38,669 bases of DNA, taken from a virus. Below are positions 1-38,669 of this stretch, one piece after another. The position numbers and the translations under genes were made by a program. The stretch is from IMG/VR virus record IMGVR_UViG_3300046740_000369, positions 1 through 38,669 of that record. One strand, given 5' to 3'. The notes under the pieces were generated by a model. The model was not told where the DNA came from. It saw only the letters and a list, made by a program, of their open reading frames with translations, and searched no databases. How positions within the stretch are numbered: the stretch's first letter is position 1; the number at the start of each line of letters is the position of its first letter.

Positions 1-367
1 CGATCGTTGGGCAAAGGAGTATTTCGAGGCTTTGGATATCTGGCAGCAATGGGCATCGCCTGTATGGATGGATACGCGCGCGACCGACGTTCTCAATATC
101 GCCGGCGCGCGTTCGCCGGATGATGAACGCCACATCTGCCCACTCGCACTTGACATCATAGAGCGCGCCGTTTCGCTGTGGAGTAATGCTGGTGATACAG
201 TTTTATCTCCATTCATGGGTATCGGTTCTGAGGGCCTTGTGTCACTTAAGCTAAAACGCCGGTTCATAGGTATTGAGCTAAAAGAAAGCTATTGGCGGCA
301 AGCCTGCAAACACCTCGATAGCGAAGATCGGCAGCGGGGGTTTGAATTCGATCGGGCGGCCGAATGA
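1..367 (+). CDS. DNA methyltransferase, C-terminal half (split by the window end)
   Basis: The frame is open from base 8, with no start of its own; it is the continuation of the gene at 38043-38669. It carries the SAM-binding motif I of beta-class amino-methyltransferases: DTVLSPFMGIGSEG, followed by a strand ending GIELKESY. The catalytic SPPF motif is in the other half, so the order is motif IV then motif I, as in beta-class N4-cytosine/N6-adenine enzymes. Joining the two ends over the shared CGATCGT gives about 328 residues. The stop overlaps the next start in an ATGA junction, so it is coupled to the nuclease downstream. It probably methylates phage DNA in the cytoplasm. The target base and site cannot be read from the sequence. 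Confidence 0.85.
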   Translation, partial: DRWAKEYFEALDIWQQWASPVWMDTRATDVLNIAGARSPDDERHICPLALDIIERAVSLWSNAGDTVLSPFMGIGSEGLVSLKLKRRFIGIELKESYWRQACKHLDSEDRQRGFEFDRAAE

Positions 368-798
368 GCGGGCGCCAACTGCATCTGTTCCGTTCGCGCC
401 GGCAGCGGGGCGTAGCAGCGCCACCGCCGCTCGAGTTCGCCGTGCACTGTGCCGTTGCTGACACGCTGCGCCGCTGGGCAACGCCGGGGTGGATTTGGAC
501 GCATCTGCCGATGGGCGAACGCCGGGATGATGTGACGGGCGCGCGGCTAAAGCGCATGGGCACGCAGCCAGGGTGGCCGGACCTAATCCTGATTCCGCCC
601 GCGGGGCCGAAATTTTGGCAGCGCCCGCATTTCCTCGAGCTCAAGCGCCGCGGCGGAAAACTCACCGGGCACCAGGCTGGCTTCGCGCTGTGGTGCAAGC
701 TCAACAACTGCCCGCACGAGGTTTGCGATACCTATGACGCGGCGGTGAAGATACTCAAGCAATGGGGCGCGCTGATGCACAGGGTGAAGGTGCAATGA
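364..798 (+). CDS. VRR-NUC domain nuclease
   Basis: A 144-residue protein. The motif PGWPDLILI at about residue 76, followed by FLELKRRGGKLTGHQ at about 97, is the D-(E-x-K)-Q core of the VRR-NUC branch of PD-(D/E)XK nucleases. These are usually stand-alone domains in phages, acting on structured or branched DNA. The length fits a single-domain phage VRR-NUC. Start chosen at the ATG that overlaps the methyltransferase stop (ATGA); the end overlaps the next ATG in the same way. The neighbours (SNF2 helicase, methyltransferase, DUF1376) place it in a replication/DNA-processing cluster. A Holliday-junction-resolvase-like role is inference. Confidence 0.85.
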   Translation: MSGRQLHLFRSRRQRGVAAPPPLEFAVHCAVADTLRRWATPGWIWTHLPMGERRDDVTGARLKRMGTQPGWPDLILIPPAGPKFWQRPHFLELKRRGGKLTGHQAGFALWCKLNNCPHEVCDTYDAAVKILKQWGALMHRVKVQ

Positions 799-1598
799 GC
801 AAACGCCCGTGGATGCCGCTGTATATCGGCGATTATCTCGGCGACACCGCGCATCTCAATGCAATGCAGCATGGGGCTTATTTGTTGTTGCTTATGCACT
901 ATTGGGCAAATGGCAGCCTGCCAAAAGACGACCCCTCGCTTGCAAGGATAGCACACGTCTCGCTGAAGTGGTGGCTACGCCGCTATCGCGCTGTTATGCA
1001 ACAGTTTTTTGACGGTGACTGGAAGCATAAGCGTGTCGAACTGGAGCTAAAAAAGGCAGATTCGTTGAAATCATTAAAGAAAAAACGTGGTAAGGTGGAA
1101 TTAGTTCCACTATGTAAACGAAAATCCACCAACGATATCAACGCTCCGATTTCACACACTCACACTCACCAAGATAAGAAAGAAAGAAAGGGAAGTAAAC
1201 AAACACGGAAGCCGCGCGCATGCGCGCGTGAGCGTTTGCCCTCCCCTGTTAATGAAATATCGGATGAAGCAGCCGCATTAGCCCGCAGCCTCGGCTGGCT
1301 CCCCAATCGCATCGCGGATGAATGGCAGACGTTCCGCGATTACTGCCTCGCCCACGGCAAGCAACCCAAGAACACCATGGCGGCATGGCGCAACTGGTGC
1401 CGCTCGCCATACCGCAATTCGAACAGCCACTCATCGCAACAAACACCGCGACCGGGTTCGCGTGAGGACAGGAAGGAGAAGGTTCAACATGCTCTCAAAC
1501 AAGTCGATGCCTACCTCGACCAATGCGATGACAAGGGACCAGGCAGTCAGGCTAACAAGACGAATGCTCGGCTCATACCCTTCCGTAAGCCTCGCTGA
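795..1598 (+). CDS. DUF1376 (YdaU-like) replication-module protein
   Basis: A 267-residue protein. The N-terminus (KRPWMPLYIGDYLGDT, then LNAMQHGAYLLLLMHYW) is the DUF1376 signature found in phage replication modules, resembling winged-helix replisome organisers. Residues about 85-150 are a Lys/Ser/Thr-rich linker with markedly lower GC than the rest. The C-terminal part (GWLPNRIADEWQTFRDYCLAHG, broken by the linker from the N-domain; then KNTMAAWRNWCRSPYR) resembles the C-terminal DNA-binding region of such proteins. Start chosen at the ATG in the ATGA overlap at 795, not the upstream in-frame codon at 762, because homologues begin close to the PLYIGDYL motif. It probably helps assemble the replication fork; the exact role is unknown. 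Confidence 0.75.
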   Translation: MSKRPWMPLYIGDYLGDTAHLNAMQHGAYLLLLMHYWANGSLPKDDPSLARIAHVSLKWWLRRYRAVMQQFFDGDWKHKRVELELKKADSLKSLKKKRGKVELVPLCKRKSTNDINAPISHTHTHQDKKERKGSKQTRKPRACARERLPSPVNEISDEAAALARSLGWLPNRIADEWQTFRDYCLAHGKQPKNTMAAWRNWCRSPYRNSNSHSSQQTPRPGSREDRKEKVQHALKQVDAYLDQCDDKGPGSQANKTNARLIPFRKPR

Positions 1599-2016
1599 TC
1601 CGCAAACCTACATCGCGACAATGGCCACGGCTCTGTGCCGTTATCCGCTCGACATCGGCGAACACGCCGTCGACGAAGTCATCACATCGTTGAAATTCAT
1701 TCCGACCGTGGCCGAAATTGTCGAGGCATGTAAGCGGCACATGCCGGCGCCCGCATGGACCGATGAATGGGAGGAACGCTCGCGTTTCCAACTTGCTGAA
1801 CGCGCGCGATTGGAGGCAGCAGTCAGCACAACCGAGCGTGAGCGCATCGCCGAAGGGTTTAAGCAACTGCTTGCTCGCCTACAGCCAGACAAAGCCGACA
1901 AGGCCAATCAATTCACACCGGAAGCCGTCAAAGCCAAACTTGGCCTCACCGACGAACAATGGGCGGCAATTCCCGATGCACCGCCGGATTCGACTTGGCG
2001 GCGTCTCACTGGGTGA
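1489..2016 (+). CDS. putative helicase-loader-like replication protein
   Basis: A 175-residue protein starting at an ATG 6 bases after a strong ribosome site (GGAAGGAGAAGG, 1471-1482); a second in-frame ATG lies at 1531. The start is inside the end of the DUF1376 gene, a 110-base out-of-frame overlap. Visible features are a short N-terminal helical segment with LTRRMLGSYPSVSLADP, then LKFIPTVAEIVEAC. The F-x-P-T-x-x-E-I pattern is common in small phage proteins located after replisome organisers and in G40P-type helicase loaders. The C-terminal half is Arg/Glu-rich and predicted helical. The loader role is an inference from motif plus position. Confidence 0.5.
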   Translation: MLSNKSMPTSTNAMTRDQAVRLTRRMLGSYPSVSLADPQTYIATMATALCRYPLDIGEHAVDEVITSLKFIPTVAEIVEACKRHMPAPAWTDEWEERSRFQLAERARLEAAVSTTERERIAEGFKQLLARLQPDKADKANQFTPEAVKAKLGLTDEQWAAIPDAPPDSTWRRLTG

Positions 2017-2062
2017 TGCAACCATTCGGGTCCGGGCGATCCCATCTCGGCCCGGCCCGATA

Positions 2063-2101
2063 GGGGTGCGCTGGAACTTGTCAGGAGTGCCGGCGCACCC
2101 C
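2063..2101. other. inverted repeat upstream of the DUF6362-like gene
   Basis: GGGGTGCGC at 2063-2071 pairs perfectly with GCGCACCCC at 2093-2101, with a 21-base loop. The pairing can extend inward with one mismatch. It lies in the 111-base gap before the DUF6362-like gene and ends about 26 bases before its start. No T-run follows, so it is not a textbook terminator. It could be an RNA hairpin affecting read-through or translation, or a protein-binding dyad. Confidence 0.5.
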
Positions 2102-2127
2102 GACCAACGCGAAGGGAGGACATGGCC

Positions 2128-2610
2128 ATGCGCCTGAGCTCGATCGCGGCCGATAGCCAGGGCTTGGCGCCGCCGCAGTGGTCCGCCGAGTGGGTGCAGC
2201 GGCGCCTGATCGAGGCCTATTCCGTAGAACGCAGGTTGCCGCAAGCGCGCCGGCGGTTGCTGATCGCTTCTGCCTGGCCGAGCATGGCGGTCGAGTTTTC
2301 CGATATTGTTGGCCGAGCCGATGACGATCGCAAAGACCGGTTTCACAGTTGGGAATTCACTCGGCTCGGCGTTTCGGCTACCGACATCTCCCGGATGGAA
2401 CAGGCGCATGATTGGCTAATCATGCTGGCGCCCTATCCCGAGGAGCGCCTTTGCCTGGCGCAATGGGCTGCAGCCGTTGCCTATCGGCGGTCAGTGCGGA
2501 AAATGCTGGCAAAACGGGGTTGGTCGCGGTCGACGTTCTATCGTTACGCGAGCGGTGGTGCCCATGTCATTGCGCTGGAACTTAATCGGCAAAGCCTACC
2601 TATAGCGTGA
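2128..2610 (+). CDS. DUF6362-like HTH protein
   Basis: A 160-residue protein. The N-terminal part (WVQRRLIEAYSVERRLPQ) and middle (ISRMEQAHDWLIML) match what is known of the DUF6362 family in rhizobial phages, which sits before the terminase genes. The C-terminal part, KMLAKRGWSRSTFYRYASGG, looks like a sigma-70-region-4/HTH recognition segment, followed by a helix ending ALELNRQ. Two in-frame ATGs exist, at 2122 and 2128; GGGAGGA (2114-2120) is too close to the first and well spaced (7 bases) from the second. The position at the early/late boundary suggests a late-gene regulator. That role is inference. Confidence 0.6.
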   Translation: MRLSSIAADSQGLAPPQWSAEWVQRRLIEAYSVERRLPQARRRLLIASAWPSMAVEFSDIVGRADDDRKDRFHSWEFTRLGVSATDISRMEQAHDWLIMLAPYPEERLCLAQWAAAVAYRRSVRKMLAKRGWSRSTFYRYASGGAHVIALELNRQSLPIA

Positions 2611-2854
2611 CCGCCAATGGTTTAACCGCAAGATATTGATTTCCGGTTGAAACATTGGTACCAAATTCGCCATTCCAGCCGATAGTGTGGCGCAGGCTGT
2701 CCGGTGGCGCTGGGATGGCTGATGACCGTCCCCGCTACCCTACCACCTAAATCCTAAAATAACGCACCAGGCCTGCCTCCAGCGGGCTCTCGCCGTTGCC
2801 TAAATCGGAGAGAACACCCATGGACGCGCGCTCCAATGCGAGCAGTATCCAACC
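2611..2854. other. gene-poor gap with a short palindrome
   Basis: About 244 bases with no convincing gene. The stretch 2637-2670 is AT-richer than its surroundings and contains the perfect palindrome TTGGTACCAA (2655-2664). Near the end, GGAGAGAACACCC is followed by an ATG at 2820 that opens a 43-residue frame (MDARSNASSIQPCGG...) not resembling a protein; see the overlapping call at 2855. The gap lies between early genes and the HNH/terminase block, so late-promoter elements would be expected here, but none is clear. Confidence 0.4.
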
Positions 2855-2983
2855 ATGTGGCGGGTGCGTCGGCCCGATGGGACACTATCGGATATGGTCA
2901 ATCGTGCACGGGCAAAGGACGCAGCATTGTCAATGCTTGACCGTGATCTAAGGCAGCCGGTGCAAAGGCTTGCCAGTGCCTAG
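2855..2983 (+). CDS. small conserved-looking phage protein
   Basis: A 42-residue protein, too short for ordinary gene calling. It begins MWRVRRPDGTLSDMVN, followed by RARAKDAALSMLDRDLR. The pattern (R-x-P-D-G-x-L-S-D-M-V-N-x-x-R-A-K-D-A-A) resembles short proteins that I recall next to HNH/terminase genes in rhizobial phages. Its stop overlaps the probable GTG start of the HNH gene by 8 bases, a coupling typical of this genome, which supports it. The ribosome site is weak; the frame stays open upstream to 2804, so the start is uncertain. Function unknown. Confidence 0.5.
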   Translation: MWRVRRPDGTLSDMVNRARAKDAALSMLDRDLRQPVQRLASA

Positions 2984-3308
2984 CCTACGTACCCTGGCCC
3001 CGCTATTCCGTACCTTGGACGGACGTACCACCCCGCTGCTGAAGGACGACGACCGAGCTTACCGCACACCTGCCTACCGTGCCTGGCGTGCTGCGGTGGT
3101 GGGTAGGGCAGGCGGACAGTGCGAGGCCAACGATGACGATGGGTTCCGATGCACCAGGGCATGGCCCCAGCATCGGATGTTCGCCGACCACATCCATGAG
3201 TTGCGTGACGGTGGGTCGGTGCTCGATCTCAACAACGGTCAATGTCTCTGTGCTTCGCACCATCGACGCAAGACAATCGAGGCGCAGGTTCGTAGAATAA
3301 AATGCTAA
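2976..3308 (+). CDS. HNH endonuclease of the packaging module
   Basis: About 110 residues. It begins MPSLRTLAPLFRTLDGR and carries the HNH core: FADHIHELRDGGSVLDLNN, then CLCASHHRRKT, with one further Cys pair partner (CEANDDDGFRC) forming the zinc site. HNH proteins of this size immediately upstream of the terminase genes in HK97-like phages act with terminase during cos cleavage; that role is established for the family and inferred here. GTG at 2976 is preferred over TTG at 2970 because AAAGG (2964-2968) is 7-8 bases upstream of it and homologues start PSLRTL-like. Confidence 0.85.
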   Translation: MPSLRTLAPLFRTLDGRTTPLLKDDDRAYRTPAYRAWRAAVVGRAGGQCEANDDDGFRCTRAWPQHRMFADHIHELRDGGSVLDLNNGQCLCASHHRRKTIEAQVRRIKC

Positions 3309-3310
3309 GC

Positions 3311-3360
3311 GTACGGGGGGGCGTATCCAAAATTATGAAAAACCCCCCAGGAGAAGAGCC
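3311..3360. other. candidate cos (packaging) region
   Basis: The 117-base gap between the HNH gene and the small terminase gene holds a run of seven G (3315-3321, context TACGGGGGGGCGTATCC) and, 21 bases later, six C (3343-3348). A G-run next to HNH and terminase genes is the usual setting for the cohesive end site of HK97-like cos phages. The exact nick positions cannot be read. The G and C runs could also pair as a hairpin. Confidence 0.4.
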
Positions 3361-3425
3361 CGGGCTTTGCATGGCCGTAATTTTTGAAAACGAAAAGAAA
3401 TTTCTTCTCTTGAGGGAGTAGAGCG

Positions 3426-3764
3426 GTGAAGGTGACGTCGTCGGTAAGAGAATGGGATTCTGCCATGACACCCCCCGAGGAGGAGGGCGATCAGCCACCC
3501 AAGAAGATGGGACGGAAGGCGAAGGTACAACCTGGGGTTACGTCAAGGTCACTGCCGCTGGATTACATGCTGGCGGTAATCAGAGACCCTGGTGCCGGGG
3601 TGGTGCGGCGCGACCGGATGGCGATTGCGGCGGCGCCGTACTGCCACCCGCGGGTGGCCTATATGGTCAGGGGCAAGAAAGATTTACAGGCTGACGCTGC
3701 GGCGACGGCTGGTGCGGCCACCGAGTGGGCCAGCGACCTGGAGTTCGATGGCCGGGCTAATTGA
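3426..3764 (+). CDS. putative terminase small subunit
   Basis: A 112-residue protein with a GTG start 7 bases after GAGGGAG (3412-3418). It has a charged, disordered N-terminus (PPEEEGDQPPKKMGRK) and a conserved-looking core, PLDYMLAVIRDPGAGVVRRD, then MAIAAAPYCHPRVAY, ending in an acidic tail. Proteins with the P-L-x-Y-M-L-x-V-x-x-D-P ... A-A-P-Y-x-H-P pattern just before the large terminase are generally taken as the small, DNA-recognition subunit in rhizobial phages. No clear HTH is visible, so the role rests on pattern and position. Confidence 0.65.
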   Translation: MKVTSSVREWDSAMTPPEEEGDQPPKKMGRKAKVQPGVTSRSLPLDYMLAVIRDPGAGVVRRDRMAIAAAPYCHPRVAYMVRGKKDLQADAAATAGAATEWASDLEFDGRAN

Positions 3765-3767
3765 CCG

Positions 3768-3995
3768 CTACAAATTGCCGGCTATACAGCACTTCGCTCC
3801 TGGAGTGTATTTGCATGTTGCCAACATGTCCTCCCGCGAGAAGCCCCACGATTTTCGAGCCCTCTCGCACTGTTGTTTTGTGGTTAACACTTCCACTTTT
3901 GCCGGTGGAATGGATGCGACGGCAACGAGCAAAATGATTGCGGTCCCGCAGAGTGCGAGGGTCACGGCGGCTATAATTGTCTTGAATACATGCAT
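3768..3995 (-). CDS. small membrane/exported protein between the terminase genes
   Basis: A 75-residue protein on the opposite strand to the packaging genes. Residues about 5-30 (TIIAAVTLALCGTAIILLVA) form one hydrophobic segment with an N-terminal Lys, a signal anchor or signal peptide. The rest is small and charged with four cysteines (QQCERARKSW; ATCKYTPGAKCCIAG). It fills the 306-base gap between the two terminase genes, which otherwise holds nothing protein-like on the plus strand. The ribosome site is weak and no promoter is obvious. It may be a moron (a gene acquired for host benefit). Function unknown. Confidence 0.5.
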   Translation of the reverse strand: MHVFKTIIAAVTLALCGTAIILLVAVASIPPAKVEVLTTKQQCERARKSWGFSREDMLATCKYTPGAKCCIAGNL

Positions 3996-4070
3996 GTTGA
4001 TGATCGTTAGCGGCCAATGGCCTGGCTGTTTTGGCGGATCGCGCCATGAAGTTGCGCAAGTAGGCCAAAG

Positions 4071-5747
4071 ATGCTGACGCGGTCCTGGGACACGGCGGTC
4101 GTGGACTGGGAGGAGCGGATTCTGTCCGGCCGTTCGCTGGTGCCGGAACTGCCGCTGTTCAAGGCCGAGGCGGCGAAGGCGCTACGGGTGTTCAAGCGGT
4201 TGCGGCTGCCGGACGTGATCGGCACGCCGACGATGGGGGAGGTCTGCGGGCCGTGGTTTTTCCCGATCGTCGAGGCGTTGTTTGGTTCCTACGATCCCGC
4301 AACCAACATGCGGCACATCTCGGAGGTGTTCCAGCTCATTCCGAAGGGGAACAGCAAGAGCTCGAACGGGGGTGCGGTGATGTTGACGGGGCTGATCGTC
4401 AACCGTCGCCCGGAGGCCGAGTTCATCTTCGTTGCACCGACGATCGAGGTTGCCGGGATCGCGTACCGGCAAGCGAAGGGGACGATAAAGCTCGATCCCG
4501 AACTGACGAAGATTTTCCAAGTTCAGGACAACCTGAAAAAGATCACGCATCGGATCTCGGGCGCGACGTTGCAGATCAAGGCGGCTGATACCGACGTCAT
4601 TACCGGCAGTAAATGCGTGGGGACGATGATCGATGAAACCCACGTCTTTGCAAAGAAGTCGAATGCGGCCGACATCTTTATCGAATTGCGCGGCGCGCTG
4701 ACGAAGCGGCCGGACGGGTTTCTGTTTCAGACCACGACGCAGAGCAAGCAGTCGCCGAGCGGCGTGTTCGCGTCCGAGTTGGCGATGGCGCGCGCGGTGC
4801 GTGACGGCACGGCGAAGATGCCGCTGCTGCCGGTGCTGTACGAGCTGCCGGACCGGCTCGCGCGCGACAATGGGTGGAAGCAGCGTCGCTATTGGCCGCT
4901 GGTCAATCCGAATCTCGGGCGCAGCACATCCGAGGACTTTCTGGCGCGCGAGGTGATGCGGGCGGAGGCGGACGGGCCGGGTGCGGTGGCGTTGATCGCG
5001 TCGCAACACTTCAACGTACAGGTCGGGCTGAGCTTGCGCGAGAACGGCTGGCCGGGCGCCGAGTACTGGGAAGCGGCCGAGGATGCGGCGCTCACGCTCG
5101 AGGAAATCCTGATTCGTTCCGAGGTCGTGGTGGTCGGGATCGACGGCGGCGGGTTGGATGATTTGTTTGGTGTTGCAGTCGTTGGTCGGTGTCGCGAGAC
5201 GCTCGACTGGCTGGTCTGGACGCATGCGTGGTGTCATCGCAGCGTGCTGGAGCGGCGCAAGTCGATCGCGTCGCGGCTCGAGCAGGCGCAGGGCGCGGGC
5301 GAGCTCACGATCGTCGAGCATGCGGCCGAGGACATCGAGCAGATTGTCGCGCTGATCGCCGACATCGACGAGCGCAAGCTGCTCGCCTGCGTGGCGGTCG
5401 ATCCGGCTGGGTTGGGTGAGTTCATCGAGGCGCTGCGTGCCATCGACATCACGCAGGAGGGCGACCGCGTGGTCGGCGCGCCGCAGGGCTATCAGTTGAT
5501 GAACGCGATCAAGACTGCGGAACGCAAGACGGAAAATGGCACGTTAAAGCACGCGCCTAATGCGCTGATGGACTGGTGCGTGGGCAACATCAAGATCGAG
5601 CCAACGGCGACGGCAATCCGCGCGACCAAAGCAAACGCCGGCGATGCGAAGATCGATCCGGCGATGGCGTTGTTCGATGCGGTGACGGTGATGGTGCGCG
5701 ATCCACAGCCGCAGTGGAAGGTCGATATCGCGGCTCTCATCGCCTGA
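4071..5747 (+). CDS. terminase large subunit (HK97-type)
   Basis: A 558-residue packaging motor ATPase-nuclease. The N-terminal ATPase has a deviant Walker A (QLIPKGNSKSS, about residue 88), Walker B (VGTMIDETH, about 183) and a coupling motif (QTTTQS, about 223). The C-terminal RNase H-like nuclease shows its acidic residues in VVGIDGGG (about 353), CVAVDPAG (about 443) and DAKIDPAMALFDAV (about 523). Length and motif order fit the Terminase_1 family of HK97-like phages. It translocates DNA into proheads with the small subunit and portal and cuts it, probably with the HNH protein. Confidence 0.95.
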   Translation: MLTRSWDTAVVDWEERILSGRSLVPELPLFKAEAAKALRVFKRLRLPDVIGTPTMGEVCGPWFFPIVEALFGSYDPATNMRHISEVFQLIPKGNSKSSNGGAVMLTGLIVNRRPEAEFIFVAPTIEVAGIAYRQAKGTIKLDPELTKIFQVQDNLKKITHRISGATLQIKAADTDVITGSKCVGTMIDETHVFAKKSNAADIFIELRGALTKRPDGFLFQTTTQSKQSPSGVFASELAMARAVRDGTAKMPLLPVLYELPDRLARDNGWKQRRYWPLVNPNLGRSTSEDFLAREVMRAEADGPGAVALIASQHFNVQVGLSLRENGWPGAEYWEAAEDAALTLEEILIRSEVVVVGIDGGGLDDLFGVAVVGRCRETLDWLVWTHAWCHRSVLERRKSIASRLEQAQGAGELTIVEHAAEDIEQIVALIADIDERKLLACVAVDPAGLGEFIEALRAIDITQEGDRVVGAPQGYQLMNAIKTAERKTENGTLKHAPNALMDWCVGNIKIEPTATAIRATKANAGDAKIDPAMALFDAVTVMVRDPQPQWKVDIAALIA

Positions 5748-5769
5748 TCATAAAGGAAGGGAAACGTCC

Positions 5770-6120
5770 ATGCCACTCAGCATCATCGACGGACCAACTA
5801 TTCTTGCGGGCGAGTCGCTCTCGGATGGGGTCGATTGCTCGGCGGGCAATATCGTCCGTATCACGGTGCCGCAGGAATTCACGCCGGCTAATTTGACTTT
5901 TCAGGTGAGTACAGACGGCAACTTCTACAACGATTTATTTACGGCAAGCGGCGCCGAGGTCACCGTGGTGGCCAGAGGCAGCACCGGCATTGTGGTGCCT
6001 GAACCTTGGACGAAGTCGATCAATTTCATCAAGCTCAGGTCGGGCTCGCGCACGCATCCGATTGCGCAGAAGGTTGATTGCAAGTTCGCGATTGCGGTCG
6101 AGGCCGCGCCTTATCCTTAG
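5770..6120 (+). CDS. phage structural protein of unknown role
   Basis: A 116-residue protein with a strong ribosome site (AAAGGAAGGG) 8 bases before its ATG. It looks like an all-beta domain: alternating hydrophobic strands (VRITVPQEFTPANLTFQVS; FIKLRSGS), many Thr/Ser/Gly and no membrane segment. The position between the large terminase and the capsid gene suggests a virion part, for example a decoration or neck-associated beta-sandwich. I do not recognise the family. Confidence 0.7.
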   Translation: MPLSIIDGPTILAGESLSDGVDCSAGNIVRITVPQEFTPANLTFQVSTDGNFYNDLFTASGAEVTVVARGSTGIVVPEPWTKSINFIKLRSGSRTHPIAQKVDCKFAIAVEAAPYP

Positions 6121-6209
6121 GCGCAGGCCAGGATCAGCAGTCCGAAGGCGACCAGCGTCAACGGGCTGGTGAAGAAGTCGGCTGCGATCTCGATGATGTC
6201 TTTGAGCAT
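6117..6209 (-). CDS. 30-residue membrane peptide, second gene of leftward micro-operon
   Basis: MLKDIIEIAADFFTSPLTLV, then AFGLLILACA and stop. An amphipathic N-terminus is followed by one hydrophobic span ending in Cys. AAGGAAG sits 7 bases before the ATG on the minus strand, a good ribosome site. It lies 33 bases downstream of the 56-residue gene at 6243-6413 on the same strand, so the pair look like an operon against the direction of the head genes. It resembles small membrane peptides in general (toxin-like or lysis-modulating); no function can be assigned. Confidence 0.55.
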   Translation of the reverse strand: MLKDIIEIAADFFTSPLTLVAFGLLILACA

Positions 6210-6242
6210 GTTCTGTCTTCCTTGTGTGAATGCCGACTCCCC

Positions 6243-6413
6243 TCAGGCGAGGGGAGGGAGCTGCTCGGCGATCTTATTCATCTGGCGGATCACTGCGGCC
6301 TGCTGCTTCGCATTGAGGCCGGTGAAATGGAAGGTCGAGCGGATCATCGCGTATTCGACTGCGAGGTCGATCAGGTCGCGGTGGCTGCAGGTGTTGGCGA
6401 AGGTCTTGGTCAT
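6243..6413 (-). CDS. 56-residue protein, first gene of leftward micro-operon
   Basis: MTKTFANTCSHRDLIDLAVE, then YAMIRSTFHFTGLNAKQQAA and VIRQMNKIAEQLPPLA. It looks helical and soluble. The start has a near-ideal ribosome site (GAGGAG, 8 bases upstream) and a good sigma-70-like promoter about 30 bases before it (see 6443-6470). It runs against the surrounding late genes, so it can be expressed from a prophage. No family recognised. The pattern (own promoter, small, inserted between structural genes) is that of a moron. Confidence 0.65.
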   Translation of the reverse strand: MTKTFANTCSHRDLIDLAVEYAMIRSTFHFTGLNAKQQAAVIRQMNKIAEQLPPLA

Positions 6414-6442
6414 TGGTCTATCTCCTCTGTTCTGATGAAAGT

Positions 6443-6477
6443 AAAATATAGTATTTACCTAAGTAGTCAATAGTATT
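6443..6477 (-). promoter_or_regulatory. sigma-70-like promoter with direct repeats for the leftward micro-operon
   Basis: On the minus strand, TTGACT (6465-6470) and TATTTT (6443-6448) are 16 bases apart in an AT-rich island within high-GC DNA. Two direct copies of ATAGTATT (plus strand 6448-6455 and 6470-6477) start 22 bases apart, two helical turns, and overlap the -10 and -35 elements, so they are candidate operator half-sites. Transcription would begin a little upstream of the ATG at 6413. Confidence 0.55.
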
Positions 6478-6524
6478 CGCGCGCTATTATTTGGACAACA
6501 CAGTAAAGGCAAGTAAAGAAAGCA

Positions 6525-6617
6525 ATGACCGACCGCGACGTGGTGAAGGCCGTGGGGCTCATCGCGCTCACGGCCGCGCTCGCGATCGTGTTCGTCGCGC
6601 TGATGTTCACGTTCTGA
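6525..6617 (+). CDS. 30-residue single-span membrane peptide
   Basis: MTDRDVVKAVGLIALTAALA, then IVFVALMFTF and stop. A short charged N-terminus precedes one long hydrophobic helix. It lies 15 bases before the protease-capsid gene on the same strand. The ribosome site is weak (AAAGAAAG). The coding content is convincingly membrane-like, but the length makes it easy to get by chance. Function unknown. Confidence 0.45.
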   Translation: MTDRDVVKAVGLIALTAALAIVFVALMFTF

Positions 6618-6632
6618 AAAAGGTCAACAGTC

Positions 6633-8744
6633 ATGCCAAAACAGCGTCAGGCGGACCTCTATCCCGCGCTCGACGAATCCTACATCGATTTTATGAGCCG
6701 CTGCGGCAGTGAGATCGGTGATCAGGACGTGTGCCAACTGATCTGGGACGACGCCTGGGACAAGGGCGCGCCGGCTTCGACGACGAAGGACGTCGTCTAT
6801 AAAACCCACGCCGCCAAGGTCAGCGGCCAGGAGTTCGTGCTGTCGGACGAAACGCCCGACCGCATGGACGACGTGATCATGGCGGACGCCTGGGACTTGG
6901 CGTCGTTCCAGAAAAACCCGATCGCGCTGTTCAATCACAACAGCAATGCGCCGATCGGCAAGTGGGCCAACGTCCGCGTCGTGGACAAGCAGTTGCGCGG
7001 CCACCTCGAGCTCGCGCCGACCGGCACCAGCGATCGCATCGACGAAATCCGCAAGCTGATCGAGGCCGGCATTCTGCGCGCCGTCAGCGTCGGATTCCGC
7101 CCGAAGGAATCCAAGGCGCGGCCAGAATCCGACGGCTATTTCTTCACCAAGGCTGAATTGGTGGAGACTTCGCTGGTCAGTGTTCCAGCGAACCCCAACG
7201 CCTTGGCCATCGCCAAGTCGCTCAAGATTTCGCCCGTGACCATCGATCTCGTTTTCGCCGGGAAAGGCAAAGAACGCGGGATCAGGCGGCGCGGGTTCAC
7301 CGGCGGGCAAGCCGACACGTCATCGCGAATAATTGGAAAGGGCGCGACCATGTCGCTCGCTCAAAAAATCAAAGAGAGAGAATCCTCGATCCTCGACAAG
7401 ACCGGCAAGCTCGATGCGCTGCACGACGCTGTCGGCGACGGCGACTATCCGAACGATTTGCTCGAGACAGTGAAAAAGGCGAACGCCGAGATCGCGCACG
7501 ACAGGGAAATCCTGGCGACGTTGCGCGACAGCGAGCGCAATCTCGCCGTGAACAGTGACGACGGCGGCCGAATGCCTGCGGTGATCAAGCAAGGCAACGG
7601 CAGCTATAGCGCGCCGCAACTGCAACGACCGTTCGGCGTCGAACGCAAAAAGCTCGATCCGATCGATCTGCTTTGCCGCTCGGCCGCCTTGCGCCTGCTG
7701 GCACACCACGAGCGCAAGCCGGTGATGGAGGTCACACGCGCCCTCTATGGCAACGACGAGCCACTCGCGGCGGTGGTCGATTGGCAGACCAGGGCGGCCT
7801 CGGCCGCCGCCATGACCACGGTCACCGGATGGGCGAAGGAGCTGGCGCAACAGACCGTCGTCGAGTTCATGGATATCCTGAAGGCGGCCTCGGTATTCGG
7901 GCCGCTGTCTGGCATGGGCCTGGCACTCGGATTTGGCCGCAACGCCAAAATTCTCATCCCGACACGGTCGCGGACGCCAACCATCGCCGGGTCGTTCGTC
8001 GGGGAAGGGTTGCCGATTCCGGTTCGGCAGGGTGCGTTCACGTCGCTCCCGCTGACGCCCATGAAGATGGCGGTCATCACGACCTGGACGCGGGAGCTCG
8101 ACGAGCATTCGATCCCGGCGATCGAGGGGCTGCTGCGTGATGCCGTCGTCTACGACACCTCGGTTGCGATCGACGCCATCCTGCTCGATGCCAATGCGGC
8201 GACGACGATCCGGCCAGCCGGCATCCTCAACGGCGTGGCCGGCCTGACCCCGACCGCCGGCGGCGGCTTTGCCGCGCTCACCGGCGACGTCAAGCAATTG
8301 TCGGGGGCCTTGCTGACCGGAACGCTCGGCAACGTGCGCAAGCCGACCTGGCTGATGAACCCGCAACAGGTCAACAGCGCGGGCTTTGCCATCGCCACCG
8401 GCGCCGGCGTATTCCCGTTCCGCGACGAGATCAGCCAGGGCCGCCTCGGCGGCTGGCCGATCATCCAGAGCGGCACGGTGCCGGCTGGAACGGTCATCGT
8501 CATTGACGCTGCCGACTTCGTCAGCGTCACCGGCGACGGGCCGCGGTTCGAAATCAGCGATCAGGCCACCCTACATATGGAGGACACGAGTCCTACGGAT
8601 ATAAGCACATCCGGCACCGCGGTCGCCTTCCCGGCCAAGAGCATGTTCCAGACCGACATGCTGGCCCTGCGCATGATCATGCCGCTCACTTGGGGAATTA
8701 GGCGAACTGGGACCGTCAGTTGGGTGGCCGGCGTTACGTGGTGA
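6633..8744 (+). CDS. prohead protease-major capsid protein fusion
   Basis: A 703-residue protein. Residues about 50-200 are an HK97-type (herpesvirus-assemblin fold) prohead protease: IALFNHNSNAPIGKW with catalytic His102, ILRAVSVGFRP with Ser152, and VETSLVSVPANPNA. Residues about 240-330 are a helical, charged scaffold (delta) segment. Residues about 330-703 are an HK97-fold major capsid protein (RPFGVERKKLDP; GFGRNAKILIPTRS; TPMKMAVITTWTREL; GGWPIIQS). The protease presumably cleaves itself and the scaffold from the capsid subunit during maturation. An in-frame ATG at 7350 (residue 240), 8 bases after GGAAAGG, could make capsid protein without protease. Such fusions are known in phages but less common than separate genes. 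Confidence 0.9.
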   Translation: MPKQRQADLYPALDESYIDFMSRCGSEIGDQDVCQLIWDDAWDKGAPASTTKDVVYKTHAAKVSGQEFVLSDETPDRMDDVIMADAWDLASFQKNPIALFNHNSNAPIGKWANVRVVDKQLRGHLELAPTGTSDRIDEIRKLIEAGILRAVSVGFRPKESKARPESDGYFFTKAELVETSLVSVPANPNALAIAKSLKISPVTIDLVFAGKGKERGIRRRGFTGGQADTSSRIIGKGATMSLAQKIKERESSILDKTGKLDALHDAVGDGDYPNDLLETVKKANAEIAHDREILATLRDSERNLAVNSDDGGRMPAVIKQGNGSYSAPQLQRPFGVERKKLDPIDLLCRSAALRLLAHHERKPVMEVTRALYGNDEPLAAVVDWQTRAASAAAMTTVTGWAKELAQQTVVEFMDILKAASVFGPLSGMGLALGFGRNAKILIPTRSRTPTIAGSFVGEGLPIPVRQGAFTSLPLTPMKMAVITTWTRELDEHSIPAIEGLLRDAVVYDTSVAIDAILLDANAATTIRPAGILNGVAGLTPTAGGGFAALTGDVKQLSGALLTGTLGNVRKPTWLMNPQQVNSAGFAIATGAGVFPFRDEISQGRLGGWPIIQSGTVPAGTVIVIDAADFVSVTGDGPRFEISDQATLHMEDTSPTDISTSGTAVAFPAKSMFQTDMLALRMIMPLTWGIRRTGTVSWVAGVTW

Positions 8745-8766
8745 TCCGCAACAGAAGGAGTCAATG

Positions 8767-8940
8767 ATGGCTAAGCAATATCAAGGCAAACCAATTCGCA
8801 ATTCGCGCCCCGCGCGCGAAGGCGACGATGAATTTGTCAAGGACACCGGCCAGGTCGTTGTCACGCTCGAGGACGGTACCGAGAAGACCGTCAAGGGCAG
8901 TGAGGTAACGGACAAGCCAACAGAGGGAGGTCAAAAATGA
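8767..8940 (+). CDS. small hypothetical phage protein
   Basis: A 57-residue protein: MAKQYQGKPIRNSRPAREGD, then VVVTLEDGTEKTVKGSEV. Charged and soluble, with one beta-hairpin-like segment. There are ATGs at 8764 and 8767; AGGAG (8756-8760) is best spaced for the second. The stop overlaps the next gene in an ATGA junction. Its position just after the capsid gene suggests a head-related or assembly role. Family unknown. Confidence 0.65.
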   Translation: MAKQYQGKPIRNSRPAREGDDEFVKDTGQVVVTLEDGTEKTVKGSEVTDKPTEGGQK

Positions 8941-9230
8941 CCGACAACGAACACACGACAGCCGCGAAAAAGCGGCTCGCCGACGACCGCGCGGCACGCG
9001 ACAAGGCCAACGAGCAGCAGGCCAAAATGGCGAGCGGGGTAAAGCCGACTCCGACACAGGAAGAAAACGACCTCGCTGCCTTGGGTGTACACCTCATGGA
9101 ACACGAGCCCGACGGTAGCCCAGAGCAGAATGAGCCGCAGACCAAGCAAGCCGAGGAGACCAAGCACTCCGAGGCCGCCAAACGCGAACGCGGCGGCTAC
9201 CAGACGCGGAACACGACGCCAGCAACATGA
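8937..9230 (+). CDS. hydrophilic, disordered phage protein
   Basis: A 97-residue protein very rich in Glu, Lys, Gln, Ala and Asp (KKRLADDRAARDKANEQQAK; EQNEPQTKQAEETKHSEAAK). No hydrophobic core is visible, so it is probably disordered or coiled coil. GGGAGG (8925-8930) lies 6 bases before the ATG, and the start overlaps the preceding stop. Coupled small genes after a capsid gene are common in rhizobial phages; the function is unknown. Confidence 0.65.
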   Translation: MTDNEHTTAAKKRLADDRAARDKANEQQAKMASGVKPTPTQEENDLAALGVHLMEHEPDGSPEQNEPQTKQAEETKHSEAAKRERGGYQTRNTTPAT

Positions 9231-9238
9231 ATGCAAAA

Positions 9239-9829
9239 TCAAATTGCTGATGGGCGCCTGTTTTTAACTTGTTGAGAACGGGTCGCCCATCGGCAGTTTG
9301 ACGGCTTGTAGTCGCCATCATTGTCAATGCGATCTATCGAATAGAATGCCCGCCGGCCAGAGATCGATATCGGCCTAGGTCCCATATCTTTGAAAAAACA
9401 TGCGAAAGAATTCCAGCGTTTGCATACGGCAATACCGCGACTACCGTAATACTTATACCCACTAGCGTTTGGGTTACGGCAACGGGCATGCATTGCCGTC
9501 CATACGCGGTATTCGGGAGATGGTGTGTTTCGTGGCGCGTGACCATGTTTTGTCGATCGTTTCCTAACTGTGTCAGTAGCGACTTCGCGTTGGAGGCATC
9601 CGCAGGATTGTGCTTCACCGTCGCGAAGACTGGAAATTCTGGTCGTGGTCTTGTTTCCGCAGACACACGCGCAACGCCAGCGCGTTCCACCGTTGCCGCT
9701 GCGGCTTGGAGCCATGCTGATGATGGTTAATCGACCAAATGTCTGTCCGATCAACTTACGCTGCATGGCGGCGCGACGTTTGCGCCAACCAGCACGATAA
9801 CTCGCCAGGGAATTGGGCTTACGAGACAT
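9239..9829 (-). CDS. free-standing HNH homing endonuclease
   Basis: A 196-residue protein on the strand opposite the structural genes. It shows IGQTFGRLTIIS, then CACVCGNKTTTR and SCGCLQRE (zinc-binding N-terminal domain), YRVWTAMHARCRNPN, YYGSRGIAVCKRWNSF, and the HNH core SIDRIDNDGDYKPSNCRWAT, ending QQVKNRR. This is the classic layout of phage HNH homing endonucleases with a DNA-binding GRLTV/AP2-like front. Start chosen at the ATG of MSRKPNS because AGGAG is 10 bases upstream. Its start codon shares bases with the portal gene's (CATG, 9827-9830). Lower GC than its neighbours suggests recent arrival. Confidence 0.85.
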   Translation of the reverse strand: MSRKPNSLASYRAGWRKRRAAMQRKLIGQTFGRLTIISMAPSRSGNGGTRWRCACVCGNKTTTRISSLRDGEAQSCGCLQREVATDTVRKRSTKHGHAPRNTPSPEYRVWTAMHARCRNPNASGYKYYGSRGIAVCKRWNSFACFFKDMGPRPISISGRRAFYSIDRIDNDGDYKPSNCRWATRSQQVKNRRPSAI

Positions 9830-11249
9830 GGCCTCAAATCTCCTAAGACGCATGCGGGATTGGGTGACCAAGGGCGAGGGGAACTATAGACCAGGGCCAT
9901 ATTTTTTACCAGTGACCGGCGGGTGGTTGCCCGCCGGTGTGGCCGACAACTGGTGGCAGCAGGGCTACACGCCGGTCAGCTTCGGCGCCCAGTCGGCCAT
10001 GGTCGAGGCTTGCGTCTCGGCCTATGCGCAGACCGTCGCCATGTGTCCCGGCGACCATTGGCGGCTCAACGACAAAGATGGACGCGAGCGAGTCAAGACA
10101 TCGGCGCTCTCGCGTCTGCTGCGCCATCCCAACGACTACCAGTCGATCTCGGACTTCCTGCTGAACGCGACCCGCTCGCTCTACCTCGATGGCAACGCCT
10201 ATGCGCTCGGGCTGCGCAACGACCGCTTCGAGATCGACGAACTGCACCTGATGGACCCGCTGCAGTCGCATCCGCGGCTGGCCGCCAACGGCGATATTTT
10301 CTATCAGTTGCACGGCAACCAGGTGATCGAAAAACGGCTCGGCGCCGAGCCGCTGATCGTGCCGCAACGCGACGTCCTGCACATCCGTCTGCATACGGTG
10401 CGGCATCGCTGGCCGGCGCCGCTGGTCGGCGAGAGCCCGCTCGTTGCGGCCCAAAGCGACATCGGCATCAACGAAGCGATCGCGCGCCAGCAGACGGGGT
10501 ACTACCTCAACGAGGCGCGGCCCTCGGCGGTGCTCTCGACCGACCTGAAGCTCAAGCAGGAAGAGGTCCAGCAACTGCGCGACCGCTGGAACGACCAGAC
10601 CAAGGGCCTGCACCAGGGCGGCACGCCGATCCTGACGGCCGGCCTGAAGGTCCAGCCCTGGGCGCAGGGCGGCCGCGATGCCGCCACCGTTGACATGAAG
10701 AAACTGTCGAACGAGCAGATTGCGTTGGCGTTCCGCATCCCGCTGCAGATCCTCGGTATCGGCGGCACCGCGTACAGCTCGACCGAATTGCTGATGCAGA
10801 GCTGGGTCGCGAGCGGTTTAGGATTTGCACTCAATCACATCGAGGAAGCGTTCGGCCTGCTGTTCGACCTCAAGGGCCAGCCCGACGAGTATGTGGAATT
10901 CGACACCGCCGCGCTGCTGCGCTCGGCGATGAAGGACCGCATCGAGAGCCTGGCGCGCGGCGTGCAAGGCGGCATCTTCGCCCCGAACGAAGCGCGCGCG
11001 CTCGAAGGCTACGAGGCGGTTTCGTTCGGCGACGAGCCTCGCGTCCAGCAGCAGGTCGTCCCGTTGAGTCAGATCGGGAAGACACCTGCACCGGCGGCGC
11101 CGCCCAGTCCTCCCGCGGCGCTGCCGGCCGCGGCGTCGGATGCCGCTGCCGATCCGGCAAAGCCACCGGCACCACAGCCAGGGGCGCCCAAAAAGTCGGG
11201 CGCTGAGTTGGCCGCTGCTTTCACTCTGGCCCTGAAGGCTGCCGCATGA
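9828..11249 (+). CDS. portal protein (HK97 family)
   Basis: About 473 residues. The core shows VGESPLVAAQSDIGINEAIA, LSNEQIALAFRIPLQILGIG, then YSSTELLMQSWVASGL, typical of the HK97/Caudovirales portal family. The C-terminus (residues about 415-473) is a Pro/Ala-rich tail. It forms the dodecameric ring at one vertex through which DNA is packaged and to which the tail connects. The start is uncertain: TTG 9813, ATG 9828 (used here) and ATG 9852 are in frame and none has a strong ribosome site, probably because the HNH gene inserted just upstream. Unusually, it lies after the capsid gene rather than before. Confidence 0.9.
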   Translation: MASNLLRRMRDWVTKGEGNYRPGPYFLPVTGGWLPAGVADNWWQQGYTPVSFGAQSAMVEACVSAYAQTVAMCPGDHWRLNDKDGRERVKTSALSRLLRHPNDYQSISDFLLNATRSLYLDGNAYALGLRNDRFEIDELHLMDPLQSHPRLAANGDIFYQLHGNQVIEKRLGAEPLIVPQRDVLHIRLHTVRHRWPAPLVGESPLVAAQSDIGINEAIARQQTGYYLNEARPSAVLSTDLKLKQEEVQQLRDRWNDQTKGLHQGGTPILTAGLKVQPWAQGGRDAATVDMKKLSNEQIALAFRIPLQILGIGGTAYSSTELLMQSWVASGLGFALNHIEEAFGLLFDLKGQPDEYVEFDTAALLRSAMKDRIESLARGVQGGIFAPNEARALEGYEAVSFGDEPRVQQQVVPLSQIGKTPAPAAPPSPPAALPAAASDAAADPAKPPAPQPGAPKKSGAELAAAFTLALKAAA

Positions 11250-11518
11250 TGGACGACGAAACCATAACGGCGCTCGCCGCGGGCATGGCACCGTTTGTGC
11301 GCGAATGCGTGGCTGACGCCGTGTTCAATATTGGCCTCGACCAGCAGGTCGTCATGCTGCCACCCGAGCTCGCCGTCGAGGTCGCCAGTGCGGCCCGGAT
11401 GCTGCACGAGCTGCCGCCGATTGTGTCACGTGAAACACCGGCCGCCGCCAGGGTCACGCGCATCGAGCGCGACGAGAATGGCGCGCTGGTGCCGGTCTAT
11501 GGTGAGCCGCAACCGTGA
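11246..11518 (+). CDS. small hypothetical protein after portal
   Basis: A 90-residue protein: MMDDETITALAAGMAPFVRE, then a helical body and ETPAAARVTRIERDENGALV near the end. It overlaps the portal stop (ATGA) and the next start (GTGA). Acidic and soluble. Position suggests a virion accessory protein; no family recognised. Confidence 0.65.
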   Translation: MMDDETITALAAGMAPFVRECVADAVFNIGLDQQVVMLPPELAVEVASAARMLHELPPIVSRETPAAARVTRIERDENGALVPVYGEPQP

Positions 11519-11877
11519 TCGTCAACCTGTCTGAGGCGGCGAGTAGCGCCATGCTCGATGCGCTTGCGCAGATGATGAATGGTGGCAGCATCGAACTGTT
11601 ATCGGATACCGGCACGTTGGCGGTGCTGCCGCTATCCAATCCAGCCGCGCAGGAAGCTATCGGCGGCGAGCTGGTGTTTAACCGGATTGCCGAGGAGGAC
11701 GCCGCACTGGCACAAGGCAACGCAACGGGCGCCCGCATCGTGGCCGCCGATGGCAGCCTGGTCTTTGCCTGCGATGTCGGCGACGAGAAATCGGACGCCG
11801 TTATCCGGCTCAACACGACCAGGATCTTTCGCAACAGCCCGGTGCGGCTGCAGTCGTTCCGATTGGTGATGCCATGA
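11515..11877 (+). CDS. phage structural protein, upstream of tail fibre
   Basis: A 120-residue protein with a GTG start in a GTGA overlap. It has IELLSDTGTLAVLPLSNPAA, then a beta-rich half (GARIVAADGSLVFACDVGDE; RLNTTRIFRNSPVRLQSF). The pattern resembles small proteins that precede fibre genes in rhizobial phages. It is coupled to the fibre (ATGA at 11874), so it may be a fibre attachment or assembly partner. That role is inference. Confidence 0.6.
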   Translation: MIVNLSEAASSAMLDALAQMMNGGSIELLSDTGTLAVLPLSNPAAQEAIGGELVFNRIAEEDAALAQGNATGARIVAADGSLVFACDVGDEKSDAVIRLNTTRIFRNSPVRLQSFRLVMP

Positions 11878-13607
11878 TCGCCGACCGCGTCAAGGAACTC
11901 TCGACATCGACCGGCACCGGCTTTGTTGTGCTGGCAGGTGCCGTCACCGGCTTTGAGAGTTTCAACACCGCGTTCGGCGTCGGCCCGTCGTTCGACTATT
12001 GCATCGAGTCCATTGATGGCACCACCGGCATGCCGAACGGCGCTTGGGAGATCGGCCGCGGGCACCTGTCCGACGCCACCACGCTGGTGCGTGACACCGT
12101 GCGGCAGTCAACTAATGCCGACGCATTGGTCGTGTTTGCCGCCGGCAGCAAGAATGTCTTTTGCACCCTGCCGGCGAGCGTGATCACTGCGCTGCAAGCC
12201 AAGCTCGACGACGCGCCATCGGACGGCAAGACATATGGCCGCAAGGATGCGGCTTGGATCGAGGCGGCAGCTAAGGCCTATGTCGATTCCGCCGACGTTC
12301 TCAAGGAGGACAAGGCAAACAAAGGCGCCGCCAACGGCTATGCATCGCTCGATGCGGGCGCCAAGGTGCCTGCGGCACAGTTGCCGTCCTACGTCGACGA
12401 CGTGCTGGAATATGCAAGCACGGGCGCATTTCCCACCACCGGCACGACGGGGGTCATCTACGTCGCGCTGAACACCGGCAAGATCTATCGCTGGTCTGGT
12501 TCGGCCTATATCGAGATCTCGCCGTCGCCAGGCTCGACCGATGCGGTGCCGGAAGGCTCGGTCAATCTTTATTATACCAACGCCAGGGCATCGGCCGCCG
12601 CGCCGGTGCAAAGCGTAGCCAGTCGCACTGGTGCGGTGACGCTGACGAAGTCCGATGTCGGCCTGGCGAACGTCGACAATACTAGCGACGCCAGCAAACC
12701 CATCAGCACAGCAACGCAGGCTGGTCTTGACGGCAAGGTATCCAAGGCCGGCGACACCATGACGGGCAATCTGACGATTGCGAAAAGCGGAAGTGGGCTG
12801 GATAGCGTGATTTGGGGGCAGTCGGGCAGCGTGGCGCGATGGGGTGTCATTTTAGGCAACGCCGACGCGGAAAGCGGCGGAAATGCCGGATCGAATTTTG
12901 GCGTTGCATGCTGGAGTGACGGTGGCTCATATCTCAGCCAACCGCTTACCATCAGCCGCGCTACCGGCAACGTCGGTATTGGCTCGTTAACGCCGGGGGC
13001 CAGGCTGACGATCTCGGGGGCGGCGTTAACAAGGGTGGTTCTAAACTCCACGGACGGCAATCCGGCTTTTGTTTTGCAAGACAATGGGACTGACAAAGCG
13101 CAATTCGCGTTGTTCGCAGGGCAGACGTATTTTGACTACCAGGGTCTGTTGAACCTACGTTCTGGCGGTGGAACAACAACAACTGCAACATTGAGCGCGG
13201 CCGGCGATTTAACCATCACCGGCACCGCCACCAAGCCTGGTGGTGGTGCTTGGACTGCAACATCCGACGAACGCATCAAGGATGTGATCGGCGATTATGT
13301 GCATGGGCTCGCCGAGGTGTTGCAGCTATTGCCAGTGCGTTACACGTTCAAAGGCAACTACTCAAAGAAGCTGGACGAGCCGTCAGCACATCAATTGCTC
13401 GCGGATAACAAACGCGAGTTTATCGGGCTGATCGCGCAGCAAGCCGAAGTGCCGATGCCTGAGATGGTGACGACGGAGGCCGGATTTGTCGACGGCAAGC
13501 CGGTCGCTGATTTGCGCGTGCTCGATACCACCGCGTTGACCTTCGCCTTGGTTAACGCCGTCAAAGAATTGGCGGCGCGCATCGAGGCGCTGGAAGGGGC
13601 GGCATAG
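11874..13607 (+). CDS. tail fibre with C-terminal S74 intramolecular chaperone
   Basis: A 577-residue protein. The N-terminal domain (residues about 1-105) is the attachment type seen in phage fibres (WEIGRGHLS; TLVRDTVRQSTNADA). The middle has a collar/fibre repeat (VASRTGAVTLTKSDVGLANV then DNTSDASKPIS; AGDTMTGNLTI) and a beta-rich shaft. The last about 114 residues are the Peptidase_S74 chaperone: TSDERIKD with Ser464 and Lys469 forming the expected dyad, then FIGLIAQQAEVPMPEMV and a C-terminal trimerising helix. In this family the chaperone trimerises the fibre and cuts itself off just before the Ser. Its place directly after portal, far from the other fibres, is unusual. Confidence 0.9.
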   Translation: MIADRVKELSTSTGTGFVVLAGAVTGFESFNTAFGVGPSFDYCIESIDGTTGMPNGAWEIGRGHLSDATTLVRDTVRQSTNADALVVFAAGSKNVFCTLPASVITALQAKLDDAPSDGKTYGRKDAAWIEAAAKAYVDSADVLKEDKANKGAANGYASLDAGAKVPAAQLPSYVDDVLEYASTGAFPTTGTTGVIYVALNTGKIYRWSGSAYIEISPSPGSTDAVPEGSVNLYYTNARASAAAPVQSVASRTGAVTLTKSDVGLANVDNTSDASKPISTATQAGLDGKVSKAGDTMTGNLTIAKSGSGLDSVIWGQSGSVARWGVILGNADAESGGNAGSNFGVACWSDGGSYLSQPLTISRATGNVGIGSLTPGARLTISGAALTRVVLNSTDGNPAFVLQDNGTDKAQFALFAGQTYFDYQGLLNLRSGGGTTTTATLSAAGDLTITGTATKPGGGAWTATSDERIKDVIGDYVHGLAEVLQLLPVRYTFKGNYSKKLDEPSAHQLLADNKREFIGLIAQQAEVPMPEMVTTEAGFVDGKPVADLRVLDTTALTFALVNAVKELAARIEALEGAA

Positions 13608-13610
13608 CCG

Positions 13611-14150
13611 ATGCTGGGGTTCTGTCCGGTCTCGGCGGCGCCGCTCAGCGCAGCTCCGACCTTCGAGCTGCCGGCTGGCATCGTCGTCGCGGAGGTGGTC
13701 GAGGCCGCAGCTGCGGCGGACATCGCCGCCGCCGTCGTCCAGCCGGTGCTCGTCGTCATCCTTCCCGGCGGCGGTCGTCGTGAACAATTGCGGCCGGACC
13801 TCGTCGAAGGGGTCGGCTACGGCATCCTGCCCGAGCTTGAAGGCGAGGCGCACGGGGTCGTTGTCGCGGTCAGCATCGGCGCTGCGGTGCTGCGCAGTCT
13901 CGCTGGCGAGGCCGCTGGTGCGGCCGGCGCTGGTGGGCGGGGGAATGGGCCGCTCGCGGTCAATGCGGCGGCCCGCGGCGCCCGTGGCGCGAAGGGCGCG
14001 GCGGTGGCCGTTCTCGGCCTTGAGGTTGCCGGCGCGGGGTCTATCAGCGTGCGCGGCAAGGGTTTCGGCGTGATCGGCGCCATGGAAGCAGTCGCGAGCG
14101 GCCGGCAGGACGATGACGAAGCCGCGGTCGCGTGGCTCTTGGCAGCGTGA
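13611..14150 (+). CDS. Ala/Gly-rich phage protein of unknown role
   Basis: A 179-residue protein that begins MLGFCPVSAAPLSAAP, a start pattern (G-F-x-P-V-S-x-A-P) I recognise from rhizobial phage structural-region proteins. Residues about 20-90 are Val/Ala-rich beta (GIVVAEVVEAAAAADIAAAV), then an Arg/Gly/Ala stretch (NAAARGARGAKGAAVAVLGL). It starts 3 bases after the fibre gene. It is probably a virion component; no family can be named. Confidence 0.6.
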   Translation: MLGFCPVSAAPLSAAPTFELPAGIVVAEVVEAAAAADIAAAVVQPVLVVILPGGGRREQLRPDLVEGVGYGILPELEGEAHGVVVAVSIGAAVLRSLAGEAAGAAGAGGRGNGPLAVNAAARGARGAKGAAVAVLGLEVAGAGSISVRGKGFGVIGAMEAVASGRQDDDEAAVAWLLAA

Positions 14151-14164
14151 TTATGGGAGATGGC

Positions 14165-14935
14165 ATGAGTGAGAAACCGGCCGTCCCCGTCCCGCAATAT
14201 ACGCTGTTCGAAGCGGTCGGCACTTGCCTGGCGCTGGGCAGGCGCGCCCTGGACGAGGTCCGCACCCTGGCGCGCCTGCCGGGGCCGGATGGCAAGCGCG
14301 GACCAAAAGGCGAGGCCGGCGACAAGGGCGAGCGCGGCGAGCCGGGCAAAATTGGGCCGGCAGGAGCCGCGGGCCTCGACGGCACGGACGGCGCCCGCGG
14401 CCAGAAGGGCGAGCCTGGAACGCTCCCGGTGGCGCGGGAATGGGTGCCGGACACCGTCCATTACGCCGGCATCGTGGTGACTCATGGCGGCGGCACCTGG
14501 CAGGCAAGTTGCGACACTGGGCAGGCGCCGGGCCATGCCGATTGGATTTGCCTCGCTTGTCCCGGCCGCGATGCCGTGATGCCGAAGGTGCGCGGCACCT
14601 GGAGCGAAGCCGAGACCTATGCGGCGCTCGACATCGTCGCGCTCGGCGGCTCCAGCTTCATCGCGCGGCGCGCGGCGCCTGGCGCTTGCCCAGGCGAGGG
14701 CTGGCAGTTGATCGCATCCGCCGGCCGCCAGGGCAGCAAGGGGCCGGCGGGCGATCGCGGGGAGACTGGCGCCGCCGGCGCGCGCGGTCTGCCGGGTACG
14801 TCTGCGCCGGTGATCATCGGCTGGAAGATCGATCGCAAGGCTTATGCCGCGATCCCGATCCTCTCCGACCAGAGCAATGCGCCGCCGCTCGAGCTGCGCA
14901 GTCTGTTCGAGCAGTTCCACGACGAGGCGCGCTAA
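14165..14935 (+). CDS. collagen-like tail protein with carbohydrate-binding-like segments
   Basis: A 256-residue protein. Gly-X-Y repeats occur twice: residues about 43-88 (GPDGKRGPKGEAGDKGERGE and onward) and about 188-212 (GPAGDRGETGAAGARGLPG). Each block is paired with a W-x-x-x-x-x-Y-x-x-x-D-x-V-x-x-x-G-x-x-(W/F) segment (VHYAGIVVTHGGGTWQAS; SEAETYAALDIVALGGSSF) resembling CBM5/12-type chitin-binding folds. Phage collagen repeats form trimeric stalks. Start chosen at 14165 because GGGAGA lies just upstream; two earlier in-frame starts exist. Likely a fibre or appendage touching the host surface. Confidence 0.75.
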   Translation: MSEKPAVPVPQYTLFEAVGTCLALGRRALDEVRTLARLPGPDGKRGPKGEAGDKGERGEPGKIGPAGAAGLDGTDGARGQKGEPGTLPVAREWVPDTVHYAGIVVTHGGGTWQASCDTGQAPGHADWICLACPGRDAVMPKVRGTWSEAETYAALDIVALGGSSFIARRAAPGACPGEGWQLIASAGRQGSKGPAGDRGETGAAGARGLPGTSAPVIIGWKIDRKAYAAIPILSDQSNAPPLELRSLFEQFHDEAR

Positions 14936-14937
14936 AA

Positions 14938-15579
14938 ATGGCGGACATCTGGGTCAAGGTGCTGACGCCCGCCGACAGCTACGCGCTGCTGACGCTGGAC
15001 GAGCTGAAGGCCATCCTCAACGTGCCGCTGACCGACACCAGCGAGGACGCTCAACTGCAGATGATGATCGACCAGTACAGCGACGTGATCGCGACCATGT
15101 GCAATCGCGTGTTCGCCTACGAGAGCGTCGAAGAGACCTGGCGCGGCGACTTGCCGCCGCTCGACACGCCGCGATTATTCCTGACGCGCTATCCGGTTGC
15201 CGACGCCGACCTCGTCTCGGTGGAATCGCCGCGCGGCAGCATCCTCGACCCGGCGAGCTATGAGCTGGAGAACGCATCCGGCAAGCTGCGCATCGACGGT
15301 GGCTGGGCCGAGCCGGTCACCGTGACCTATAGCGGCGGCTATCAGTTGCCCGATGCCGCGCCGCCGGCACTCAAGGCGGCGACCGGGATGCTGATCCAGG
15401 CGGCGCGGGGGCAGGCACGCATGACGAGCGGTTTGCGGTCGGTCATGCATGGCGACACCCGCGTGCAGTATTTCGATCCGGTGCAGATGTTCGGCAAGGC
15501 CGGCCTCGCCGCGCCGTTGCAGGCGGCGACCGATACCATCGACTCCATGCTCTACAAATACATGCGTATCTATGTTTGA
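14938..15579 (+). CDS. head-tail connector protein (gp6/adaptor-like)
   Basis: A 213-residue protein. LTLDELKAILNVPLTDTSED, then DAQLQMMIDQYSDVIATMC is the helical opening of the phage head-tail adaptor family (HK97 gp6-like). The later part has RYPVADADLVSVESPRG and VTVTYSGGYQLPDAAPPALK, also typical. Twelve copies would sit under the portal and link it to the tail. Start chosen at the ATG two bases after the preceding stop, since homologues begin near this point. Confidence 0.85.
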   Translation: MADIWVKVLTPADSYALLTLDELKAILNVPLTDTSEDAQLQMMIDQYSDVIATMCNRVFAYESVEETWRGDLPPLDTPRLFLTRYPVADADLVSVESPRGSILDPASYELENASGKLRIDGGWAEPVTVTYSGGYQLPDAAPPALKAATGMLIQAARGQARMTSGLRSVMHGDTRVQYFDPVQMFGKAGLAAPLQAATDTIDSMLYKYMRIYV

Positions 15580-15588
15580 GGTGATGCC

Positions 15589-15810
15589 ATGTCGCTGACC
15601 GGCCTGCTGCTCGGGATCATCAACATCGCGATCGTCGTCGCGGTCCTCGTCCTCATCGGCTATATCGCGATGTGGATACTCGGTGCGCTCGGCTTCGCGG
15701 TGCCGGCGAACGTGCAGAAGATCTTCATGGTCATCGTCGCGCTGATCGCGCTCTACATGATCGTGTCGTTGCTGCTCGGCGTCCCGACGCTGCGGCTCAT
15801 CGGGCCATAG
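15589..15810 (+). CDS. two-span membrane protein, possible holin
   Basis: A 73-residue protein with two long hydrophobic segments: about residues 5-36 (IINIAIVVAVLVLIGYIAMW) and 44-70 (IFMVIVALIALYMIVSLLLG), joined by GFAVPANVQK. Size and topology fit a small holin, but there are no charged tails typical of classical holins, and it lies among connector genes rather than next to the endolysin. GAGGTG is 5 bases before the ATG. It is clearly a real membrane protein; the lysis role is only a possibility. Confidence 0.7.
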   Translation: MSLTGLLLGIINIAIVVAVLVLIGYIAMWILGALGFAVPANVQKIFMVIVALIALYMIVSLLLGVPTLRLIGP

Positions 15811-16173
15811 ATGGGCATCGATTACTCGGCACTGCTGTTCGATCCGGTCTATGCCGAGCTCGGTGTGCCGGCGACATTCACCGCGGGCGCTGCCGCCGCG
15901 GTCGACATCACGGTCATCGACGACACCAAGCCTAAGGTGCTGCCGGTCTCGGGGGGGACGCAGACTGCCGAGGTGCGCAGCGTCGGGCCCGGCGCGTTCG
16001 CGCGGGTCTATGAGCTGGCCGGGAAAGGCATCACCCGCGCCGACTATGCCGATGCCGCCCTTTCCTTCAACGGCCGCGCCTGGGCCATACGCTCGTGGGA
16101 ACTGCGCGGTAGTCCAATGGGCGAGGACTGGGGCGAGGTGCGCTTCCTGCTGAAAGAGGCGGCGGTCGGGTGA
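15811..16173 (+). CDS. head-tail joining / head closure protein
   Basis: A 120-residue protein beginning MGIDYSALLFDPVYAELGVP then ATFTAG, followed by strands IDDTKPKVLPV, AEVRSVGPGAF and a C-terminal SWELRGSPMGEDWGEVRFLL. This small beta-barrel pattern in the slot between adaptor and tail terminator fits the phage head-closure family (lambda gpFII/SPP1 gp16-like). It starts directly after the preceding stop and couples to the next gene. Confidence 0.75.
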   Translation: MGIDYSALLFDPVYAELGVPATFTAGAAAAVDITVIDDTKPKVLPVSGGTQTAEVRSVGPGAFARVYELAGKGITRADYADAALSFNGRAWAIRSWELRGSPMGEDWGEVRFLLKEAAVG

Positions 16174-16607
16174 AGGACGTTCGCGAGGATATCCTGGCGC
16201 GCCTGCTCGTGGTGGTCGCCAGCGTTCCGAACATCAAAACGGCGGTGCGCAACAACGTCGACATTCAGGAAGAGCTGTTGCCGGCGGTGTCCGTGTTCGA
16301 CGGCGACGAGGAAAGCGGAGGCGCCGACGACCGCTCGTCGCGGCTGCCGGGCCGGGCCTATGTCCCGAGCATGATGCCAGAGATCGTCGTCTCGGAACGG
16401 CACGGGACCGGATCGGATCTGGGCACGTTTCGGCGCGAGATCATCAGCCGCGTGCTCGGGGATGCGACACTCATCGCGCTTGTCGGCAGCAACGGCTCAA
16501 TTCGATACATGGGCTGTCAAACGGACTTTGGTTGGATTCGCTCGCAACTCAACGCGATGAACGTGCAGTTCGTGTTCCGGTATCCACTTAAAATAGAGGA
16601 GCTATAA
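16170..16607 (+). CDS. putative tail terminator / minor tail protein
   Basis: A 145-residue protein with a GTG start in a GTGA overlap. DVREDILARLLVVVASVPNI, then ELLPAVSVFDGDEESG and YVPSMMPEIVVSERHG. The alpha/beta pattern with a middle P-x-x-x-V-x-D-x-D segment is that of tail completion or terminator proteins, which follow the head-closure gene and precede the tail tube in siphophages. The role rests mainly on gene order. Confidence 0.65.
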   Translation: MKDVREDILARLLVVVASVPNIKTAVRNNVDIQEELLPAVSVFDGDEESGGADDRSSRLPGRAYVPSMMPEIVVSERHGTGSDLGTFRREIISRVLGDATLIALVGSNGSIRYMGCQTDFGWIRSQLNAMNVQFVFRYPLKIEEL

Positions 16608-16610
16608 GCC

Positions 16611-17144
16611 ATGCCCGCGTCACCGAGCACCAGCAATTATCACATCGGCAAAGGGATCGTGTCGTTCAAAGAGGACGGCGCAACAACCTTCTCCGACCTC
16701 GGCAATGCACCGTCGTTTTTGTGGACGCCGAAGGTCGAGAAAAAAGAGCACTTCTCAAGCCGGGAGGGAGTCAAGGTCAAGGACTTCAGTGCCATCACCC
16801 AGGTCGGCGCGACCATCAAGTTGACGCTCGATGAGATCAACGGTCCAAACCTGGCGATCTTCACCCTGGGCGAGCTCGGGGCTCCCGATGTCGATGGCAG
16901 CGTTACCGTCAGCGCATTTAAGAAGCTGGAGGTTGTCGGTGTCATCCAGGTCGTAGGCACCAACGACATCGGCCAAAAGGTTGATTTTACCGGGCGCATC
17001 TCAGTCAATCCGAGCGGCGACTTTAGCTTCATCTCTGACAAAGATGACTTCTCAACCCTGGAGATCGAAGCCGAAGTGCAGCGGGATGACACGACCGGGG
17101 ACTTCGGCGTGTTCACCATCAATGAAGCCGTGGTGGTGCCGTAA
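16611..17144 (+). CDS. major tail tube protein
   Basis: A 177-residue protein: YHIGKGIVSFKEDG, LGNAPSFLWTPKVEKKEHFS then SREGVKVKD, and KLTLDEINGPNLAIFTLGEL. The G-K-G ... L-G-N ... F-x-x-x-x-E-x-x-E-H-F-S-S-R-x-G-x-K-x-K-D pattern is that of siphophage tail tube proteins. Hexamer rings stack to form the tail tube through which DNA passes. GGAGC is 9 bases upstream of the ATG. The stop overlaps the tail chaperone start (TAATG). Confidence 0.9.
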   Translation: MPASPSTSNYHIGKGIVSFKEDGATTFSDLGNAPSFLWTPKVEKKEHFSSREGVKVKDFSAITQVGATIKLTLDEINGPNLAIFTLGELGAPDVDGSVTVSAFKKLEVVGVIQVVGTNDIGQKVDFTGRISVNPSGDFSFISDKDDFSTLEIEAEVQRDDTTGDFGVFTINEAVVVP

Positions 17145-17626
17145 TGGCTGACCTATTGGACATTGCGCCGTCAACGGCGAGCGAGGTCGTCAAGATCGAC
17201 GGCCAGCGGATCACGGTGCGTGCCATCTCGTTCGACGGGATCGCATCCATTATCGCCCGGTTTCCGGAATTGAGGTCGCTGATCAATGGTGGCTTTGGCG
17301 ATGATTTCATCCCGCGCCTGATCTTGGGGTGCGCCGCGTCGGTCGGGCCGATCATCGCCGCCGGCTGCGGACATCTTGCCGACGAGGCTTATGAGCAACG
17401 CGCGTTGAGTTTGCTGCCGCAGCAGCAAGTGAAATTTCTCAAGGCTATTTTTGGGTTGTCATTCCCAAACGGGCTTGGCTCCTTCGTCGAGGACCTGACG
17501 GGTCTGATGGGCAGTCTCACAGGCCCAGGCGAAGGGGCGGCAAAGCCTATCAAGATGCGCTCGAGGAATTCGCACTCGGTATCACCTCCCTTATCCGACG
17601 AGGCTTCCCACCCGACTATGCAATGA
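17144..17626 (+). CDS. tail assembly chaperone (G-like)
   Basis: A 160-residue zero-frame product. ITVRAISFDGIASIIARFPE, then LILGCAASVGPIIAAGCGHL and LLPQQQVKFLKAIFGLSFPN are the helical features of the G-type chaperone that binds the tape measure during tail assembly. The last about 25 residues (KPIKMRSRNSHSVSPPLSDE) are Ser/Pro/Arg-rich and overlap the T-like frame, as expected if the real second product comes from a frameshift. Placed between the tube and tape-measure genes, the standard position. Confidence 0.85.
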   Translation: MADLLDIAPSTASEVVKIDGQRITVRAISFDGIASIIARFPELRSLINGGFGDDFIPRLILGCAASVGPIIAAGCGHLADEAYEQRALSLLPQQQVKFLKAIFGLSFPNGLGSFVEDLTGLMGSLTGPGEGAAKPIKMRSRNSHSVSPPLSDEASHPTMQ

Positions 17627-17778
17627 CGTTGTCGTGGCCGCAGTTGCTTGCCTATCTCGAATTGAACGCCACGCTCGACCGCATCGAACGCGCAAACAAT
17701 CTGTGGGTTGCGGCGATGGGCGCGCAAGGTGACGGCAAGGCGATCGAGAAGACATTGAAAGAGCTGGGGTCGATTTAA
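17539..17778 (+). CDS. T-like extension of the tail chaperone, reached by -1 frameshift
   Basis: In the -1 frame relative to the G gene, an open stretch from 17395 to the stop at 17776-17778 encodes KAYQDALEEFALGITSLIRR, then GFPPDYAMTLSWPQLLAYLE and a helical Lys-rich end. This is the tail-chaperone T domain; it begins before the only local ATG (17623), so it is best explained as a G-T fusion (about 210 residues) made by -1 slippage. Candidate slip sites are CCCAAAC (17464-17470, perfect X-XXY-YYZ in zero frame) and GGCAAAG (17539-17545, close to lambda's GGGAAAG). The later one keeps more of the protein-like zero frame. Confidence 0.7.
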   Translation, partial: GKAYQDALEEFALGITSLIRRGFPPDYAMTLSWPQLLAYLELNATLDRIERANNLWVAAMGAQGDGKAIEKTLKELGSI

Positions 17779-17780
17779 CC

Positions 17781-18317
17781 GTGGCAGTTCGTTTCCGCGT
17801 CCCGCCGATAAAGCCGCAGATCGACGAAACCATTGCGCATCTGAAAGCTCGCATGCAGGAGGCCGCGGCCTCTTCCTCCGAGCAGCTCGCCGAGACCATC
17901 CAAACAAAGGGCCGCGCCGATATCGCAGCCGCGGGCCGTTTCGGCGGCGCCTGGCAGTCCGGCTTCACCTACGAGATCACGGGAGAGGGCGCCAAGAGCA
18001 GGACGATCGTCTTCCACCACTCGAATCCGCTCTGGCGCGTCTTTCAGTCCGGGGCGACCATCAAAGGCGATCCGTTGCTTTGGATTCCCGTCGATCCCGG
18101 CGGGCCGCGCGCCAAAGACTTTGGGGGCCGCCTGTTCCAGGTCAAGCGCAGCAAGAAGCGCGACGTGCCGTTGCTGATGTCGGCCGATGACCGCAAGGTC
18201 AAATACATCGGGGTCAAGAAGGTCATCATTCGCCGCAAATTCCATCTGCTCAAGATCATTCGTGACGAGAGCAAAAAGCTGCGCGACCTGTTCAAGGCTG
18301 GGATGAAAAATGGCTGA
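17781..18317 (+). CDS. tail-associated protein (DUF6441-like)
   Basis: A 178-residue protein with a GTG start, between the chaperones and the tape measure. It has an N-terminal helical stretch (LKARMQEAAASSSEQLAETI), then GRADIAAAGRFGGAWQSGFT, IVFHHSNPLWRVFQSGATIK and a basic C-terminus. I associate this layout with DUF6441-type proteins seen at the same position in alphaproteobacterial phages, but without a search that is tentative. It overlaps the tape measure start by 8 bases. Confidence 0.6.
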   Translation: MAVRFRVPPIKPQIDETIAHLKARMQEAAASSSEQLAETIQTKGRADIAAAGRFGGAWQSGFTYEITGEGAKSRTIVFHHSNPLWRVFQSGATIKGDPLLWIPVDPGGPRAKDFGGRLFQVKRSKKRDVPLLMSADDRKVKYIGVKKVIIRRKFHLLKIIRDESKKLRDLFKAGMKNG

Positions 18318-20661
18318 CGATATCGTCCAAACGATCAAGGTCGAGGTCGAGGGCGCCGAAGAGGCGACCGCCGCGCTCGAGAAGATCGGCGAGGGCGCCA
18401 GCACGTCATTCGACGAGACCGCCAAGGCCGCCGAGACGGCCGGCGTATCGATCGAAGACTTCGGCAAGATGTCGGAGAAATCGCAAGCTGCCTACATCGA
18501 GCTGTCGCAGCGAGTCGTGGAGGGGTCGCGGTCGATCGTCGCGTCTACCGGCGAGATTCAGCAGGCTGCAGCAAGCGGAGTCCAAGGAACTCAGGCGCTT
18601 GGCGGTGGGCTCGACGACGTTTCCAATAAGTCGGGCATCTCCTCCCGTGAGATGAAAGCACTCGGCAAGATCATGGGGGCGCTGGGCGCTGGGGAAGTCG
18701 CCCACCTGGCGGTGAGTTTCCAGAGAGTCACGTCTTCGCTCGGTGTCCTCGGCGCCGCCGCGCTGGCTTTCGCGGTGGCGGCCGGCGCTATGCTCAAGTG
18801 GGCCAAAGATGCGGCCGATGCTGCCAAGGGTATGGAAGACCTGGCCAAGGCGACCGGCGCATCGATTGAATCATTGAAACTGCAGGAAGGGGCATTTCAG
18901 AGCGCAGGCATCGCAGCCAAGGAGTTCAAATCATCCTTGCAGGGACTGCTTGTGGGGGTCGTCGGGGAGGCGCCGAAAATCCAGGACGAGATCGACAAGA
19001 CGGCAGAAACCGCGATCAGAGCCAAGGCGGCACTCGATAAGCTCAAGGCCGACCAAGGTTTCCAAACGACGCAGTTCCAAATACAGACGCAGCAGCTCGC
19101 AGCGCAGACGCAGCAATTGCAATTGCAGGGGCAGCAGCTCGCCCTGAACCTCGCATCGGTTCGACAACAGCTCAGCACGCTCTCTGCAACTCAGGACATC
19201 GAACGACGGCGCGCTAATCTGACGGTGCAGGATGCGGCGGCTAATTTGGCGCTCCTGGAACTGCAAGATAAGTACTTGCGCGGGAAGATTTCGGAAGCGA
19301 GTTATGAGAAACAGAAGGCGGCTTTGGAGCAGGGGGCGCGTGATAGTGCCATCCAAAAGGCCAGGATCGATCTCGAAAACGCCCAGCAGGAACGCGACGC
19401 GCTTGGCCAAAAACAAGCAGCCCAGAGAAGTGCTCTCCAGTTGCAGGAGCAGCAAATCGAACTGGCGCAGCAGCAATTGCCGATCCAACAACAGCAGCTT
19501 GAATTGGCAAGGCAGCAGCTCGAACTGGCAAAGCAGCAGTTCGACATTTTGAAGGGGCCGGACCTCGCTGCCGCGCAACGTAAGCTGGCCGAGGCTTTGG
19601 CCAATTCGTTGGGGCCCCTCATCGAGCAGTTCGAGCGGATGAGGCAGGGCAGCAAGGAGGCGATCGATCCGCTCACAACCTTGGCATCACAGGTTCTAGC
19701 TCTGAAAGGGGCCCTGGCGGCGGCGGGGATATCGTCCGAGGACATGGCCAAGGGATTCAATGCATCGAATGTCGAGGTCAATAAATTCCTGCCGGTCATT
19801 GCCAAAATTGTTGATAGCCTGACGGACCTGCAGAAACTTCAATTTGGTGAGGTGCTGAAAGGTACCGGCCTGCCGCCAGAATTAATCGCTGTTCTTATGA
19901 AAGGCACCGAGGAGCTCGATAAGTTCATAGCGAAAGCTCAAGAACTCGCCCCGGCGAGGCAACAGCTTGAAGACTTCGGAAAGGGTTTGGACTCGCTTGG
20001 TAAATCGCTATCAGATTTTGGTACTTTAGTCGCCGGACAGAGTATCGCTACACTTCGGGGGTATTGGGATGAACTCAAGTCTATAGGGGCAGCGGCTAAG
20101 GAAGCGTCCTTAGCCCTTGGGTCCATGGTCACGACGGCGCCAGCCAATGCGTGGCAGTGGCTCACGAGCAGTTTCGACGCCGCCCTGGCGCAGATGAAGG
20201 CGAGGTGGGCAGAGTTCCAACAAGATCTCGCCAGAAGCGGCACCTTGTCGCCGCCGCTGCCGAGCGGGGCACATGCTGCCGGCGGCCTGCTCGGCGGTCG
20301 CGGTAGCGGCACCAGCGACAGCAACATCGCCTGGGTTAGCAGAGGCGAGCACATCATGCCGGCGCGGGCGGTGAGCCAGCCGGGCGTGCTGGCGCTCCTT
20401 GAGGCGCTGCGCCTTTCGGGCGGCAACCTGCGCGCCGTGCTCAACAGCATGGGCCACTTCGCGCTCGGCGGCATGGTCGCGCCTACGTTGTCGATCCCGG
20501 CATTGGCCGGCGGCGGGATGCATAACGTCACGATTGCGTTTCCCGGCTTGCCCGAAATCACTGGCCTGCGCGCGTCGTCCGGCGTGGTCGATCAGTTGCG
20601 CAATGCCGCGGCGATGGCGCAAGTCCGCTCGGGCGGGCGGAAGCCGAGCCGGTATTCCTGA
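18310..20661 (+). CDS. tape measure protein
   Basis: A 783-residue protein and the longest gene here. The N-terminus (TIKVEVEGAEEATAALEKIG) is the usual tape-measure start. A hydrophobic segment lies at about residues 137-165 (LGVLGAAALAFAVAAGAML). Residues about 250-420 are an extreme Gln/Leu-rich coiled coil with heptad-like Q-Q-L repeats (TQQLAAQTQQLQLQGQQLAL; QQQLELARQQLELAKQQFD). The C-terminus has WVSRGEHIMPARAVSQPG and HFALGGMV, typical of phage tail-length proteins. It sets tail length, is chaperoned by the G/GT proteins, and is ejected ahead of DNA. Confidence 0.92.
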   Translation: MADDIVQTIKVEVEGAEEATAALEKIGEGASTSFDETAKAAETAGVSIEDFGKMSEKSQAAYIELSQRVVEGSRSIVASTGEIQQAAASGVQGTQALGGGLDDVSNKSGISSREMKALGKIMGALGAGEVAHLAVSFQRVTSSLGVLGAAALAFAVAAGAMLKWAKDAADAAKGMEDLAKATGASIESLKLQEGAFQSAGIAAKEFKSSLQGLLVGVVGEAPKIQDEIDKTAETAIRAKAALDKLKADQGFQTTQFQIQTQQLAAQTQQLQLQGQQLALNLASVRQQLSTLSATQDIERRRANLTVQDAAANLALLELQDKYLRGKISEASYEKQKAALEQGARDSAIQKARIDLENAQQERDALGQKQAAQRSALQLQEQQIELAQQQLPIQQQQLELARQQLELAKQQFDILKGPDLAAAQRKLAEALANSLGPLIEQFERMRQGSKEAIDPLTTLASQVLALKGALAAAGISSEDMAKGFNASNVEVNKFLPVIAKIVDSLTDLQKLQFGEVLKGTGLPPELIAVLMKGTEELDKFIAKAQELAPARQQLEDFGKGLDSLGKSLSDFGTLVAGQSIATLRGYWDELKSIGAAAKEASLALGSMVTTAPANAWQWLTSSFDAALAQMKARWAEFQQDLARSGTLSPPLPSGAHAAGGLLGGRGSGTSDSNIAWVSRGEHIMPARAVSQPGVLALLEALRLSGGNLRAVLNSMGHFALGGMVAPTLSIPALAGGGMHNVTIAFPGLPEITGLRASSGVVDQLRNAAAMAQVRSGGRKPSRYS

Positions 20662-21050
20662 TGCCGGCCTATACGTTGCTCGCGATCGACGGCATCGACT
20701 TCTCGCAATACGCCGTACGCGGGATTAGGATGACGCTGGCGCCGATCGATCAGGCGGCAGCTCTGGCGCGAGACTGTCGCGGCGCGCTGGCCGACATTTC
20801 GCTGGCGCAGTTCCGGCAACACAAGGTGACGATCAGTTGCACCGACCACGAGGCGCCGACGCTCACCGACGTATGGCCGGGGACAGACATCACCATCACA
20901 TGCATCCCTGGACTCGGCAGCGGCGGCACCGATGGCGCAGGCGAGGTGTTGACGATTTTGGCCAAAGTCACATCCTGGAACACCTCGCGCGACGAGTGGG
21001 CGGCCGAGGTGGCGTGGACGCTTGAGGCTGAGCAGCGGGTGATCGCCTGA
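20661..21050 (+). CDS. tail tip-associated protein (distal tail-like)
   Basis: A 129-residue protein: LLAIDGIDFSQYAVRGIRMT, then LARDCRGALADISLAQFRQH and KVTISCTDHEAPTLTDVWPG. Beta-rich, with no membrane segment. Position directly after the tape measure is that of distal tail or tail-tip initiator proteins. It couples to the next gene by a TGATG junction. No family name can be given with confidence. Confidence 0.6.
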   Translation: MPAYTLLAIDGIDFSQYAVRGIRMTLAPIDQAAALARDCRGALADISLAQFRQHKVTISCTDHEAPTLTDVWPGTDITITCIPGLGSGGTDGAGEVLTILAKVTSWNTSRDEWAAEVAWTLEAEQRVIA

Positions 21051-22966
21051 TGCCTGCCGGCCTGCCGTATTTCGCCTGGGTCGATCCGGCCGAGACGACG
21101 TTCGCGCCCGAGCATCTGCGCTGGGACGAAAACATCTTCAGCTTCACCCTCAATCAGGACGAGGGCGACCCGGCGAGTCTCACGCTGGTCGTGCGCCGCC
21201 CGCGCAACGACGCCGGCAATGCGATCGGGCTGCTCGGCCCCGGCCGCAAGATCTGGTGCTGGTTTGCACTCGATTGCGGGCCGGACCTGATCAGGTTTCG
21301 CGGCCGGCTCGTCGGCGTGCCGACCTCGATATTCGAGGAACTGGTGACGCTGGAATTCGTGGCGCGGCCGATCGATCTCGTGGCGCAGAAGGAAGCTCTC
21401 GCCGCGACGCTGCGGGTGCTGCCATATTACGACGAGGTGGTGGTCGACCCGACGCGGCGCACCGACCCGGAGGTGGTGCTCGAGGGTTACAGCGCGATCT
21501 GGCACTACGACCGCGAGACACACGAGCTCACGGTTTCATCCGAGATTGATGGCGAGGATGGGCTGATCGAATTCGACGGGTCGGATGCGGACAGCACGGT
21601 GCTCTACGACGGGCTCGGCCTCACGCTGACCTCGGGGCCGTTGGCGCGGGTCGACGTCAAAGCCGAATACACCTGGACGCAACTCGCCGACGGCAATGTC
21701 GATCTGACGAGGTACCTGGTCGGTCATTGGCCGGATTCCGATCGCGGAACCATCACCTCGTTTTCGTTCACCGCCGATAGCTGGCCGAAAAATGGAGCGA
21801 CGATCGGCGAGGGCTGGCTGGCAACGCAAGCATCTTGCATAAATTTGGACGATCACCAGTCCCAGACCAGAACCACCGGCAACACCATGACGGTCAAATT
21901 TTCGGACACGTCATGGTTCGGTCCATCGCAAACAACCACGACGGTCTCAGCATCATCGACGACTCCAAATGTCGGGTTTGGTTCGATCTCATACCCAGTA
22001 TCGGGCAGCGACAATATAAGCGTAAAAACCTCGCCAACCGACGACCAGGGCGGCACTTACATCTCGTCCTATAGCCGCAGCGTTTCAAGCAGTGGGGTCG
22101 TGGTGCCGCTGAATTACCTCGTGCCAACGCTGCTGGCAGGATATTCGGCCAAGCGGCAATGCACCGAGCTGGTGTCGTTCTCGTTGTATGCCGATGTGCA
22201 GCCGGTCCTGACCGATCCCGAGGACGGCGAGGCGTTGCGGATCGACGACATCAAATCGGTCAACTTGAGCGAAACGATTGGTGAGGGCGCGGGCGCTTAC
22301 ATGCCGATCGAAGATGCGCGGAGGCGGTCCTATATTGCGACCGTTCGTGGTAACCGCAGCATCGAATACCTGATCGCACTCGCCCAGGCCCATTTGCTCA
22401 AGCGGGCGCGTGTGGTGGAGATAGCGTTCGCGCCGAAGCTCGCGCGCATGCCGGAAATCACGCTGCGCAAGAACGCGTTCCTGGCCGAGCCGCGGATCGG
22501 GGAAGCACTCGGCAAGATCATAAATTATTCCCTGGCGCTCGATGGCTCGGACGGCCGGATCAAGTGCGAGGTTCGCATTGGCTGCGCCATCGGCCGGGGC
22601 GGCTCGGCGGCGACCGCGCCAGGGACGCCGACCTACTGCAGCGTCGACTACGTCGGCTCCGATTATCAGCAATTCACCGGCCGCACGATCCTGTTCGATG
22701 CATCGGTCGGCTATGAGCCGCCGATCGCCAACCCGAACGATGACGGCTTGAATTTCCTGCATCCGCTCACGGCCGAGGAAGTCATCGATCAGCCGCTGGT
22801 CGTAACCGAAATTCCTTTAGGCGCTGATTCGGAGTTTCCCAACGGAGACGCAAAGGCAACTGCGACATTCAAGCTAAAATCCATGACGCGCGAATTTTCG
22901 AGCGACTATGAGATTGCGGTCACCGACCTGAAGATTCCCACCAACTACAATCTTGAGGCGGCGTAA
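21050..22966 (+). CDS. putative baseplate hub / tail tip protein
   Basis: A 638-residue protein. Residues about 1-200 (WDENIFSFTLNQDEGDPASL; RFRGRLVGVPTSIFEELVTL; VEFVARPIDL-like region) resemble the hub beta-domains of gp27/GpD-like tail tip proteins. Residues about 255-345 are Ser/Thr-rich with lower GC (SQTRTTGNTMTVKFSDTSWF), a possible exchanged loop or domain. The C-terminal third is alpha/beta then beta (RSYIATVRGNRSIEYLIALA; RIGEALGKIINYSLALDGSD). Position after tape measure and tip protein supports a central tail tip role. Confidence 0.65.
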   Translation: MPAGLPYFAWVDPAETTFAPEHLRWDENIFSFTLNQDEGDPASLTLVVRRPRNDAGNAIGLLGPGRKIWCWFALDCGPDLIRFRGRLVGVPTSIFEELVTLEFVARPIDLVAQKEALAATLRVLPYYDEVVVDPTRRTDPEVVLEGYSAIWHYDRETHELTVSSEIDGEDGLIEFDGSDADSTVLYDGLGLTLTSGPLARVDVKAEYTWTQLADGNVDLTRYLVGHWPDSDRGTITSFSFTADSWPKNGATIGEGWLATQASCINLDDHQSQTRTTGNTMTVKFSDTSWFGPSQTTTTVSASSTTPNVGFGSISYPVSGSDNISVKTSPTDDQGGTYISSYSRSVSSSGVVVPLNYLVPTLLAGYSAKRQCTELVSFSLYADVQPVLTDPEDGEALRIDDIKSVNLSETIGEGAGAYMPIEDARRRSYIATVRGNRSIEYLIALAQAHLLKRARVVEIAFAPKLARMPEITLRKNAFLAEPRIGEALGKIINYSLALDGSDGRIKCEVRIGCAIGRGGSAATAPGTPTYCSVDYVGSDYQQFTGRTILFDASVGYEPPIANPNDDGLNFLHPLTAEEVIDQPLVVTEIPLGADSEFPNGDAKATATFKLKSMTREFSSDYEIAVTDLKIPTNYNLEAA

Positions 22967-23365
22967 ATGTCCGGCTTTGAAACCATCGTTAGGCCCGCCG
23001 TTTTTCCCAACATCCGGCCGGCGCTTCCGCGCGTGCTGGCAGCGGAGGACAGTCCTGAAAAAGGGATTTGCACCATCAACGGCGGCGCCCCGCAAAAACT
23101 TGGCAGCTCAAGCAGTTGGAGCGTCAGCCTTTCCCGTCAGTTGCCGCACAAGGAAGTGGCGCGGCAATTCGATACGGAAAGGGTCTATCAGGTGGATTCA
23201 AAGACTGGCGTCATGCATCAAGACAACTACGTCGAGATCGAGCGTCTGAAGAGAGTCAGGATGGATTACGACCAGGGCTCGTACAAGATGCTCTACAACG
23301 ATCCGCCTCCGCGCGACAACGTCAAAGTTCTGTTGGTGGATGAAACGAGGCGGTCCAGCTCATGA
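22967..23365 (+). CDS. tail protein of unknown role
   Basis: A 132-residue protein: FETIVRPAVFPNIRPALPRV, then EDSPEKGICTINGGAPQKLG and SWSVSLSRQLPHKEVARQFD. It starts directly after the hub stop and ends in an ATGA overlap with the next gene. No membrane segment. I have seen the R-P-x-x-x-P-N-I-R-P pattern in tail regions of related phages but cannot name a function. Confidence 0.6.
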   Translation: MSGFETIVRPAVFPNIRPALPRVLAAEDSPEKGICTINGGAPQKLGSSSSWSVSLSRQLPHKEVARQFDTERVYQVDSKTGVMHQDNYVEIERLKRVRMDYDQGSYKMLYNDPPPRDNVKVLLVDETRRSSS

Positions 23366-24150
23366 CAATCGTCTACGTCACGACCGGCGCCTGGGGGACC
23401 GGCAGCGGCACGCCCAACAGCGCGGCCCAGGTCGACGGCAATTTCCACGACGTCGATCAGCGTATCGTCGCGCTGAACGCCGACCTGGCCGAAGGCAAGC
23501 GCATCGACAACATCACTTACGACGCCAACAGCATGACGGTCCATTTTACCGATGGGTCGTCGCAGACCATCCCGCTGCCGATTGCCGTCATCACCTATGT
23601 GGGACAGTGGACGAACAGCACGCCTTACTTCCGCGGGCAAATGGTCTCGGTGCCTGGCTTCGGCATGTACCAGGTGCTCGTCGACCACATGACGCCTGCG
23701 TTGCCCGCGGCCTTCGACCCGAATGCAACGGATGGGACGAACCCGCTCTATTCGTTCTGGATGCCGCTGTATGATGTCAACTACGACGCGGCTATCTTTG
23801 TGCCCGGCAGCATCCAGCGCGCGGCGGACGAGCTGCTGTTCCAGGCAGTCGCCGGCCGGACCATGCGGCTCGTGAGCGGCAATGCCCACGCCTATGCCTA
23901 TCTGGATGCCGGCATTGCGAGCGGCACCAACATCACCCTGGCGATCGAGAAGAACCGGGTCCAGATCGGCACCATCACCTTCGCTGCCGGCGGGCTTGAC
24001 AGCGGCGGCGGCAAGGCGGGCTCGTTCAACATTCCGGCCACCGTCGATTTTGCCGAGGGCGACAAGTATGCGCTGCGGGTGCTGTCGTCCACCAACGCCG
24101 CGCCGACAGGACTATCGGTTACGCTGCCGTTCCTGCGCACGGACATCTGA
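23362..24150 (+). CDS. tail fibre-like protein
   Basis: A 262-residue protein. The N-terminus (GAWGTGSGTPNSAAQVDGNF then HDVDQRIVAL) is a fibre-attachment pattern. The middle has IAVITYVGQWTNSTPYFRGQ, then MVSVPGFGMYQVLVDHMTPA, the W-x-x-x-x-x-Y-x-x-x-x-x-V ... Y-x-V motif common in fibre beta-domains. The C-terminal half is beta-sandwich-like. It is coupled to both neighbours and probably forms part of the host-binding tip. Confidence 0.65.
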   Translation: MTIVYVTTGAWGTGSGTPNSAAQVDGNFHDVDQRIVALNADLAEGKRIDNITYDANSMTVHFTDGSSQTIPLPIAVITYVGQWTNSTPYFRGQMVSVPGFGMYQVLVDHMTPALPAAFDPNATDGTNPLYSFWMPLYDVNYDAAIFVPGSIQRAADELLFQAVAGRTMRLVSGNAHAYAYLDAGIASGTNITLAIEKNRVQIGTITFAAGGLDSGGGKAGSFNIPATVDFAEGDKYALRVLSSTNAAPTGLSVTLPFLRTDI

Positions 24151-25199
24151 TGGCGGGCAACGTTGGTCCGTATTCCCAGGACGTCCTGACGCGCATCTAC
24201 AATGTGCAATGGGGCGGCGGCGGCGTGTTCATCGCGATTAGCCGAGACGGGAATATCTACTATCTGAACCTGGACGGGCAAGATGAGCCGGCCTGGGAAG
24301 ACCTCGGCACCCTGGGCCTTGTCGAAGGCACAGATCCTTTCCTCCCGTATCCTTCGGCCTGTTCCTATGGGTTGGTTACTGGCGAGGATGACAACACTGA
24401 ACCGGCGTTTGTCATCGTGGCAGGCGGCGGAAACACCACCTCGCCCGGCATCATCCTGGCGTCGAGCGACGGCAAGAACTGGTCGCGTGTGCATACCTTC
24501 TTCAAAGGGGGCGACACCTCTCGGGGTGAAACTGTCTGGGCCGTCGTGTGGGACGATTTGGACGAGGCTGCACCGGGGTTCTACGCGGCCGGACACACCT
24601 CGGATATTTCCGACCACTGGATGAGCCAAACCGATGTCCTGTTTTCCTCTCCCGATGGGTTTGCCTGGGGAGAAGGCGGCAGCAATGAAACACGGATCGA
24701 TTCTGGTGAGGGGATACCGTTCCCGCCTTGGCCCCCGGATTCAGCCGGCCTGCTGGACCGGCACTGCAACAAGAGGGTGTTGACTGTCGAAGGTTACGGC
24801 ACGCCGGACGGTAATTATGGTTACGATAAAACCGAAAAGCAGCTTTTGATCAAACCAAACGACCCGATGTCCATCGACTATCTTTTCGGTGATGCCCTCG
24901 GCAGCGCTGGTTCCGGAATTACCGTGGAGTTCTCTGGCGAGGGCGACGCGCCGGAAATCCCCCTGGATGTCGGGCTCACGGTAGTGACCTGCGTGGCCAC
25001 TGCCGGCGGCAGGTGGGTGGTTGCCGGTGGGACTGCAGATCCCGCCGGGGGTAATCAGCCGCCAGCCGGAGGCGGCAAGTCCGAGGCCGCGGTCCTGTGG
25101 ACTGACGCGGACGGGAAACCGGTTTGGAAGCGGGTCGATCCGCCCGGTACCAACATGATCATAGCCATGTGCGGCGGTCTCTTGAGCGAGAGCGGCTAA
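24150..25199 (+). CDS. beta-propeller-like tail fibre protein
   Basis: A 349-residue protein. Repeated blade-like motifs are visible: VQWGGGGVFIAISRDGNIYY, GIILASSDGKNWSRVHTFF, DVLFSSPDGFAWGEGG and AAVLWTDADGKPVWKRV. The (S/T)-x-D-G-x-x-W pattern is the Asp-box/BNR signature of sialidase-like propellers, often carbohydrate binding in phage fibres. No catalytic set is evident, so binding is more likely than cleavage. Confidence 0.65.
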   Translation: MAGNVGPYSQDVLTRIYNVQWGGGGVFIAISRDGNIYYLNLDGQDEPAWEDLGTLGLVEGTDPFLPYPSACSYGLVTGEDDNTEPAFVIVAGGGNTTSPGIILASSDGKNWSRVHTFFKGGDTSRGETVWAVVWDDLDEAAPGFYAAGHTSDISDHWMSQTDVLFSSPDGFAWGEGGSNETRIDSGEGIPFPPWPPDSAGLLDRHCNKRVLTVEGYGTPDGNYGYDKTEKQLLIKPNDPMSIDYLFGDALGSAGSGITVEFSGEGDAPEIPLDVGLTVVTCVATAGGRWVVAGGTADPAGGNQPPAGGGKSEAAVLWTDADGKPVWKRVDPPGTNMIIAMCGGLLSESG

Positions 25200-25661
25200 G
25201 TGCTCGTCTGTAACGTCAGCCAGAGCGCGCGGCGGGCGGCGATCGCGGCCGACCTCGCCGAGGCTGCTGCAGCAAGGGATTCGCCAGGCACCGGCAACGT
25301 CGTCTTCGCCACGTTGGTCGACGACCCGGCCTCGGTCGGGGATCACATCGACGCCTTCCTCGGGCAGATCATGCGCGAGGCGGCGACAGCCGCAGCCACC
25401 GTCAATGCCGGGCTGGTCTACGCGGTAGCCGTCGTCGAGGCGGTCACTGCGGCCGACCACGCCTCGGGGGCCGTGCCGACCGTCTGGAGCGCCGCGGTGG
25501 TGGAAGCCGCCACTGCAGCGGCCACGCAAAGCGCGACGGCGAGCGCGGGCGGCGTCATGCGGAATGCAATGATCTCTGGGATATCGCCAGTGCAAGTGAA
25601 TTCCGGTGTGCCGCCCATCAAGAGCTCGCGATTGAGCTCGGGAACAGCGTTAGGAGCATAA
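25200..25661 (+). CDS. Ala-rich phage protein of unknown role
   Basis: A 153-residue protein with a GTG start immediately after the preceding stop. It has internal repeats of an A-x-V-V-E-A-x-(T/S)-A-A-D motif (AAVVEAATAAATQSATASAG; VAVVEAVTAADHASGAVPT), and VVFATLVDDPASVGDHIDAF. Low complexity and probably extended or helical. Similar repeats occur in fibre-region proteins of rhizobial phages, from memory. Function unknown. Confidence 0.55.
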   Translation: MLVCNVSQSARRAAIAADLAEAAAARDSPGTGNVVFATLVDDPASVGDHIDAFLGQIMREAATAAATVNAGLVYAVAVVEAVTAADHASGAVPTVWSAAVVEAATAAATQSATASAGGVMRNAMISGISPVQVNSGVPPIKSSRLSSGTALGA

Positions 25662-25665
25662 GCCT

Positions 25666-27459
25666 TTGGCCCTCGTCGATTCCACATGGTACTGCTCGTC
25701 CGTTGCCTACGCAGCGGTTACAGCCAGACCACAAAATACCAGTGTGGCTGCTGGAGTTGTGCGCCGGCAGTTCACCGCACCCGCGGTCAACTCGGAGCGA
25801 TGTTTCATTTGCATAATCGCGGGCACGACCGGCAACGTCACCGACGCGACGTGGGTGCTTACGCGCGGGGCCAAGACGGTGGACGGCACCGCGACCTGGC
25901 AGGAGTGCACTGGGCAACCCGCCGTCAACGGCGACTTGGCCAGCACGGCAACCTGGGCGCAAGTGAAGGCGGCAACGCCCGCCGTGCTCGGGCAGATCAT
26001 CAAGCGCAGCAGCGGCGCGAGCTACCAGATCTGCACGACGGCGGGGGCCATGAGTGCTTCCGAACCAGCGTTTTCCGACACGGCTGGAACTATCACCACG
26101 GACACGACGGCGGTGTGGACAAGTCTCGGCCCGGTCGGCAACTTCCCGGCCTGGGGCGCCCCGCATGCCAGGTTGGCGAACGCCTGCGCCGCCACCTGGG
26201 GCGCGGCCGGGAACAAGTTTTACATCGCCGACAATCACGCCGAGACGCAGGCAACCAATCTGACATTGACGAGTCCGGCGACTGCGACTGCGCCGACCTT
26301 TGGCGTCTGTGTTGATCGGACTGCCGCGCTGCCGCCGGTCGAGGCCAATTACAATACTGGGGCCGCGATTGCGACGACAGGAGCTACAACACTTTCGATA
26401 ACCGGCCTGACCACGGGAACTTGTTATTATCAAGGGTTGTCGTTTTCTGCGGGAGATGGATCGGGTAGCTCGTCCATTCTGGCGTTGGGCACAACCACTC
26501 CTTTAACCTCTGTTTACAAGAATTGTAAATTTATCTTGGGAAACTCGAATGCCGCGTCTTTGATCACTTTAGGAATCAACACAGGAACATGCGATCTTGT
26601 GATGGATAATTGCGCCTTGCAGTTTGCGGCGACCGGGCAAACGGCCCGGCTTTACGGTGGCAACATTCAATGGCGCAATACGGCGTCGCCGTTCTTGGGC
26701 GCAACACTGCCAACGGTTTTGTTTACGACGAGCGGCTCACCGCAAAGCACTTCTTTGGTTTGTCGTGGTGTGGATTTTTCGGCTTTTTCCGGTCAACTGC
26801 TTTCCAACAATCCGAGCTATCCGCCGCTTGTATTTGAGGATTGCAAATTCAATGCATCGATGACCCGGTATGGGACAACGACCCAAGGATACGGTACAAC
26901 TCCTGTGATCACCGTGCGCTGCGACTCGGGCGCCACCAATTATAAAAGCACCCGCGACGAGTATGCTGGCACGCAAACCACCGAAACATCGGTCACCCGT
27001 GTTGGCGGCGCCACCGATGGCACGACACCATCCAGCGACAAGATCGTGACCAATGCGCAGGCCGCGTTGCTGACGCCCTATCGCATGCTGCCGCTGGCGA
27101 TCTGGAACGAGGTCACAGGCGCTGATGTGACGGTCACGGTCTACGGCACCGTCAACAGCGCATCGCTGCCGAACAACGATGAGCTGTGGATGGACGTGCA
27201 GTATCTCGGCAGTTCGGGCTCGCCCATCGCATCGTTCAAGACGACGTGCAAGTCGCATCCGCTGGCGGCCAACGCGGCGGTGTCCTCGGACGGCAGCACC
27301 TGGAACGGCGGCGGCTCGGGCGCCGGCTGGTCGCCGTTCAAGCTGGTCGCCACGCTGACCTCGCCGCAGCCGGCGATGAAGGGCTTCATCTACATCAACG
27401 TGCGCGCGGCCAAGGTGAGCACGACGTACTACATCGATCCGCTGCCGGCGCTCACATGA
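25666..27459 (+). CDS. tail spike-like protein (beta-helix)
   Basis: A 597-residue protein with a TTG start 9 bases after AGGAG. The body has many Thr/Ser/Gly/Asn beta-strand repeats with stacked CxF/CKF turns (YKNCKFILGNSNAASLITLG; MDNCALQFAATGQTARLYGG; FEDCKFNASMTRYG), typical of a right-handed beta-helix spike. The last about 100 residues are a beta-sandwich (VTVYGTVNSASLPNNDELWM; GFIYINVRAAKVSTTYYIDP). About 26380-26890 is visibly lower in GC than either flank, which suggests an exchanged receptor-binding section. Host recognition is the likely job; enzymatic activity is not shown. Confidence 0.7.
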   Translation: MALVDSTWYCSSVAYAAVTARPQNTSVAAGVVRRQFTAPAVNSERCFICIIAGTTGNVTDATWVLTRGAKTVDGTATWQECTGQPAVNGDLASTATWAQVKAATPAVLGQIIKRSSGASYQICTTAGAMSASEPAFSDTAGTITTDTTAVWTSLGPVGNFPAWGAPHARLANACAATWGAAGNKFYIADNHAETQATNLTLTSPATATAPTFGVCVDRTAALPPVEANYNTGAAIATTGATTLSITGLTTGTCYYQGLSFSAGDGSGSSSILALGTTTPLTSVYKNCKFILGNSNAASLITLGINTGTCDLVMDNCALQFAATGQTARLYGGNIQWRNTASPFLGATLPTVLFTTSGSPQSTSLVCRGVDFSAFSGQLLSNNPSYPPLVFEDCKFNASMTRYGTTTQGYGTTPVITVRCDSGATNYKSTRDEYAGTQTTETSVTRVGGATDGTTPSSDKIVTNAQAALLTPYRMLPLAIWNEVTGADVTVTVYGTVNSASLPNNDELWMDVQYLGSSGSPIASFKTTCKSHPLAANAAVSSDGSTWNGGGSGAGWSPFKLVATLTSPQPAMKGFIYINVRAAKVSTTYYIDPLPALT

Positions 27460-27481
27460 CGATCTTCCAAAGGAGATACCC

Positions 27482-28066
27482 ATGACCGATGAACGCGCGC
27501 AGGCGCGCGAATGCAACGACGCGTCCGTTGTCCGCGGATCTGGCCTCGGCGAACATGCCGAGGCGCATGGCCGCTATGAGGTCGAATGCATCGGCGCGGA
27601 CGGCAAGCTCAAATGGCGCGAGGTGATCGACAACGTCATCGCCACCGTCGGCAAGAACTTGATGCTGGATACCGCCTTTGCCGGTGCGGCCTACACCGTG
27701 GTCGGGCCGTACATGGGACTGATCTCGTCGACGTCCTACACGGCGGTCGCGGCCGGCGACACCATGGCATCCCATGCGGGATGGCTCGAGGCCGGCGGCG
27801 CCAACACCCCGGCCTACAGCGGCAACCGCCAGACCGCGGTGTGGTCGGCCGCCTCGGCGGGATCGAAGGCGCTGTCGCCCGTGCTGTCGTTCGCCATCAC
27901 CAGCACCGGAACCGTCAAGGGCGCGTTTCTGGTCTTCGGCGCCGGCGCGGTTGCCACCAAGGATAACACCGGCGGCGTGTTGTGGAGTGCCGGCACGTTC
28001 TCGACCGGCGACAAGGCGGTGGTCAATGGCGACACATTAAACGTGAACTATAGTACAAGCCTTTGA
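27482..28066 (+). CDS. virion surface / fibre-associated protein
   Basis: A 194-residue protein with a strong ribosome site (AAAGGAGAT). YEVECIGADGKLKWREVIDN, then VIATVGKNLMLDTAFAG and YMGLISSTSYTAVAAGDTM then ASHAGWLE are a pattern I recognise from phage structural proteins in fibre regions (K-W-x-(E/D)-x-x-x-N-x-V-x-T-x-G-K-N). The C-terminal half is beta-rich. Role uncertain: fibre tip, decoration or fibre assembly. Confidence 0.65.
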   Translation: MTDERAQARECNDASVVRGSGLGEHAEAHGRYEVECIGADGKLKWREVIDNVIATVGKNLMLDTAFAGAAYTVVGPYMGLISSTSYTAVAAGDTMASHAGWLEAGGANTPAYSGNRQTAVWSAASAGSKALSPVLSFAITSTGTVKGAFLVFGAGAVATKDNTGGVLWSAGTFSTGDKAVVNGDTLNVNYSTSL

Positions 28067-28076
28067 TAAGGGTGCC

Positions 28077-29027
28077 ATGCTCAAAGTTGTGATATCGTCC
28101 GGCCACGGTCTCTACGTTCGCGGCGCCTGCGGCATCCTCGACGAGGTCGACGAGGCGCGCAGGGTCGTCAACCGCGTAGCGGAGGAGCTGCAGAGTCGGG
28201 GCACCGACGTGATGGTGTTTCACGACAACAGCAGCAAGAGTCAGAACGAGAACCTGAATGCGATCGTGAATTTCCACAACGCGCAAGAACGCGACTTGGA
28301 TGTGAGTTGCCACTTCAACGCCTATGAGCAGGTCGATAAGCCGATGGGCGTCGAGGTGCTCTACGTGACGCAAGAGGCGCTCGCCGCCGAGATGTCGGCC
28401 GCCATCGCGTCCTGCGGCTTCATCAATCGCGGCGCCAAGCGGCGCACCGACTTGTTCTTCCTCAACAACACCGAGAAGCCGGCGATCTTGCTCGAGGTCT
28501 GTTTCGTCGACAGCGAGGCCGATGCCAAGCTCTACGAGGCGAAGTTCCTTGACATCTGCGCGGCCATTGCCGACGAGCTCGGCGGCGAGCCGTTGGATGG
28601 CATCGCCGAGGCGCCGGCGCCGTTGTTCAAGGCTACCGGCAAGTGTTCGAGCTTCGGCGGCCCGGACGACACCGGCGTGTCGGCGAGCGAGGGCCTCGCT
28701 TTCATCTCGGATGTGATGCAGGCGCCGCATCTGTTTTTGCCGTATCAGCCAGAGGGGACGACCGGCCTGGCGCGGAGGCTCAATCCGTATATCCACTACT
28801 GCGCCGCGCGCTGGGACTACAACGTCACGTCGAAGGCCATGATGCGCGAAGAGATCGCGCTGGTGCGCGCGGGCGGCATCGAGCTGACGGCATTCCCGGC
28901 CGACTGGGGGCCGAACGAGAATACCGGCCGGGTGGCCGATCTCAGCCCTGGCCTGCTGGCCGACCTCGGGCTCAAGACCGACGACGAGGTCGAGGTCATC
29001 TTTCCGTACCGGCGGCCCGAGCCGTAA
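28077..29027 (+). CDS. endolysin: N-acetylmuramoyl-L-alanine amidase with extra C-terminal domain
   Basis: A 316-residue protein. Residues about 1-175 are an Amidase_3 domain with its zinc ligands in VVISSGHGLYVRG, VDEARRVVNRVA and DVSCHFNAYEQ, and the catalytic Glu in PAILLEVCFVDSEAD. It cuts the amide bond between muramic acid and the stem peptide. Residues about 190-316 are a second domain (CSSFGGPDDTGVSASEGLAF; LFLPYQPEGTTGLARRLNPY; GRVADLSPGLLADLGLKTDD), which resembles a double-psi beta-barrel type module common in rhizobial phage lysins. No signal peptide is seen, so a holin is required. Confidence 0.9.
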   Translation: MLKVVISSGHGLYVRGACGILDEVDEARRVVNRVAEELQSRGTDVMVFHDNSSKSQNENLNAIVNFHNAQERDLDVSCHFNAYEQVDKPMGVEVLYVTQEALAAEMSAAIASCGFINRGAKRRTDLFFLNNTEKPAILLEVCFVDSEADAKLYEAKFLDICAAIADELGGEPLDGIAEAPAPLFKATGKCSSFGGPDDTGVSASEGLAFISDVMQAPHLFLPYQPEGTTGLARRLNPYIHYCAARWDYNVTSKAMMREEIALVRAGGIELTAFPADWGPNENTGRVADLSPGLLADLGLKTDDEVEVIFPYRRPEP

Positions 29028-29043
29028 AACAGGGGCGCCGTCA

Positions 29044-29346
29044 ATGCCGATCGAAACAACCGGGCAGGTGGCAAGCGACGCGGTCAAGGCGATGCAGTCG
29101 CAGCCGTTGGCCATCGCGTTGCTGGTGGTCAATGTCGGCTTCCTGGGGTTCGCCGCCTATGTGCTCGGCGAAGTCGCCAGCAACGCGAGCGAGCGTAACA
29201 AGGGGCAGACCGAGCTGATCGGCAAGCTGGTCACCGACATTCGTGACTGCCGGCAGGGGCCGGCCGACCAGCGAACCGAGCTAGGTGATCTGCCCGCCCT
29301 GGGCAACCCGCCGATGCCGCAGCGAAGGCCGGCTGACGCGCCCTGA
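29044..29346 (+). CDS. single-span membrane protein next to the endolysin
   Basis: A 100-residue protein. Residues about 22-45 (PLAIALLVVNVGFLGFAAYV) form one membrane helix, followed by a charged helical stretch with one Cys (KLVTDIRDCRQG) and a Pro-rich tail (GNPPMPQRRPADAP). Size, topology and position 17 bases after the amidase fit a lysis helper: a pinholin-like or inner-membrane spanin-like protein. There is no lipobox and no second spanin nearby, so the assignment stays open. Confidence 0.65.
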   Translation: MPIETTGQVASDAVKAMQSQPLAIALLVVNVGFLGFAAYVLGEVASNASERNKGQTELIGKLVTDIRDCRQGPADQRTELGDLPALGNPPMPQRRPADAP

Positions 29347-29374
29347 ATTGACGTCCCCGCAGGGTTTACATTTT
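29341..29374 (+). terminator. possible weak terminator after the late operon
   Basis: CCCTG (29341-29345) can pair with CAGGG (29360-29364), followed by TTTACATTTT. The 5-bp stem and interrupted T-run make it weak, but it is in the right place: overlapping the last late gene's stop and before the attP region. Confidence 0.3.
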
Positions 29375-29412
29375 ATAAGGAAGCCCAATGTTTTCGCTGG
29401 TGGATTAAAGGC

Positions 29413-29532
29413 GGGTTGACACGATTTCGTATTTAGAATCAATTTCATAGCAGTCCCGTCGCTCCCGCCACGCAGGTCAAAAGCGTAGTAAAATCAAACA
29501 GGGTTGACACCTCGGCGATCGAGGTTTGACAC
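29413..29532. other. attP: candidate phage attachment site (attP)
   Basis: A core CAGTCCCGTCGCTCCCGCCA (29451-29470) reads like the 3' end of a tRNA gene: CCCGT as the T-stem 3' strand, CGCTCCC as the acceptor 3' strand, G discriminator, then CCA. Around it are three direct repeats of GG(G/T)TTGACAC: 29413-29422 on one side, 29501-29510 and 29523-29532 on the other, the last two 22 bases apart. That is the layout of a core with integrase arm sites. A 6-bp inverted repeat, ACCTCG-gcgat-CGAGGT (29509-29525), lies between the right-hand repeats. The integrase operon ends immediately to the right. No gene is seen in 29347-29536. Confidence 0.55.
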
Positions 29533-29536
29533 TTGG

Positions 29537-30010
29537 TCATGCAGTTTTGTTCTCGGTGGGCTCGCAAGCCGCGTCGATTTTTCCGGCCAGTTCGCGTAGC
29601 CGTGCAGCAACTTTGCTGCAACGCTCTATCGATTCCACGTCTTCGATTTTTCCCGTCTCCGGGCTCACGAGCAAATCGATCAAGCCATTGACCGCGCCTT
29701 CAAGCGAGCAGGCATACTGGCACCAATCGCCCCCTTGTTCTGCGAGCGGCAGCCCGACGTAGAGCGTCGCCGGATCAGAGACCGCTGGCCCGCCGCACCC
29801 GTCGCCGGTACTCCATGCGAAGGGAAAGTGCAGATATGGCGGCGACTCCTCGAACGCCATCCGCACGATGTCGGTGACCGCCTGCATTACTATTTCGTTG
29901 AGCCTCTGGCCGTCGTCGCTCTCCCAGAGTTGCCAAGTACGCAGGTCGATCGGCGGTGATCCAGGAACGGGGACCATTTCCTCATCAGGCATTTCCTCAT
30001 CATCAGGCAT
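29537..30010 (-). CDS. hypothetical protein downstream of integrase
   Basis: A 157-residue acidic protein. The N-terminus repeats an acidic Met unit (MPDDEEMPDEEM). It has WQLWESDDGQRLNEIVMQAV, FPFAWSTGDGCGGPAVSD, then a C-terminal helical coil (VESIERCSKVAARLRELAGK). The start overlaps the integrase stop (ATGA), so it is translated with integrase, and its stop abuts the candidate attP. No family recognised. The only gene between integrase and attP, so a link to recombination is conceivable but unproven. Confidence 0.6.
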   Translation of the reverse strand: MPDDEEMPDEEMVPVPGSPPIDLRTWQLWESDDGQRLNEIVMQAVTDIVRMAFEESPPYLHFPFAWSTGDGCGGPAVSDPATLYVGLPLAEQGGDWCQYACSLEGAVNGLIDLLVSPETGKIEDVESIERCSKVAARLRELAGKIDAACEPTENKTA

Positions 30011-31041
30011 CAGCTAAACCTCGCCAGCGTCCGGGCCATGCCCTCGTCGGCCATCTTGGCCCGGTTCGCCGCCCGCACGTAGGTGCGGATCTCCCGCATG
30101 TCCTGATGACCGCTGACCGAGGCGATGAAGTCCTCCGAGCACCCGGCCTGCGCCATCCGGCGCAACATTGCCTTGCGCAACCCATGCGCCCGGCAGCCGT
30201 CCGGCAGCCCAGCGTCGCGGCAACGGTCGCGCCACCAGTTTCCAAATCCGGCCGCAGTGAACGGCGCGCCCGCGCCGGTGACGATGAAGGTTCGGATGCC
30301 CAATGTCGGCGTCGCCTCGATGACCTCGGCGAGTTGCGGTGCGATCGGGATGTCCATCGGCACCCGGCCCTTGGATTGCACGTAGACCAGTCGGCCGGTT
30401 CTGGTGTTGGCGGGGCCAAGGTGGATGACGTCCTCGCGGCGCACCGCGGTGTAGAGCAGGAGCGCGAGCGCGAGCCGCGGCTTGGAGCCGACCGGCCAGT
30501 GCGACTCGAAGAGCTCGAGCTCCTCCTCGGACCAGGAGTGGTGCCCCTCGACCTTCCCGCGCTTGACGTTTGCGATGCCCGTCACCGGGTTGTCGGGACG
30601 CCAGCCGCGATCCTTCGCGAAGTCGAACAGCAGGCGAAGGTTGCGTTTCAGGTTGCGCTGCGCGCCGGGCAGGCCAGCCTTGCCGTCGAGGATGATGCGG
30701 ACGTGCTGTTGCTGGAGCAGCCGAACCGGCTTGGTGCCGTGCTGCTGGCAGAAGCGGCGTAGGATGTTGCGGTCGTTCGCCTGCGTCACCGGGCGGTTTT
30801 TCAGGAATTGATCCGATCGCATGTAATCCGAGACCAGCGCATCGATGCTGCCGGCCAGCACCCGCAGCGGGGCAGGGGGCTCGGCGCTCGCGAGCGCCAA
30901 CTGGTACGCGGCCATAAAGGCTTCGGAGCCGGGACGATCCGGCAACGCCACGCGGGCGCAGCCCTTGCGGCGGAAGTAGAACCGCAGGGTGCCGTGGCGG
31001 TCACGGAACCTTTGTACGAAGCGCAGTTCGATCCTTGCCAT
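30010..31041 (-). CDS. int: tyrosine-family site-specific integrase
   Basis: A 343-residue protein. The catalytic set is complete: Arg201 (TAVRRED), Lys224 (VQSKG), His286 and Arg289 (HGLRK), His312 (SGHQD) and Tyr321 (IRTYVRAA). The N-terminal arm-binding and core-binding domains occupy residues about 1-165. It catalyses integration of the circular phage into the host chromosome through a covalent 3'-phosphotyrosine. Start set at the ATG of MARIEL, with GAGG about 9 bases upstream; earlier in-frame starts lie within the previous gene. It overlaps the preceding small gene by 41 bases, which suggests coupled translation. Confidence 0.93.
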   Translation of the reverse strand: MARIELRFVQRFRDRHGTLRFYFRRKGCARVALPDRPGSEAFMAAYQLALASAEPPAPLRVLAGSIDALVSDYMRSDQFLKNRPVTQANDRNILRRFCQQHGTKPVRLLQQQHVRIILDGKAGLPGAQRNLKRNLRLLFDFAKDRGWRPDNPVTGIANVKRGKVEGHHSWSEEELELFESHWPVGSKPRLALALLLYTAVRREDVIHLGPANTRTGRLVYVQSKGRVPMDIPIAPQLAEVIEATPTLGIRTFIVTGAGAPFTAAGFGNWWRDRCRDAGLPDGCRAHGLRKAMLRRMAQAGCSEDFIASVSGHQDMREIRTYVRAANRAKMADEGMARTLARFS

Positions 31042-31219
31042 CCCGCAAAACCTCATTCCAAGGGTTGTCGCCGTCCGCGCTGACAGGCGCGTCGAGCGTC
31101 GAGACAACGATCTCGCCGTCGGGGCGGATCACCACCTGAACCGCGACCTTGGCCTTGCCCGCCGCCTTGAAAATGCGGGCAATATCGGCCTCACGGAATC
31201 TGGCGGCAGCACGCGACAT
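31001..31219 (-). CDS. small conserved protein upstream of integrase
   Basis: A 72-residue protein: MSRAAARFREADIARIFKAA, then VAVQVVIRPDGEIVVSTLD, and ending NPWNEVLRDGKD. The A-x-F-x-E-A-D-x-x-R-x-x-K-A-A ... V-x-I-x-P-D-G-x-I-V-V ... N-P-W-(D/N)-E-V-L pattern is familiar as the small gene overlapping tyrosine integrases in rhizobial prophages. Start at 31219, 6 bases after GAAAGG. It could be a recombination directionality factor or an integrase cofactor; no HTH is evident, so this is only inference from position. Confidence 0.7.
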   Translation of the reverse strand: MSRAAARFREADIARIFKAAGKAKVAVQVVIRPDGEIVVSTLDAPVSADGDNPWNEVLRDGKDRTALRTKVP

Positions 31220-31281
31220 CGTCAGCCTTTCGCCCTTACTCAACTTTTACGGGGCCTGGAACCGGGGTCTGGGGACAACTG

Positions 31282-31386
31282 TCAGGGGAAGATCAGCACC
31301 AGCAGCACGGCGACCGTTGACATCGCCACGACAGCAGCGACGGTCAGGCTCATGATCTGGGTGGCCGACAGGTCGTAGATGTTCAT
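31282..31386 (-). CDS. 34-residue membrane peptide
   Basis: MNIYDLSATQIMSLTVAAVV, then AMSTVAVLLVLIFP and stop. One hydrophobic span follows a short polar N-terminus. GGAGG is 5 bases before the ATG, an ideal ribosome site. It lies 12 bases after the secreted-protein gene on the same strand. Probably real despite its length; function unknown. Confidence 0.6.
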   Translation of the reverse strand: MNIYDLSATQIMSLTVAAVVAMSTVAVLLVLIFP

Positions 31387-31398
31387 TGGCAACCTCCG

Positions 31399-31758
31399 TC
31401 ACCGATTGCAGCGCCACGAGCGGCCGTTGTTGTAGTAGCTCCGGCCTTTGCCGCGGCAGATATCTGGCTCTCGTTTCGCAGGCTTAGGGGCAGCAGCGGC
31501 AACGACCGGCTTTGGTTGTTCCTCAGCCGGCGAAGAGACCCGCATCGCCTGGACCGGCAGTGTGAAGACGGGCTCTGATGGGAACGCCTGATAGCTCTCG
31601 GTGATCACACGCACGGGTGTCGGCAGAGGCATCGTGAACGGCTTGGGCGCGACGGCTTTGTCGGTCTTGACCGGGGGGGGCTTCGCCTTCGGCACGCTGG
31701 GTGTTGGCGACAGCATCAGGGCGAAAAACATCAGCGCGACTACGATTGCTTGGCGCAT
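31399..31758 (-). CDS. secreted Pro-rich protein with C-terminal Cys motif
   Basis: A 119-residue protein. Residues 1-20 (RQAIVVALMFFALMLSPTP) are a signal peptide. The middle is a Pro/Ala/Lys-rich linker (PKAKPPPVKTDKAVAPKPF; PVVAAAAPKPAKREP). The C-terminus DICRGKGRSYYNNGRSWRCN has two cysteines framing G-R-S-(Y/W) repeats. AAGGA is 7 bases before the ATG. The Cys-Arg-Gly ... G-R-S-W-R-C pattern occurs in small exported proteins of Bradyrhizobium-like bacteria, from memory. It is likely a prophage-expressed host-surface (moron) protein; the role is unknown. Confidence 0.65.
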   Translation of the reverse strand: MRQAIVVALMFFALMLSPTPSVPKAKPPPVKTDKAVAPKPFTMPLPTPVRVITESYQAFPSEPVFTLPVQAMRVSSPAEEQPKPVVAAAAPKPAKREPDICRGKGRSYYNNGRSWRCNR

Positions 31759-31775
31759 GATGGTCCTTGTTTAAT

Positions 31776-31930
31776 CCTTGCCTTGCCACGCCTCGCCATT
31801 CCGCGCCTGGCCATTCCGCGCCCCGCCCCGCCGGGCCATGCCGGGCCCCGCCGCGCCGAGCCACGCCTCGCCTCGCCTCGCCCTGCCTCGCCCTGCCGAG
31901 CCGAGCCCGGCCGCGCCCCGCCCGGCCGCG
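31776..31930. repeat. 31-unit patterned pentamer repeat (CCNNG)n
   Basis: 155 bases divide without gaps into 31 pentamers. All 31 start with CC and 29 end with G (two are CCATT); the two middle positions vary among TT, AC, TC, GC, TG, CC, GG, AT, GA, CT and CG. On the minus strand it reads as C-N-N-G-G units, i.e. GGC-rich purine blocks. It lies between two leftward genes, in the leader of the secreted Pro-rich protein gene (start 31758). The reading frames across it are low-complexity and have no supported start, so it is probably non-coding. Confidence 0.85.
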
Positions 31931-31956
31931 CCTAATTTAAGCGACGCGCGCGGACG

Positions 31957-32187
31957 TCATGTTGCGTACCAATTTTCGATGGCGATCCAGGCCAGAATGC
32001 CGCTCGGTATGCCGAGCATCATGGCGGTTTGGGCACCGACCCAGAACGAATAGACGAAGCAGACGCCTATGATGGTGCCGATCGACACCAAGTCTCGGCG
32101 CAGGAGCGGCTGCTCGGCCCAATCGCTGTAGTGGTCGAGCATCCGCGAGAGGCGCACCGGCATGCGGGGCAGCGGGATGTTCGGCAT
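31957..32187 (-). CDS. two-span small membrane protein
   Basis: A 76-residue protein: MPNIPLPRMPVRLSRMLDHY, then two hydrophobic segments, LVSIGTIIGVCFVYSFWVGA and MMLGIPSGILAWIAIENWY. AAGGAG lies 8 bases before the ATG, which decides this start over upstream in-frame codons. A strong hairpin (32213-32250) lies in its leader. Size and topology allow a holin-like or superinfection-exclusion role, but nothing in the sequence decides. Confidence 0.65.
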   Translation of the reverse strand: MPNIPLPRMPVRLSRMLDHYSDWAEQPLLRRDLVSIGTIIGVCFVYSFWVGAQTAMMLGIPSGILAWIAIENWYAT

Positions 32188-32212
32188 ATCGGTTGCTCCT
32201 TTGGAGCGGCAA

Positions 32213-32250
32213 GCGCGTGCGGGCGCGAGGCCATTCGAACCCGCACGCGC
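32213..32250. other. strong inverted repeat between leftward accessory genes
   Basis: GCGCGTGCGGG (32213-32223) and CCCGCACGCGC (32240-32250) are perfect 11-base complements with a 16-base loop. It lies in the 98-base gap between the sorting-signal protein and the two-span membrane protein, 26 bases upstream of the latter's start. No T-run follows in either direction, so it may be an intrinsic pause, an mRNA-stabilising hairpin, or an attenuator that separates expression of the two genes. Confidence 0.6.
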
Positions 32251-32285
32251 CCTCATGCTGACGGAAGGGCAGAGGGAACGTACCG

Positions 32286-32930
32286 TCAGGCGTGAGCTTG
32301 GTTGCGGCGACGCTTGTTCAGTCCCCAGAGTCCAACGAGAGCGGCCAGGATGCCGGGGAAGCCTGCACCGGCCACCGGGCCAGGCACCGCCAGCGGAGAT
32401 GCGACATCGATACGATAGTGTTCGAAGTCCGTGAGAGTGCCGGTTGTGACGACCCGGAACGAGTTGATCGTCTCGCCGTTGATGGCGGTCAAGGTGAACC
32501 CGGACTGGGCCGATAAGCTGAGTGCACCGAGACTGAACGTAAACAGCGAGGTTCCACCACCCGGTTCGTTGGCGATCACGATCGCCGACGCGTCCCCGGT
32601 GCCTTTCAGGGAGAATACATCGGTGGCGGTGGGCAGCACGGTGGTGCCGTTGGGTGCAAAAACCTGAACTTTCAGGTCGTTGGTGTTGGCGATCTTGATG
32701 TCGTTGCCGTTGGCGGCACCGGTGAAACCACCGCAGCCACCCAGGCAGGAGAAATCAACGAGCCCGGTGTGGGTGCCGTTGAAGCTGCCGACGGCGACAT
32801 TGCCGAACAGCCCCTGGAAGATGACGTTGTCGCCGGTACCGCTTAGGTGGTTGTCGATGATAACGTCGGCCTTGGCTGGCATGGCCGATAGTGCCAGCAG
32901 GGCGGCGGTAGCGAGTAAGTATTTACGCAT
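32286..32930 (-). CDS. secreted protein with PEP-CTERM-like sorting tail
   Basis: A 214-residue protein. Residues 1-22 (MRKYLLATAALLALSAMPAKA) are a signal peptide. The body is a Gly/Asn/Thr-rich beta domain (GNVAVGSFNGTHTGLVDFSC; DVFSLKGTGDASAIVIANEP). The C-terminus has the three-part anchor-and-sort layout: VPGPVAGAGFPG, a hydrophobic helix (ILAALVGLWGLN), then RRR. Such tails are frequent in Bradyrhizobium and relatives and resemble PEP-CTERM/VPLPA exosortase signals. Displaying a protein on the host surface is not a virion job, so this is a probable moron acting in the lysogen. The sorting enzyme would have to be the host's. Confidence 0.75.
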   Translation of the reverse strand: MRKYLLATAALLALSAMPAKADVIIDNHLSGTGDNVIFQGLFGNVAVGSFNGTHTGLVDFSCLGGCGGFTGAANGNDIKIANTNDLKVQVFAPNGTTVLPTATDVFSLKGTGDASAIVIANEPGGGTSLFTFSLGALSLSAQSGFTLTAINGETINSFRVVTTGTLTDFEHYRIDVASPLAVPGPVAGAGFPGILAALVGLWGLNKRRRNQAHA

Positions 32931-32945
32931 TGGGATATAACCCCT

Positions 32946-33148
32946 CTAAGGTTTAAGGTTCAGGTTTGTGTCGTTCGTATTCCGTTGATGGTCGTTGACG
33001 TCCTTTGCTTTGAGCAGTGCCTCTTCCTCCCATTCGACGAGTTCCATGAGGCGTGATAGTCGTCCTCAGACATATCGCCGTTGAGCAGAAGGCGATTCAG
33101 GTGATCCAACATCCGGTCGACCCGTTGATAGATCTCTTGCTCGGTCAC
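32946..33148 (-). pseudogene. frameshifted paralogue of the 61-residue leftward protein
   Basis: It begins with GTG in a GTGA overlap with the annealing-protein stop: VTEQEIYQRVDRMLDHLNRL, then LLNGDMSEDDY. This matches the intact gene at 34682-34867 (MTEREIEARVDRMLAHLDRL then LLNRDMSEDDY). After DDY the original frame turns to non-homologous sequence (stop at 32960), while another frame continues with RLMELVEWEEEALLKAKDV (stop at 32946-32948), matching the paralogue's DLASWEEEEMLRARGE. One base appears lost near 33045-33055. It could be a decayed copy, a sequencing or assembly error, or a deliberate frameshift. Confidence 0.6.
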
Positions 33149-33897
33149 GTCATCAGCCCTCGCAATTCGTCGCCCATCGCGTTTAGCCGCTCGCGTTCCT
33201 TGGCATTGCGGCTCTTGTAGAAAGTCTTGAACACCGCCTCGCCGCGCATGGCGGCCTCGCGCGCCATTTCCTCCAGCGACATGGCCGCCCCGCCCGCGTC
33301 GGTTTCGGTGTCGGACGAGGCGGCCTGTTCCACCGCTTCGCGAGGCACTGGCGCGGGCGGCGAAACCTCTCCGGTCTCGGGATCGTGCTGCAGCATCGCG
33401 TTCGGCGCCGGCGGCGGCGGGCGGCGGTGCGCCATCACCGGGATGTCGGCGATCTCCAACTCGTCGAGCCAGCCGAGCCCGCAAATCGACAGAGTGACGC
33501 GCCTCTTGCTTTTAGTTACGGCCTTCATCTCCGCGTTGGCGCGGGCCTCGCCCTTGAGCGTCTCGGGGTAGTAGACCGAGCCGAAATCCTCGTCGGTGCG
33601 GCCATCGGGCAGCTTGGCGCGGGCATGCACCGTGAGGATATCGCCGGCGACTTTTTGCGAGACTATTTCAACCGAGACATTGTTGATCTTGCGCAACTGG
33701 TCGGCGCAATCGCGCCGCGCATAAAGCACCGTCTTGCCGCCGAGATTCACATAATCAAATGGACGCGTCAGCGGGTTAAGGCCGAGACTGCGGCATGTTT
33801 CATTATAGTATCTCACTCGTTCATCCGAAGTGAGTTTCGATAAATCGCCCTTGACGATAACCGACTCCATGATGTCGCTTTGGACGGGGACGTTCAT
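33145..33897 (-). CDS. putative single-strand annealing recombinase
   Basis: A 250-residue protein. The core is residues about 20-150: YYNETCRSLGLNPLTRPFDY, KTVLYARRDCADQLRKINNV, EARANAEMKAVTKSKRRVTL then SICGLGWLDE. The pattern (C-x-x-L-G-L-N-P-L-T-R-P-F ... A-R-R-D-x-x-D-Q-L-R-K ... K-R-R-V-T-L-S-x-x-G-L-G-x-L-D-E) belongs to a phage family that I place near RecT/Rad52-like annealing proteins. The rest is a Pro/Ala-rich, disordered region and a helical end. It is coupled (ATGA) to the YqaJ-like exonuclease, forming a lambda Red-like exonuclease-annealase pair. Confidence 0.65.
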   Translation of the reverse strand: MNVPVQSDIMESVIVKGDLSKLTSDERVRYYNETCRSLGLNPLTRPFDYVNLGGKTVLYARRDCADQLRKINNVSVEIVSQKVAGDILTVHARAKLPDGRTDEDFGSVYYPETLKGEARANAEMKAVTKSKRRVTLSICGLGWLDELEIADIPVMAHRRPPPPAPNAMLQHDPETGEVSPPAPVPREAVEQAASSDTETDAGGAAMSLEEMAREAAMRGEAVFKTFYKSRNAKERERLNAMGDELRGLMT

Positions 33898-34685
33898 GTG
33901 ATTTCCCTCAGTGATAATCTTCCGGCCCTGTCCCGAGTTATGACGACGCCATAGCCGGTGACTTTCTTGGCATCCTCCGGCACAATTGCCTTAAGGTCTT
34001 TCTCGGCTTCAGCGTGATCGCGCGCGGCGACCTTGGTCGTGAGCCAAGCGGCGGCAGCCGCTGCCCATCGATTGTCGCCGGACATGTCATAGTGTTTGGA
34101 GACGACAACCGGCCCCGCGACGGGAGCGAGATGCACCGGCACGATCCGCCGCGCGACACAGTCCATGAATTGCGCACCGCGATGAATCATCTCGGCGGCG
34201 TAGTCGGGATCGCGCTCGATGTATTCCACGATTGGCGGACTGGCGCCCATGATGACTGACAGACCACATTGATTGGCGGTGGTGCATTCCATCTGCCATT
34301 GCATCTGCGGCTGGTAGCGGTCGACGATGACCTCGAGCGGCTCGCGGCCGCCGACGTGCTTCGCCTCGACCGGACAGAAGAGCGTGTCGTCCCACGCGTC
34401 GAGCGTACACGCACCCCAAGCATGCTTGGGGTGCACTACGACCTCGCCGCGTCGCGACAGCGGATTGCGCCGCATCACGTACCAATCCAAATTGAGAGAT
34501 TCCGTTGCGGCTCCGAGCCGCACTGCCCACACGTCGGACAGGTCTTCCGGCACGAACGCCGGGTCGTCGGTCATCTCGAGATAGAGGTTCATGATCTTGG
34601 CAGCGTCGCCGGTCATCAGGCAGGCAACCCTGCTGGCCGTCAGCTTTCCGCGCCGCGCCGTGATCTGTTCTGGCGACAACATCAC
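33894..34685 (-). CDS. YqaJ-like recombination exonuclease
   Basis: A 263-residue protein. ITARRGKLTASRVACLMTGD (N-terminal YqaJ signature), RLGAATESLNLDWY with its Glu, LDAWDD with the metal-binding Asp, PVEAKHVGG as the E-x-K motif, and YQPQMQWQME with the Gln motif: all expected PD-(D/E)XK elements of lambda-exonuclease-like enzymes are present in order. It would resect double-stranded DNA ends 5' to 3' to give single strands for the annealing protein. Both ends overlap neighbours (ATGA). Confidence 0.85.
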   Translation of the reverse strand: MMLSPEQITARRGKLTASRVACLMTGDAAKIMNLYLEMTDDPAFVPEDLSDVWAVRLGAATESLNLDWYVMRRNPLSRRGEVVVHPKHAWGACTLDAWDDTLFCPVEAKHVGGREPLEVIVDRYQPQMQWQMECTTANQCGLSVIMGASPPIVEYIERDPDYAAEMIHRGAQFMDCVARRIVPVHLAPVAGPVVVSKHYDMSGDNRWAAAAAAWLTTKVAARDHAEAEKDLKAIVPEDAKKVTGYGVVITRDRAGRLSLREIT

Positions 34686-34867
34686 TCAACCTCGCCCCTG
34701 GCCCGCAACATCTCCTCCTCTTCCCAAGAGGCGAGGTCGGCCACGGCCTTGTTGTAATCGTCTTCACTCATGTCCCGATTCAGCAGCAGGCGGTCCAGGT
34801 GCGCCAGCATGCGGTCGACCCTGGCTTCAATCTCGCGCTCGGTCATCGGCCCTACGTCGACGATCAT
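34682..34867 (-). CDS. small acidic protein of recombination operon (intact paralogue)
   Basis: A 61-residue protein: MTEREIEARVDRMLAHLDRL, then LLNRDMSEDDYNKAVADLAS and a Glu-rich end. All-helical, charged and probably a dimeric coiled coil. GGAG is 9 bases before the ATG at 34867; a second ATG is at 34846. ATGA overlaps join it to both neighbours. A frameshifted copy sits after the annealing protein (32946-33148), so the exonuclease-annealase pair is bracketed by two copies. Function unknown. Confidence 0.65.
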   Translation of the reverse strand: MIVDVGPMTEREIEARVDRMLAHLDRLLLNRDMSEDDYNKAVADLASWEEEEMLRARGEVE

Positions 34868-35118
34868 GTCGGTAGGCTCCAGAGGTAAAACGTGTGAGGG
34901 CTGCCGCAGGTACGGCAGGCCGCACTTCGTATCTCCTTGCCGAGCCGGCCATAGGAGGCCAGCTTTGAGCAGACCGCAGTGACGGTGCTCAGCTTGGCGT
35001 TGAGCCGGTCGGCCAGTTCACGAGACGTGAGCGGGGCGCCGGCGCGCGTGAGCTCGTGCACGACCAGCAGGCGCATCGAGAAGCCGTCTCGATATGGCTT
35101 GGCGGCGGCGGCAGGCAT
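34864..35118 (-). CDS. winged-helix DNA-binding regulator
   Basis: An 84-residue protein and first gene of the leftward operon. Residues about 15-60 are a winged helix (FSMRLLVVHELTRAGAPLTS, then RELADRLNAKLSTVTAVCSK), and the end carries AACRTCGSPHTFYLW, a possible zinc or structural Cys pair. Start set at ATG 35118, 11 bases after GGGAG; the upstream in-frame GTG at 35154 falls inside the promoter's -10 region and is rejected. The mRNA leader would be about 27 bases. Possibly a second regulator of early functions. Confidence 0.7.
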   Translation of the reverse strand: MPAAAAKPYRDGFSMRLLVVHELTRAGAPLTSRELADRLNAKLSTVTAVCSKLASYGRLGKEIRSAACRTCGSPHTFYLWSLPT

Positions 35119-35151
35119 GGGCGTGTCGGCTCCCGGCGAAACAGGGGAGCA

Positions 35152-35203
35152 CACTAATTCACAAAATGTGAATCTGTCAACGATCTATTTCACGTCGCGT
35201 GAA
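35152..35203 (-). promoter_or_regulatory. leftward early promoter with two operators (PL-like)
   Basis: On the minus strand TTGACA (35175-35180) and TTAGTG (35152-35157) are 17 bases apart; the spacer holds the perfect dyad TTCAC-AAAAT-GTGAA (35158-35172). A second dyad, TTCAC-GTCGC-GTGAA (35189-35203), lies upstream with its centre 31 bases away, about three helical turns. The -10 is poor, the -35 perfect. The promoter would serve the operon from 35118 leftward, and bound repressor would block it. Confidence 0.7.
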
Positions 35204-35208
35204 TTCTA

Positions 35209-35535
35209 TTACTTGGGCTTTTTCGGCCCTCTCCGGCCACGCGCCCGACTCAAGTCCACTGGGCCAAGGCGCTCGCGAGCGCGAATTTTTTCAAGCAAAT
35301 CGCTAGGCAGGCGGCCACGATCGCCGTCATAAACCCATTCGAACGTAAAGCCGTACTCGTCCTTGAGCCGATATACAGCGTCGACAGTGATGCGCCGCGT
35401 GCCCTCTGGGTTGACGTATTGTGACCATTGATTAGGGCGCAGCCCTGTGTTTTTGCAGAGTTCTGTGGCCGAGACGTCAAGAGCCTCCCGTGTCAACTCG
35501 AGCCGATAGGCAATGTCGCGCTGGCTTCTGGACAT
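35209..35535 (-). CDS. XRE-family repressor-like regulator
   Basis: A 108-residue protein. Residues about 8-65 are a Cro/C1-type helix-turn-helix (LELTREALDVSATELCKNTG, then RPNQWSQYVNPEGTRRITVD and AVYRLKDEYGFTFEWVYDGD). The C-terminus is basic (SRARGRRGPKKPK). There is no LexA-like autoprotease domain, so induction by RecA-driven self-cleavage is not expected. It is flanked by operator pairs on both sides and is divergent from the Cro-like gene; it is the best candidate for the lysogeny repressor. The ribosome site before its ATG is very weak. Which of the two HTH proteins binds the dyads is inference. Confidence 0.8.
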   Translation of the reverse strand: MSRSQRDIAYRLELTREALDVSATELCKNTGLRPNQWSQYVNPEGTRRITVDAVYRLKDEYGFTFEWVYDGDRGRLPSDLLEKIRARERLGPVDLSRARGRRGPKKPK

Positions 35536-35553
35536 AGCGGGATTGGCAGCCGG

Positions 35554-35617
35554 TTCACGCCTTGTGAAAATCTCCTTCTTGTGAAATCTTGACTACTTCA
35601 CGTAATGTGAATATCCA
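35554..35617 (+). promoter_or_regulatory. rightward early promoter with operators (PR-like)
   Basis: TTGACT (35589-35594) and TATCCA (35612-35617) are 17 bases apart; the spacer holds TTCAC-GTAAT-GTGAA (35597-35611). A second perfect dyad, TTCAC-GCCTT-GTGAA (35554-35568), lies toward the repressor gene, and a half-site GTGAA at 35581-35585 sits between them in a repeated CTTGTGAAA context. Transcription would start within a base or two of the ATG at 35623, giving a leaderless or nearly leaderless mRNA. The same region must hold the repressor's own promoter, which I cannot place. Confidence 0.7.
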
Positions 35618-35622
35618 TAAGC

Positions 35623-35847
35623 ATGCTCACCACCGTCGACTCCGTCATTGAAGCTCTCGGGGGCCCGACCGCGACGGCAACTGTTGTTGGGGTTCGTCCG
35701 TCTGCGATCAGTAATTGGAAGACTCGCGGCAGCATCCCGTCCGACAAGTTCATGCTTCTGGAGAGAGCCCTTGCCGACCGAGGCAAAGGCAAGCCATCGC
35801 CCGACCTCTTTGGATTTGAGACGCCATCCGAAGAGGCCGCATCTTAG
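35623..35847 (+). CDS. Cro-like HTH regulator
   Basis: A 74-residue protein: MLTTVDSVIEALGGPTATAT, then VVGVRPSAISNWKTRGSIPS. The helix-turn-helix (TATVVGVRPSAISNWKTRG) resembles the YdaS/Cro type, recognition helix PSAISNWKTR. First gene of the rightward operon, divergent from the repressor, as Cro is. No ribosome site precedes the ATG; the promoter spacing suggests a leaderless message. Confidence 0.8.
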   Translation: MLTTVDSVIEALGGPTATATVVGVRPSAISNWKTRGSIPSDKFMLLERALADRGKGKPSPDLFGFETPSEEAAS

Positions 35848-35866
35848 CAACGGAGTGGAGCTGCTC

Positions 35867-36379
35867 ATGCGCACTACATTCCGCACCGCCGCCGTTTCAG
35901 CAAATCAGGGGAGTGGCGAAATGTGCACCGTTCTGGGCACATCGCGGCACCTGAATTCCACGATAGCCCAATGTTTGCGGGCCATTTTCCCGCACAAGAC
36001 GTGGCTGCGATTGATCGAATTGACCGGCCTTTCGGAGCGCACCGCCAAGTATCGCATGAGCGGAGAACGTGATTTCAGCGCCAGCGAATTAGCCGCGCTT
36101 CTGCGCTCCGAGCGTGGGCTCGACTTTCTCGCCGCCATCATGGCCGACGCCAGCCCGCGATGGTGGGTGCAGGTTCAATCCGCATTCAAGCTCGGCGCCA
36201 TGCGCCGCCACCGGCAGCAACTGCAAGAGGCGATCAATGAAGCCGAGCGGTTGGGGGACACGCTGGCCCGAGCGGAAACTGCCCTGGGCGTTTGCGATGA
36301 GGACTTCCATCGCCCTCAGACTGATGCGCTGGGCGCGATCCGCAGCAATCTGCATCGCCCCCTGGCTCGCAAACGATAA
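35867..36379 (+). CDS. early regulatory / DNA-binding protein
   Basis: A 170-residue protein starting 6 bases after GGAG (35857-35860). Residues about 40-90 look like a helix-turn-helix (LRLIELTGLSERTAKYRMSG, then RDFSASELAALLRSERGLDF). After it comes PRWWVQVQ and a long helical coil (RRHRQQLQEAINEAERLGDT). This combination occurs in rhizobial phage early regions, from memory. It may be a second-level activator or a replication-linked DNA binder. Confidence 0.6.
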   Translation: MRTTFRTAAVSANQGSGEMCTVLGTSRHLNSTIAQCLRAIFPHKTWLRLIELTGLSERTAKYRMSGERDFSASELAALLRSERGLDFLAAIMADASPRWWVQVQSAFKLGAMRRHRQQLQEAINEAERLGDTLARAETALGVCDEDFHRPQTDALGAIRSNLHRPLARKR

Positions 36380-36395
36380 TGCGTAAGGGCGGCCC

Positions 36396-36686
36396 ATGGT
36401 GGATGTGTGCCAGTCGTGCGGCCAATCCGTCCGCTTCGTGCGCTGCGGCATCCGGCTGCCGGCGCTCAAGGCCGCGATCTTCGACCTGATCAAGCGCGCG
36501 GGCGACCTCGGCATCTCGAGCGAGGAGATCACGCGCGAGCTCTACGGCGATCGCAGGCCGGTGAGCAAGTTCGTCATCAAAGCGCACGTCTGGCAGATCA
36601 ACGAGCTGCTGGCCAAGACCGGCTATTGCATCGTGTCCGACCGGCGCAACTGGTTCCTGCGCAAACACCGGGGCAATTGTGAGTGA
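36396..36686 (+). CDS. small zinc-ribbon/winged-helix protein
   Basis: A 96-residue protein. MVDVCQSCGQSVRFVRCG is a short Cys ribbon; residues about 22-90 are a winged helix (LKAAIFDLIKRAGDLGISSE, then EITRELYGDRRPVSKFVIKA and HVWQINELLAKTG). The G-I-S-S-E-x-(I/L) ... K-A-H-V-x-Q-I-N pattern is that of OmpR-type wHTH proteins frequent in rhizobial phages. It overlaps the helicase start by 8 bases. Confidence 0.65.
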   Translation: MVDVCQSCGQSVRFVRCGIRLPALKAAIFDLIKRAGDLGISSEEITRELYGDRRPVSKFVIKAHVWQINELLAKTGYCIVSDRRNWFLRKHRGNCE

Positions 36687-38061
36687 CTATCAGCAATTCC
36701 TGGCCAGCAAGGCCATTCGCGCTCGCGAACGGGGGCTCGATCGGGTACCGGAACTCGCCCCGCATCTATTTCCGTTTCAACGGCATTGCGTCGAGTTTGC
36801 ATTGCGCGTCGGGTCGGCCGGTTGTTTTCTCGACACCGGGCTCGGCAAAACGGAAATTCAGTTGGAATGGTGCCAGCGTGCGATCGAGGCGACCAACGGC
36901 AAGGCTCTGATCCTAACCCCGCTCGCCGTTGCCGGCCAGACTAAGCGCCGCGCCGAGCGTTGGGGATATGAAGCCCGTGTGATCCGTGAACAATCGGATG
37001 CAGGGCCGGGGATTAACATTTGCAACTACGATCGCATCGACAAATTAAATCCGTCGCAGTTTTCAGTGGTGTCGCTCGATGAAGCGTCAATCCTCAAAAA
37101 CTTCACCGGAAAAACAACCCACAAACTGATCGACGCCTTTCGCGGGTATCGTTTCAAGCTGGCTGCCACGGCCACGCCGGCACCGAATGATTACATGGAG
37201 CTCGGCCAATATTGTGAGTTCCTAGAGGTCATGCGTTCCAGCGAAATGTTGATGCGCTGGTTCATCGCAGACCAGACCGAGATGGGACGTTACCGTCTTA
37301 AAGGCCATGCTGTGATGCCGTTCTGGGATTGGATGGCGTCGTACTGCCGGATGGCAGAGCGGCCCTCGGACCTTGGAGATACCGGAAACGACGCGCGGTT
37401 TAAGTTGCCTCCATTCGAAGTCCTGCGTCATCGCGCCCGCGACACCAAAGTGGATCGCGACCTGACGGATATGTTTGGCCTGCCGTCGATGTCAGCCACG
37501 AACCTTCACACCGTGAAGCGCCAGACCAGCGAAGCTCGCGCTGAAACAGCGGCGTCGGTCGTTGCGAAAGAGCGCGGGCAACCTTGGATCATCTGGGTAG
37601 ACACCGACTACGAAGCCGATGCGGTTCGCGCGCAGATTCCTGATGTGATCGAGATTCGCGGTTCTCAATCGATCGAGGAAAAGGAGGAAAAGCTGGCCGC
37701 ATTCGAAACCAGCAACCATTGTCTGATCGCAAAACCTTCGATGTGCGGGCACGGTCTGGACTGGTCGCACTGCGCCCGCATGGCGTTCGTCGGGCGATCT
37801 TACTCCTACGAGACTTGGTATCAGGCGGTGCGGCGTTGTTGGCGGTTTGGCCAAACGCAGCCGGTCAAGGTTCACATCATCGTTGCCGAAGGCGAGGCAC
37901 AAATCGGCCGCGTCATCGACCGCAAAGCTGGCGACCACGCCAAGATGAAGTCAGCCATGCAAGCGGCAATGCGGCGCGCCACTGGGCGCAGTGCCGGCGT
38001 CAAGGTTGCCTATGATCCAACACACATTGCGAGGCTTCCACCATGGATTTGCAGTGCCTGA
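36679..38061 (+). CDS. SNF2-type DEAD-like helicase
   Basis: A 460-residue protein with a GTG start. Motif Q region LFPFQRHCVEFALR, motif I CFLDTGLGKTEIQ, motif II VVSLDEASILKN (DEAS), motif III AATATPAPNDY, and motif V/VI QAVRRCWRFGQTQPV at about residue 387, i.e. the two RecA-like lobes of an SNF2-family ATPase. It lacks accessory domains and is compact, as in phage versions. It likely translocates on double-stranded DNA. It is followed without gap by the methyltransferase and the VRR-NUC nuclease, so the three probably act on the same DNA. Confidence 0.88.
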   Translation: MSDYQQFLASKAIRARERGLDRVPELAPHLFPFQRHCVEFALRVGSAGCFLDTGLGKTEIQLEWCQRAIEATNGKALILTPLAVAGQTKRRAERWGYEARVIREQSDAGPGINICNYDRIDKLNPSQFSVVSLDEASILKNFTGKTTHKLIDAFRGYRFKLAATATPAPNDYMELGQYCEFLEVMRSSEMLMRWFIADQTEMGRYRLKGHAVMPFWDWMASYCRMAERPSDLGDTGNDARFKLPPFEVLRHRARDTKVDRDLTDMFGLPSMSATNLHTVKRQTSEARAETAASVVAKERGQPWIIWVDTDYEADAVRAQIPDVIEIRGSQSIEEKEEKLAAFETSNHCLIAKPSMCGHGLDWSHCARMAFVGRSYSYETWYQAVRRCWRFGQTQPVKVHIIVAEGEAQIGRVIDRKAGDHAKMKSAMQAAMRRATGRSAGVKVAYDPTHIARLPPWICSA

Positions 38062-38669
38062 ACAGTCAAAGCGGCAATAACTTCATCGCGGTGCATGGCG
38101 ACTGCGTGGAGGTGCTCGCGCAGGTTCCGAATGAAAGCGTAGGATTTTCGATCTATTCGCCGCCATTCTCTGGGCTCTATATCTATAACGATTCAATCGC
38201 GGATATGGGCAACAGCGCAAACGATGCCGAATTCTTTTCGCAGTACGCCTTTCTGCTGAAGGAAAAATTCCGAGTCACGATGCCTGGTCGATTATCGGCC
38301 GTGCATTGCAAAGACCTTGTGTATTACAGCAACGCAAGCGAACGGGGCGACCGTGGCTTGCGCGATTTTCCCGGCGAGTGCGTCCGCGCACATTTGGACG
38401 CCGGATGGACCTTTCACTCCCGAGTGACAATCTGGCGCTGCCCGGTGCGCGAGATGACTAAAAGCAAGCCGGACGGACTTCTCTACAAGAATTTCAGGAC
38501 GGACGCAGCTCGGCTGCGGCAAGGGTTGCCGGAATATCTACTCATATTCCGCAAATGGGCCGAAGGCATCGACGACCAACCGGCGGTCATGCACGACTAT
38601 ATGCAATGGAAAGAGTGGGCCGGCGAGGGTGCGGAATTTGTCCGCAAAAATCATAAGCCCGACGATCGT
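38043..38669 (+). CDS. DNA methyltransferase, N-terminal half (runs off the window)
   Basis: 209 codons to the window end, continuing at base 8. It starts 19 bases inside the helicase gene. AVHGDCVEVLAQVPNESVGF then SIYSPPFSGLYIYND is the N-terminal target region with the catalytic SPPF at residues 39-42, the form used by N4-cytosine and some N6-adenine methyltransferases. RLSAVHCKDL and KNFRTDAARLRQGLPEYLLI then FRKW follow, the usual connection before motif I (which is in 1-367). Total about 328 residues. It may modify phage DNA against host restriction, or work with the helicase and nuclease. Confidence 0.88.
   Translation, partial: MDLQCLNSQSGNNFIAVHGDCVEVLAQVPNESVGFSIYSPPFSGLYIYNDSIADMGNSANDAEFFSQYAFLLKEKFRVTMPGRLSAVHCKDLVYYSNASERGDRGLRDFPGECVRAHLDAGWTFHSRVTIWRCPVREMTKSKPDGLLYKNFRTDAARLRQGLPEYLLIFRKWAEGIDDQPAVMHDYMQWKEWAGEGAEFVRKNHKPDDR

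Follow-up and report, generated by a model that had tools for sequence, protein, structure and literature searches.

The genome of IMG/VR virus record IMGVR_UViG_3300046740_000369 (38,669 nt, analysed over its full length and referred to below as the window) was found to carry a long run of five-base units in which three positions are fixed and two vary. The question raised by this locus is what keeps such a frame in place around a changing centre. The 38.7-kb record is close to its relatives in size and its ends are open. Genes for a tyrosine integrase (30010..31107, minus strand), a repressor-like HTH protein (35209-35535, minus strand) and an endolysin (28077-29027, plus strand) identify it as a temperate tailed phage, and the hosts of its closest named relatives by terminase are Hyphomicrobiales (Roseibium, Agrobacterium). 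The terminase relatives used for comparison, here termed sister phages, include G049 (96% identical), G051 (93%), G052, G054, G056, G059 and G061.

The pentamer array and its setting

Positions 31776-31930 hold 31 gap-free pentamers that begin with CC in every unit and end with G in 29 and with T in the other two, as an earlier note on this DNA had described. The natural unit frame is GCCNN on the plus strand, equivalent to GGCNN on the coding minus strand, and in this frame the unit list gives a (GGCNN)n array at 31776..31934 (minus-strand sense) of 31 units, 29 GGC and two GGA. Within it, a pattern scan located a core of 23 perfect GGC triplets in an unbroken row with 2-nt variable spacers (31820..31932, minus strand). 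Autocorrelation gave a match of 0.64–0.74 at lags that are multiples of 5 and about 0.33 at every other lag, and the array is free of internal frameshift, retaining one unbroken phase over all 31 units. It is the only array found on scanning the whole record; the reversed control pattern gave no matches, and Rfam had none in the window at gathering score. The middle bases do vary, 11 of the 16 possible dinucleotides being used, though not quite as freely as first described, since the second variable base on the plus strand is C in 16 of the 31 units. With eleven middle dinucleotides and none dominant, slippage is not the cause of the array, and the earlier view that a fixed frame with a changing centre has been selected was upheld.

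The array is flanked directly upstream by a 99-aa ORF (31957..32256, minus strand), whose stop precedes it, and directly downstream by a 119-aa ORF (31399..31758, minus strand), whose ribosome-binding site follows it. The latter has a hydrophobic N-terminus and no Pfam or PHROG match, and its ATG lies about 18 nt beyond the array; the array thus stands ahead of this gene on the coding strand, as had been stated, and the integrase gene belongs to the same leftward run of genes, further downstream. A 214-aa ORF at 32286-32930 (minus strand), which has no Pfam or PHROG match, has a signal-like start, and at its C-terminus a hydrophobic segment precedes a basic tail, resembling a sorting signal; it is a possible cargo gene.

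This position, together with the AAGG in which the array ends, would suit a G-rich leader that adjusts the 119-aa gene through a series of ribosome standby sites or a structured element, as the earlier note had proposed. However, sister phage G051 retains the 119-aa gene (84% identical) directly after its orthologue of the 99-aa gene with no array between them, and arrays elsewhere adjoin many different genes, often beginning right after the upstream stop and lying up to several hundred nt before the next start. Neither standby sites nor a gene-specific leader is therefore supported, and we consider this reading very unlikely. G051 has an array of its own between yqaJ and the next gene, a place where the window has none. 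As the two arrays occupy different sites, each absent in the other phage, such arrays are gained and lost as intergenic modules.

An array class in viruses and its partner protein

A viral collection was scanned for GCC repeated twelve times at a spacing of 5 bases, which returned at least 120 stretches, and degenerate pentamer arrays with high-entropy centres were found in more than 100 viral contigs. These contigs often carry several arrays each, always on one strand per contig. In a similar scan of bacterial genomes, the matches listed were nearly all microsatellites of few unit types, and the degenerate arrays thus form a virus-enriched class. With arrays masked, 151 of 284 lie between same-strand genes and 18 of 284 between opposite-strand genes, in keeping with an intergenic location and coding-strand sense.

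Many arrays are chains of blocks separated by 1-base phase shifts, with a modal block length of 11 and mostly 9–14 units; as the scan demanded 12 units, the lengths of single blocks are biased, those of inner chain blocks far less so. Long single blocks are present in other array contigs too. The 5-base phase is kept in relatives, with shifts of one base only between blocks of about 9–14 units, and the random indels that the earlier note had named as evidence against its reading were not found. Long chains of 9–14-unit blocks with single-base phase shifts (GGCAGGC), some blocks being exact duplicates, occur in L125 (5812-6625), L078, L042 and L059, and probably represent a series of guides. 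At L025:5662-5719, L298:18621-18768 and L045:9115-9172, high-entropy arrays were observed without a recognisable Vipr (see below) nearby; these are further candidates for orphan arrays.

With the window array as BLAST query no cultured phage was matched; a longer multi-block array matched Mycobacterium and Gordonia phages. Multi-block GGCNN arrays were seen in the cultured Mycobacterium phages Donkeykong (L258:6890-7233) and Quico (L259:7315-7553) and in the cultured Gordonia phage UmaThurman (L260:8363-8663), near genes resembling phrog_4652 or phrog_15946 that are annotated as hypothetical (gp39 and gp41 in UmaThurman). Pentanucleotide microsatellites are common in bacterial genomes, and the array might be imagined to be an ordinary one, or an assembly artefact; its eleven middle dinucleotides and the recurrence of the class in independent metagenomes and in these three cultured phages leave that reading a next to negligible probability.

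Literature searches for five-base repeats in phages brought up no relevant report; the link to a known system came from a PDB sequence search with a protein family shared by array-bearing phages. Comparison of 3,490 ORFs from 128 array-bearing records, some of which are fragments or plain microsatellites, disclosed phrog_4652, a family of unannotated function, as by far the most shared; a six-frame HMM search placed it in 93 of the 128 records. An array lies within 750 nt of all 95 instances, on the same strand in 93 of them. The second shared family, phrog_15946, occurs in 29 of the 128 records. No Pfam family matched phrog_4652 convincingly over its whole alignment, and a PDB sequence search matched its profile to chain 36pp_D, the SUSP1 Vipr protein (E = 3.7e-39). 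Foldseek searches with an AlphaFold (AF2) model of phrog_4652 (pLDDT 95.7) gave Csm3 and type VII Cas7 proteins as best matches (E about 1e-5); as modelled, phrog_4652 has a Cas7-like fold. That related arrays partner with a Cas7-like Vipr family lends weight to the earlier suggestion of a protein-binding array, and a function is indicated for two unannotated phage families, phrog_4652 and phrog_15946.

VIPR is described as consisting of Vipr, an early-branching RAMP protein, and vrRNAs, which have 9–16 GGY/NN repeats with conserved GGY, hypervariable NN and a structured 3' tail (PMC13142463, bioRxiv 2026). According to this report, NN pairs read DNA with one base skipped after each pair, the elements targeted in nature are satellites and prophages, seven types are named alongside six accessory genes, and staggered overlapping vrRNAs are mentioned; its main text does not discuss orphan arrays, self, allele or homing (PMC13142463).

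Guide targets in sister phages and the reading of the window array

The skip rule was examined by comparing 306 arrays with 3.65 Mb of array-masked phage DNA, allowing 0–3 skipped bases and taking scores of at least 18 as strong. Seven strong matches were obtained at skip 1, whereas skipping 0, 2 or 3 bases gave 0/3/0; with shuffled guides the counts were 0/0/0/1. The top skip-1 match falls within the window phage's own family. The G051 guide matches the 3' end of yqaJ at 26 of 26 positions in sibling L355, at 22 of 26 in the window (33945-33983, within the YqaJ/RecE-like exonuclease gene at 33894..34685, minus strand) and at 17 of 26 in the yqaJ of G051 itself, a gene that directly adjoins the G051 array. 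The G049 guide matches codons 2–11 of a small gene at 20 of 20 positions in sibling L357 and at 18 of 20 in G052 and in the window, where the match begins at 11252 in a 90-aa ORF (11246..11518, plus strand); the G049 array lies just upstream of its own copy of the targeted gene, whose start has diverged. For both guides it is the codon wobble position that goes unread. The G051 and G049 arrays (L389:15411-15610 and L387:8474-8700) each adjoin the phage's own diverged copy of the gene matched in siblings. As the targets are perfect in siblings and diverged in self next to the array, each of these arrays appears to lie next to an allele of its own target that is self-sparing; this pattern comprises two guides in one phage family. 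Outside the window's family allelic targeting was not seen, array and target neighbourhoods being non-homologous in the other top skip-1 matches except for two weak ones, in which only the Vipr sequences align.

Other sister phages differ in their array content. G056 and G059 encode Vipr and a phrog_15946 gene, and between the two genes (L396:5240-5497, minus strand, and L398:17869-18126) lie three arrays of GACNN, not GGYNN, units (16, 8 and 16 of them perfect); a hairpin-like stretch comes next. Targets of the G056 GACNN arrays and of a mixed array in G054 were sought and not found. Strong terminator-like hairpins follow the arrays of G049, G051 and G054.

Two further explanations bear on these results. 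Spacing by one half helical turn of DNA, which the earlier note had put forward, is not supported, the arrays being tied to Cas7-like Vipr and the variable bases of sister arrays holding target information under the one-base-skip rule. The triplet and 2-nt spacer geometry and the block-length mode near 11 also recall the wrapping of GGC triplets around an 11- or 12-subunit TRAP-like ring that would regulate the downstream gene. Such a ring target is highly improbable: PF02081 was absent from all of 50 array-bearing records, the protein linked to the arrays is Cas7-like and not TRAP-like, and in relatives the variable bases encode a target. It was dropped on the first two grounds, and the Vipr match together with the skip-rule targets largely refutes it.

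Given the Vipr link of other arrays and the reproduced skip rule, the window array is most likely of vrRNA type. Its assignment to the class of orphan vrRNA-type guide arrays of the VIPR kind is very probable. It would not be a complete VIPR system, since neither Vipr, phrog_15946 nor a tail was found in the window and the searches gave no target for its guide. Homologues of the two proteins were absent in a six-frame HMM search with E up to 10, and a motif search for diverged Vipr gave no RAMP-like G-loop candidate; by the same two methods diverged Vipr was also not found in G049 and G051. No hairpin tail follows the array. No convincing target of the window guide was found in relatives, in the 3.65 Mb of phage DNA, in five 8-unit tile scans of the viral collection or in 23 host-order genomes, the best local match being 8 units in L325 and near chance, as 8- to 10-unit matches are for a tile search of this kind. 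An allele from a sibling phage outside the sampled set is the probable target.

By analogy with VIPR, the array would encode a vrRNA-type guide RNA whose GGC triplets serve as scaffold, with Cas7-like Vipr subunits sitting along the RNA. The NN pairs would jointly read double-stranded DNA, one unread base, usually the codon wobble base, following each pair, and the guide would silence a gene of a competing phage. We infer that the window array is itself transcribed and loaded. As no recognisable Vipr is present in the 38.7-kb record, the protein may be supplied by a co-resident phage or the host, be encoded on an unsequenced end or be too diverged to detect; the record ends being open, a vipr gene could lie just outside.

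The missing Vipr and tail and the failure to find a target could also be features of a decayed or captured vrRNA remnant, left after a whole VIPR locus was once carried or an array recombined in, with Vipr and tail since lost, and now non-functional or only a leader of the 119-aa gene. The array stands at a site where G051 has none, and its 3' end runs into a ribosome-binding site, as do arrays directly upstream of vipr genes. Yet 29 of the 31 units retain GGC, 23 of them in an unbroken row, with no frameshift, and neutral decay would have eroded this frame; a remnant thus seems rather unlikely. As it shares a vrRNA origin with the preferred reading and differs only on present activity, the two estimates overlap.

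A wider scheme can be put forward tentatively, at somewhat less than even confidence. Sister temperate phages may be engaged in an allele war, fought with guide arrays that stand alone and are placed at target-orthologous loci beside diverged self-sparing alleles. Guide and immunity would be exchanged as one module, like a homing element at its own site, with Vipr acting in trans and the window phage being an orphan-guide member.

VIPR was described only in 2026, and the origin of new guides is an open question. In the family of the window phage, near-isogenic siblings occur naturally: there are guides that match siblings perfectly, guides next to a diverged copy of the gene they target, and phages that have arrays but no recognisable Vipr. 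It can be tested directly here whether an orphan guide functions with the Vipr of another phage and whether guides spread together with an immune allele, and UmaThurman, Donkeykong and Quico are cultured array phages open to study in standard laboratory hosts.

Comparison with known systems

Pentanucleotide microsatellites share the 5-base period of the array and have one or few unit types, in contrast to its high-entropy centre. The TRAP leader RNA of the Bacillus trp operon is similar in its leader triplets, 2-nt variable spacers and about 11 triplets per block; it differs in having (G/U)AG where GGC is found here, no TRAP homologue accompanies the arrays, and their spacer bases carry information. 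In the Cas7/crRNA filaments of class 1 CRISPR systems (Csm3, type VII Cas7), whose Cas7 the Vipr model resembles, protein units likewise repeat along a guide RNA and break its pairing periodically. Here, however, there is no CRISPR array, spacer or cas gene, the repeat unit is 5 nt and only two bases are read per unit.

From VIPR itself the window array departs in its 31 units against 9–16, in its two GGA units, in a record without Vipr or a phrog_15946 (Vap-like) homologue, and in having neither a structured tail nor a target found. The likeness lies in the tandem GGY/NN layout with hypervariable NN, phage-borne and intergenic, in the linked protein of other array phages, which is Vipr, and in the one-base-skip code, by which the sister arrays find genes of sibling phages.
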